Below, in pieces: positions 1-64,000 of a stretch of 64,000 bases of DNA (its first letter is position 1; each line of letters starts with the position of its first letter). The position numbers were made by a program, and so were the translations under genes. Source of the DNA: Malus domestica. Taxonomy: Eukaryota > Streptophyta > Magnoliopsida > Rosales > Rosaceae. The notes beneath the pieces were generated by a model. That model saw only the letters and a program-made list of their open reading frames with translations. It had not been told where the DNA came from and did no database searches. The DNA lies in assembly GCF_042453785.1 (NCBI RefSeq), contig NC_091672.1, positions 1,679,001 through 1,743,000 of the forward strand, written 5' to 3'.

Positions 1-2460
1 TGATATGGACAATTAAAATGGATAGGAATCACAACCTTTGTATGGTTAATGTAAAGTGTTCCTCGAATTGGTTACCCATCTTGGACAAGAGTCCAGAATC
101 CAATTGATTTGAATCCCGACTCGACAAACGGGTTATGAATCCCACCGACATGGCGAGCTTCTTCTCTGTTGAAGCAAGTTGCTGCTGCTTCTTCTCAACA
201 TCCGACCTATGAAAAGGCCAGTCACAAAGTCCAACTTGTCTCTCTCTGTCTCAAAAACCTGAAACTCTTCAAATCAAGGCCGGCGCTGAGGGGGTGCAAG
301 TGGTGCTACCGTACAAAATCCCCAAATCAGAAGGCCCCTGATTTTTCAATTTTGCATGCATTTACATATATATAGTAGTATGTGTATAATATTACAAACT
401 TGAGTTTTAGCGCAAGTAGAATTATTGCTTCTTTACATTAGCTTAGGGGATCAGTTCGAAACTCATCTCCTTCATTTGTTTTTCCAGTTTATATTTTTAT
501 TAAATGCATAAGCTTCCAGAAAATAATATAAAAATTCCCCACAATAACATAAAAATTCGAACCCTGACCCTCTAAATAATTAAGGAAAAACAATACACCA
601 CCTTTCCATTTGTTTATTTGTTAAATTTGTTTGTGCTATTAGAATTTATAGAAGCTCAATTGAAAATTAAAATTATTATTTTGAACAAAAAAATAAAAAA
701 ATAAAATTCTTAATACTTTTTAGGGCCTCCAATTCACTTTCGCACATGGCTCCTGAAATCTCAAGTTCGGCTCTGCTTCAAATTACGGCGTCTTCTCACT
801 TCTTCTAAGAAAATTCCGGCAATATCTTGTCCATTTTTTAAAAAGTTTAATTATTAAAAAACAACCAAAGCCATTCTATTTCTGTTGGCCTAGCGAGTAG
901 CAAACCATGAACATGAATCCAGTAAAGTCCCATCCAATCTAGTTTAGTACTACAAGTCATATTCATATCAGCCCACCAAACGTACCCTAAACTCTAATAC
1001 ATAATATTGTAATGTGAAGGGAGATCATTTCAAAATTGAAAGTTAAGTCCAATGGTTCTACTAAGATGCTAAAGGCATTGATTGCAGAATAGATATGCTT
1101 TAAATAACATATGGTTTTAGGTGATGAAAAAGATAGACATGTGACTATTAATTGAGACTTTTTTTTCAAAGAGACAAACAAATGGACGATTTTGTAATAT
1201 TTGTAAAATAATGAGCGTTTAGTTGTGAAATAAAAGAAGTAAAGGCCCCTGCCGACTAAAACTGAAGCTCAGTGTGATACATATTGTCATTGGTGAAGAT
1301 CGAACGACTTTCAAAAAATTATACATGAATTTGTAACATTATGTAAATATAAAGATTTCATGATTTTAGTTGAGATCGATTCTTTTGTATTTTAGTTCTA
1401 ATAACATTTACACACTTAAAAACTCAACTTAATCTTGCTTAACTTCTTAAAATTCAATTTAGCGACTTAACTCTTTGAAACTCAACTCGTTTATCACATT
1501 GCTTCTGCTCTCAAAATCCATTGATAAATCCATCAAAATTGTTTATGTGACAAAAAATATGACCAATTGTTGCTCAAATGTGTGCCACATATGGCTGAAT
1601 ATTAATAAAATAAGATATTTAAAACAAATTTTATTTTCCAAAAAGAAAAACAAAACTCTAACTACAACATTTTGGGAACGTGTGACAAACATTTCATCAA
1701 TAGTAAGTCTTATTTGTGCCAAGTAGACAATTTTAACGAATTTGTTAACATTCTTTGACGATAAAGGATAATGTGAGACAAAAATTGTGTTTCAGCAGGG
1801 TTAATTTTTTCATTCGATGTGCTAATAATGCTACCCGATCCTAATGAAGAAAAAGAACATGTGTTTAAAAAATGAAGAAATTTTTCAATATGATCGAAAC
1901 ACAAGACGATATGCTATATGTCATTATATAAGTAGATAAAAAAAAATTTCAAGTGCCCCTTCAAGTATGGCTGAGCACACTAAAATGTGATATCAAAATA
2001 GCAGACAAAAAAAAAGGTAGAAATTGAAACTAGTATATGATGATTCAACACAACAATGGCAGCTGGGCCCATAATAGTTGGTGACACATTCTGTAAAATG
2101 TTGTTTTTTTTTTTTTTGGGTACACGTGAGACATGATACCAAAGGAATGATGCTACTTGCAATAATCTTTTGTAACTTTTATGTTTAAGTATGCAATATA
2201 AAATTAGATTTGTTCTATTCTATAAATTAATGTTATTTTGAACCATATGATTAATTATGTTCAAGTTTCTAGATGTATAAACGATAAAACTGCTATTTTG
2301 AAACTGAACACTGCACACTCAAGTCTTATTTCCTCTTCTTTTGGCAGCATTTCTCCTTTAAGCGGCATTTCTTTCTTCTTCCTTTTTTTTTTTTGTTTTT
2401 TGCAGACTTTCATATCTATTCGACTAGTAGGTCTCACAGTTAGGCAGGCTTATACTCTAT
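1..2460. other. Intergenic DNA, no gene recognised
   Basis: This AT-rich stretch has only short unrelated reading frames on both strands, and none resembles a known protein. I see no RNA gene and no clear element boundaries. T-runs around 2105-2120 and 2383-2402 look like ordinary simple sequence. Confidence 0.6.
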
Positions 2461-3290
2461 GTTAGTCAAGCAAGCTTGCCTTCAAGCTTTCTATTCATTA
2501 TACTATAACGAGTGGTATCAATGGGGGATCCATGTTGCAGGGCGAGTGAAGACGACTGACCAACTCGTTAATTTTACTCTATGTTAGTCAAGCAAGTGGA
2601 CCTGAACGAATGTCATTTTGCCAACACGTGTCGACTAAAGAACAGAGAGACAACTAGCAGGTCATGTCTACATATTCGGTGCATTAAATGCAAAACCGAT
2701 GCTTGGAAAACTTGAGCTCATAAGACTTGGGGCTCACTAAGTACTTATATAAGAAGGATGAGTGCCTCTTAGAACGGGTTGGCAAAAAGGAGAAAAATAG
2801 ACTAGATTGCTCCGAGTCAATCACTGGCGGATCCATTAAGGGGCAAGGGGGGTCCTGACCCCCCCCTCCGGAACTTCGATGAACGTCCATAGATACCTTA
2901 GGTGCTGACCCTTCCAATTTCGGTGAATGTCCATGGATACCTTGAGTGTTGCTCTTTTGAAGATTATAGTTGGCTTCATACTTCCCCTCCAACCGACTTC
3001 AGGCCTACCAAAACCTGATGAATGTCCATGGATACCTTAGGTGCTGCCTCTTGCATACATTAACATATTTGTAGTATGCATTTTCAAATGACTTCAGGCC
3101 TACCAAGACTCGATGAAATGACGATATGCATGCTATTTTTGGTATAAAAAAATTGCACGCTCCACGCGCTATTTTTACTGACCCCCTAATATTATATCAT
3201 GGATCTGCCACTGCAGTCAATATATATAGAGACTACAATGAATGTAACCCAGTTTACGAGTGAACCACTTTACATCTTTATGTTTATTAA
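2461..3290 (+). mobile_element. Possible old LTR remnant, interrupted by an hAT element
   Basis: The stretch has a promoter-like TATATAAG near 2747-2755 and a downstream part reading like the R-U5 region of a plant LTR. The hAT element at 2822-3213 splits it. I could not define termini or a target duplication, so this is a weak call; it may simply be promoter-like intergenic DNA. Confidence 0.25.
2822..3213. mobile_element. Non-autonomous hAT-type transposon
   Basis: The ends are inverted: CACTGGCGGATCC on the left and GGATCTGCCACTG on the right, the CAGTGGCGGA-type terminus typical of plant hAT elements. The flanks are GAGTCAAT (2814-2821) and CAGTCAAT (3214-3221), an 8-bp target duplication with one mismatch. 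At 392 bp it cannot encode a transposase. The interior carries three diverged copies of a motif built on GTCCATGGATACCTT, near 2885, 2928 and 3025. Confidence 0.65.
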
Positions 3291-3540
3291 TTATGCTATT
3301 AATCCTAATTGTGTCCCCCAAACTTTATATTGATGAGCGTCAACCCACACCCATCTAGGGTTAACCTCTTAATTTTGAGTTTTAACATAGTTGTCTCAAA
3401 TTACACATGACACGCACACATCCAATAATATAATACTTTATACACAATATTTAAGCTTAGAAGTAAGGTTTTGACATCGATAAAACAAATGAAAGACCGT
3501 ACGTACTCTTAGACATGGTTGATTTTACACCATAAAGTAG

Positions 3541-3745
3541 GGAAAATGATTTTCGTCAGATTCTTTTTCTAGGAATCCTAGGGATTCCATGATCGTAACA
3601 GTTCATCGTACATTATACGGTCAGTTTTCATTATATACTATTTATATTTTAATTTTAAATTTTAAATTTTGAAATAGTTTTTGACCGGACAATATACAAT
3701 GAATGATGACGATTACGAAATACTTACTATCTAAAGAAAAAGACC
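3541..3745. repeat. Foldback MITE, TCATCGTA core family
   Basis: An imperfect palindrome pairs GTTCATCGTACATTATACGG near 3600 with its complement near 3690-3710, around an AT-rich loop. The same core occurs near 28090-28180 and 28505-28605, so it is a dispersed family. Outer boundaries are approximate. Confidence 0.4.
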
Positions 3746-4727
3746 TGCGCCGGATCCTTTTCCTTAAAGTAGTAGTAGTGCCACACGAGAACCTTCAACC
3801 ATCTGAGCTGTTCCATCGACATGGACTACACCGACACCAATGCTTTTACGTGATTTTTGGACCTACTACATTTCTGCCCTTTTTTTTCTTCTTTTTACTT
3901 TTTATTTGCCTTTTTGTAAATGCCTCAATACTATTTAAGAAGGAAAAAGATAAAAAGGGAACAAATAGTATAAAGAGAATTACACTTGTCCTCTCTTCTG
4001 AGTTTTGTATATCCAGTGATTTCACATTTTCGTTTTATTTATTTACAGTGTTTTACTTATTATTATGATTTACTTATTTATCTCTCAAAACATAAAATTT
4101 AGAAAAATGAGTGTGACAAACATAAGTTGTCCAGTAAAATTGGTGATAAAACTTCGAGACAGGTATGCTCATTGTTCTTGGGTTCGACGAACGAAGTTAG
4201 CAAATGCGCGAATGATTTTTTGGTTAAAAGTTTTGAGAGAACGTGTGTTATTTGACTGTGTCCAAAAGTAGGCTGAAATACTTTTAGTATTTTCGAACTC
4301 CTCTAGAGATTAGTCCTATTTTTCGGAGTGTAAAATACCACATACCTCGACGAAAAAAGAAAATAAGTGTAACTAGATGAATGGGAGTATGACAACGACT
4401 ACCCTATATACTTGCACGCACTTTAGGGAGGACATGATGCAATTTTGGGAACTCGTAAGCGGCTTATTTAGCTCTTTCCCAAAAATAGAGCACCCGAGCA
4501 AAGAGCAAGATCCACCGACCCCTGAAATTGCTCTATATATTACGTAACAACATTGCGTCTATGGCTCTCCCTAGTTGTCCAAAAAAACTTAAAACTCAAT
4601 TACATTAATTACATTGTGTTTAGCCATATGTTTATCTCAAAACAAAAAAAAAAACCCATCGATCTTAATTAGGAAATATGGAAATATAGTTGGAAACATC
4701 CCACCTTCACCAAAAATCAGTATGGTT
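3746..4727. other. Intergenic DNA, no gene recognised
   Basis: A 121-codon frame at 3703-4068 is low-complexity (phenylalanine-rich from T-runs) and resembles nothing known. No RNA gene or bounded element was recognised. Confidence 0.55.
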
Positions 4728-5025
4728 AATCCTTCGTGGATTCGGGATAGAAAGTTAAATTTTGAACAAAAGGATTTGAGTAGTTCCAACCCTAAAAATG
4801 GGTTGCGCAAACTGTAATGATCTGACATATATTAGACGTGGATTACATAGAGCTTTAAAATTAGGAGGTCAACAAAACTCAATACAGTCAACCCTTGGTG
4901 GACTCGTAATATAAAGCTAGATTGTGAACAAAAGGATTTAAGTGGTTCACCCTGAAAATCGGTCACGTCTATTGTAATGATCTAGTAAATACTTGACGTG
5001 GACTACAAGAGAGCTTTAAGGAATG
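4728..5025 (+). repeat. Diverged tandem direct repeat, two units of about 150 bp
   Basis: The unit at about 4735-4858 and the unit at about 4895-5020 share ordered blocks: GAACAAAAGGATTT, TGTAATGATCT, GACGTGGA.TACA and AGAGCTTTAA. No coding content is seen. Confidence 0.5.
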
Positions 5026-5198
5026 TAATGCAATATTTTTCTCGTGGATCCGACCGCTTGTAAAGGGTATTCAGGCTGTTTATATAGTTGCTCAGTGCAC
5101 CCCATCCCCCCAGCAAAGTCATATGCCCTTCATTCTCTCACGAACTTATTATTTAATGGAACAAACACGTAAAAACGACCTATAAGCTATTTCTCAAA

Positions 5199-5396
5199 GA
5201 AACTGGATCCCTTCCTGAGCTTAGGAGGCTCAGCCTCCTGAGCAAATCACACGGGCAGTTGAAATTTGATCAAACGGCTACAATTATTATAACTTTTAGA
5301 GGGGCCCCTGTTTTTAGCCGTTGGATCAAATTTCAATCGCCCAGATCCTTTGCTCAGGAGGCTCAACCTCCTAAGCTTAGGAGGGGATCCGGTTCC
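5199..5396. mobile_element. Foldback MITE, GGATCC-ended family, copy 1
   Basis: A 198-bp palindromic element whose arms contain GAGCTTAGGAGGCTCA on the left and the near-complement on the right. The flanks TTTCTCAAA (5190-5198) and TTTCTCCAA (5397-5405) form a 9-bp target duplication with one mismatch, which points to Mutator-type transposition. A related copy lies at 28239-28435 and shares the central ACAATTATTATAACTTTTA. Confidence 0.65.
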
Positions 5397-5405
5397 TTTC
5401 TCCAA

Positions 5406-6515
5406 TATCCATTTGACATATGGATAGGGTATTTACATGGTTTATCGGGTCGACATGTACCAAGCACTACACTTGTTCGTAAGTGGTTGGAAAATACTTT
5501 AGTTAGGCTTGCCAATATTTACGTTTCTTCATAGATTCTCGTTGATGGCCAAGGTGTGACCTATAATTGATGTTTGGGTAGATTTGTCCTTGGAATTCCG
5601 TGCCAAAAAGTTACCAGACTTGCCAATTGTCTTGAGTGGTCGGAAAGTACTTTAGGTTCTATGCTCGTTCCTTCTTGTCAGTAGACAATCAAAGATAAAA
5701 AGCGGTAGTTGGATAGTGATCGTCTTCTTCAGTGTTGCGATAGTGCTCTTAATGGGTCTCAAATGACCCTGTGTTAACATATTACTCAAAATAATTTTTT
5801 CTTTTACTAGCCACGACAAGTGGTTCAATTAAAATGTAGTAAATTTCAAGTCTTGCTTCATGGCTTTGGGTTTGAAGCACGAAGTCGGCAAAATGTTGAG
5901 AGAATGTGTGTAATTTGAGTGTAAGATACCTCAGAGATTAATCCTTACCTTTGATGGATAGGAATTTCTCCAAAAAAATCGAATGATTATTAGTGGTGGT
6001 AGGTGACAAAATTGGTAAAAGGTTATTGCCGTGATACGACATCAGCCGCCGGTAAATCCCACCGCCGACACATTTGCAATTTTCCTATTCTTTTTTTAGA
6101 ACACACTAGAAGATGAGCACACACTTTGTGTGTGTGAACAACTGCTTATCTCCTCCTACGTTCTCTTCCAGCGCAATGGCTTCAGTTAATTCAAATTATC
6201 CAAAAAATATTATAATTTCACTTACCCGTATGAAAAAATGATAGTAGAACAATTTCTCTTAATAAGTACATATTTTTTATCTTATGTAAATATTTCGATA
6301 CAAAATTACTATTTTGCCTTCCTTATGTAAATATTGTGTATAAAAAATGAGGGCAAAATAGGAAAAAAAGAAAAAAGTTCAAAAGATACAAAATTATTAT
6401 TTTCCCCTCATCATGTCTACATTATGTATTCAAAAGTGAGGGCAAAATTAGAAGAAAATGGGACAAAAAGTTGACAAGCCCTCTCTTCTTAATATAATAG
6501 AAAATTTTAGAGATG
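5406..6515. other. Intergenic DNA with an AT-rich repeat, no gene recognised
   Basis: Nothing coding is recognised. From about 6225 to 6485 the sequence repeats the motif GAGGGCAAAAT and its complement within AT-rich DNA, which looks like a decayed MITE. Confidence 0.5.
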
Positions 6516-6519
6516 TGAT

Positions 6520-6650
6520 ATCCACACAACCCGTTTTACTTCTCATATACATTTTTAATTTTCGACCGTCGGATCGGATGAATTGAAGAAGTTCAATGGA
6601 TAAAAATTATCAAGGGTGTGTGAGAAGTAAAATAGGGTGTGTGGATGGCA
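6520..6650. repeat. Small foldback MITE upstream of CSLA gene
   Basis: Ends pair as inverted repeats: ATCCACACAACCCGTTTTAC on the left and GTAAAATAGGGTGTGTGGAT on the right. Relatives with the same ACTTCTCA / TGAGAAGTAAAA core lie near 9135-9270, 51695-51815 and 60160-60300. Exact termini and target duplication were not resolved. Confidence 0.5.
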
Positions 6651-6749
6651 CATCCCAAAATTTATCACTTGAACCTTTTATGGTTGTTAGCTTTATAACC
6701 AAAAACCCGCAACAACACTGCACTTGGTGGACAGTTGGGACTGGAAGCT

Positions 6750-6756
6750 TATAAAA
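6750..6756 (+). promoter_or_regulatory. Candidate TATA box of the CSLA gene
   Basis: TATAAAA, followed within 10 bases by a GA-rich microsatellite, lies about 560 bases before the start codon. A start site near 6780 would give a long leader. This is motif plus position only. Confidence 0.4.
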
Positions 6757-7316
6757 GAGAGAGAGATAGAGAGAGAGGGGGGGGGTAAAAACTCAAAAGA
6801 AATTAGAGAGCTTCTGTTTCCGTTGCATTTTACAACTAGCAGTTTGGAGTTCTTCTCTCTTTGGTTTGCGAGATTTCTCTCAACTTATACATCTTTCTGT
6901 TTCTGGTTTTTTCCGTTTCCACACTGTGTGTGTATGTACACATATATATGCGCTGTTCTTCCTCTGTTTTTTCCTTGTTTTCTGAAGCAGAAAGGTCTGT
7001 ATATTTCCAGAAAAAATAAAAGAAAATAAAAGGAGTCTTTTTTTTTTCCATGCAAATAAATATTCAGGCGGTCAATTGTTTCTGTGTTTTTCTGTGCATC
7101 TGAGCTTGAAATCTCAAATGTGGTGGAGGTTGAGCCACTGAAACTTCAGCTCTTCTTCCATTTCCATCCTTTCATGTTTCTTATTTTTTCATAAAAACCC
7201 CCACTTTTATCATCTGGGTTTCTCTCAGAATCCAAAAAGTTTCAATCTTTACACTTCTTTCTTCTCCCGTTTGCTCCTCTGTTTTCTGCGACGAAAAATC
7301 ACAGAAAAAATCCCAA

Positions 7317-10300
7317 ATGGAGCGGCTGTCGACGGCGGCGAAGCTCCCGGATTCATTTTTTGGCGGCAGAGACGACATTTCCATGCAAATGGGGTTGATT
7401 TGGAGCCAGATCAAAGCCCCACTGATCGTTCCTTTGCTGCGGCTCGCCGTCGTTCTGTGTCTGATCATGTCGGTGATGCTCTTCGTCGAGCGGCTGTACA
7501 TGGCGGTCGTCATCGTTCTGATCAAGTTGTTCGGGCGGAAGCCGGAGAAAAGGTACAAATGGGAGCCCATGAAAGATGACGTGGAGCTCGGAAACTCGGC
7601 TTATCCAATGGTTCTGGTTCAAATCCCAATGTACAATGAAAGAGAGGTCCTCATCCTTAATACCCCTTAATTATTTTTTAAACGAAACGGCTTTATTTAT
7701 TTCTTAATTTGTTAAATTCACACCGTTGATTTTGTGTTTTGGTGATTTCATTATCGTTGCAGGTTTATCAGCTTTCAATTGGAGCTGCATGTGGGCTTTC
7801 ATGGCCCTCCGATAGGATCATCATCCAAGTCCTTGATGATTCAACTGACCCAACCATCAAGGTCACTAGCAAAAATCTTTTCTTTTATGTGTCTAAATTA
7901 CCTAAATATTTGAAAGGGTATTCATATAATTTGGGATAATTCTAAAAATAAAAAAAATTAGTTGGCTAAGTCAGTGTGACGGTCCATTTGTATCTCCTTT
8001 TTCATAAATTAGAGCCGTTAAGAATAGTTTAGAATATTGTTCATACAAAAAAAAAAATTAGCTAAATGATTAATTTACAAATCTCAATTCCTAAAACTAT
8101 TATTTTTCAATATGTTGTAAATATTTGACGATATGTCATCTTTATTTGATTTTGATCACTTCATCAATCGGAATTCGCAAAATGATTGTTGTCAATCAAC
8201 TTCCTTAATATAAAACAACCCAAATGCTCAAAATTTTAATTACCATATTAAATTTTGGTATGTTTTGGGCTAATTGTTAAATGGGAATGCAGGACATGGT
8301 GGAGTTGGAGTGCCAAAGGTGGGCAAGCAAGGGGATAAACATTAAGTACGAAATAAGAGACAACAGAAATGGCTACAAAGCTGGGGCTCTCAAAGAAGGC
8401 ATGAAGCGCAGCTACGTCAAAAGCTGCGATTTTGTGGCCATTTTTGACGCGGATTTCCAGCCGGAGCCCGACTTTCTGTGGCGGACGATCCCCTTCCTCC
8501 TCCACAACCCTGAGCTCGCACTCGTCCAGACTCGCTGGAAGTTCGGTTAGTTGCTTAATCCCCATTAATCACACTTCTTTGATTAGTTTTAGTGACTGTT
8601 TGGAACTGCTTTCTGTACAAAGCACTTTTACTCAGCGCTTTTATTGTGAGTGTTCATATAGAGACGCGTTGAAATTTATAAATTTCGACTGTGTCGCAGA
8701 ATAACATTTGGAAGTGCTTTTCCGACAAGCACTTTTACAACCTTTAGCAGTTTTAAGTTTTTTGGTCAAACTTCTAAAAACAGGACGGCCTTTACTTTAA
8801 AACTGTCGGTGAGTCTGTGCTTGTTTGAGAAGATTTCTAGGAAGTACGTGGGCCCCTCCTTGGGTTGCCTGGTTTTGCTTGCCACGTGTCTCTCCTTTCT
8901 CTCTGTTCTCTTTGCTTGGAGTTCAATGTGATCAAATTATAACACTTAAATTATAACACGAACATTTTATAGCAGGGTGTTTCTGTTGACCATTGGGTGC
9001 TAAAACAATGCCTTTTTAGCATTTCGTTGTCATATCATGGTTGTTTCATCTACATGATATGTCATCGATATTTGATTTCGATCATCTCAACAATTAAACA
9101 TCCAAAAGTGAATCATTTTAGCTAAGGATATTGTTATTCACATATCTATTTCTACTTCCCATACAACATTGTTAATTTTTGTTTACTAATCTTATTCAAT
9201 TTATTCGATATAACAGCTAGAAATTAATACAAGCATGTGAAAAGTAAAAATAGATGTGTGAATCGCACCAATACGTTGCTAATTGTCCAAATTTTTTCCT
9301 TGGGACCCAGAGTCCAAAGCAAAGCACATGAAATTGGTGCTATTTCCATTAATGGATGCAATTTTGAGGACCAGAAACCCCAGACGTTATTTTCAGCACT
9401 TTGTCTGTTTTAATCTGTCTCATGCATTTTCTATTGCTATTAATAATTTATTTATTTTTGTTGGTGGATTGTGGGCATCAGTGGTCACAGATGGAGAAAT
9501 GGCAAAGCTCTAGCTGGCTTGATACACAATCCCGAAGATTTTAAATTTTATCAAATTATTTGACACAATTAGGTGCAAATTAATTAGATGTTGATAGGTT
9601 GAAAGTAATAAATAAAAGTGCTTCTGGATTTGACAAACGTTTTAATGCTTCTTTAAAAAGCATTTGGGATTTTACTAATTTTAGAGCTCGTTTAAAATTG
9701 CTTACATAAGAACTATTTTTGCTTATAAATCATCTTGGCTAGAAGTGTTTTTACTAGAAACACATCGAAAGTTTTATATAAAATCTGATTTTTTTTTTTT
9801 GAAAAAACACTTGAAAGTGCTTTTTGAAAAGTATTTTGTAGGAACTTCTTCATAACACATTTTATGACCCATGAGTACCTTTAATTTTCTCTGTCAAATA
9901 TAGTCGACTACACTTTCATTTAATTTAACTCTGCCAAATATAGTGACTACACTTTCTTTGTCAAAGTGTAATCAACTACACTGAAAAATCTCTCGATAAC
10001 CAGGCAATAGCATGTGGCCATCTTTAATGGTAGACCTCAATTCCCTATAGACCTGGTCACACTCTACTCTCTATACTTTTATACACACTTGACCTAATCC
10101 TCTGCTATCTCATTATTATTTGAAAACTCATGCAGAATTTGCAGCAGCTGTGTTTTATGATCTTCTTCTTCTTCTTTTTTTCTTTTTTTAAAAAAAAAAT
10201 TAATTAATTTTACTTGTTTTGCAGTGAATTCAAACGAGTGCTTGATGACAAGAATGCAAGAAATGTCACTGGATTATCATTTTACTGTTGAACAAGAAGT

Positions 10301-12344
10301 GGGCTCCTCCACTCATGCCTTCTTTGGATTCAATGGTAATTTCTGCATATTTTGAGCAGTCAAGTGCTTAGAATGAGGGCTAATTCTGTTTCGAAATATA
10401 ATAATTTTACTTAGATACTTAAAATTGATACATTGTCTGATAAAAGTGGCCATGCTATACTACCTTTGTATGCGTGATATACCTGTATTAGACAAGGTTA
10501 TGTCAACAAATGTGTCATTTTTGTCTGTCTAAGTAGCATGCTCTTCAAACTATAAGTACTTTTAACACTTAGGGAGAAAACTGACACGCTCGCTAACAAT
10601 GGTGGGACCTATCACTGTATGCAAGACCTATTTATATTAGAGAGTGCGTCTAATTACCCTTACTCGTCTTCATATATGTATTTTTAACAGTTGTTTGTTT
10701 ATAAAATGGAAGAAAATGGTATTTACTATAAGCTAAAAGGGGTTGAGGTAATACTTTTAGTATGTATTTGCTGAGTTTTGTTGGTATGATGATATAGGGA
10801 CTGCTGGTGTATGGAGAATTGCTGCGATCAATGAAGCCGGAGGATGGAAGGACCGGACGACAGTGGAAGATATGGATCTGGCTGTTCGAGCGAGTCTCCA
10901 AGGCTGGAAATTTGTATATCTTGGTAGTATACAGGTACCATTGCTGTCCTATGCTTGTATCTTTTTCTGCATTAACGTATTTTGTAGTGTTTAACCGATC
11001 GATCCAAATGTTGTGTTTTGCTCTGTGGTAAGGATTAGGGTTTAGGGTTTAGGAAAGCCGGAAAAAGTTAGTTCTTTTGACAAAGACATTTGGACGTGAA
11101 ACCAAACTTGTAGAGAGTGAGAGATCTTTTAGCATTTGCTTGTGTACTAGTGTTGATGATCTAGTTGTCTTTCGATTCTATATAGCATTGTTTTAATGCA
11201 TTTTGAAGTTCCATTTCATCAACTTTTGAGTATGCCTGCACTTTGTTCCCAAATTAGTAGATTTGGACTTCAAATGTACCGTAAACTTCAGATACATGAC
11301 ACATTTTGAGTGAAATATCTTATCCTTATTTGTTTGCTCCATAGGTGAAGAGTGAATTGCCAAGCACTTTCAAAGCCTACCGCTACCAACAGCACAGGTG
11401 GTCTTGCGGTCCAGCTAATCTTTTCAGGAAAATGGTCATGGAAATTATAAGGAACAAGGTGAGCGGTTTTCGTAATTGGTATCAAGTTTAACCAACGGGA
11501 GGAGATGAAGTGTAAATGAGTAAATAACTAACCCTCTACATACCTTCGTATGTTTACTGCAGAAAGTAACATTCTGGAAGAAGGTACATGTGATTTACAG
11601 CTTCTTCTTCGTCAGGAAGATCATAGCGCATATCAACGCGTTTGTATTTTACTGCATTGTCTTGCCCGCAACTGTCCTGGTTCCTGAGGTTGTGGTGCCA
11701 AAGTGGGGAGGAATTTATATTCCTTCCTTGATTACCCTTCTCAATGCAGTTGGCACTCCAAGGTCTGATTTCCTTTTGAACTTCTGCTTTTTTTGCCATT
11801 TCGATTTGTATTTCTCTTGTATTCAGTTGGCCTTTAAATTAGGAATTCATGTTCTACGATTTCGCAGGTCAATCCACTTGTTGGTGTTCTGGATCCTATT
11901 TGAGAACATCATGTCACTACACCGTACGAAGGCTACAATTATTGGTCTGCTAGAGGCTAGTCGAGTGAATGAATGGATCGTCACTGAGAAACTTGGAGAT
12001 GCGCTCAAGACTTTGAAAGTGGCCACAAAATTACCCCGAAAACCTAGATTCAGGATCGGAGAAAGGTAAGCATTCTCGCGATAGGACTCCTCTTTTCAAT
12101 TAGTCATGTATCACTTGCTGAAATCAGAATACCTGATTGTGGTTTTGCCATTTGTGTGTGTTTTTTTTTACTTGTTAACAGGCTTCATTTGTTAGAGCTA
12201 GCTGTTGGATTGTACCTCTTCTTCTGTGGCTGTTACGATTTCATCTTTGGGAAGAACTACTTCTACCTGTTCCTTTACATCCAAGCAACTGCCTTCTTTA
12301 TCATTGGTTTCGGGTATGTTGGGACATTCGTTCCCAACTCTTAA
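7317..12344 (+). CDS. CSLA9: Glucomannan 4-beta-mannosyltransferase, CslA family (CSLA9-like)
   Basis: A Golgi GT2 glycosyltransferase that makes the beta-1,4-mannan or glucomannan backbone from GDP-mannose and GDP-glucose. Exons: 7317-7646, 7763-7861, 8293-8545, 10225-10335, 10798-10934, 11345-11458, 11563-11762, 11868-12065, 12182-12344. They join in frame to 534 residues, matching Arabidopsis CSLA9 (533) in length. A membrane segment spans about residues 35-70. The GT-A core has DD at 135-136, DAD at 195-197, the catalytic TVEDMD around 286-291 and QQHRW at 325-329. Several hydrophobic segments follow, and the protein ends GTFVPNS. All introns are GT-AG. Intron 3 (1.68 kb) carries a MITE near 9135-9270, and intron 5 a short telomere-like run. 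CSLA9 is preferred over CSLA2 from remembered sequence similarity. Confidence 0.93.
9135..9270. repeat. Small MITE in CSLA intron 3
   Basis: Inverted ends read TTCACATATCTATTTCTAC and, on the right, a near complement ending AGATGTGTGAATCG. It belongs to the same family as the element at 6520-6650. It is wholly intronic and does not touch the splice sites. Confidence 0.45.
11034..11053 (+). repeat. Interstitial telomere-like repeat
   Basis: Three consecutive TTTAGGG-type units (the first and last incomplete) lie in CSLA intron 5. The run is too short to be more than a chance or repair-derived interstitial telomere motif. Confidence 0.5.
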
Positions 12345-12708
12345 CGCGGCTGCTGCAGAAACACTACGAAATCATTCTCTTCTTCGAAGAATACCAGCGC
12401 GCTAGTAAAGAGAGAGACCAACAAGAAGCGGGAAAATGATGGCCAATTTTTTAGGTACAGCATAAGATTTCGAGGCGACTCGAAAAAATTAGTTCTCTTG
12501 TGAATAGTCAAGAAAAGTAAGGAAATTACATTTTACAGATTGTTGTTATGGGAATGCAACACAGAAGGAAGAAATGGCTTTTAGGTAACTCAAAGGGTTC
12601 TGTGACCCCAATCAGAGAACATCTTTTGTATGGAGATTGCTTGTAACTCTCAGATTTTTCTTTGATCCTTTAAGTTTTCCATTTTTTTGGTTGGATTTTG
12701 CTCAAATG

Positions 12709-12714
12709 AATAAA
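12709..12714 (+). terminator. Polyadenylation signal of the CSLA gene
   Basis: AATAAA lies 365 bases after the stop codon, in a T-rich 3' region and just before a (TC)n microsatellite at 12745-12774. The call rests on motif and position. Confidence 0.45.
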
Positions 12715-12742
12715 CTCCATCGAAATGGAACATCACTATTTT

Positions 12743-12777
<35 letters not shown>

Positions 12778-13109
12778 AGTCAAAATACGTACAAGAAAAT
12801 TTCGTTACTCGGTAGGGCTGCCTGATTAGGTTAGCTCTCTAGTGAGACGAACGTGAGGTCAAAAGAGTTGGAACTACAAAGTTTTTCTGTTTTTATCACA
12901 GATGCCTTATAGATGACGTGGTCAGATACTTTATGACCAAGTTTTTTATTGTATTCAGATATAAAAAAGAAGATTCAATATCCTCTGTCCAGTACAGAAA
13001 ACAAAGCAGATTGATAATTTCAAAACGTTCAACACCCGTTCTTCTATTTCAAGATATCATCATGGCAATCGAATCTCAGAGAAAATAACAAACGAAAAAA
13101 AAAAGAAAT

Positions 13110-13255
13110 TTAACGAAAAACTCATGGTACTATTCACTTTAACGAAAAACCACATTTTTACACTAAAAAGTCAATCATGGTACTATTCACTTTACACTTT
13201 ATTTTGTCCTTATCGTTAAAACTCAAAGGTTTCAAGCATTTTTCATTAGTTTTCC
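13110..13255. repeat. Dispersed AACGAAAAAC element, copy 1
   Basis: About 145 bp with the motifs AACGAAAAACCACATTTTTAC and TTTATTTTGTCCTTATCGTT. Copies lie at 51831-51980 (same strand), 37093-37245 and about 32625-32750 (opposite strand). Non-coding, MITE-like; exact ends unresolved. Confidence 0.5.
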
Positions 13256-14962
13256 TAAAAAAAAATGAAAATGACTCATTTATGTAGTCCCATGGATCGG
13301 ACATTGAATTGGAAAATGTGAAAAAAATTTAGCAATGCTCCGAAACATTATATACTGTATAAATTTTTTTTTTTGATACAACGATATAAGATGTAAAGAT
13401 AAAAAAATCAGTATAAAATAATTCGAAGTATAATGCAAATTATTGTGTTGCATGGACCAATTAGCCAGAGGATTTTTTTGGTTGTATTTATGAAGATCCA
13501 CCTAAGAGACAAGTCTTTTTCTCAATTATGAATGAGAAATTTTATTTGAACTCATATTTTGTATATCAACATCAAGCTTACTTTTTGTATCTACATTGTA
13601 TTTGATTTATCTATCGTTATCTATTTACACCCAACATTATTTCTGAAACCGCCCTTACTTATCAAAACTCAACTCAATTAAACTTCTTTTTACACCCAAC
13701 TCAATCTACTTAAATATAAAAAATAAAACCCTAACCAGTCCATCATCTCCATGGAGCAAATCCCCTTCTCTCTCTTTAAAAAAATCCATCCAAACCTCTT
13801 CCTCTTCCTTTTCTTCATCATTTGACATCTCTAAATTTCTAGGGCACTAATTAGCTTAATAATCGGTATGAGCTTCTGGTTAGAGTGTTTAATGAGTTTG
13901 GTATGTTTCAATCAAATGAGAATCTTCTAGCCTCTATATTCCTATATGTGGTAGAAAAATGGGTACGTCCATGATAACTTTTGGTAGATCAATGAATATT
14001 TTTAACCGTGAATATTTATTAGATACCAAAGTAGCGGACAACAATTCACATTACATTGAAATGTGGCTAAAATGTATATCGTCTTTGCACATTTTATAGG
14101 TGAACTCATAGTTAAGCAGTTTTTATTGTCGAGCAAAACTTCGGGAATTGATCTAATCTGGATGTGTAATTGAATTTATGCATTTTAATGATTAAACTGA
14201 TAGATATTTCAACCATATATGAATTTAATATCGTAGTATTTTTTAGCCTCTATATGCCACAAAAGTTGCGAATAAAAATTCACAATACATAAAACAGTGG
14301 TTAAAAAGTATATCGCATTTGCACGTTTTATAGATGAACGCATAGGTAAGCAGTTTTTATTGTTGACCAAAACTTCGGGAATTGATCTAACTTGAATGTA
14401 TAATTGAGCTTATGCATTTTAATGATTAAATTCATAAAGATATCGACCACATATGAATTTAATATCGTATCATCTTTTAGCCTCTATATTGGTATATGTG
14501 GCAAAAAAATAGGTACCTCCATGAGAAAATTTTGTAGATCGATGAATATTTTCAATATAGATATTTATTAGATACCAGAAATTATAAGTCTATTCGTGAA
14601 AGTCTAAGTCAATGCCACGTACAATATTTGTTAAGACATATTTAGGAAACTGTTATTAGCACTCCAAAAATCTCATTCTACACTCCGCACAAGTGTATTT
14701 TTCTTTCTAATTAGAAAGTTTGGAGTGCCAAATGAGATTTTTTGAGTGCTAATAACAATTTTCTATATTTATATACATTTTATTTTAGTTTGGGAGTCGA
14801 CTTCCTTTTTTTTTTCTTTCTTTATCAAGTTGGGAGTATCACTTACTGTGACCCTGTGGAACTAATTGTTGTTTTGTTTTGAATAATCAACATTATTTCT
14901 TACAATGTCTTGGGCTCATGATGTTTGTTTATAACCAAGTGGCATGAAGGGACAAATGTGTA

Positions 14963-15386
14963 GGTTTCATGCATGACTTGGAATAGTATTTAGTAAATGC
15001 ATGATGTTTGCATGAAGGGACAAATGTGTATGTTTCATGCATAACTTGGAATAGTATTAGTCATCAGGAGATTTTGCATCAATTTGTTTTTGTTTTTAAT
15101 ATGTATATATTAAGTTCTATTTTAATGGGATTGCTCACCACCCCTAAGTTGTGATAATGCCTTTATTTATCTGTGTAGGTTTCATGCATGACTTGGAATA
15201 CTATTTAGTAAATGCATGATGTTTGCATGAAGGGACAAATTTGTATGTTTCATGCATGACTTGGAATAGTATTAGTCATTGGGAGATTTTGCATCAATTT
15301 GTTTTCGTTTTTAATATGTATATATTAAGTTCTATTTAATGGGATTGCTCACCATCCCTAAGTTGTGATAATGCCTTTATTTATCG
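14963..15386 (+). repeat. Tandem duplication of about 215 bp in the foldback spacer
   Basis: Units start at 14963 and 15178 and both begin GGTTTCATGCATGACTTGG. They differ at a few bases. The right arm has only part of this sequence once, so the duplication happened after the palindrome formed, or the other copy was lost. Confidence 0.8.
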
Positions 15387-15449
15387 TTGTTATGTGAGTT
15401 TAATTAAATTTTGAGATTGTGTTCATCCACTAAATACATTTCGAATTTT

Positions 15450-15590
15450 TTTATTTTTTATAGTCAAGCGATAGCATGAGTAAGTTAGATGTTAGAATAG
15501 TCACCGACAGAATTCGAACTCACGCCGTCATACAAGAGCACAACACTTTTTCACCACTGTGGTAAATTGTCACTTTCTAACAAGTTGATT
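15450..15590 (-). mobile_element. tRNA-derived SINE fragment in the foldback spacer
   Basis: Read on the minus strand there is an A-box-like segment (ACCACAGTGGTG) and a B-box-like GAGTTCGAATTC about 45 bases later, the layout of a tRNA-derived SINE head. Degenerate relatives occur near 28920-29020 (minus) and 61775-61850 (plus). Family name not assigned. Confidence 0.5.
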
Positions 15591-16218
15591 GGCCTGTGTG
15601 ACTTTATTAATACTATTCCAAGTCATGCATGAAACATACACATTTGTCCCTTCATGCCACTTGGTTATAAACAAACATCATGCACCAGTTGTTAACTAAT
15701 TAGTACTATTCTTATTCAGCTTGTATCATGATCGTTTTCTTTCTGTTATTCATACACCCAAGACATTGTAAGAAATAATGTTGATTATTCAAAACGAATC
15801 AACAACAAGTTGCACAGGGTCACAGTCAGTGATACTCCCAATTTGATAAAGAAAGAAAAAAGAAAAGGAAGTCGACTTCCAAACTAAAATAAAATGTATA
15901 TAAATATAAAAAATTGTTATTAGCACTCAAAAAATCTCATTTGGCACTCTAAACTTTCTATAATTAGAAAGAAAAATATACTTGTGCAAAGTGTAGAATG
16001 AGATTTTTGGAGTGCTAATAACAGTTCCCTAAATATATCTTAACAAATATTATACGTGACATTGACTTAGACTTTCGCGAATAGACTTATAATTTTTGGT
16101 ATCTAATAAATATTCAGATTGAAAATATTCATCGATCTACAAAATTTTCTCATGGAGGTACCCATTTTTTTGCCACATATACCAATATAGAGGCTAACAA
16201 ACACTACGATATTAAATT

Positions 16219-16731
16219 TGTTGATGCACAAAATCAGTGATGACTTTGGTACAACAAAAAGTGTTAAGTTTGTGACCTTCGCTAGATTGCTCCGGTCAGT
16301 AGTGTGGATAAGTATGTAAATCGATAGGGACAGGGAATCAAACACAAGATGTACGTGGTTCACCCAGATTGGCTACGTCCACAGAGTAGAGGAGTTCTCA
16401 TTAATTGTGAAGGGTTTACACAAGTACATAGATTCAAGCTCTCCTTTAGTGAGTACAAGTGAATGATTTAGTACAAATGACATTAAGAAATATTGTGGGA
16501 GAATGATCTCCTTTTATAGAAGAGTTTCTAGCTTTGTTCTGACATTGACACGTGTCGTGTTGTGATTGGCTTCTGATGTTGACACGTGTTGCGCTGTGAT
16601 TGGCTTCTGATGTCAACACGTGTCACATTGTGATTGGCCTCCTGGTTGGAGGGAAACTCTTCTGGGTCCTTGACGGTATAACGTTGACCGATACTCAGTA
16701 GTTTCGGGATTGGTCAAGTATGGTACAAACA
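16219..16731. mobile_element. Solo LTR of an LTR retrotransposon, 513 bp
   Basis: The segment begins TGTTGATGCA and ends TACAAACA, the TG...CA boundaries of an LTR, with a 5-bp target duplication AAATT (16214-16218 and 16732-16736). The opposite arm of the host palindrome keeps the empty site near 14445-14465 (GATATTAAATTCATATG on the minus strand), confirming the insertion. Inside are three tandem units of about 42 bp containing GACACGTGT. There is no internal coding region; family (Gypsy or Copia) undetermined. Confidence 0.85.
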
Positions 16732-17789
16732 AAATTCATATGCGGTCAAGATATTTATGAATTTAATCATTAAAATGCATAAGCTCAATTATACATTCAA
16801 GTTAGATCAATTTCCGAAGTTTTGATCAACAATAAAAACCGTTTACCGATGAGTTCACCTATAAAATGGGCAAATACGATATACTATTTTACCACTATTC
16901 TATGTATTGTGAATTTTTGTCTGCAACTTTTGTGGCATATAGAGGCTAAAAGATACTACGATATTAAATCCATATGTGGTTGAAATATTTATCAGTTTAA
17001 TCATTAAAATACATAAACTCAATTACACATCCAGGTTAGATCAATTCCCCAAGTTTTGCTCCACAATAAAAACTGCTTAACTATGAGTTTGCCTTTAAAA
17101 TGTGCAAATGCGATATACTTTTTAGCCACAGTTCAATGTAATGTGAATTGTTGTCCGCAACTTTTGTATGTAATAAATATCCACAGTTTTGACAAAAAAA
17201 AATATCCACAGTTAAAAATATTCATTGATCTATCTCATGGACGTACCAATTTTTCTACCACAGATAGGAATATAGAGTCTAGAAGATTCTCATTTAATTG
17301 AAACCTACCAAACTCATAAACATTTTAACTAGAAGCTTATTTAATTGAAAAGAAAAAGGAATCAATACGTAAAAATTGAACCAATCGATTGAACACATAC
17401 CAATTATTAAGCTAATTAGTGCTCTAGAAATTTAGAAATGTCAAATGATGAAGAAAAGGAAGAGGAAAAGGTTTGGATGACCACAAAGGAATAGATGAGG
17501 GTGTAGAATGGCAACCATGGGAGATGGAAGGATTTTTTAAAGAGAGAGATAAGAGGCTTTGCTCCATGGAGATGATGGACTGGTTAGGGTTTTATTTTTT
17601 ATTTTTAAGTAGATTGAGTTTGGTGTAAAAAGAAGTTTGATTGAATTGAGTTTTGATAAGGGCGGTTTCAGAAATAACGTTGGGTGTAAAGAGATAATAA
17701 TAGATAAATCAAATACAATGTAGGTATAAAAAGTAAGCTGGGTGTTGAGATACAAAATATGGATTCAAATAAAATTTCCCATTATGAAT

Positions 17790-18396
17790 TATGCAAGCAT
17801 GAAAGGCTTCACATTTACAAAAAAATTGGTTGGTCTAGCCACAAAAGCTGTTAAATGTATCATACTAACCAACCAAACCAAGCATTAATTACACCAAGTA
17901 TTTGGGGGAAAGAGATCATCTCCGGATCCTTTTCCACCAAATCCACCTAGTCCGGGATCTGGACCGTTGGATTTTGATCCACATGCTAGCAAACAACATG
18001 TATATATTGTGAAATTCCAGGATGGGCTGGCCTAGCTTCCATGTGGCTCCACCACTGATTTTCTTCCATTAACCTTAGACCTTGTTTGACTAAAAATATT
18101 TTAGAGTTCACGAAGCACTTTAAATGCTTTTTCGGAATTTACTTGGTATTTTTACTAAGGATTGCTCCCTAAAATATTTTTATTAAAAACATTTTCATTC
18201 ATTTTAAAAGCATTTCCAAAACAAGCCCTTAGGGTTAGTTTGGTAATGTTGTGCTTTAAAAAAAATTTGTTTCTAGTATGTTGTAAGAATAAAAAGCTAT
18301 AAAATAAAGTTGTTGAGTGTTTGGTAAACTTTTAAATAAATTGTTTTGAATATGTTAAATGACTAAAAATGATATGATATTTAATGTGATATAACA
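17790..18396. other. Intergenic DNA with decayed MITE sequence
   Basis: From about 18070 to 18390 the sequence is rich in AAGCACTTT and AAAAGCATTT motifs and GTTTGG-type ends, resembling common decayed hAT MITEs of plants. No gene is recognised. Confidence 0.45.
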
Positions 18397-18401
18397 ATTG
18401 T

Positions 18402-19401
18402 TGTCACATCCCGGGCTCGACTTCGCCTTAGCACGATATTGTCCGCTTTGGACCCCGACCACGCCCTCACGGTTTTATTTCTGGAAACTCAAGAGCAACT
18501 TCCTAGTGGGTCACCCATCTTGAGAATGCTATGGCTCCAATCTCGCTTAACTACGGAGTTCCTACAGAACCCGAAACCAATGAGCTCCTAAAAGGCCTCG
18601 TGCTAGGTAGAGATGAGAATATACATATGAGGCTTACATGATTCACTCCCCTGGGCGATGTGGGATGTTACAATCTACCTCATCTAGGGGCTCGACGTCC
18701 TCGTCGACACACTTCCAGCCATGGATTGGCTCTAATACCAAATTGTCACATCCCGACCCGGGCCCCTACCACATTCCGGGCTCTACTTCATCGTAGCACG
18801 ATATTGTTCGCTTTTGGCCTCGATCACTCCCTCACGGTTTTGTTTCTGGGAACTCACGAGCAATTTCCTAGTGGGTCACCCATCCTGGGAATGCTCTGGC
18901 TCTAATCTCGCTTAACTTCGGAGTTTTTACGGAACCTGAAGCCAGTGAACTCTCAAAAGGCTTCGTGCTAGGTAAAGATGAAAATATACATATAAGACTT
19001 ACATGATCCACTCCCATGGGCGATGTGGGATGTTACAATCCACCCCCTTAGGGGCCCGACGTCCTCGTTGGCACACTTTCGGCCAAGGATTGGCTCTGAT
19101 ACCAAATTGTTACATCCTGGCTCGGGCCCCCATCACATCTCGGGCTCGACTTCGTTGTAGCACGATATTGTCCGCTTTGGGCCCCGACTACGCCCTCACG
19201 GTTTTATTTCTGGGAACTCACGAGCAACTTCCTAATGGATCACCCATCTTGGAAATGCTCTGGCTCCAATCTCGCTTAACTTCGAAGTTCCTACGGAACC
19301 CGAAGCCAATGAGCTCCCAAAAGGTCTCATGCTAGGTAAAGATGAAAATATACATATAAGACTTACATGATCCACTCTCCTGGGCGATGTGAGATGTTAC
19401 A
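18402..19401 (-). mobile_element. Cassandra TRIM element, tandem form with three LTRs
   Basis: Exactly 1,000 bp, flanked by the 5-bp duplication ATTGT (18397-18401 and 19402-19406). LTR-like blocks lie at 18402-18672, 18744-19037 and 19108-19401, separated by two 70-71-bp internal segments. On the minus strand each LTR starts TGTTACATC or similar and contains the 5S rRNA-like stretch AACTCCG.AGTTAAGCGAG and ATGGGTGACCCACT, the hallmark of Cassandra. The internal segments start with a TTGGTAT.AGAGCCAATCC primer site (initiator tRNA-Met type) and end in a purine-rich tract. The element is non-coding. The extra LTR and spacer suggest unequal recombination between LTRs. Confidence 0.88.
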
Positions 19402-19406
19402 ATTGT

Positions 19407-20237
19407 CAAAGACAATAATGTAGAGGCAAAGATTGTAATTTTGTAAGGCATGTGAGAGTATACTTGATATTTGAAAATTTTATTAAATGAACATTGATTA
19501 CTATGCTTTGAAAAAAAAAAAACTTTTAAGAACCATAGTAGACTCTGCATCTACTTTTATATGTTTTTCTACTTTCATTGACAACAATTTTTAAAAAGAA
19601 CACTTTTTTTTTTGTTTTACCAAATACATTCAATGTTCCAATTTTTTTTTATAAGCTACTTTTTTTTAAAAGCATGACAATCTCAAACCTATGTGCTTAC
19701 AAAATTGAAATAAGGAACAATGAGTTAGACTTAGTGCTGAATCGAAATAAATTATAGCAATTTAAGGCTTTATTTTTGTTGATGGTGCTTGGTTCAAAGG
19801 GTTTTAGAGACATATATTAATTGTCTGTGACTGGTGAGCGGAGGAAGATCTTGTTATTCTTTATGCATTACGAATTACACATTTTGTATTATGGGTTATG
19901 ATTTTTTAAGAGAAATTGGAATATCAGTCCTTGAACAATGACTGATTTTAGGTTTTTTTTTTTTTTGTTTTTGTTTTTAGCAAACTGACTTAAATTAGTT
20001 TTAATCTTTAAATTTAAAATCAATTAGAATTGGTATTTGAATTTGAAAAAAAAGAATGTGAAGCATTGATTCTTTATCTCAAGCCTATAAGAATTTTCGT
20101 TAAAATTAAGCACTTTAAAAGCACGTGTCTATTACGTGTTTAATTTTGACAGAAACTGTAACCACATTAACATCAAAGACTTTGCTCAAATTTACATGAT
20201 TTGTGAATCCAAAAGAAACTCATACAACAACAATTAG
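19407..20237. other. Intergenic DNA, no gene recognised
   Basis: AT-rich sequence with T-runs at 19505-19520 and 19950-19980. A segment around 19930-20180 looks like an AT-rich MITE, but I could not define its ends. Confidence 0.5.
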
Positions 20238-20289
20238 TGGGCCAACGAAAAAGCCCATGAAACAGCCCGACCTACTTTACACATGGGCT
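20238..20289 (+). promoter_or_regulatory. Site II-type promoter elements of the PPR gene
   Basis: TGGGCC (20238), AGCCCA (20252) and TGGGCT (20284) cluster within 52 bases. This TGGGCY site II motif is characteristic of promoters of plant genes for mitochondrial and ribosomal proteins and fits an organelle-targeted PPR protein. GGGTTTTAG near 20308-20325 resembles a telo-box. Confidence 0.5.
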
Positions 20290-21394
20290 ATGCAGAAAAG
20301 ATTAATCAGGGTTTTAGAAGGGTTTTACGATAGAATTAATAATAAAAAAATAGGGATTTAGGGAATTTGAAGGTCAATCGAAGTCCCAACTCCTCCTCTG
20401 CACTCAGCTGTGTCTGCACCTCTCCTCCACCTCCAGGCGGTGGCTAAACTGGATTGCTGCTCACTCCCTCATGTAAGTGTGTTTCTTTTTCTTTTTCTTT
20501 TGTTCTTGAATTTTAGGGTTTAGGGATTGTAGAATTGGGGAAATTAGGGATTTGAATTATTTTGAACCTGAATCATTGAATTCAGTAGCCTTCCTCTCTC
20601 GAGTTGCCTCAAGCCTGCCACTCTTTCAGTCACGGTAAGCTTGATGGGTTTTAGTTGTCTCGCAATCCCGCGTTGGAGAATTGACGAAGTTAATTATGAA
20701 TTATGTTGAGATTGACTGAATTTGTGAGTGTGGGTGTTTAGGGTTTATGAGATTTGAAGGAACGACTGTTGAGTTTTAAGTTAAGAAATTTCCAAGTATG
20801 TTGTTTTTCTCGAGAATTTGTGAGTGTAGCTCTCGTTCGTGACGTTCTGATTTGTATATTTGGATTCTATCCCCTCATTACCAATAGGTGTAGGCTATAG
20901 GCTATGTTTGGTCGAGCGATTTGCACGTCCCAAGGGATTGATGCCAAGTTTGTAAGGGATGGATCGCAAAATGTTAGATAACACGGATTATAAATGTCAC
21001 ATGCTTATACATGTATTTGTCCTAGTTTTAACAGTACATCTATTTGTAATATTTTGAGATATCATCTGGACCTATAGGAGATCAAATTGTTTTAACGATA
21101 TGCTGTAGTTTAACACTGTGTTGGCTTTGTTCTAATTTCCCAAAGTAGTAATTAGAGCTAGCAAGATCAGCTAGCCAGACGTTTAGTGACGATGGTAACT
21201 TGTCGTGCTAATTTTTTCCTATATTCATTCTTTTTTTTGGTTGTCATCAACAGGTGGGGAATGCCATAGAAACAATGGACTCTGTTGAAAGTTTGACAAA
21301 ATCTTTCTGCTAATGAAATTTGGATTTGATGTTCAGCCCTCTGCAGTTTTAAACCCTGGGTTCATGACTGACTACAGACTCTGAAAATTTGAAA

Positions 21395-23899
21395 ATGGCA
21401 AGGTGCCTCTTCTTTCATCGGAAATCCATATTGAATGCCCTCAACAAACCCCAAAATCCAATCTCAGTCCCTCTCTCGTTCAATCTCTGCACAGACTCAT
21501 TTGCCAACCAAACTCATCAACCCCAGATTGAAGACCCAACAGAGAACCACAACCCCACCAACCTCCAGGAGCAACAACACCATGAGCAAATCCAAAAGCT
21601 CCGAGTCCTCCTTCAGCAGGGTCGTTCTGAAACCGCACGGAGGCTCATCAAGTCTCTCATTCTCCCCAGTTCACCCTTCTCTTCCCCCACTGAGCTCTAC
21701 ACCTTGTTTTCTCTCTCTGCACCCTCCATGAAACCCGCATTCTGTGACATGCTTTTAGTGGCTTGTTCAGAGTCTAAGATGCCGAACGAAGCAGTAGAAT
21801 TGTACAGTTTGATGAGGAAAAGTGGTGCACGCCCTTGCTTAGCTTCTCTCAATGTGATGCTTGAATCTTTGGTGACTTCGAAACAGTTTGGTAAGACCCT
21901 TGAATTGTTTTCGGAGATTTTTGAGTCCGGTCAGGGCATTCGACCTGATAAGTTCACGTATGGGAAGGCAATACAAGCTTCTGTAAAGTTAGGGGACCTG
22001 GAAAGGGCTGATCAGCTAGTGAATTCAATGAAGATGAAGCGGATGAGTCCAGGTGTGTTTGTGTATAATGTGTTGCTCAGCGGGATGTGTAAAGAGAAGA
22101 AAATGAGGGATGCACAGAAGGTGTTTGATGAGATGGTTGAGGGAAAGGTGGCCCCAAATTTGGTTACATACAATACGATGATTGATGGGTATTCTAAGGT
22201 TGGTGAGTTGGAGAAGGCCTTTGAATTGAGAGAGAGGATGAAGGATGAGAATGTGGAAGCTAATATGGTCACATATAATACAATGCTTAGTGGACTTTGT
22301 CGGGTGAAGAGAATGGAGGACGCGAAAAGGATTTTAGAAGAGATGGAAGCTCACGGCTTTGCGCCTGATGGTTTTACTTATAGCATACTCTTTGATGGGC
22401 ATTTCAGGTGTGGGGATGGTGAGGGGTCACTGGCTTTATTTGAAGAAGCAAACAGGAAAGGTGTGAGGATTAATAGTTATACTTGTAGCATTTTGTTGAA
22501 TGGCTTGTGCAAGGAAGGAAACATTGAGAAGGCAGAGGACGTTTTGAGGAAACTAATGGACACTGGTTTTGTTCCAGATGTAGTAGTATATAATACTATC
22601 GTCAGTGGTTATTGTCGAATTGGTGAGATAGACAAAGCCATCTTGGCCATTGAACAAATGGAAGTTCGCGGGTTGAAGCTGAATTGCATCACCTTCAATT
22701 CTTTGATTGACAAGGTCTGTGAGACAAAGGATATGGGTATGGCTGAGGAATGGGTGAAGAAGATGGCAAAGAAGGGAGTTATTCCAAATTTGGAGACGTA
22801 TAACATCCTTATTAATGGCTACGGGCAGATGTGCGTATTTGATAAGTGTTTCCAGATTCTTGAAGTGATGGAAAATAAGGGGATTAAGCCAAATATTGTG
22901 AGCTATGGTTCTCTTGTAAATGGTTTATGCAAAGACGGGAGGCTTCTTGAAGCTGAGATAGTACTGAGGGACATGGTAAGCAGAGGGGTTTTGCCAAATG
23001 CACAAATATATAATATGCTCATTGGTGGTACATCTACAGTGGGGAATCTGAAAGATGCTTTCAGATTTTTCGATGAGATGGCGAAAACTGGGATAAATCC
23101 AACACTTGTAACCTACAATGCACTCATTCATGGACTCTGCAAGAAAGGACGGGTGATGGAAGCTGAAGACTATGTCTCTCAAATTACAAGTAGCGGTTAT
23201 AGTGCAGATGTGATTACATACAACTCCCTAATTTCAGGTTATTCTGATGCAGGAAACACCCAGAAATGTCTGGAATTATATGAAACTATCAAGAGTCTGG
23301 GCATGAAACCTACTTTGTATACATATCATCCTCTAATTAGTCGATGTAGCAGGGAAGATATGGCATTGGCAGAGAAGCTGTATAGTGAAATGCTACAGAT
23401 GGGCTTGGTTCCTGATCGGATTGTATATAATGCACTCATCCATGGTTACGCAGAGCATGGAGACACTCAAAAGGCACTTGCTTTGCACTCTGAGATGGTA
23501 AACCAGAAGATTTATGTTGACAGGATGACATATAATAGCTTGATTCTGGGGCACTTCAAGCAAGGAAAAATTTCAGAGGTAAAGGACTTAGTAAATGATA
23601 TGAAGGCTCAAGGACTGGCTCCTAAAGCTGATACGTATAACTTACTTGTTAAGGGACACTGCGAACTGAAGGACTTCAGTGGTGCATATTTTTGGTATAG
23701 GGAACTGTTTAAGAATGGTTTTCTTCTAAACGCCTTGACGTGCCTTGAACTTACATCTGGCCTTCAAAAGGAGGGGAGGTTGCGAGAGGCCGAGATTGTC
23801 TGCTCAGAAATGAGCGTCAAAGGATTGAATGACTGCAGTTCTAATGAGGATGTGTTTTCTGTTGCCAATGTAAAGGGAACAGATGTTTGCCATTCTTGA
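21395..23899 (+). CDS. P-class pentatricopeptide repeat protein, likely mitochondrial (At5g12100-like)
   Basis: An intronless 834-residue PPR protein. PPR proteins bind single-stranded organellar RNA and act in its splicing, processing, stability or translation. The first ATG gives MARCLFFHRKS, a basic hydroxyl-rich leader fitting a mitochondrial presequence; the two preceding codons are TTG AAA, so translation cannot start earlier with ATG. From about residue 130 to the end runs a continuous array of 35-residue units (patterns VTYNTMIDGYSKVGELEKA, YNILINGYG), roughly eighteen by eye. There is no E, DYW or other editing tail, so it is P-class. Wording closely matches remembered Arabidopsis At5g12100 (about 816 residues). 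The leader is probably spliced, with an intron ending CATCAACAG near 21254. RNA target unknown. Confidence 0.88.
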   Translation: MARCLFFHRKSILNALNKPQNPISVPLSFNLCTDSFANQTHQPQIEDPTENHNPTNLQEQQHHEQIQKLRVLLQQGRSETARRLIKSLILPSSPFSSPTELYTLFSLSAPSMKPAFCDMLLVACSESKMPNEAVELYSLMRKSGARPCLASLNVMLESLVTSKQFGKTLELFSEIFESGQGIRPDKFTYGKAIQASVKLGDLERADQLVNSMKMKRMSPGVFVYNVLLSGMCKEKKMRDAQKVFDEMVEGKVAPNLVTYNTMIDGYSKVGELEKAFELRERMKDENVEANMVTYNTMLSGLCRVKRMEDAKRILEEMEAHGFAPDGFTYSILFDGHFRCGDGEGSLALFEEANRKGVRINSYTCSILLNGLCKEGNIEKAEDVLRKLMDTGFVPDVVVYNTIVSGYCRIGEIDKAILAIEQMEVRGLKLNCITFNSLIDKVCETKDMGMAEEWVKKMAKKGVIPNLETYNILINGYGQMCVFDKCFQILEVMENKGIKPNIVSYGSLVNGLCKDGRLLEAEIVLRDMVSRGVLPNAQIYNMLIGGTSTVGNLKDAFRFFDEMAKTGINPTLVTYNALIHGLCKKGRVMEAEDYVSQITSSGYSADVITYNSLISGYSDAGNTQKCLELYETIKSLGMKPTLYTYHPLISRCSREDMALAEKLYSEMLQMGLVPDRIVYNALIHGYAEHGDTQKALALHSEMVNQKIYVDRMTYNSLILGHFKQGKISEVKDLVNDMKAQGLAPKADTYNLLVKGHCELKDFSGAYFWYRELFKNGFLLNALTCLELTSGLQKEGRLREAEIVCSEMSVKGLNDCSSNEDVFSVANVKGTDVCHS

Positions 23900-24659
23900 A
23901 GTTCTCAGCACAAGAATTGACCAAGATATAAGAATATTGCAAAACCAGTAACCAAGTATCCTTAGCGTACGTCTGTGCTGGCAGCCTGGCATATCCTTGA
24001 AGAGGAGCACAGTTAACTCCAAAAAGGACTTGGTCAGATAATTTCAGAAGTAATCCGGCCAAAAATGTATGGTATCTTTATAACTTTATTGTGAGTTTTA
24101 GTGCTGTATGTCTTGTTTATCCCATTCGTCTTCAATTTGAATAAGCTTTTGGATTAGCGTTCCGAAAAGTTAAGAGTCTTCAAAGCTGTTCCTTCTGCTG
24201 GAAAATGGAATGTATGTTGTAGAACGTTGATGCATCTAACATCACACAGACACTAACTTACGACTTGTTTTCCATCGTTGATTATCCACGCTTTTCAGCA
24301 CGGCGAAGTTATCTAGTCCAATGGATTCGTGTATTGCTAAAATATTAATAGGTTATATGAAGGTTGAGTTGTACCTGGGAGATTTTCAACTGTGGTTGTT
24401 TCTGCCTCTTTGCCTTGCTATAACATCTAACCTTCTGTGACCGTTCTGTATAGCCTTGAAAACAAAGTTTCGCCGAAAGAAATTCGTACATGAATTTTAT
24501 ATACGCGTTGGGAAAATCTCGTGCTATTTGATTAGAAAATTTTAGAACAAATGATGATGTCCTTGAAGGTTTGTTTCATGTTAATCTTGTGTATCCGTTC
24601 TTGCAGTACGTTCTCACAGGGGCGCTGGATTGCTGGCATAACCTCCAAGGACCAGAGAA

Positions 24660-25190
24660 GATATTTACAGGATTCCACTGGTGCATATTTGGGGTGAAGG
24701 AAAATGTTCGAGCATGGTTTTCTTCAAAAGGAGGTGAGGTTGCGAGAGCCCGGATAATGGTCAGCGGAATGGATGATCGCAGCTCTAATGACGATGTGTT
24801 TTCCGTTGCAAAGGTGTAGGGATCAGATGTTTGGTGCTCAAGTCCACGGTGCAAGAATTGGCCAAGATAACCCGTATAGAAGTACTGCTGAACCAGTAAC
24901 CCGGCTATGAACCTTCCTTTCTCTTCAACTTTTATGCTCTCCGGGATGGAAAGCTATGCTCAGCTTCAGATGCGGAGAAACGTTAATGACGATGATTCTG
25001 GGGCTGAAGACGGAGACATACGTTGAAGACGTAAGTTTCGAGGACTCTGTATAACTGTACAGTGAATTATGGTTGCTGTGTACCTTGTTTATCCTCTTCT
25101 TCTTCCATGTAAGCAAGGAACTACGTGTATTTTCGGATAAGCATTCCGAAAACATTCAATATCCCAACTTCAATTGCAAAGACAGGTAGA
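24660..25190 (+). pseudogene. Decayed tandem duplicate of the PPR gene 3' end
   Basis: About 1 kb downstream of the PPR 3' end the same sequence recurs in order with many substitutions and indels: GGTGCATATTTGGGGTGAAG, TTCTTCAAAAGGAGGTGAGG, GACGATGTGTTTTCCGTTGC, AAGAATTGGCCAAGAT, CTTGTTTATCC and AAGCATTCCGAAAAC. These match 23678-24170, so last codons and 3' untranslated region were both copied. Its 82-codon frame holds only a distorted version of the last PPR unit. It cannot make a functional protein, but may contribute an alternative 3' end to the upstream transcript. Confidence 0.75.
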
Positions 25191-25555
25191 ATCTTCATTT
25201 GAACATTAGCTGAAAATCATCTAGCTACAATGGGTTCTTGTTTAGGGTTTCATATTGGTTGGTATTTTTATTATGGTTTGCTTTCATTTCTGCCATGTTT
25301 GTCATTGCTTCTGCATAGCAAAAGCGCTTCCGACTGCATGGTGTAGAAAAAAACTTGAAAGTGTTTTTGACTTGCAGAAGCGCTTCTAGCATAGTTCTTT
25401 ATGGAAAAGCAATTCCAAACAGGCCATCAAACCAAATTTTACCATCCCAAAACACAAACAATTCATCACGAAATTTCAAAAACCAGAACTTTCTACATTC
25501 ATCAAATCAGAAAAACCCAACTGATTTTATTAAACAGAAACCAGATCTCTTTGTT

Positions 25556-25655
25556 TTTTTTTATACAAGCGAAATTGAAGGAGCGGAAAATCGAACTCAG
25601 GACCTCGGTTGCAAAGCTACTCTTAACCAACTAAGCTACAAGCCCGCAAAGGCAA
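25556..25655 (-). repeat. tRNA-like sequence with A-rich tail (SINE head or retrocopy)
   Basis: On the minus strand there is a perfect A box, TAGCTTAGTTGG, then a B-box-like GAGTTCGATTTT, followed by an A-rich run. The arms do not fold into a good tRNA acceptor stem, so it is a tRNA-derived retroposed head rather than a working tRNA. It lies about 100 bases downstream of the peroxiredoxin stop codon. Confidence 0.45.
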
Positions 25656-25750
25656 CACAGTATTATACTCATAAATTAAAAACAAAACCCAAGAAGTAAA
25701 AAGGAAAAACTTGCTAACCGCCGCCGCCGCCGCCGCCGATAGAAGCAAAT

Positions 25751-26452
25751 TCAGATCACTTTGAGAATGTCCTCAGCTCCACTGGAAGTAAAGGCACCGC
25801 CTTCCTCCAAATTCAAGACCTTAACAACTCCATCCTCCGCCAAAAGCGAGTACCTTCTGGACCTGACGCCCAGCCCCACCGGCTTATCGCTCAAATCGAG
25901 CTCCGCCCCGATCGCCCTCGTGAAATCGCCGTTCCCATCGGACAGCAGCAGCACCTCGTCACCGATGTTGAGATTCTCCTTCCACGCTTTGATCACGAAG
26001 ACATCGTTGACCGCAATGCAGGCGATGGTCTCGACGCCCTTCGCCTTGAGCTCCCCCGACTTTTCCACGAATCCCGGGACGTGTTTCTGGGAGCAGGTCG
26101 GGGTGAAGGCGCCGGGGACGGCGAAGAGGACGGCCTTCTTGGATTTGGTGAGGTCGGAGACAGTCACGGTCTGGACGTCGCCGGCGGCGTCCAGATAGGA
26201 CAGGGTGGCTTCGGGGAGCTTGTCGCCGACGGCGATGGTGGCGGATATGGGTTTGGAGGCGGTGGTGGAGAAGCGGAGGAGGGGTTTTGGGCGGGGGGAG
26301 TGTTTGAGGGGGAGAGGGGTGTAGGAGATTTTGGAGGAGAAGGATTTGGGAGAGAAGAGAGATGTTTTGGGTGCGACGGCGGCGGTGGTGGTGGAGAAAG
26401 CGAGGGACTTGGGGGCTGTGAGGAGCCTTGAGATCGTGAGGGAGGCTGCCAT
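25751..26452 (-). CDS. PRXIIE: Peroxiredoxin-2E, chloroplastic (type II peroxiredoxin)
   Basis: A thiol peroxidase that reduces hydrogen peroxide and organic peroxides in the plastid stroma, regenerated by glutaredoxin or thioredoxin. Single exon, 233 residues. Residues 1-70 form a serine/threonine-rich, acid-poor chloroplast transit peptide. The mature domain carries [17 protein letters not shown] with peroxidatic Cys120 and resolving Cys145 in [10 protein letters not shown]. The spacing is exactly 24 residues, the C-x24-C signature of type II enzymes. The end [14 protein letters not shown] is typical of the family. It is oriented convergently with the PPR gene. A (CCG)n run lies just beyond the stop codon at 25719-25738, and a GA microsatellite lies in the leader near 26493-26515. 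The coding strand is GC-rich compared with its surroundings. Confidence 0.95.
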
Positions 26453-26829
26453 GTTTGGTGGTTTGAGTTTTAGAGTGAGAGAGTGAGTCTCAGAGAGAGA
26501 GAGAGAGAGAGAGATAGAGAGAGGCGTAAGCTTTGGGTTTGTTGGGTATGCCTGCTGGGTTTGTTGGGTTTAAGGGCTTTTGGGCAGAGGAAATAATGAG
26601 AGGTGGCTGTGAAAAGGGTCAGATGGATGGGATTTATTGGAGCTTCTGTTGTGTGGGTATCTGAGTTTTTCATATACCTCCAACTCTGCCCCCATAAGAA
26701 ATATCAACGTATATATATATGACATGTTCTTGGATATATTCACTCGGATGTGTCCTCTCCACAAACACAATTCACAATTCACAATTCACAATTCATCAGT
26801 AGAATATCGTTGTATTGAAAATATATAAA

Positions 26830-27396
26830 AAACTCATAGTGAAAATTCAAACTTTAATTCTCCTCAGTACAATTCATTTCAGTTCGATTGATTATCGCCC
26901 TATTACGTATTAGAGGAGTGCTAGGAATACTTGCATTAATCTTTTGTATTTAGATCTTTTCATTTGAAGAAATGATGTGTCATTTTTTACACAAAAACAA
27001 GACATTTAATGCTTTTAGCTAGGAATTATGATGAAAAATAGAAAATATAATTCAAATATGTTCTTGTTTTCTTTGTAAAAAATGACACATAATGTGAAAA
27101 TGTCCAAATACAAATGTTAGTGCATAAATTGTGACGCCTAACTGTCAACTGTCACAGGTATAATTTTATGTAAAAACTTATAGATTGCGCTCAAACAAAG
27201 ATTGCTGACAGCGAAACTCAAACCTTAATGCATCCAAATGTTCATTTTTTGACATAATATTTGTTGAAAACGAACATTTTTTAAGGACAAAGTGTGGCTT
27301 ATGTAGTTTTTAGCTCTTGATAACCATTTCATTATAGTTTTTAGTTTTCAATTCATTATACAGTTTTTTATTTTTTTGAAAAACTTGTTTGGTATT
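26830..27396. other. Intergenic DNA with an AT-rich MITE
   Basis: About 26915-27130 has inverted similarity at its ends (GTGCTAGGAATACTTGCATT against a copy ending AATGTTAGTGC) and AAAATGACACAT inside; it is probably a MITE. The rest is AT-rich with no gene recognised. Confidence 0.4.
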
Positions 27397-27405
27397 TACT
27401 TCAAA

Positions 27406-27871
27406 GAGTAAATTATAGTTATGGTCCCTTAACTTTAACTCAATTGGAGCAATGGTCTCTCAACTAAAAATTCATTACCATTGATCCCTCAACTCATCAA
27501 AACGTGCAGGTATGGTCCCTCAACTAAAATCTATTACCATTGGTCCCTCAACTTTAATTCAACTTGATAAATGGTCTCTTAACTCTAACCCAATTGTAGC
27601 AATGGTCCTTCCAACATAACTCGTTTTGACAAATTTTTTGATGTAGTTGACGAAAATGACAATAATTACACACTTTGATGGATTGAATGACCCTAATTAT
27701 ATAAATGGTTATTCCAACATAAATTATTTTGACAAAATTTTGACGAAATTGATGAAAATGACTATAGCTACACATTTTGATAAGTTGAGGGACCAATGAT
27801 AATGAATTTTTAGTTGAGGGACCATTGCTCCAATTTTATTAAAGTTGATGGATCATTGCTACAATTTACTC
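27406..27871. mobile_element. 466-bp Mutator-type MITE, copy 1
   Basis: It begins GAGTAAATTATAG and ends CTACAATTTACTC, a terminal inverted repeat. A perfect 9-bp target duplication TACTTCAAA flanks it (27397-27405 and 27872-27880). The interior repeats GGTCCCTCAACT and its complement several times. A second copy of the same 466-bp length lies at 32761-33226. There is no coding capacity. Confidence 0.8.
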
Positions 27872-28045
27872 TACTTCAAATTTTCATGTCAAATATTGAA
27901 ACAGAGTCATTTTTATTTTATATTTTAAATATAAAAAATTGAAAATAATTATCAAGCAGCCTATAATTGTGTTACAAGTGGCTCACTCCCGCAGGTTTGA
28001 AGGTCATATGGAAGTCCAACGTTATGGAATGAGGATACTCTCTGA

Positions 28046-28216
28046 ACGCTCTTTGTGAGGATTCCGATAATTATAATCCGTTTGTTTATCGTATATTGTG
28101 TAGTTAGTTTTCATTCGGTATTGTTTATATTTAATTTTAAATACAATAATTTATGACCGCATAATATATAATGAATGAACATGATTGGAGGATTTCCGGA
28201 ATCCTCACAAAGAGTA
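28046..28216. repeat. Foldback MITE, TCATCGTA core family
   Basis: The arms CTCTTTGTGAGGATTCCG near 28070 and CGGAATCCTCACAAAGAG near 28197 are perfect inverted repeats. The core GTTTATCGTATATTGTG is shared with the elements near 3541 and 28505. Ends approximate. Confidence 0.55.
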
Positions 28217-28238
28217 TCCGAACTCATTCAAAGTTATG

Positions 28239-28435
28239 GGATCAGGATCCTCTTTCGACCTTAAAAAATTAAGTCTGCTGAGCAGACAATCGTGACCGTT
28301 GGAATTAGATCAAACGACTACAATTATTATAACTTTTAAAGGATCTCTGTTTGTAACCGTTGAATCAAATTTCAATTACTACGATCGCCTGCTCAACAGA
28401 CTTGGTTTTTTAAGGTTAGGAGAGGATCCTGATCC
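28239..28435. mobile_element. Foldback MITE, GGATCC-ended family, copy 2
   Basis: A 197-bp palindrome with ends GGATCAGGATCCTC and GAGGATCCTGATCC, flanked by a perfect 9-bp duplication AAAGTTATG (28230-28238 and 28436-28444). The centre shares ACAATTATTATAACTTTTA with the element at 5199-5396. Mutator-type MITE. Confidence 0.75.
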
Positions 28436-28459
28436 AAAGTTATGTTCTCTTTTCAGAAT

Positions 28460-28650
28460 TAGGATCCTCGCCGGATCCATTCCCTAAGGATCCCTTAATT
28501 CTATCCGTTCATCGTATATTGTGAGTTTAATTTTCGTTAGGTACTATTTACATTTAAATTTTAAATTTTAAATGACTTTTTACTGCATGATATATGATAA
28601 ATGGACAAAATTACAGGATTCCTAGGGAATGGATCCGTCCTGGTTCCTCT
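28460..28650. repeat. Foldback MITE, TCATCGTA core family
   Basis: The arms carry GGATCCATTCCCTA on the left and GGGAATGGATCC on the right, around a GTTCATCGTATATTGTGAG core. It is the third copy of the family seen near 3541 and 28046. Ends approximate. Confidence 0.5.
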
Positions 28651-30144
28651 TTTCAAACCAAAAAGAAGTGATGGTGTACACGTGTAGTAGTAGAGTTTAA
28701 GTACTGTCATGCTACAGTAGAAGTGAGGCACAGGTGTAGGTTTATGTCAGCACGTGTCACGTGAGAGCACGTGTTTTCCTTGACACCTTGTGATATGCTG
28801 CAAAAGTTGTCAATCTACTGAACTAAAAAGCGAAAACATTGGTTGCATGTCTTTGTGAAGCCCACGGGTTCCAAGTGAAACGACTTAAAGGTTTTTATTT
28901 TATTTTATTTTCATTTGTCAACCGAAATTTTTTTATTAGGTTAGTCATTGTTGGAGTTTAAATTCACGTCATCATGTAAAGATTAAACACATATCTATTA
29001 CTGTGATAAAAAAACTACTTGCGAAACGAATTAAAGTTAATTTATATGTTTTGTGTACATTTATGTTTTATTTTTAGACGCTTAATTTACTGTCACACAT
29101 TTAAATAATGTATTAAACTTTTAACAAGACTCTTCTTTTACTTTTTATGAATTTTTTTGGACACCTATCTTTCATTTTCTTTGGACACTTATTTTTCTTG
29201 TATTAATTATGAAGAGGAGGACATCATTGTGAAGTTTAGATTAGCACGGTAAAGTAAAATGCAACCGTCGCATAATTCATCGGTCATTTTATTATCACGC
29301 TAGTTGTTTTAAAACCCTATAGGTGTGCAAAGAAAATAATTATTTTCATGAATAAATCACTAAGCCCTTTTGTGGTAATTTGCATATGAGTATAAGAGTC
29401 TTGTAAATAAAATTAATAGGTGTCCATAGATGAAACTTGGGTGTACTTCAAACAACGTTCGAGTCCAAGTCATAACTCACAAGATAATAGTAGAGGCCAA
29501 CAAATCAATGATCGACCTGTGTTAATCAGATCCCAAACTAACCTCACTTTTTGTTTCCATTAACAAATAATCCAAAATTTAAAACTTCTTGAATATTAAA
29601 TACACGTAGTGGAGTTGGTTAGAGTATTTTAATTTTCCCACTACGTCTACACTCAAGTTTGCACCCCTCTCCCCTACTCTACATTCAATTATAATATAAT
29701 TCGAATAAAAAAAAAAAAAAAAAAATCCTTCAAGTTGACCCTTTCTAGCAACATGATGTACTAAACTACAATTTTGAGGCGCTAATCATTCAAATATGTT
29801 ACCTTAGAGTCATGTTTGAGATTGCTTGTGAAATGATTACATGCACTATCTCACGATCAACATAAAAAGTTAAAAGTGTTTTTGAATCGTACAAGCACTT
29901 TCAAGAGAATTACATGTCATACACTTCATTAAGAAGAACTTTCAAGTGTTTTACTTAGACCCTCAATAGAAATTTCAACGTATTTCTAATTAAAACACTT
30001 CTAACATGAGTGCTTATGAGTAGAAATGCTTCAAACATAAACAATCTCAAACAAACCCTAAATAGTATGATGATTTTTAGCTTCCTATTATTGGGTGATA
30101 GTACTCAAGCCAATGGTGAATCCCTCAAAGTTCAAAGTGGTCAG
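28651..30144. other. Intergenic DNA, no gene recognised
   Basis: AT-rich. A degenerate tRNA-SINE-like patch (minus strand) lies near 28920-29020, and a 20-base A-run near 29706-29725. ACGTG-type motifs cluster near 28677-28770 (CACGTGTCACGTGAGAGCACGTG), which could be G-box-like protein-binding sites but have no evident gene beside them. Confidence 0.45.
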
Positions 30145-30582
30145 TTTAGTGGCGAAGCCATAATTTTAGCCTATGAGGGGTCCAAATGTCTCAATTCCAA
30201 ACCCTCTTATGATCTTACAAAAATTACTCTGTCATGTAGTGAGCAATTGACCAACATCATTTAGGTATGGTTTGGTGTCATCCTAATCATCCTCTTCCTT
30301 AAACCTAAACCCTAAGCCTCTATGACTTTCTTCCTCCCTCCCTTCACTAATTCCTAAACCAAAGTCCTGCTCAAAACTCACAATCAATAGATTTCCTGAA
30401 CTCCATAGGAACCACCAACCTCAAATCAAATCCGACGAAATAAATTAAAGTAAAGGTCAAATTAAGACTTTGAGCCTACGAAAAATCTTGAAAATCATAA
30501 GTATAACACTAAATTTTTATGCGTTAAAATAATGTCAGGATGGACTTGGACCTCCTAATCCTTTCATGGCTTCGCCTCTGTA
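30145..30582. mobile_element. Probable non-autonomous hAT element
   Basis: The left end reads AGTGGCGAAGCCATAATTTT and the right end, on the other strand, AGAGGCGAAGCCATGAAAGG, hAT-like inverted termini. The flanks GTCAGTTT and GTAAGTTG agree at 6 of 8 positions as a worn target duplication. The only notable frame is short and lacks transposase motifs. Confidence 0.5.
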
Positions 30583-31950
30583 AGTTGATCCATGAAGGCC
30601 GAAAAAGTGATTGAATAGTGCCTCTGATAACCTCTCAGTCGACTAGATAGTAACTTGATGCACATAAACCGATCGACGTAATACCTGAGTGGCACTCAAC
30701 ACCGCCTGTGCGAACTTTTCACCCGGACAAAACGAACAAGGAATATTTGTTTGAAATGCTATATATATGTGTACTCATGATCCATAGTCTTTTGTTTTCC
30801 TACGAGCCAAGGTTCTCATTACAAAATTCATCTACCAAGTAACTATCAGTCCATAGTTTTCAAGTTATTTAAGCATTGTTTTTTTTTTTTGAACAAAAGT
30901 TATTTAAGCATTGTTGACTTGTTTGATAAAATAAAATAAATATTTTTTTTATTGTCTAAGTTCATAGTTTATGCCACAAAGTCTTAACAAAATACAAGCA
31001 TGCAATCCCATGCGCATTCAGCCACCAATTTTTAAATGGAAAAATACATTAAAAAAAAGAGAGTAAAACCGCTAATGTTTAGAGAGAACCAACCACTTTA
31101 GACTACTGGAGTCAAATCAAAGATGGAAGTATACAATATTATTAATTAATTGAAATAAATAAGGCCGATAACTTAGAAATGGATTCTATGGGATGGAATT
31201 AACTCATTATATTCGGAAACAAGTTCATATATCACGTGTCATAACGAATGCTGTATATATATATATTTTCTTATTTATATTATGAAGCGTGGTGCATGGA
31301 CTTGTGTTTCGAACACATAGAAAAATTTCTCGTCAATACATATGTCTTGAATTTGAGTCATCTCTAAAAGTGTTTAGAGCTTAAAGACTTGAAAATTCAG
31401 ACTCTTGGTTTGTATGAAAGAGATATTGAAGCCTTTAATTTTTGTAAAATGGGCAAACGAATGAGTTAATAAAGACCGTTAAATTCAATTTAAATGATCC
31501 AATCTTTAGATTCAGGACACATATCACTCGATGAGGTATGCAGAAACTGAAAAGAGTTTGAAGTGCAGAGATGTTACAGTTTTGTCAACCCGTAACATGC
31601 CGCAGGAGAGAATATGCCTTGGCAGATCCGCATCGAAAGCCAATAAATATAAATTACTAGCAACCTTGAAATCATGTTGTCATCTTCGTTTCTTAATTAC
31701 AGAAATGTATGCTTGACCAAAACTATATTATTATAGAAAATATATGTTTGAAAAAAAAAACACAAAACAAAAAACATACGTCCTCAATTGATATATAATA
31801 TAAGTCATGAAGGATTCATGTAATATAATATAAAAAATATCTCACTTAAAAGCCGAGACGACATTTATAGAAATAAAACCAATCTTCAAATTGAAAATTA
31901 CTAAACTGAGTACCATAAATGTTTTATAATCAATTGAGTGCTAATTCAAC
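30583..31950. other. Intergenic DNA, no gene recognised
   Basis: AT-rich DNA with an AT dinucleotide run near 31255-31267. A 61-codon frame at 31531-31716 is not recognisable. No RNA gene seen. Confidence 0.5.
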
Positions 31951-31954
31951 CACG

Positions 31955-32165
31955 AATTGGTGGCTCAGTAGTAAATGGTAGATTGCGAGGCTTCATTCAA
32001 ATAAAAAATTAGAGGTTTTGGGTTTGAAACCCACTGCTTTTGTGGAAGTCAGACTTATGGCCAAAGGGAGGTTGAAATGTCTCAGTGAGTCTTCCCGATC
32101 CCCGAAAAGAATGGATAACCGTGATTTGCTACCAGTTGTTCCCTTTTTTATTGTAAATGATTGTA
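31955..32165 (+). mobile_element. tRNA-derived SINE
   Basis: An A-box-like GGTGGCTCAGTAGT is followed about 60 bases later by the B-box-like GGGTTTGAAACCC, the promoter layout of tRNA-derived SINEs. The tail region ends in a T-rich segment. Flanking duplications were not found, and the family is not assigned. Confidence 0.5.
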
Positions 32166-32273
32166 TCAAATCATTAAAAATTTAAACTATGATATGCATT
32201 TAACCAGTTGTTCCCTTTTTTATTGTCAACGATTGTATCAAATCATTAAAAATTTAAACTATGATCTGCATTT
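32132..32273 (+). repeat. Tandem duplication of about 70 bp
   Basis: ACCAGTTGTTCCCTTTTTTA starts both units, at about 32132 and 32203. The units are nearly identical through AATTTAAACTATGAT, so the duplication is recent. Confidence 0.8.
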
Positions 32274-32624
32274 ATAATGTATGATATATAAAGTGAATAG
32301 GGTAATAATAATGACGACATTTATATTCTTACCTAATAATTAGAAGTCTTGGATTGCACAACAAATAAAACTCCTTATTTACAAGAAAAAAGAAAATGAG
32401 AATTAAATTTCATGACTGTAATTTTTTTTTATACCATAAAAAAATAAAGTGTGATTTTACCTTATAAAAATTAAAAATCATACGTACCACACCACGTGCA
32501 ACTAGAAAGTCAGAAACGACCTACCCATTTTTCGTTGTTCTTTTATTTATATATTTATTTAATTTTGTTGCATTTTATGTTTTTATTTTCTAACCCCAAT
32601 TAAAAAGAAAAAAATTAACAAAAA

Positions 32625-32751
32625 ATCCAAAAAACTTTAGTTTTAATGAAAAGTAACAAATAAAGGTATAGTAAATAATACCAGAAAAATATAAAAATGT
32701 AATTTTTCGTTAAAAGTAAATAGTACCAGAATTGTTTCGTTAGAAGTTACA
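32625..32751. repeat. Dispersed AACGAAAAAC element, minus-strand copy
   Basis: The sequence TAAAAATGTAATTTTTCGTTAAAAGTAAATAGT is here broken by other bases but matches the complement of the element at 13110-13255. Partial and worn. Confidence 0.4.
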
Positions 32752-32760
32752 TTAAAAAAA

Positions 32761-33226
32761 GAGTAAATTGTAGTTATGGTCCCTTAACTTTAACTCAATT
32801 GGAGCAATAGTCCTTCAACTAAAAATTCATTACCATTGGTCCTTCAACTCATCAAAACGTGCAGCTATGGTCCATCAACTAAAAATCCATTATCTTTGGT
32901 CCCTCAACTTTAATTCAACTGGAGAAATGGTCCCTTAACTTTAACTAAATTGTAGCAATGGTCCTTCCAACATAACTCATTTTGACAAAATTTTTTACGT
33001 TGTTGGCAAAAATGATCATAATTACACAGTTTGATGAGTTGAGGACCCTAATTATATAAATGGTTATTCCAACATAACATATTTTGACAAAATTTTGAAG
33101 AAATTGATGAAAATGACTATAGCTACACATTTTGATAAGTTGAGGGAGCAATGGTAATGAATTTTTAGTTGAGGAACAATTGCTCTAATTTGATTAAAGT
33201 TCAGGAACTATTGTTACAATTTACTC
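32761..33226. mobile_element. 466-bp Mutator-type MITE, copy 2, upstream of enolase
   Basis: Ends GAGTAAATTGTAG and TTACAATTTACTC. A perfect 9-bp duplication TTAAAAAAA flanks it (32752-32760 and 33227-33235). Same length and layout as the copy at 27406-27871. It ends 194 bp before the enolase start codon, inside the expected promoter. Confidence 0.8.
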
Positions 33227-33420
33227 TTAAAAAAAAGTTGCTTAAGGAGTCAGCTAAACCTAAAAGATTAAATCGGACGGCTGTAATTAAGCAAGTAATT
33301 AAGCAAAAGTTCCTCTACAAGTATGCCGGTCTCTTAGTTTCCCAACTAAACCTCTTACCAACTCTCTCCCATCTCACTTTCTCCACACACTCTCTCACTT
33401 CTCTCTCTCTGCATCCATCC

Positions 33421-36738
<3,318 letters not shown>

Positions 36739-37092
36739 ATTATGAAGTGCTTCCAAAGCTTTTGCGGGATGTGAGAAATCGGAGTTTCACAACATAGGGA
36801 ATAGTTATGTGGAACTTGAAACCCTTTTTCCAATAATTTTCAGATAAGTTTTGTTCTGAGAGCTTGAAAACAGTACACTGGAAATTTTCGAGTAAGCATG
36901 TTTGACTATGTACTCTGTTTTGAGTTGTTTTTTTAAGTGTTTGCTGCTGCCTAATTTTTGGTAATCGCCTTGTGAATGTGCTGTGTTTAAGAACAAGTTT
37001 TCGTCTTCTGCTTCAGTGTTCGCTGTGCAATTATTGTTTCCTCTTTTCGAGCGATATGTCAAGTTACTCCTACACCCTTTTGGGTATTGTTT

Positions 37093-37245
37093 TTAAGAAA
37101 AACTAATGAAGAAGATTTGAAAATTTTGAGTTTTGACAAAATAAAAGGTAAAGTGAATATTATCAGGATTGATTTTTTAGTGTAAAAATGTGGTTTTTCG
37201 TTAAAGTGAACAGTGTCGAGAGCTTTTCGTTAAACTTTTCTTGTT
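37093..37245 (-). repeat. Dispersed AACGAAAAAC element, minus-strand copy
   Basis: It contains GTGTAAAAATGTGGTTTTTCG and AACAGTGTCGAGAGC, the complement of the 13110-13255 family, located in the enolase 3' flank. Confidence 0.5.
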
Positions 37246-37264
37246 TTTATCAATCTTAGTCAAG

Positions 37265-37560
37265 AAGGAACGTTTCATTTGATTTCTTTTGATTCGGAGA
37301 AACGTGTTCATGATCAATATGCTTCAAGAATTCGTTCCGTCTCCGTGTTCAATACGCTTCAAAAGTTCGTTTTGGATTGTGATTGATAAGAACGCTTCAA
37401 TGTTTTTCAAGTTTGATTTGGGCCGAGATTGATGAGAAACTTCATAATTTTCGTTTTGGTTTGTGATAGATAAGAACGCTTCAATGTTTTTAAGTTCAAC
37501 TTGGAGTGAGATTGATAAGAAACATCATAATTGTAAAGATTGATGACAAAATTCGATACT
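37265..37560 (+). repeat. Short diverged direct repeats in the enolase 3' flank
   Basis: AAGAACGCTTCAATGTTTTT occurs at about 37389 and 37471, each followed by a GAGATTGAT.AGAAAC block; related TGCTTCAA.AATTCGTT segments precede them. Non-coding and of unknown origin. Confidence 0.5.
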
Positions 37561-37694
37561 TAGTATGACTAACCTATGGTGTGGCTTATCACAAGTGCCA
37601 CACCATAGAGAATAAACATCATAGACGTCGAGGTACGCTCGCAGAGATACTCTTGTATTGGTCTCACAAAGTCCCATTGAGCACGAGAGTTGCC

Positions 37695-37900
37695 CTTAAG
37701 AAGTAGTCCTACCAAGTAACACATCAAAAACGTATATAAGACGTCGAGACCTAAATTAATAAGAAGTAGTCCTACCAAGTAACACATCAAAAACGTATAT
37801 AAGACGTCGAGACCTAAATTAATTAAAAACCTTAAGAAGTAGTCCTACCAAGTAACACATCAAAAACGTATATAAGACGATGAGACCTAAATTAATTATA
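37695..37900. repeat. Three tandem units of about 65 bp beside the tRNA gene
   Basis: AAGTAGTCCTACCAAGTAAC followed by ACATCAAAAACGTATATAAGACG occurs three times in a row, starting near 37698, 37761 and 37834. Units are almost identical, so the expansion is recent. The array lies just beyond the tRNA-Leu gene's 3' end. Confidence 0.85.
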
Positions 37901-37909
37901 AAAAAAAAA
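37900..37909 (-). terminator. RNA polymerase III terminator of tRNA-Leu
   Basis: Ten consecutive T residues on the minus strand directly follow the discriminator base of the tRNA, as expected for pol III termination. Confidence 0.8.
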
Positions 37910-37992
37910 TGCAGGCTGTGGGGTTCGAACCCACGCGTACTTATGTACAGCAGATCTTAAGTCTGCCCCCTTAACCTCTCGGGCAAACCTGC
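37910..37992 (-). tRNA. tRNA-Leu (anticodon UAA)
   Basis: On the minus strand an 83-base gene begins GCAGGTTTGCCCGAG and ends ACCCCACAGCCTGCA. The acceptor stem GCAGGTT pairs with AGCCTGC with one G-U. The anticodon loop CTTAAGA holds TAA, and a long variable arm (CTGTACATAAGTACG) marks a class II leucine tRNA. The T loop is GGGTTCGAACCCC, a perfect B box. There is no intron and no encoded CCA, as normal for a nuclear gene. Confidence 0.95.
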
Positions 37993-38103
37993 TTGACGAC
38001 AATAGTTCACCAAAATATTATGTTTATTAGTTTGAACGGGGCGATTATTCAAGAACAATAGCGGTGTTGCTGCTATCGCTGCGCGTTTCATAAAACTTAA
38101 ATA

Positions 38104-38114
38104 AAACCCTAAAA
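38104..38114 (+). promoter_or_regulatory. Telo-box in the U2AF35 promoter
   Basis: AAACCCTAAAA lies 45 bases before the start codon. Telo-boxes are common in plant housekeeping promoters near the transcription start. Motif and position only. Confidence 0.4.
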
Positions 38115-38158
38115 CAAGGTCAAGGGCATCAAACAATCACAATTCGGAGGTCACAGCC

Positions 38159-40793
38159 ATGGCGGAGCACTTAGCATCCATCTTCGGCACCGAGAAGGAC
38201 CGCGTCAACTGCCCCTTCTACTTCAAGATCGGAGCTTGCCGGCACGGCGACCGCTGCTCCCGCCTCCACACCAAGCCCAGCATCAGCCCCACCCTCCTCC
38301 TCTCCAACATGTACCAGCACCCTGATATGCTCACCAACCCCGGCGTCGACCCCCAGGGCCAAGCCATTGATCCCCGCAAGATCCAGGACAACTTCGAGGT
38401 CACTCATTTCTCTCTCTCTCTCTCTCACTCTCTCTCACCATATATCTATACATATATTTTGGTTTGAATCGGAATTGGATTTTCGTTTCGAATGCAGGAT
38501 TTTTATGAGGATCTGTTTGAGGAGCTGAGTAAGTACGGACAAATCGAGAGCTTGAATATCTGTGACAATTTGGCTGATCACATGGTATAATTTCTAGAGT
38601 TTCTGTGTCTCCTTGTTTTTGAATTTTTGATCTTTGGTGTTGGACTGATTGGTTGTGTTCATGTGTTTATGGGAGTAGGTTGGTAATGTGTACGTTCAGT
38701 TCAGGGAGGAAGAACATGCTCAAGCTGCGCTTCAGAATCTCACTGGGAGGTTCTATGCAGGTTAGTTCCCCTCCTTTATCTTATCTTGATATGTTACGGA
38801 TAACACGATCGATAGTCGTGATGGTATAGTGGCTTTATCTGCCGCTGTAATATGTTTCGCTGAAGTCACTTTCCTGTCTTTTGATTGATTCATGATCGGT
38901 AGATGTAGTGTGCTACATTACAGTTCAGTGTTTATAGTTTGCGCATTATTGCTGAACTTCCAACTTAGAGTCAAGCTATAAAAGCGGACTGGGTTTATTT
39001 CGCATTTTCGATTGGTTGAATTTTTAAACATGCTGTCTATCAGGGATGGCCTTGAGACAGTTGGATTTCGAGTGAACTCAAATCGCGCATTCACACAATC
39101 TCACAGAAGAAATTTCTATTTGTGTATTGTTAGAAAACAATACTTATTTAATAGATTTGCAATCCTTTGAGTGAGTTACTCAAATTTCAATTTGTAATGG
39201 TGTTGCATAATTATTTCCTGGCATGGTATTATCATAAACTATTTCCATAAATAAGATTAATTAATAAATCTGGTTTCAGGTCTTTAGGTATTGAGATTCA
39301 AAGTTTCAGACCATGTCCAATTTAGCCCAAGTGGGTTGGAACGGCCGAATTAGGTTTTCTGAGCTACAAGAATTGTACTTTGGTCCGTCTTTTACTCATC
39401 TTAGATTATGATTTGATGAACTGCATTTTGTTCAGGTAATTCATAGTTAACCACTGATATGTGTATATTGGCTGTACTCTTGTTTTTCCTTTAATTGGAC
39501 TAATCTTGAATTGATGCTTATCTATTACAGAGACGGATTGGTTCTTATATGTGTACACGTGTCTAGTTCTACGTTTTTTTTTCTGGTTCAAACATACATT
39601 ATTCATCTTTATATCTAGGCCGAAAGGGGGAGTTTCCATTGGCCATAAAGTTTACCCTTTAGTAGATTACAAAATTTACTTTAAAGAAGAAGAAAGAAAG
39701 GTTAAAAATTTTGTTGTTACATAATGGTTTGTAGATGATTCATACATCAACTATAAAACTTGATCTGTAGAAATGACTGCATGGTTGTCTTATAGTTGTT
39801 GGACCATTAAACGAGAGCACACGTATTTAATTCCTCAGTAACTTGTAAAACTGTTAATCATTACAACCATTTGCTAGTTGGTGTAATGAAGCTTTATCCT
39901 CAAAATTATATCGGTAGGATTCCGGTCAATTTGAGTTACTTTTAATTGCATATATTGGAGTCAGGACAGTTTCAATATTTTTTGTCGGTCGGTTGTGGTG
40001 GTGGCCACTCCTATTATTCCTGATCTTTTTATTGTTCTTCTTTCTATACAATGATAGTACTATTGGTAGTAGTAGTAGTATTACTGCCATCATGCAATTA
40101 CTAACGTTTTGTTAATATGATGAATGTTAAACATTCTAGGGCGTCCCATCATCGTTGACTTTTCCCCGGTGACGGATTTTCGTGAAGCTACCTGTAGGCA
40201 GTATGAGGAAAATGTATGCAATCGAGGTGGCTACTGCAACTTCATGCACTTGAAGAAAATTAGCAGGTGAGATGGTACTTTTCTCATGTTTTGCAAACAG
40301 CATGATTTTCATTATGACTTTTTTGTTTATAGCACATCTGTCCTTTTTTAGGGAGTTGAGGAGGCGGTTATTTGGGAGAAACAAGCGAAGGCATAGTCGC
40401 AGTCGAAGCAGAAGCCGCAGTCCTCAAAGGCATCATCGTGGTGGTTATCAGGAGCGCCCACATGGAGGTCGTGGTTTCGGTAGAAGAGGAGAAGATGAGA
40501 GAGATCATCGTTTCAATGATAAAAGCAGGAGGCCTAGAAGCCGCAGTCCTGGGCGTAGAGGAAGAAGTAGAAGCCCTGTGGGCTCTGGGCGAAGGAGGAG
40601 TCCTCCAGCCAGAGAAAGTAGTGCCGAAAGAAGGGCTAAGATCGAACAATGGAACAAGGAGAGGGAAAAGGTGGATTCTGGAAATAAGTATGATGACAAT
40701 AATAACAGCAACAATCATGATGATCAATGGGATGGTTCTGCAGAGAACAATGATCAGTACTTCGACGACCCTCAGCAGCACCAACACAGGTAG
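38159..40793 (+). CDS. U2AF35: Splicing factor U2AF small subunit (U2AF35)
   Basis: With U2AF65, this protein recognises the AG at 3' splice sites in early spliceosome assembly. Exons: 38159-38398, 38498-38584, 38679-38760, 40140-40266, 40352-40793; all GT-AG, giving 325 residues. The first CCCH zinc finger is C18-x8-C27-x5-C33-x3-H37 ([20 protein letters not shown]). It is followed by the U2AF-homology RRM with [17 protein letters not shown] and [17 protein letters not shown]. The second CCCH finger is [20 protein letters not shown] long Arg/Ser tail ([21 protein letters not shown]) ends in an Asp/Asn/Gln-rich segment. It is slightly longer than the Arabidopsis proteins (about 283-296), mainly in the tail. 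Intron 3 is 1.38 kb. Some plant U2AF35 genes lack coding introns; this one has four. Confidence 0.94.
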
Positions 40794-41592
40794 TAGCATG
40801 ATAGATGCAAAGTCGAGCTACCTGCTTCTGAGATCAAGACTCAGTTATCTCAAGCAGCTTACCGTGTTACTTGTATGCAAGTTGGCTGTTGTCCAAGAAC
40901 TATGTTCAGTATTCGGTGTGAAGCGTTTTGCAGGCAGTAAGGTAATTTCTCGATCCTGGTTTAGGAGTCTGCCGCTTGGAATGGCGAGTTTTTATTATAG
41001 GAAAGATCCTAGTGTACGGGAAGTAAGAGACATGAATGTTTACCGGAATTGAGATATTCTCTGAGATGTCTTGTTAAGTTTTTCACCCTATGTCGTTAGA
41101 ATCGTTAGCGTGATCTTCTGTTGCTGCTTTTGCTAATTCGGGTGATGGTTATATACTATTATTTCCGTAAGTTCCTGTCTTCGTATTTTCGTAGGTAGTA
41201 GGCGTGCTGATAGTTTGTTTTCCGGAGTAACTCCTGGGTTCCTGTGAAAACAGGATTACCAGCACCAGCCAAGTCATTGCGAATGTGGCTCCTAGCTTAA
41301 CGGTACGCAGTAAAAATTTTGTCGAAACTGCGTAGCTTTTTCTCCGGCGGGAGTGAATCAGCTGATGAACCGAACCGAGTAAACCTTTCTCCAATTCTCG
41401 ACATTTTAAGATGGAAACTTGAATCTTCGGATTGGATACTGGAAACCTGTGACCGAGAGAATGATACTCCGATCGTTAAAAGTTCGGATCCTAAAACTCG
41501 AGATTTCTTCAATCCTTAAAAGCTTGGACGCTTGTAGATTCGACTGGTGTTCGACCCTGTGTAGGGCAGAACGGACTGGCGTTCCCAATTTT

Positions 41593-41890
41593 GGGGAAAG
41601 GATCCTCTCCCGACCCAAACCCAACGGATCCTCTAGATCCTTCTTCTTTGAAGGCGTCGTCGGCCTTCCCGGAATCGGCGTTGTGCTTCCCCGGAGTTGG
41701 CTTCGTGATCAAGCTTCCCATGTTTTATTTTCTTCTTTTTCGATTAGTGTTCTCAGATGTTTAAATTAGACCAGCCAACTCCGGGGAAGCACAACGTTGA
41801 CTGCAGGAATGCAGGAAGGCCGACGACGCCGACTTGGCCTTCACAGAAGAAGGATGCGGTGGGTTTGAGTCCGGAAAGGTTCCTCTCCCC
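41593..41890. repeat. GC-rich imperfect inverted repeat (long hairpin)
   Basis: A left arm around 41631-41705 (GAAGGCGTCGTCGGCCTTCC, TTGTGCTTCCCCGGAGTTGG) pairs with a right arm around 41773-41860 (CCAACTCCGGGGAAGCACAA, GGAAGGCCGACGACGCC) across a loop of about 70 bases. Outer parts also pair, including AGAAGAAGGAT and CTCTCCC ends. It is much more GC-rich than its surroundings. No reading frame crosses the loop with recognisable content. It could be a foldback element or a small-RNA hairpin precursor. Confidence 0.7.
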
Positions 41891-43183
41891 CAGTTTTTAT
41901 CTTGCTAAGACAAGAAACTCCCCTTCGTACAGCAGGCGTGCGCCTCGGCTTCCAAGCAAGTCTCGGAATCTTCCTTATTGCACACAAGTGTGCAAAAAAA
42001 ATATCCACTTAAACATTACAATTCTAACAACTTATCATGAAACAGGTTAGTTTGGTATTACTGTGCTTCGAAAAAAAAAGTGAGAATAAGCAGTTGTGAG
42101 AAGAAATAGTTAAGTGTATGGTAAACAGCGAAAGCAACATGTGAAGGAAAAAGCTAAACAGTGACACCTACATTCAAAAACAGTGTGCCAAGTGTCACTC
42201 ACTTTCAAAAATAGTACAATAATGTAGCTTTTTGTAAGAGTGCTTAAGAGTAGAAGTGCTTTCCATAAAAGCGATCATTTGCCATTGTAATTATTTAGTG
42301 TTCTAACAAACATTCAACATTCCATCAACTTAAAATTTAACATCCTAACAATCTAATCATGTTAAGGGTTGATATCAATACATGTGATGATACAAACTAG
42401 TAAAAGGGTGATAAGCAACAACAAAATTTCAAGTGAAAAAATTAATAATTAACAATATTTCTACACAGTTCGAAATATTTTATTTTTAATCAAAAACCTA
42501 AATCGGTTTAAGATGATTTCTGAATAGACCGAACCAAACCGAATCAAACCAAACATATTGCGTTTTAATCCAAGTTTACATTTTGAGTGGAAATTGAATC
42601 CCAAACCGGTCGATTAACGGTTTGACAATCCGCAACCTCATCAGCAACCAACAAGTAAAAACAATGGTTTGACATTTAGAGTATTTATTTCGATTTTCTT
42701 TGTATTTGTTTTATGTAGCCTTCTTCATTGAATCTGTTCCTAACTTTCAATTAACTGCCATTCCAACAATTAGACAATTTATAACCATCCTTCCTCATCC
42801 GCAACGGAAGTTCGACTTTCCCGGGAGAAGCTTGGCACCCCCGGGGCAGTCGAAAACAGCAAACTGAGGACTTACGCTAACAAATGCAAAGCCGCTTATG
42901 GGCCAAGGCCCCTAACAGCTTCCTAACGAAACAACCAATTCTTGGTAAGAAACGAAGGTGACAAGCAACTATACGGAAAAATGCGCACGGTTCCTCATAA
43001 CGTCTCAAATTCGAAAACCATAGAAATCAAAATAACCGTAGCAAAATGCCTCCCAGATCAACTGCAATAGTTTCTCATCCACGCCGGTTCAAACCGAACC
43101 AGTTAAGTTAGTAACGAATAATACGCTAATATCTCCGTTCATCTTACTAAATCTACTTCTTCCTTCTCATGAATCCCAAAACA
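41891..43183. other. Intergenic DNA between U2AF35 and the HD2 gene
   Basis: No gene recognised. About 42045-42290 resembles worn hAT MITEs (GTTTGGTATTACTGTGCTT, AGAGTAGAAGTGCTT). Around 42500-42630 lies a purine/pyrimidine repeat of AAACCGAAT-type words. The remaining part up to 43183 includes the HD2 3' untranslated region (minus strand). Confidence 0.45.
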
Positions 43184-43217
43184 TCAAGATGGTGGAGGCT
43201 GGAGACTAATCTGCCTT

Positions 43218-46200
43218 TCACTTTGCAGCACTGTGCTTTGCCTTTGCATGGCTTTGCAACGCACCATCGGAGTTAAACGACCTGCGTAAAGAACAGTACA
43301 AATTACAATTCCGTTTATGCAGAGACAGACACTATCGAGAATGAAATTTTTTCCGAAAAATAAAACAAAATTACCTGTTGCAGGGTTGGCAATGGAATGC
43401 ACCGCTTGGTTTAGGAGCCTGTTGCTTTGACTGGTCGGAAGTAGCTGGTTTTTTCCCAGTCTGCTTTGAAGGGTGAGGAGTCGCTGTGTGGACGCTGCCT
43501 TTCTTGCTACCTGCACAGACAATTAGCAGTCAATTAAACATCTCCATTTCAAAAATGATACAAATGTCAGCACATTCCACCACAAATCCATGTTTACACG
43601 TTTAAATTTATTAAAAACTTTGTAATATGTGTCTTCCACGGCAAACATCAAAATGTTTAAAATGGTAACAGCATAAAAAATAGCATCGGAAGACAAAGAA
43701 CTGACCGGTCTTTTCAGGAGTAACAAACTTTGGCTTCTTGTCATTAGCAGGTGTTTTAGTAGACTCAGCAGGTCGCTTCTTGCCAACATCAGCCTTGACA
43801 ACAAATAAGACGAATAAATTTACTTAGCAATAATAATTTGATAACGATAACAACACAGAAGGGATATAAGCACTCCAACAACAAAAAGTAAAGGCGTTAA
43901 TAATAGGAGTGCTATTACTTTCTTCGGAGTCTCTTCATCCTCATCGCTGTCATCAGTTTCATCGTCACTATCAGAATCATCATCACTTTCGTCAAAATCT
44001 TCACTGCTATCTCCCTCAGCCAAGGGCTGTAAAACAACTCAGGCAGGAAGATATATTCAGTACTCTAGTCTCCGGATAATAATTCAGTAATCATTTTCAA
44101 ATGCAAGAAGTTGATCATTCCAGAGTGCTGTAAACAGAATATTATGGCATGAATGCCAATTCAATGTTTTAAATGTCAAACTACTAGTAGTCACATCTAA
44201 GAAATTTCTGAGCACAAGTACACACCTAAGTAATTATTTCCCAACCCCAGGATCTATATTTCTAAAAGTTACACCTAAATAAAGCGTTTTCTGTTCAGAT
44301 TTGTTATGGAACACCATGATTAAATATACCTAAACTACATAAATGATGGGCAAAGAAATGTTTGATTCAGATGTGCTTTTATCAATTAACCATGGTAGGT
44401 AAAGTACCTTAGACATTCACATATGGTAAAATATTTCAGTTACTGAAAAGGAAATTCAAACAGAATTGAAAGATGTGAATACCTGAGCACCAAACTCTTC
44501 ATCGTCAGATTCATCATCATCATCACTACTAGCTTCCTTTTGCTCAGATATACTAGGTTTCTTAGCTACCTCAGTACCATTCACCTTTGCCTTTCCTGTA
44601 AGACAACTCGTTCCAAATCACAATATGAAGTTATTGAAAAGAAAAATAAAACTCAAATAATCCCAGTTATAAAAAATGAATTAGCATATCTTTACCCTTA
44701 TCAACCAGAGTAGGTGCCCTAATAGGTGGTGCATCCTCCTCTTCAGAATCTAGATGAAAAAACAGATCAACTTAAGAATCAAATGCACTTGGAAGTTAGA
44801 ACTATGATAGAACCAAATATCATAACAGTGACTCACCGGACTCCTCATTAGTGAAAACGAAACATAATACAGTCAAGGAGATGACAAATAATTTAATGAT
44901 CAAGAAAATAATATAAGAATGAGTACAATGTAAGACACACCATTTAAACATGAAATGACGTTAACAAAAAGGATATCCCAAAGACTTGTATCCAGTGAAG
45001 TGGACGCTCCCATTTTTCCAGTTATGAGATAGTTCAAATTTCTGATCAAACACAATATCAAACATTAACTGCGGGTATTTATCAGCAGAAAGAAATCCAA
45101 GGGTAAGCTTCTGATCGCCAATTTTCGCAAAGAGTGAAATAGGATCGCTTCCCTTCGCTTTCTTAAGGTCATCAAGACAACCCTGCATTACGAAAATACT
45201 TTTTACACCAACTTTCGCAATATATTAAAGGCAAAAGAAACAGAAAAATGAAAAATTAATGGTCACAAAATTTTACAGCTCGCTGAGTACCTGTGAAAGG
45301 TGCAGGAGCTTTTTACCAGGTTCAACAACAAGAGACTGACCACTTTTTACCTCAGCACCTGGACATTGAGTCACAATAAGTAGTAATTAATAACTGCAAA
45401 TTTGAAAGCACAGAAAATAAAAAAGGGATGGAAACTGATGTGGCACAAGTTTCAGAATGAATACAGACATCAAAGTTCTGTTTCAAAGAGTGAAAACCGT
45501 ATCATTTAGTGACAAACATGCCGAACACGAAAAAGATGCCTATTTTCCAAAAAAAAAAAAAGAACAAATCAAAATCATTTAAATCAAGCTTGTGTACTTA
45601 TCAATGCCGCATTTATAATATATTAAAATTAAACGCAAACGAGATTCCTGAATCACATCAACCCGATGCAAAAACAATTATGGAAAAAACACAAACGAGA
45701 TTCCTAAACAGATAACAAAGCATCCTTAAAATATATGACATACAATTGTGTTCACCACAAGCACATTACATTGGTTCAAAACGAAATACAATGATTATAA
45801 TTTCGTTACCATAACATCTCCAACATGTACAAAGAATTAACACGTGCATTTACAAGACTAAACATATTTTCCATTTATTTTCTCGGAAAACAAACAGAGT
45901 GAAATAAGTTCTAAATAAGCAACATGAAGCCAGAAAAATACTTAATCAAAACATTTTAAAAAGAAAAAAAAGCTAAAAAGTGTCACATTCCGGCCCGGGC
46001 CGCCACCACATCCTGGACTTGACTCCGCCGTAGCACGATATTATCTGTTATAGGCTCCGACCACGCCCTCACAGTTTTGTTTACAATAACTCACACGAAA
46101 ACTTATCAGTGGATCACCTATCATGGAATTGCTCTCACGCGAACTTGCTTAACTTCAGAGTTTCGATGAAACTCGAAGCCAATGAGCTCCCAAAAGGTCT

Positions 46201-47149
46201 CGTGGTGAGATGAGAATATATATAAGGCATATAAAGCTTACAGGATCCACTCTCCTAGACTAGGTGATGTGGGATGTTACCATTCACGCCCTTAAGGGTC
46301 CGACGTCCTTATCGGCACACTTCCGGTCAAAGATTGACTCTGATAACAAATTATCACATTCTGGCCTGGACCCCAACACATCCCAAACTCGACTCCGTCG
46401 TAGCACGATATTATCCGTTTTGAGCCCGATCACGCCCCCATGGCTTTGTTTCTGGACACAAAAACTTCTCAGTGTTCACCTATCATAGCATTACTCTGGC
46501 ACGAACTCGCTTAACTTCGGAGTTACGATGAACCTCGAAGCCAATGGGCTTCCAAAATGCCTTGCGCTAGATAGAGATGAGAATATTCGTATAAAGATCC
46601 ACTCCCGGAGATTTGGGATGTTGCAAAAACCCTAAGTCAAGCGCAACGAAAATTTAACCAGACTAGTCCTTCCATTTTCCCTAGTTTTCTCGGCAATCAA
46701 ACAGCAAAAATGTTTCGAATAACCATTACATGAGAAAACAAAACCCTAACAAATCAACAATCAGACAAATAATATTTTCAGTTATTTTCTCAGCAAACCA
46801 GCACAGTAAATTAATTTCTAAATGAAGAACATGGAGCCAGAAAAATACTAGAATAAAAAATAATTTAAAAAATATATATATAAGATAAAAAAGGCTAAAA
46901 ATCCTAACTCAAGCGCTACAAACTTCCGACGAGCTTATACCCACAGCATCAAAACTTAACCAGACTAGAACCCTCATTTCCTCGAATTTTCTAGGCAACC
47001 AAACGGCGAAAATGTTAGAAATAAAAATGCAAAATTAGCAACGAGGAAACAAAACCCCCACAAATCAAACGATCAGGGTGACAGAGGGGTTTTCAAAATT
47101 ACAGAGAGAGTGAGAGAGAGAGAGAGAGAGGAATACCCCAAAACTCCAT
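43218..47149 (-). CDS. HDT1: HD2-type histone deacetylase with C2H2 finger
   Basis: A plant-specific nucleolar HD2 (HDT) protein, linked to histone deacetylation and rRNA gene silencing. Exons in transcript order: 47149-47137, 45358-45291, 45182-44977, 44850-44837, 44749-44696, 44595-44483, 44026-43919, 43793-43706, 43510-43375, 43281-43218. They total 864 nt and 287 residues. The N-terminus is the invariant MEFWG; His24 (LLHLSQ) and Asp69 (PQLMFD) match the conserved HD2 pair. An acidic serine-rich middle (about 100-195) precedes a basic stretch and a C-terminal finger, FHCQPCNRSF...HAKAKH, with Cys262, Cys265, His278 and His283. Intron 3 (44976-44851) is AT-AC with U12-type signals. Exons 1 and 4 are only 13 and 14 nt. 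Intron 1 (1.78 kb) carries a Cassandra element. The family call is firm; the HDT1 paralogue number is a guess. Confidence 0.92.
44851..44976 (-). other. U12-type AT-AC intron of the HD2 gene
   Basis: On the minus strand this 126-base intron starts ATATCCTTT, the exact U12 AT-AC donor consensus, and ends TTTTCAC. Near its end is CTCCTTGAC, 8 of 9 matching the U12 branch site TTCCTTRAC, with the branch A about 22 bases from the acceptor. No GT-AG choice restores the frame between exon 3 (phase 2) and exon 5; the AT-AC choice gives GYKSLGNEESDSEEED with exact phase. Confidence 0.85.
45981..46625 (-). mobile_element. Cassandra TRIM element in HD2 intron 1
   Basis: Two LTR-like blocks (45981-46281 and 46352-46625) flank a 70-bp internal segment with the same primer site and purine tract as the element at 18402-19401. 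The 5S rRNA-like stretch is present in each LTR. Flanks AAAAG and AAAAC suggest a worn 5-bp target duplication. The LTRs differ from each other more than those of the tandem element, so this copy is older. Confidence 0.82.
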
Positions 47150-47254
47150 TGCTTGCTAGTGCTAGGTTTTCTAGAATGCTCTGCTGAATTTCAATTTCGA
47201 ATTCTCGGTTTCTTTTTTGGTGACAATTTTAATCTTGAGGAACGAGGCGGATCA

Positions 47255-47262
47255 TTTTATAT
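47255..47262 (-). promoter_or_regulatory. Candidate TATA box of the HD2 gene
   Basis: ATATAAAA on the minus strand lies about 105 bases upstream of the start codon. Motif and position only. Confidence 0.4.
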
Positions 47263-47399
47263 GGGGTCTCCACAGTGCGACACAGAGTGAGGAAGTGACA
47301 CGTGTCAATAGGCACACTCCCGCTCGGTTGGGCAGCCCAGAAGGTGTCTTTTGGACATCCAGTTTTTATTTGACAAATCAGGCCCAAAATCTAACAAGA

Positions 47400-49150
47400 A
47401 GCAACCCAAGAGCCCAAGCAGATATATTTGGCAGCCTCGCTAATAAATTTAAGGAAAACTAAAAAAAATGGTTTGAAAAGTTTTAGTTTTAATAAAAAAA
47501 ACCATGTTATAAGTTTTGTTTAATGATTAGTACAAAGCCCATATTAAAGTAGTCCAATTAAAAATGGTCCAACTATAATAAATTATGATTTGTCGATTTT
47601 ACCCCTAACGTTTTTTGTTGAGTTCTAGATTTTTGTCGTTAATGGAGTTCATCGTTGTTTTGCAGACCTTCTTCTTCTTCTTTGAAACAAAAATATAGAT
47701 CCTCATGCTATTTAATTTATATTTTGTATTATTTCGTTGAAATGTGATTGTCATTATTATTCATAGTGTATTCGAGATACTGTTTTTCAATTTTTCTTCG
47801 TCGGTGGAGTTCATCGTTTGTTTCTTTAGAAAATAAATTTAAGATATGCACACTATTCAATAATAACAAGGAATCATTGCTTCTGGATCCAAATGAAAAA
47901 AACACATTGTTTCTGGATCCAAATGAAATAAACACATTGTTTCTTAAATGTAAGCTAGAAAAGAAATAGTGAAATTCATTATATTTGGACTTAAAGCAAA
48001 ATAAGCACATTGTTTCTTAAATATAATCAACTGATGCATAAAAGAAAAGAAACAATCAATGGTTAAAACATAGACTGTTTTTGGAATCTAAGTTACTGTT
48101 TCTGAAATTTAAGTCACTATTTCTAGAATTTAAGTCACTGTTTCTGGATTTTGGTTCTTTTCTTTCCAGATACAATGTTTATTTTGTGCATAGGCAAAAC
48201 AAACACTGTATCTAATTTTTTTTTTTCCATAAACAGTGTTATGTTTTGGGTTCTCTAGAAACATTTTTATGTTTTGGTTTTTTTTTTTCCAGACACTTTT
48301 TCGTTGGTTTCTGCCATTAAACTTCTTTGAACTTGTTTCTGCGGCTTTGTTCCGATGAATGCTTCCTTTTTGAACTTTAATTTGAACTTTAATTTGGTTG
48401 TTTTTGAAATGGGGGATTTGATAGGAAGATAAGGAGTTATTATGGCGGTTTCGTGTTGGGTTGAGGTTGATGAAGAGCCAGGACCATATCGAATCATTTA
48501 GGGGTATTTACGGAAGTGTAGATTTGTAGTGGGTTGTGCTTGTAAGTTTGACCCGTGGACAATAGTTTTGGATGATTTTTTATTAAACTTTGAGTCCTTT
48601 TGGTTAAATAACATTTTGAGATGATTTTTGGTTAAATATTTGTTGGCCCAAACCCTGTTCATCAAGCTCCCATAAATTTACGAAAAAAAATGATTTCCCC
48701 ACACATATTTACTGCTTTGGCTCTTATTTTTTTTCTTTATGTCTTAATCATATATTTATTTTTTTAAAATTTAGAGATCACAAATAAAAAAAAATGTGTA
48801 AATATAGAAAATAAGTGTGCGTAAATCACTTTTCTTTTATGATAAGAAGGATTTAGGGGACGAGATCAATGCAGAATGCGGTAGAGCGTTCGAATTACCT
48901 TTGTGGCTTGCTTGAAAGAGTGAGACTTATAGTAAGCGATCAGGACTAAGGAGAAAAACTCCCCCACATCGTGTATTATATCCCCTCTCGTCTCACTCTT
49001 AGAGGCCAATTGCAACTATCAAAGATTGTGAGCAACACTAAAAATGTTTTCAAAGTGCCTCAACATCAAGGTATGCGAACTCCTTGATTTTCTGGGCAAA
49101 CAAACATAAAGTACAAGCTTTTGGAAGGAAATGATTAAAAATAATACAAT
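47400..49150. other. Intergenic DNA with short degenerate repeats
   Basis: Between 47870 and 48260 the words CATTGTTTCT, TTTCTGGATCCAAATGAAA and ACTGTTTCTGGA recur many times in near-tandem, a degenerate minisatellite. The segments near 47450-47530 and 48560-48650 are AT-rich and look like transposon edges, but no matching termini were found. The last 200 bases may include the 3' region of the CDI-like gene (minus strand). Confidence 0.45.
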
Positions 49151-49371
49151 GAAAACTGCAAATTATACAACAATGTGATCCTTTGAACAAAGGTCAATTT
49201 GTAGAAGGAATTTCTAATTGCTACAACAAATAGTAAATTCATCTTAACTTCTTCTAGGATTCATTCAACACATTTCACATAAAGAATAGAGGAGAGCAGG
49301 ATAAAAATGAACTTTAATAACGAATCTCAAACTTCAAATAGAGTACGCCAGTCGACAGCTACCGATTCTTC

Positions 49372-50142
49372 CTAAGTCTCTGTTTTCTTCGTTGATTCCT
49401 TCACGTAATCCTCCTTCTCGTTCAACCACAGGTCGGCAAACTCGCAATGCTTCCAAGCCTCAAACCACGGTCCTCCACGAGTGTAGTGTACAGCCTTGGG
49501 TTGTGTTTGGGGATCATTTTCGACAACCTTGTTATGTCCCTCAAGAAAATTCCATACAAATGGGATCGACCCGATTTCATTGTCCTCGAGCCACTGAAAC
49601 CTATGAAGAAAAGCACCCGTTTCCTTATTCACAACCTCGGGTGTCAAGACCTTGTTCTTGGGATGCCCACAGTTATACAACACCATGGAAGACCAGTTCT
49701 TCCTCGGATACACGGTTTGCACTGCTCCATCCATTTTTGTTGTCTCCTTCGGGGTATAATCATGTTGAACACACATTACAGCATACTTATCGTCAATCAA
49801 GTCTCGAAGCTCCTTAATGTCAGCAAGGTAAAGAAAATCACAATCCACAAACATTGCCCAGCCTTCGTAACTCGCCAAATGTGGCGTCAAGAACCGGGAA
49901 AAAGAGAACTCGGTGCTTTCAAATTGCCCTCGTTCACGCCAATAGAGGCCCTCCTTTCGCAGCTCTGATTGTTTGATTGGTATGATCTCAACAGGGATTG
50001 AAGACCGCTTCAAAATTGAGTGGCGACAGACCTCATATGCGAGATCTTCACGCGGATCATAACCCACAAAGATCTTAAGGGGGGTTTCCTTAATGTTCCC
50101 ATTACAAGTCGCTGGATGAATCTTCCCATCACTCGAACCCAT
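49372..50142 (-). CDS. CDI: CDI-like nucleotide-diphospho-sugar transferase family protein
   Basis: A 256-residue single-exon protein of the nucleotide-diphospho-sugar transferase fold. It resembles remembered Arabidopsis CDI (At1g64980), required for pollen germination and tube growth; donor and acceptor sugars are unknown. It starts MGSSDGKIHP; codons upstream open only with GTG, and an acceptor TTTTGCAG ends at 50154, so a leader intron precedes the ATG. The core reads KIFVGYDPREDLAYEVCRHSI, then the DxD-like metal site MFVDCDFLYL (about residues 97-106). Later conserved parts are NWSSMVLYNCGH and VHYTRGGPWF. There is no signal peptide or membrane segment, so a cytosolic location is likely. 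The leader region carries a GA microsatellite at 51064-51100. The fold assignment is firmer than the function. Confidence 0.82.
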   Translation of the reverse strand: MGSSDGKIHPATCNGNIKETPLKIFVGYDPREDLAYEVCRHSILKRSSIPVEIIPIKQSELRKEGLYWRERGQFESTEFSFSRFLTPHLASYEGWAMFVDCDFLYLADIKELRDLIDDKYAVMCVQHDYTPKETTKMDGAVQTVYPRKNWSSMVLYNCGHPKNKVLTPEVVNKETGAFLHRFQWLEDNEIGSIPFVWNFLEGHNKVVENDPQTQPKAVHYTRGGPWFEAWKHCEFADLWLNEKEDYVKESTKKTET

Positions 50143-51063
50143 CTTAGCTGACACTGCAAAAGATTATTCAGACAATGAATTTACAAATAAACAATGAAAA
50201 TCGTTCTTTTATCCGACGTTGCAGGATTACAAATACCGAGTTTAACTAGTCGATTAATTGCTGAACAAGGAAAAGATTATTCCAATTGACATGAGCTGCC
50301 ACCAAGGCATACAATTCACAGATCTGAATCGAAATTCAAAGACAATAACAAAGGGGTTGTTCTTATTTACTAGTTCGAGATCTAAGACATCACAAACAAC
50401 AAGAACACTAGCGTGTTAGTCAGACCACTGTTTGGTTACCAAGAAAATGAAGGAAAATTGTGGATCTTAACACTTTCTGCTGCAATGGGTGAATTATTCA
50501 TTTCCAAAAATATGCAATTCTAGTTTCTGAGTCTCAATTAGCAAAAATCCTGCATTTAATTCCTTAGTTTATCATCATTTTCACTTAAATTAAACCAAAA
50601 AAAAAACAAAAAAAAATATGGGTTCTACGTAATATAAAAAGGTAAAACAAATGTGAGTTAATCAGCATAAATCCACGATGAAAGATATTCATACAAGAAA
50701 TTCAGAAAACCCCATTTTTTTGGTTTTGTAGAAAATGCAGAAACATAAACACGGAAGCTAAATCGTAATCACCATAAACCCAGAAAACACACACAAAGTT
50801 GCAGAACTAGAGAGAGAAAGAGCACCAAGAGAGTGGAATCGGCGCAGATCTTGCTGTAAATGCGGTGGTGGTGCTTGGTTTTCCTTTTCTTTTCCCTTCT
50901 TGAACTTTCCGGGAAATTTTATAAGCGAGGACTGGGATGAGATATTTTCAATTCAATGGCAGAGAACGAGAGAATTGAGCGAAGAAGCGACAATTGAGCG
51001 GCAGCGGAGTGAGTGGATGAAATCTGATTTGTGCGCATATATAGGGATGGAGATTACATCATA

Positions 51064-51064
51064 T

Positions 51065-51100
<36 letters not shown>
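51064..51100 (+). repeat. GA microsatellite upstream of the CDI-like gene
   Basis: About 18 GA units. On the minus strand this is a CT run, common in plant core promoters and leaders. Confidence 0.9.
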
Positions 51101-51104
<4 letters not shown>

Positions 51105-51109
51105 GATCT

Positions 51110-53440
51110 AGGCCAGGCATTCCAAAATTAGTAATTTCTTCACGTCATTTATTAGGTTGACTATTTGACATCCACCTCGAAAATAATTTACATGCTACGA
51201 GTACAATATTACTGTAATATTTAGTAAAACCATCGTTGAACCGTTATTGTTGCATTCTGCATAATGATACAAAGACATATAAAAATTTGAGTCGTCATAA
51301 CATTGACATTGAACATCGTGATAAGAATGTATGTAAGTTGTTCTCCTCGTCCCGAAGGTCACCATTATTTGGTGGGCGGGGTTACCGCGTAGAACAGTTG
51401 GCAACTGTAAACCTTTTTCTTAAAAAGTGTATTTTGATGGGTTTCGTGCATAGTTACAAACAAAACTATTTGCTAGCAGGAAGAAGCCCATGGTGTCATT
51501 GCCCATTGCCTACTATACCGTGGTGGCCCGCCCACAATCTTGAGTGACCTAGCTACCATTTGTGCAAACGATGCTGTATTGCAGTAGCACAAATTAACTA
51601 TGTTAATACATTTGTGCGGATTCTATATCTACCGATTCTTCTTTTCCAAAATAACTAACTATTTAATCCATTAATGTTCGCTCTATTAATTAGATGGGCT
51701 ATATATACACTCATTTTTACTTTACACACACTTTTTGTTAATTTATGTGACAGTCTAAAATTGAAATATGTATGTGAGAAATAAAACGAAGTGTAGCACC
51801 ACGCTATACTTAAACCAGTTTTTTTTTTAACTTTAACGAAAAACTCCCGGTACTGTTCATTTTAACGAAAAACCACATTTTTACACTTAAAAGTCAATCA
51901 TTGTACTATTCAATTTACCCTTTATTTTGTCCTTATCATTAAAACTCAAAGTTTTCAAGTTCTTTTCATTAATTTTCCTTTTTTCTCATATTTTTTTCCT
52001 CAATTTTTTAAAATTTAGGGTTCTTTAGATATAGTTCCTTAAAACTCATATTTTTCTAATAAAAACCCACATAATTTTAAACATTCAAATAAAACCCAAA
52101 TTTCAAATAGATTGCCTTCTCGACAAATATATAACCAACTATTATAACACATTTACAACTTATGCCACAAAATCCTAATTTGGTTAATAAAATATGTTAT
52201 TACTCATCCTAATTGTGATGAGCAATTAATCCGTATGGGTATTTTACCTTTCTTGTATCATAAATATTAGTAACATTTATAAATTAATTTACCATGTTAA
52301 AAACATAGACATATCTCGTACAAAAAAAAAAATTGTTTGAATCATGTATTTACCTACATATAAATTAATTTACCTATTTATAAAATATTTATACTAATTT
52401 ACCTACATATAAATTAATATACCTACTTATAAAACATTTATACTAATTTACCTACATATAAATTAATTTACCTACTTATAAAATATTTATACTAATTTAC
52501 CTACATTTAAATTAATTTACCTATTCCAATAAAAATTAGTGATATTAGATAATGTTTGAATGTTGTGGGTTTGTTGTAGGCAATTAAATAAACTTGTAAT
52601 CTAAAGCCCATAAATCATGTAGGTAAATTAGACCATTTTGGAAGTAAATTAGACCCTTTAAATTTTGGTCTGATGGAATAGGTAAATTAGACTATTTTGT
52701 AGATAAAAATTGCACGGAACATTTAGCTTTTGTTTTGTGCACTAGGGATTGGAGTATATATGCAATAGATGAAGCTGTTTTAGGTTAATTGTTGTGTTGG
52801 TAGGTAAATTAACTTGTATATTTAATGCACAAAATCATAAAATTAGTATTATTATTTTTTTATCTGCACCTTATAACAATTTGAATGTTAATACATTGAA
52901 TGAATGGCATGAAATACTTTTGAAAAATAAATATAATTAATTAAATGGATATAACAAGTAACTGATCCAAAAATCCAATCCAGAGTATTAATAGAGGTAG
53001 TTTAGGCATTCAAAAAATACACAATTTGAAAAGTCAAACTTAATTAAAGATTTGCTTAGTTTGAGCCTTGTTAATGGGCTTTAGTTAAGAAAACAAAAGG
53101 AGATGGGTTTTAGTTAAGAAAAATATAGTTTCAAGGGTTAATGTCAATTTTTTAGTAAAATTTATTTAGTTGATCTCAATTTGTTTTTATGAAATGTAAC
53201 TTAAAAATATTCGAATTCCAACAAAGCAAATCGCATAATTAACTCATTCCAACACAAACTAGCCATACTGCAACCTCTTCCTGCACACAACAAACACACT
53301 CCAATCTTTTCCTACACACGCACCAAACACACTAGACACACTCCAAGCACTTCACAAGGTTGTTTCAAAAGGCTTCAAAGTCTACAGCCCTTCCAGAAGA
53401 GCACAAATATTTAAAGTATGATCACTAAATTTATTGGGGA
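51110..53440. other. Intergenic AT-rich DNA with MITE copies
   Basis: It holds a small MITE near 51695-51815 (TTTTTACTTTACACACA against TGTGAGAAATAAAACG), a copy of the AACGAAAAAC element at 51831-51980, and the tandem array at 52345-52525. AGGTAAATTAGAC motifs near 52619-52700 are the complement of the array word GTTTACCT-like units. No gene is recognised. Confidence 0.5.
52345..52525 (+). repeat. AT-rich minisatellite, about 3.5 units of 51 bp
   Basis: Units contain TTTACCTACATATAAATTAA and CTTATAAAATATTTATACTA in alternation. Variation between units is low. Confidence 0.85.
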
Positions 53441-53510
53441 AGAACTAGATGCAGTCTTTGATTCTGTTTCTGGCCATCACAGCGTCGAAACCCCCTTCAT
53501 TCGGCAGCGT

Positions 53511-54732
53511 TTATTCCGGCTTTCGGCACGTAATCACTGCATACTTGATTAGATCCTTCTTGAATCCTTGGATCATCAGTGGCATTACCAACGCTCCTCT
53601 GATTGTTTTTATTCCTGATCAATTCAAATCAAGAAACGCAATGATTCCGGGTTTTCGACCAAAAACAATCAACGAACACAATTATATAGATTGAAAAAAT
53701 GAAAGCTGAGACTGTATCTGCAACTAGAGACATAAACACGTAGAAAATTAGAAATCAAGCAATGTAGTACGAAATGTGCATCTTTTCCCACTTAAGTTTG
53801 GTATTGAAAGGTTTAGTTGGGAAGAAACGCTAAGTTCATACCGGTGCGCAACAGCGATGTAATACCCTTCCATGTCAATGCCGAGCGGATAACTGCAGGC
53901 CAAAATGGGGCAACATACGGGGACCAATCTTCTGCCTTGATGTCCTGCCATGGAAGGTTTCAGATGTTATTGTTGCAGGTTGATGTAGAGACACCAAGTT
54001 GTTAACTCAAAAAGACTGGACTTAGTCCAGCCAATATTTTAGCGGGTCCACATGCCCTTTTTCCCCCCTTGCACCTGCTTGTTTATATTGATCTGCGAAA
54101 ATCATTCCTTTATTTGAGCAAGTAATTTACCTTGAGCGAATGGGACTCGAGTAATTTGAGATAATCAGCAGCGGAACACCAGGCTGGCAGATAGAAAGAA
54201 TTACATATCCTGTCCAGGAGGCGTTTCTCGTCTGGCTTCAAGGTTGTTTCAGAAGCACCAAGATCCCTATGGCACCATGTGACTATTATTATTGTTGCTC
54301 CTGGTGCAGCAACTCGAACCAACTCATTCACAAACTGCACAGTTATAAGAAGAGCGAAAAGGAATATTAAGGCAAGTATTACAAAGAGTTTTAACAGTCT
54401 TTCTACGTTGCAGTTGTACTTGCGACGAAATACGACATATCAAACAGTCGTATTTACAACACGTTAACAATTGTAAATCCACAGCATCAACAATATTAAA
54501 GACATCGATATCGTATTTGACAACATATCAACATGTCCGCATTCAAAAAGTGCAGTTAACCGCAATATAGAATTTTTATACAAATCATGCCCTATTATCA
54601 ATCAGTTTAGTCGAGAAAGAGGTATACCTTGGCTTTGTCAGGCATGTGCTCTCCACTCTCCATGGACCATACCAGATCAAATTCTCCATCAGGAAATGGT
54701 TGGTTCAGAGCATCTGCAACTTGAAATGAGGC
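53511..54732 (-). pseudogene. VTE4: Gamma-tocopherol methyltransferase, last four exons only
   Basis: VTE4 methylates gamma-tocopherol to alpha-tocopherol (vitamin E) with S-adenosylmethionine in plastids. Exons in transcript order: 54732-54628, 54334-54131, 53944-53842, 53614-53511, giving 171 residues in one open frame with all GT-AG sites intact. Recognisable parts are FQVADALNQPFPDGEFDLVW, SGEHMPDK, IIIVTWCHRDLG, FYLPAWCS, DIKAEDWSPYVAPFWPAVIR and ITCRKPE. These match exons 3-6 of the six-exon Arabidopsis gene. Exons 1-2 (transit peptide, first SAM-binding motif) were not found between 54733 and the window end. Either the gene is 5'-truncated or intron 2 exceeds 9 kb and its first exons lie beyond the window. 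A retroposon tail ends 30 bp from the exon 3 acceptor. It is typed as pseudogene because it is incomplete here. Confidence 0.8.
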
Positions 54733-54761
54733 CTGCAAATGATGGACAAAAGTTCCCTTCA

Positions 54762-55500
54762 TTTTTTTTTTTTGGGGCCGAAGGAGAACTATATACCAAA
54801 CAAACACAACTACAACAAAGGCCCAACACAAAACAAAGATATAACCAAAAACAGGCCTAAAACAAAACCAAAACAGAAAAAAGGCCCAGCAAGGCCCAGA
54901 AACCAACAGCTTCCGCCAGAAGCTTCCACATCCATCGTCCCCCTCGGAAACAGGTCATTCGGCCGGCCGATGCCCAGCAGCCATCTAGTAGCGCCTCCAC
55001 AGATGTCACCTCCAACCCACCAGAGCACAGCCACATAGTTTTTGTAGGAATAATCGGCAACCAAGTGAGCGGAGCCGATTAACAGAAGGAAGTTCGTGAA
55101 AGCCCATGAACAACACTGTTGGAAACAGCCAGACGAAGTGGAGAAAGTGGTGGTGGTGGAACCACCCGAGCCGGTGAAGAGAGCTCTACACACAATCTCC
55201 CAAATAAACTTGGCTGGCGAGCAGATCCAGGGTGAACAGAGAAGAGGGTTACCTGCAGGAGTAAAGAACCGGGGAAGGCCAGAGAGAAAATTGGGGAGCG
55301 ATAGCAGTAGAGGCAGGGAGAGGAGAAGGAGAAGAGAAAAGAAAAAGCACGGCAACCAACCCCGGCCGAAGCCAGGGCCGGTGCCACCGGAAAAGTCCAA
55401 AATCAAAAGACTCACAAACAGTGAGAAAACACTCTCAGGTCAGAGAGAAAGAACTCCCACGGAGGAGAGAAAGAAAGTTCTAGCCCATTATCGAATAGTC
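54762..55500 (-). mobile_element. Poly(A)-ended retroposon in VTE4 intron 2
   Basis: On the minus strand a GC-richer, pyrimidine-rich sequence ends in GGCCCC plus twelve A residues (T-run 54762-54773), the tail of a non-LTR retroposon. Long frames on both strands (155 and 201 codons) show biased composition and no reverse transcriptase motif. The 5' end is uncertain (between about 55480 and 55565), and no target duplication was found. Confidence 0.45.
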
Positions 55501-55707
55501 ATTGACAACAAATGTTTTTTGGACCATAAGGTTTTGGAGACCGGAACTCTGATTATTGAATAGGTTTTACTTTGGAGTCTACTTTTGAAAGAGCTAAAAG
55601 TGTTTTTTTTTTTACAACCAAAAGTATTTCTGACGTTACAAAAGTGCTTCCACCTGCTTTTTCATAAAAGACTACAAAGTGCTTCTCATAAAGAAATCTT
55701 CTAACAA

Positions 55708-55999
55708 GGACCTGGATTGTCTGCCCTCTTAGTTACCATCCCCTTCCATACCCTCCTACTTTTCTAGCCATTGATTTCATCTAATGCTCCATATTTTGCC
55801 ACCTCACCAACACCTCAAAAACATCTTTAAAGCCTCCCGCCTCTTCCACTTTTCCTAATCTTCACTCTCCCGCCTCTTCCACTTTTCTGCTGCCTTTCCC
55901 GTAGTGCCTTTCCGATTTCTGCATTTCCCGTCACCTCCTTCCGATTCACCTGATTTCTCCAATCTTCCCAGGTTAGTTTATGTTAATTTTCTTTGCTTG
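55708..55999 (+). repeat. Left terminal inverted repeat of the MULE
   Basis: 292 bp, ending CTTTGCTTG. It includes two tandem copies of CCCGCCTCTTCCACTTTTC. The likely 5' untranslated exon of the transposase ends within it at a CCCAG|GTTAGT donor near 55972. Confidence 0.9.
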
Positions 56000-56213
56000 T
56001 TTTTGCTATTGGATTAGTATTTTCTTTTTTATAACATGTTGGGTAATTGAGAACAAGAGAGATTCGTGGGATGTTTAATGTTGAAATGTTGATTTTTGAA
56101 AATCTGGAGAGGGATTTGTTCTAGATTGCCCATAACCTCTGTAAAGGAACAACTTTGAAATGTTGATTTTTTTATGTACCATACCTTTTTCTATACTGCA
56201 GATCCGATTGAAA

Positions 56214-58815
56214 ATGATTGATTCTGAAGAAGCAAATAATATCAACAATGATGACTCGAACGAATTCGATTGTACACCGAGGTGTGGTATGGAGTTTGAT
56301 TCGCAAGAAGCAGCCTATAATTTATACAATGCCTACGGACGAAAAGTGGGATTTAGTATTAGAAAAGAACGTCACTACAAGAATAAGAAAACTAATGAAG
56401 TCACTTCAAGAATTTTTGCTTGTAGTAAGGAGGGTTTTCGGCTCCAAGATAAGCGGGATTACAAGATAAAGAAGCCAAGGGCAGAGACACGGACAGGTTG
56501 TCATGCTAAAATGGTTATTAAGTTGAATAGATCTAATGGAAGGTTTTTTGTGCATGAATTTGAGGAACAACACAATCATGCTCTTCAGAAACCAGAGTGT
56601 GCACATATGCTACCATCTCAGCGAAAAATATCAGACTCTCAGGCTGCTGAGTTAGACTTGGCAGAAGAATCTGGTATCTCACTTCGGGAATCTTATGAGT
56701 TGATGGCTAAGCATGTTGGAGGAAGGGAATCTCTTGGTTATACAAGGGTTGATCAGAAGAACTATCTTTTGTCTAGAAGGCAAAGAAAAATGGTGTATGG
56801 TGAAGCAGGAAGCTTGTTGAGATATTTTCAAGGTAAGACAGTTGAAAATCCTTCATTTTTTTATGCCGTACAATTGGATAATGAAGAGCAAATAACCAAT
56901 ATATTCTGGGCAGATGCTAAAATGATAAGTGACTATGGTCATTTTGGAGATGTTGTTTCATTTGACACTACCTATAAAACTAATCGAGCAGGTCGTCCAT
57001 TTGCTGTGTTTTCTGGCTTGAATCATCATCGAGAAATTGTAGTTTTTGGGGCAGCATTGATGTACGATGAAACTGCTCCCTCGTTTATTTGGTTATTTGA
57101 AACTTTTTTGGTAGCAATGTCCAACAAGGCTCCCAAAACCATTTTTACAGACCAAGATGCTGCTATGATGAATGCCATTCCACATGTGATGCCTGATACA
57201 TATCATAGGCTTTGCTTGTGGCATATGATGCAAAATGCACTAAAGAATGTTAATTGTGTATTCAAGGGTAACAGTGGAGTTAGAGAAGTCCTAAAAAAGT
57301 TCATTGATGAATATGAGGATGAGGATGAGTTTTTAGTGGCTTGGGATGAAATGCTTGTGAAACATAATGTGCAGGGGAAAGCATTAGAGTGGTTGAAAGG
57401 AATAAAGAAGTTGAGAAAAAAATGGGCTAAGGCATATGTAAAGATGGCATGGTCTGCAGGAATGACAACTACGGGAATTAGTGAGAGCTTCAATGGTAGG
57501 TTAAAGGAGTATTTACAGTCTGACTATAATGTGGTACAATTTTTCATGCATTTTGAGAGAGTACTTGATGATCAGAGGTATAAGGAGTACCAAGCCGAAT
57601 ATAACTTGTGTTATAAGAATGCACAAGTGAAAGTTCCAGCTATGATGGTCAAACAAGCAGGTGATACTTACACGAAAGCAATATTTGAGGAATTTCAAGA
57701 ACAATATGGGGAATCTCTTGATTTAAGAATAAAAAGTACCGTTGATGATGGTGAAGTTGTTGTGTACACAGTTTTTCCACCTTACGGTGCTTTTATGGAA
57801 CGACATGTGAGGAGGGAGAGAGATTCAAACATAATCTGGTGCAGTTGCAGATTGTTTGAGATAAAAGGTATTTTGTGTAGTCATGCCATAAAAATCCTTA
57901 GAGAGGTAATGGACACCTTGGAGATCCCTAGTCAATATATTTTGAAAAGGTGGACTAAAAAAGCTAGGGCTGAGAGCATACAAGACATGCATGGGAAGGA
58001 AATCCAAGTTGATCCTAGATTGCAACAGAGCTCTCGATTTAGGTCCTTGTGCCACGCATTTACTCAGATCTCGTCCAGGGCTGCAGAAAGTGATGAAACA
58101 TATGAAATAGCTCTTAGCTGTGCACATAAGTTGGGTAAATTGACTGAAGACAAGCTCAGTTTACAAATTAATGGTAAAACAGAAGATGAGGGTGAGGATT
58201 CTGCCCCCATTATGGCTCTAAACCATTCTAATGATGTTCCCAACTTGAATAATGCCACTGTTGTCCAAGCAAAAGGATTAAAGAAGAGAGAGACTTGTCG
58301 GGGAAGAAGACGACTCAAGAGTTGTTTGGAAAAAGCTATAGCCAAAAGGAAGCGATCATCTAACTCCCATTTATCAAAGGTAAAGTTTTAATTTTCTAAA
58401 AATTATAATAGCAGTAAACTAAGTCATATGGTTTACTTATCTATATTGTGAGTTGTGACATCTTAAAGGAAACTTGTGTTCCAAATGAGACCGTTGCAGC
58501 GGGATGTTATATTGCTTCTCCTCCACCCTTTTTTTGTGCTCCCGTGATGGCTGAACCAAGGGGACCTTTTCCAGTGGTGAGTACTTTGAATTCGGTGAGT
58601 GGTAATTAACCTCCTTATATTCTTTTTTATATTATGTTTATTAGTTATTTATGCAATTTTCATAGTCACAGGGACATGACATGCTTAAATACATGCCATG
58701 GATGACATATGAAGAACCTCAGTATAGTACATTTCAAGAGCTACTCCAAACAAGTCCCACTGGTTATTCCGTTGCACATCAAGATTTAAATGTAAGCGGT
58801 GACCACTGGAGATGA
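56214..58815 (+). CDS. MULE transposase of the FAR1/FHY3 type
   Basis: The Mutator-family DDE transposase from which the FHY3/FAR1 transcription factors derive. The preferred start is MIDSEEANN, just after an acceptor CTGCAG near 56201; an earlier ATG at 56160 lies in the presumed leader intron. Domains: a FAR1 WRKY-GCM1 zinc finger at about residues 25-125 (FDSQEAAYNLYNAYGRKVGF, then HNHAL). The MULE catalytic domain has FDTTYKTN, IFTDQD, the LCLWHMMQN C/H motif and ISESFNG. A SWIM finger reads CSCRLFEIKGILCSHAI. The main exon is open to TAA at 58391 (725 residues). Two further exons are proposed: 56214-58379, 58469-58576, 58666-58815, in phase with GT-AG sites, giving 807 residues ending SVAHQDLNVSGDHWR. 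It could instead be a domesticated FRS gene, but the long TIRs argue for an element. Confidence 0.87.
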
Positions 58816-58849
58816 AGAGAGGAAGCCAACTTACTGTTATTGCAGAAGC

Positions 58850-59112
58850 AAATACTGGCATGAAAACTCATTTTTTGTGTGTAATTTTGAATGCTCCAGA
58901 TTCTGTGCTTATAATGGATGTACTGGCATGAAAACTCATTTTTTTGTGTGTAATTTTGAATATGCAGAAAAGTTCTACTTGTAATGGAAGCATGTAAGTA
59001 CATGAAAACTCATTTTCCAACCATTACTTTTGTCTTAGCATCAAAACATGATATAAAACACTCATTTTCCAACCATTACTTTTGTCTTAGCATCAAAACA
59101 TGATATAAAACA
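58850..59112 (+). repeat. Two short tandem duplications inside the MULE
   Basis: TACTGGCATGAAAACTCATT starts two units near 58853 and 58920. CTCATTTTCCAACCATTACT starts two units near 59006 and 59060, each running through ATGATATAAAACA. Both lie in the 3' part of the element, after the transposase. Confidence 0.8.
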
Positions 59113-59371
59113 GAGCAATGTAAAATACTTATCAGAAACAAAGGCATCTTAAAAGCAGATAGGAGGAGGGGGCGGGAAAGGCAGCAGAAAAAGGGAGAAA
59201 AATTAGGCTTTAAAGATGTTTTGGAAGAGTCCTCATAATCTCTGTGTTTCCGTTGGAAGAGTCCTCATAATCTCTGTATATCGTCCGCACACACGCACCC
59301 ACTTTTCCAGGAATTCTTCAAAGCCATTAGGTTACTCACCGCACCCGATCCACCCAATTAGGCGAATCGGC

Positions 59372-59663
59372 CAAGCAAAGAAAATTAACATAAACTGACC
59401 TGGGAAGATTAGAGAAATCAGGTGAATCGGAAGGAGGTGACGGGAAATGCAGCAATCGGAAAGGCACTACGGGAAAGGCAGCAGAAAAGTGGAAGAGGCG
59501 GGAGAGTGAAGATTAGGAAAAGTGGAAGAGGCGGGAGGCTTTAAAGATGTTTTTGAGGTGTTGGTGAGGTGGCAAAATATGGAGCATTAGATGAAATCAA
59601 TGGCTAGAAAAGTAGGAGGGTATGGAAGGGGATGGTAACTAAGAGGGCAGACAATCCAGGTCC
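59372..59663 (-). repeat. Right terminal inverted repeat of the MULE
   Basis: 292 bp, complement of the left repeat with three differences by eye. The element boundary is at CCAGGTCC (59656-59663). Confidence 0.9.
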
Positions 59664-59710
59664 GTAGTATGACACCCGCAACGAAACAGTCGAAACGTAT
59701 TATTTGGTGG

Positions 59711-59942
59711 GGAATTGGATCCTCGCCGGATCTAATTCATGGGGATCCTAGGGATCAACCCATGTGGACCGTTGATTAAAAATCGTGCGGTCATAATTTT
59801 TTTCTTTTTTATATTTTTCACGTAAAACGAGACTGTTTTACTTTTAAAACATTTAATTGTGACCGCACGATTTTTTATCAACGGTTCACGTGGGTTGATC
59901 CCTAGGATCCCCAGCAACTAGATCCGGCGAGGATCCAATTCC
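59711..59942. mobile_element. Palindromic 232-bp MITE with 9-bp target duplication
   Basis: Ends GGAATTGGATCCTCGCCGG and its perfect complement; arms of roughly 85 bp pair almost fully. A perfect 9-bp duplication ATTTGGTGG flanks it (59702-59710 and 59943-59951). Mutator-type, non-coding. Confidence 0.85.
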
Positions 59943-59951
59943 ATTTGGTGG

Positions 59952-60831
59952 GGTTCGATTCGGTTCAAATTGTTTGATTTAATATACGTAAGGTTTTTGA
60001 AGTTGTTGGGATCAACGACAACCAATTACCCACGATAGCTCCATGTTGTTTGTGAGAGCATCTTTAGATATTTTATAGTAGTTTAAGAGAGTGTGTGATG
60101 TATATATATAATAATCAGACACTTGAATTTAATATGTATTAAACTATTGTTACAGAGTAGTGCTACTATCTACACATTCTTTTTTACTTTTCATACATTT
60201 CTCTCAATTTTCGACCTTTAGATCGAATGATAGGAAGAAGATTAAATAACAGAACACGAGGTGAGTGAGAAGTAAAAATTAATGTTTGGATAACACTACT
60301 TTTGTCACAATGGTGTGAGTTTGATATGGATGAGTTTTATGCATTAAATATAGAACCCATCCATTTTTTATTTTTCTCTAGTATATGATTGGCTACCTAT
60401 TTTCTCTCTTGTTATTTATTATATAGGTATAAAAATAAAATAAAAAATAAAAAATCACTCTCACAGCACTCAAAATTTTTGGCCTCCTATATGAGTTTGA
60501 TTTCTATAATTGGTATCACATTCAGTTTTCAAAAATTTTGGCCTCTTGTGTGAGTTTGATTTCTATAATTCGTATCACATTCAGTTTTCAGTCTATTGTA
60601 GAAGGCTTTAATGGAGATGTCAAATATGAATTGTCAAAAATTTAATTTAAGAAGAATGTGGGCCTTGAAGTTGATGTCAAATTTTATTTATTTATTTAAG
60701 AGATATGATAAATTATTGTTTAGTATACATTGGGCCACAGTGATACAGTTTTAAAGGAGAAAAAGTTAGAATAGTTTAAAAGTTGTATCTTGTTGGTGAT
60801 TATGGCACCTCACACGTTAAAGAGAAATTTT
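59952..60831. other. Intergenic AT-rich DNA
   Basis: A small MITE near 60160-60300 (CTACACATTCTTTTTTACTT against AAGTAAAAATTAATGTTTGG) belongs to the 6520-6650 family. GCCTC.T.TGTGAGTTTGATTTCTATAATT occurs twice near 60480-60590. No gene recognised. Confidence 0.5.
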
Positions 60832-61492
60832 ATTTAAACCTATTAATCTTCTTTCCACATTTAATTTAGAAATTTTGTCTCACAAACTTACCATTTTACC
60901 CTCTAATACAAAATTTATAAACTTGAAAAAATTATACAAACACATAAACCCATCCAACCACCTACCCTAGCAACAATCGGACTTGATTATGGTCATCATC
61001 AAGCAACCAATCAACAACCTTGCTAGGCTGGTTAAGACCAAGCCTTTCTTGAAGATCATACAATTGGATTGCAGTGGGTACCGATAGCCTCACCCTCCGA
61101 TCTCGAAGCCCTCTTATGGTGCAAACCTTGCCATGCCTGTCCTTTCCTCCAAAAGCTCGAGACGCATGCACAATCCTTGGATCCTTCAACCTTGGCCATG
61201 GAGTTGATGAACGAGATAAATTAGGGTTTGATGAGATTTTATTAGCTTCTTTGGCGACACATTCTCTTGATGTCGTCGAAGACCACAACCGCCCTCCACT
61301 ATATTTTTGTTGTTCTTCTCCACCCTCCGGCAATCCATTTTCCAATTTCCGGCAGCCAATTGTGGTTGGATTTTTTGCCAGTTGATAATATATTTCTACA
61401 CCCATATTTTCTTTAGGGCATAATTGGAATATAAAATTTAACAAAAATTTAATGGGTGTAGAAATAAGTTTATTGGGTCCATATAAAATCTC
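60832..61492. mobile_element. Candidate Pack-MULE carrying a TCP gene fragment
   Basis: The left end reads GAGAAATTTTATTTAAACC and the right end, on the other strand, GAGATTTTATATGGACCCAA. Both resemble each other over about 60 bp and the termini of the foldback MULE at 13534-17780. The segment encloses TCP-coding DNA on the minus strand. No matching 9-bp target duplication was found, so the call is tentative. Confidence 0.5.
60962..61444 (-). pseudogene. Truncated CIN-class TCP transcription factor fragment
   Basis: An open 160-codon frame includes a clear class II TCP DNA-binding domain at residues 88-148: [40 protein letters not shown] and SKVVDWLL. It resembles the TCP5/13/17 group. The domain breaks off in the second helix at WLLD (near 61000); the family continues with about 10 more helix residues and a long C-terminal region, both absent. 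Upstream, residues 1-25 are read from transposon-end-like DNA, so the natural start is missing. Up to the break the domain is well preserved, so truncation is recent. It could at most encode a binding fragment without the activation region. Confidence 0.75.
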
Positions 61493-62295
61493 ATTAGATT
61501 AAATAATGAAATTGACTCCATTTTACATTTTTATTTGTTGTAAAAAAGACTCTTAAAAATAGTCAAATGACTCAATTGTCATGTAAATTATGGCATCTCC
61601 TTGAAGAAAACTTTGATGTCATTTAGTCATACTTGGCGTACCCTCAACAGTCTTTTCCTTACCTAATTGCACAAAACATCTAAAAAAATGTCAAAGAGAA
61701 TTTCCTTGGACATAATTAAAGGAGTCATTGAAAGGTGACTGAAACACTGGAAATGAGGCAAGTGACTCTTTACCACAGTGATGGAGAGGAATATTGCTCT
61801 TGCACAACGGTGTGAGTACAAACCTTGTCGGCTCCCTAAAGAGTCGGAAAAAAATGGAAACGGGGACTACCCGAGCTAATGATAAGGCAACAACACTTTC
61901 CGGCCTAGTCCCATAAATTGATTATAACGATATCGTGGAAATGCACGAACCCATGGAGTTTCCTATTCCTCAACCAATTCGGTTGTGTTAGACCTGAGAT
62001 TGACCTAACATTTAGTTATATGCTAGCTAGAGATGCTCTAACATAATCAAACCAATGACATTGTTTGTTTCTTACGTGTAATGAGTTATTCCTCTTTTGA
62101 TGACAGCGTGGTACCATTTCATCACATCCTTAAATAACCTCATGCTTAGCCAACCCATAAGTCTTTATGGAGTGTATGATGATCGTAAAAATTATCACAT
62201 AACTATTTGATTTTTAATTTTAATTTTTTACAAATATAAGAAAAATACGTTAAAGAAATGATGAATGAAGTGTTGCAGTAAAGATGTGAATGTAC
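61493..62295. other. Intergenic DNA with a SINE-like patch
   Basis: About 61775-61880 (ACCACAGTGATGG, then GTGAGTACAAACC) resembles the tRNA-derived head found in the foldback spacer at 15450-15590. The rest shows nothing recognisable. Confidence 0.4.
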
Positions 62296-62430
62296 CATTT
62301 AGTACTACGGTCTAATGATATGCCTCTTTACTTGTAAATGATAGGTCTTAGGTTTGATTCTCGTAAAAGATGAATTTAAACATTATTGTTAACCCATTGT
62401 GTGACTTAGCTCATTGTGAGGCTCTTGGTT
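62296..62430 (+). mobile_element. tRNA-derived SINE
   Basis: An A-box-like TAGTACTACGGTCTAATG is followed by the B-box-like TAGGTTTGATTCTCG about 40 bases later, then AACCCATTGTG. The wording matches a widespread dicot SINE type. Flanking duplications were not identified. Confidence 0.6.
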
Positions 62431-63057
62431 ATGGAATTAATTGTGATTACTTATCCTTCTCCTTCATCTTCATATCTCTTGTTTTGATCTTCCAAGTTCG
62501 TCTTGAGTTAGAAAAGACCAGGGATTTGTTGTCCCTGAATTTATGTCTCCCTTCATGTCCCCTTCTAATTACGTCCTTTAATTTAACTTGTAATTTAACA
62601 GTGTCAAATGTTTAATAAGGTTTTTTTTTTATCAAAAAATGTTTAATAAGGTTAAATAAATAAAAACTAAAAGTTAAAAAATTAAAACCAACAGCCACTT
62701 AAATTCCCATCAACACCAATTCGACAGCCAACAACACCGGTCTATCATCAGAGAACTCCACGGCCGGCGAAACCTCATTTTCTCTCAGTTTGCCATTTTT
62801 TTCTCCGTTCAAATACCCAATCGTGATCGACCCAGCCGTCAAACATCAAATTTTATGTAAATTTTGGTTTGAGGAAGCAAGGAAGAAATCCGTGTAAGTT
62901 TATGAGTATGAGTTATGGAAGGAATCAGTTCTTGTGTTTAAGATTGATATGGAAAAGTCTTGGTCAAAAGCCTTAACTTATTTGGTTTCCTTGTGGACTA
63001 AGTTTTGTGAGATTCTGAATAATCCTTGTGGGATTAGAAATCGGTAATAGAACATGT
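62431..63057. other. Intergenic DNA, no gene recognised
   Basis: A moderately GC-rich patch at 62690-62860 looks like a gene leader (TTCGACAGCC, CCACGGCCGGCG), and a splice-donor-like GTGTAAGT lies near 62891. No coding frame follows inside the window. It could be the 5' part of a gene on the plus strand or decayed gene DNA. Confidence 0.35.
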
Positions 63058-64000
63058 TTGGGATTGATATGTTGTATCAATTGTGATGTTTGAATCCTAA
63101 GTCTATTCTAATAGGGAATGATCACCAAGTCCAAAATCAACAAGCTCACAATCACACACCAAAATACATTTCAAAATATGGAATTCAAGAATCTAATCTG
63201 TACAACACAGAATCGATCCAACAATCACAGCATATCTGATCTATACATTCATGTGAAACAATGTTAGAGTAATACCAAAACATTACTCCCACTGATATTA
63301 GCCAACTTCATAACAGAATACTAATTATCAGAACACATTTATCAAACTCAATAGTATAATAACAGTTTATAAAGAATGCTCCAGCAAAATCCAAAATGAT
63401 CTTCTTAGCAATCTCAACTATTATTAGATAAACTTGTCTTCTGGATCAATTAATCACATAATTGGAAAAATTGAACACCAAAATAAACTACCAACTAGAT
63501 AAGCATAACTAAGCCAACTAGACTACTATAGTTCTGGGAATCTTCAAGCTCATCGTTGCCATGTTCTAACTGAACAAAAGCAACTATCTTCAAGCCCTTA
63601 AATAGTACACTCCCACTTATCTAGGCCATACTTAACACAACCAAGTTAAGTACAAGTATATTAACTAAAAATCATTCCAATACAATGAATGACTAATCAG
63701 AATCCATATGGAAACCAAATTTGTTTCCTTTTGAATGCTAACATCATAGGATCCTTCTCATTACTTAAACAAATTAAGTAACACAAATAATTCAACCAAT
63801 TGCTTCAATAAAACCATAAACTGGTTTTTAAGCATCCAAATGAATTATTATGGTTCTTCCAGACAATAGGACTTGGAACTCTATATAACCGTATATTGCA
63901 AGAGCAGTGGCATAAGCTTTTATAGCACTCCTTTTGTCATTCCCTATTAGAATAGACTTAGGATTCAAACATCACAATTGATACAACATATCAATCCCAA
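63058..64000. repeat. Perfect 64-bp inverted repeats enclosing 815 bp, cut by window end
   Basis: 63058-63121 (starts TTGGGATTGATATGTTGTAT) and 63937-64000 (the exact complement) match at 64 of 64 positions by eye. The enclosed 815 bp has no coding frame and includes ACTCCCACT words often seen near LTR-element polypurine tracts. The right repeat ends exactly at the window edge, so the structure may continue. Confidence 0.7.

Follow-up and report, generated by a model that had tools for sequence, protein, structure and literature searches.

A very well preserved FAR1-type Mutator-like element at the truncated end of a putative VTE4 gene in Malus domestica

Background

Two described groups of plant Mutator-like elements (MULEs) are closest to the element studied here. 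In citrus, FAR1/SWIM MULEs are represented by CitMule: as described in PMC4334395, three of four copies have perfect 9-bp target site duplications (TSDs), CitMule_3 and CitMule_ARR are flanked by dissimilar 9-mers, and CitMule_ARR borders a deletion between its two target sites, for which insertion of one element into two targets has been proposed. The second is the FAR1-bearing Jittery group, which is characterised in the table of PMC6446971 by an N-terminal FAR1 domain, a C-terminal SWIM (or CCHC) domain, one open reading frame and terminal inverted repeats (TIRs) of 39-292 bp. The TSD of this group is listed there as 8 bp or is not indicated; for Jittery itself it is given as 9 bp (PMC9569675).

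Here we describe a MULE in a window of 64,000 nucleotides (C12:1679001-1743000; positions without a contig name refer to this window) within the 651-Mb genome of 19 contigs of Malus domestica. The local collinearity of C12 with C14 and of C9 with C17 is in keeping with an apple-like genome. The element agrees with the tabulated Jittery group in domain order, in its single open reading frame and in TIR length (PMC6446971), and the TSD of its family is 9 bp. With maize Jittery and TED, as described in PMC9569675, it shares a mudrA-type transposase, 9-bp TSDs (here in the family), a low copy number, a 5' UTR that begins in the TIR (predicted here) and the lack of mudrB: no second long open reading frame was found within the element outside the transposase. 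The TIRs of Jittery and TED are about 200 bp long, those of the apple element 292 bp; both maize elements are described in PMC9569675 as autonomous, with excision phenotypes, and the window MULE is known from its sequence. Like the CitMule proteins described in PMC4334395, the apple transposase has its FAR1, MULE and SWIM domains in exon 1, the largest, and it is of similar length (811 amino acids here, 795-805 in CitMule); the element, in contrast, measures 3.96 kb and not about 6.9 kb as in citrus. It is most likely a Jittery-type MULE of the FAR1/SWIM (Hop/Jittery) kind, an assignment made from published descriptions. Judged by title, none of the papers listed as mentioning mutator-like elements together with Malus is about this family, and none of those listed for apple VTE4 is about this locus.

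Results

Structure of the element and its transposase

The MULE occupies positions 55708-59663 (3956 bp) and has complete TIRs and a FAR1-type transposase. An inverted-repeat comparison defines a left (5') TIR at 55708..55999 on the plus strand, starting with GGACCTGGATTG, and a right (3') TIR at 59372..59663 on the minus strand, each of 292 bp. The two arms are 99% complementary, with three mismatches (TIR positions 211, 253 and 267) and no indels, and complementarity ends at the outer borders of the element; the window copy thus has the long TIRs typical for a MULE. The initial annotation of this DNA, made from the letters alone, had placed the element at exactly these coordinates and had described its TIRs correctly as 292 bp long, about 99% identical and equal in length. 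The promoter probably lies in the left TIR and the 5' UTR probably begins there, since a likely donor site of a 5'-UTR intron is located within this TIR, after position 55971 (a prediction from GT/AG borders only). A 52-bp tandem duplication is present in the 3' non-coding part (59008..59111, plus strand).

Coding exon 1 of the transposase (56214..58379, plus strand, 722 codons) encodes the FAR1 DNA-binding, MULE transposase and SWIM domains. Two further exons on the same strand are predicted from GT/AG borders, exon 2 at 58469..58594, which keeps the frame, and exon 3 at 58672..58815, which includes the stop codon; with this predicted splicing the three exons encode 811 amino acids, uninterrupted from start to stop. 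All three domains exceed the curated Pfam cut-offs (FAR1 with E 2.1e-25, MULE with 4.1e-29 and SWIM with 1.2e-06), and the MULE transposase domain PF10551 scores 101 bits against a cut-off of 27.6. This agrees with the earlier description as a FAR1-type transposase that is open through its catalytic and SWIM domains. A comparison of exon 1 with solved structures returned no match at E up to 1. With an open coding sequence (splicing predicted) and complete TIRs, the window MULE has the sequence features of an autonomous element and is most likely competent in its coding sequence; its transposase would bind the TIRs of the element, cut it out and reinsert it.

Related copies and derivatives

A genome search with the TIR, as the initial annotation had proposed for finding further copies and non-autonomous derivatives, returned at least 50 matches (40 of 111 candidates scored); matches are spread over C1-C17. 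Copies of both kinds were found. A near-identical copy lies at C9:35232950-35236853. Over 3902 internal bases it shows a single substitution relative to the window copy; beyond that, the two are distinguished by two terminal bases and one 52-bp indel. The indel corresponds to the tandem duplication of the window copy: the C9 copy, like the C2 copy described below, has one unit less. The sole coding difference is synonymous and the encoded protein is therefore identical. The two flanks of the C9 copy are adjacent and collinear in C17, which represents the empty site on the homeolog. The right flank starts with TCCACGTAT; the left flank ends with TCCA and is followed by AT where the TIR should have its first two bases. 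We interpret this as a 9-bp TSD of which one side is damaged, seven bases having been replaced by two.

A further copy, at C2:36725056-36729018, has indels and 65 mismatches in 3830 aligned bases relative to the window copy, and its reading frame is broken by the loss of 37 bases. Between the C12 transposase and the frameshifted C2 transposase there are 20 non-synonymous and six synonymous differences over 709 codons, which is near neutral. The three nearest other relatives examined (68-69% DNA identity) contain stops or frameshifts. Non-autonomous derivatives are represented by several internally deleted relatives and by a 221-bp MITE.

Two of the derivatives have unusual arrangements. One relative of the same family (L011, C12:4004331-4007467) is over its whole 3137 bp a single palindrome with 91.7% self-complementarity: two copies of the first ~1170 bp of the element stand head to head in the centre, the right TIR region is found at both outer ends and the TSD matches at 8 of 9 positions. 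It shares extra internal TIRs with the MULEs with multiple TIRs described in PMC3310237, and, unlike the tandem-TIR elements described there, forms one full-length palindrome. The second case is a pair of derivatives ~6.4 kb apart on C17 (L015, C17:28710199-28711373, and L014, C17:28716629-28717772), which have the TSD CTAATATAC in common and flanks that are alike as far as shown; the pair is probably a segmental duplication and not the result of two insertions.

Target site duplications in the family

The MITE, for example the 221-bp copy at C7:12267318-12267538 (L021), shares 20 of its first 21 end bases with the MULE. A genome search identified at least 41 near-full-length places (40 of 3175 candidates scored) and one partial place on C16. 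Two adjacent copies on C2 (1764752 and 1764976) that were fetched as one piece were excluded, and 39 copies were scored for TSDs: 33 of them have a perfect 9-bp TSD at strict borders, the number rises to 36 if border shifts of at most two bases are allowed (in one of the added three the TSD spans 8 bases), and three have none.

TSDs were also examined at chosen borders for 16 places other than the window copy, five of them MITEs, taken from the at least 50 TIR matches; the borders of degenerate places (C5, C15a, C17c, C1 and C13) were chosen by eye, and L012, L026, L027 and L028 were excluded. The TSD is complete (9/9) at seven places, including all five MITEs, and matches at 8/9 at three (C2, C12:4.0 Mb and C15:54.19 Mb). 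At the remaining six (C9, C5, one on C17, C1, C13 and C15:10.09 Mb) the match is 0-4/9; several of these are degenerate with uncertain borders, and at C15:10.09 Mb the match reappears when the border is moved by one base. Outside the MITE it is not unusual for the TSD to be missing, since these six of the 16 places, the C9 copy included, have no matching TSD. The family as a whole has TSDs in the range of 8-11 bp that is characteristic of MULEs, the window copy does not.

Age of the window copy

The initial annotation had concluded from the similarity of the TIRs that the copy moved recently. All three TIR differences are also present in the C9 copy, and the left TIR of the C2 copy has the right-TIR letters at the same three positions. 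Judged by these comparisons, the differences are inherited and predate the last transposition, because the C9 copy has all three, and they therefore provide no date for this insertion: the identity of the two TIRs within a single MULE copy is an unsafe measure of its age. What stands of the earlier claim is recent activity of the family, as seen from the C9 copy with its one substitution in 3902 bases. The basis for a recent date is this C9-C12 comparison, by which either the C9 or the C12 copy arose lately; should C12 have been the source of the C9 copy, the insertion on C12 could predate the split of the two.

The truncated host gene and the left junction

The C14 homeolog is a minus-strand methyltransferase gene whose six open blocks, here called exons 1-6, lie between 1425635 and 1422895. 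Its protein contains the Pfam domain Methyltransf_11 (E 8.2e-21), and none of the NCBIfam models compared with the gene came near its cut-off. The gene is putatively VTE4 (gamma-tocopherol methyltransferase), the name given to it in the initial annotation. The corresponding remnant in the window consists of putative VTE4 exons 3-6 (53514..54732, minus strand), which are open and have 94-97% protein identity to C14, and of putative VTE4 intron sequence at 55487..55707 (minus strand), which matches C14 and ends at the TIR. Between the two, a 722-bp insertion (54765-55486) is present in the intron of the remnant; it is 92% identical to C5:26542580-26543318 and has many weaker copies. Exons 1-2 and the upstream sequence were found on C14 and not on C12: the exon 1 protein has a single match in the genome, on C14, and of C14:1425001-1426200, which spans upstream sequence, exon 1 and almost the whole of exon 2, only the last ~160 bases have matches elsewhere (70-90%).

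Exons 3-6 have diverged little in protein sequence between C12 and C14 (171 codons, dS 0.24, dN 0.02, ratio 0.085). If unconstrained, the C12 branch alone, taken as half of dS, would be expected to have ~47 non-synonymous changes; the count for the two branches combined is eight. On this estimate, the C12 copy would have been under selection for most of the time since the duplication and would have lost its 5' part late, as the low dN/dS of exons 3-6 suggests.

Collinearity with C14 continues up to the TIR, consistent with the earlier observation that the MULE sits where the 5' exons of VTE4 are expected. Positions 55487-55613 match C14:1424482-1424605, the next 52 bases (55614-55665) are unmatched and the last 42 (55666-55707) match C14:1424870-1424909, ending at the last base before the TIR. 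This junction match has a score of 36, which was reached by two of 2000 shuffles, and the best other place, on either strand of 221 overlapping segments of 40 kb, scores 25. The left flanking 9-mer TTCTAACAA (55699..55707, plus strand) is, judged by this alignment, the old target, because the same 9-mer is found at the same place in C14. The right flanking 9-mer GTAGTATGA (59664..59672, plus strand) is not a duplicate of it: the two are alike at 3 of 9 positions, and the window copy has no 9-bp TSD, a point that the initial annotation does not make. We read this as loss of the right TSD, because the left 9-mer is the pre-insertion sequence by comparison with C14.

Two candidate explanations of the right 9-mer were considered. 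A target-site profile built from the 33 perfect MITE TSDs, in which known TSDs average the 68th percentile, was uninformative on whether GTAGTATGA is a target in its own right: it ranks at the 36th percentile, and the real left target is also low, at the 24th. A reciprocal exchange of flanks between the C12 and C9 copies gave at most 5/9 matches over all pairings, orientations and shifts tried.

Sequence to the right of the element

To the right of the MULE, collinearity with C14 is regained after 11.3 kb, at C12:1749925, which corresponds to about C14:1427420 and has the same orientation. In C12, the MULE and 11.3 kb of other sequence thus stand in the place of ~2.5 kb of C14. By genome comparison, many repeats are present in the first 4 kb searched to the right of the MULE. 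Within 59943-60818, positions ~60302-60530 and ~60615-60818 match other places at 73-76% among the matches listed, and the remainder has no match among those listed; repeats follow from ~60819. The more distant part (C12:1743001-1749925) was compared with C14 alone and gave repeat matches. One of its segments, C12:1744570-1744858, matches C14:1426558-1426963 inside the missing interval, with 71-76% identity and in both orientations; we read it as a genome-wide repeat and not as a remnant, because a genome-wide repeat covers C14 there.

Two further features lie in this region. A hairpin-like element at 59711-59942, 47 bp to the right of the MULE, has 88-bp arms of 92% identity separated by 56 bp. 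A ~700-bp repeat at 60819-61511, found at several places with 91-96% identity, overlaps a reading frame with a TCP transcription factor domain (E 4.1e-22) and is possibly a transposon carrying a gene fragment.

Discussion

The loss of the 5' part of the putative VTE4 gene ends exactly at a TIR of the MULE, and we consider it probable, with some reserve, that the deletion is tied to the element, by insertion into two targets, by recombination between copies or by failed repair after excision. The MULE would have inserted into intron 2 of VTE4 at TTCTAACAA, and a deletion starting exactly at the right TIR end would have taken away the right TSD together with the promoter and exons 1 and 2. Three routes to this deletion can be envisaged: the two ends of the element could have joined two different targets in one transposition, with release of the intervening piece; the element could have recombined with a second copy further to the right; or repair could have failed after an excision. 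The first two are favoured because the last base of the right TIR is intact; the target-site profile does not discriminate among the three. That it was a single transposition that joined the ends to two targets and deleted the first two VTE4 exons is a tentative proposal, and an uncertain one. It resembles CitMule_ARR as described in PMC4334395 in the dissimilar flanking 9-mers and the adjoining deletion; the missing stretch is, however, ~2.5 kb (in C14 coordinates) here and 2 Mb in citrus, and, in contrast to CitMule_ARR, the parental and the derived state cannot be compared side by side, which leaves the event to be reconstructed indirectly. The initial annotation had suggested that the MULE may be part of the disruption of VTE4: its location in the disrupted putative gene is borne out, and from this position a part in causing the disruption is probable.

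A deletion tied to the MULE has to be weighed against an ordinary insertion that was followed by an unrelated deletion or repeat insertion, which cost the element its right TSD and VTE4 its 5' half. The abundance of repeats in the first 4 kb on the right fits such a history, and the C9 copy, which likewise has one damaged end, shows that losses at such ends happen. Against this, the right TIR is complete down to its outermost base and the VTE4 flank behind it is wholly gone, so that a random deletion would have had to stop exactly there; we regard this course of events as rather unlikely, though worth keeping in mind. Could the unmatched flanks instead result from a false join in the assembly at the near-identical C12 and C9 copies? 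These copies hardly differ over 3.9 kb, and both lack a full TSD, but swapping their flanks does not restore one, both C9 flanks are collinear with one place in C17, the collinearity of C12 with C14 returns 11.3 kb further on without a change of orientation, and the two copies differ by the 52-bp duplication; an assembly artefact is very improbable.

Hardly credible is that the transposase is a domesticated FAR1-related (FRS) host gene that lies by chance between inverted repeats, the case that the initial annotation had named as its own refutation. FRS proteins have the same three domains, as described in PMC8599713, and the transposase bears signs of long-term constraint, with a dN/dS of about 0.18-0.20 against three relatives, at a dS of 1.6-1.7 that is near saturation and in counts that skip codons containing stops. 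Against such a host gene stand the 292-bp TIRs, the near-identical C9 copy, whose site is unrelated and is empty on the homeolog, the 9-bp TSDs of the derivatives, and the stops or frameshifts in three relatives at 68-69% DNA identity.

Conclusions

The element is an ordinary, very well preserved plant MULE of an already known kind. Its two nearly identical, open copies on C12 and C9 are candidates for a live FAR1-MULE in this genome, which also carries a MITE family with related ends and mostly perfect 9-bp TSDs. The locus is a well delimited case of a transposon end that coincides with the loss of the front part of one member of a duplicate gene pair. Should insertion and deletion be linked, insertion into dissimilar targets would gain support as a route by which genes are lost to MULEs following genome duplication; and if the reading as a single event is true, it would be a natural case of a deletion of the CitMule_ARR type, which ended the redundancy of a duplicated vitamin E gene.
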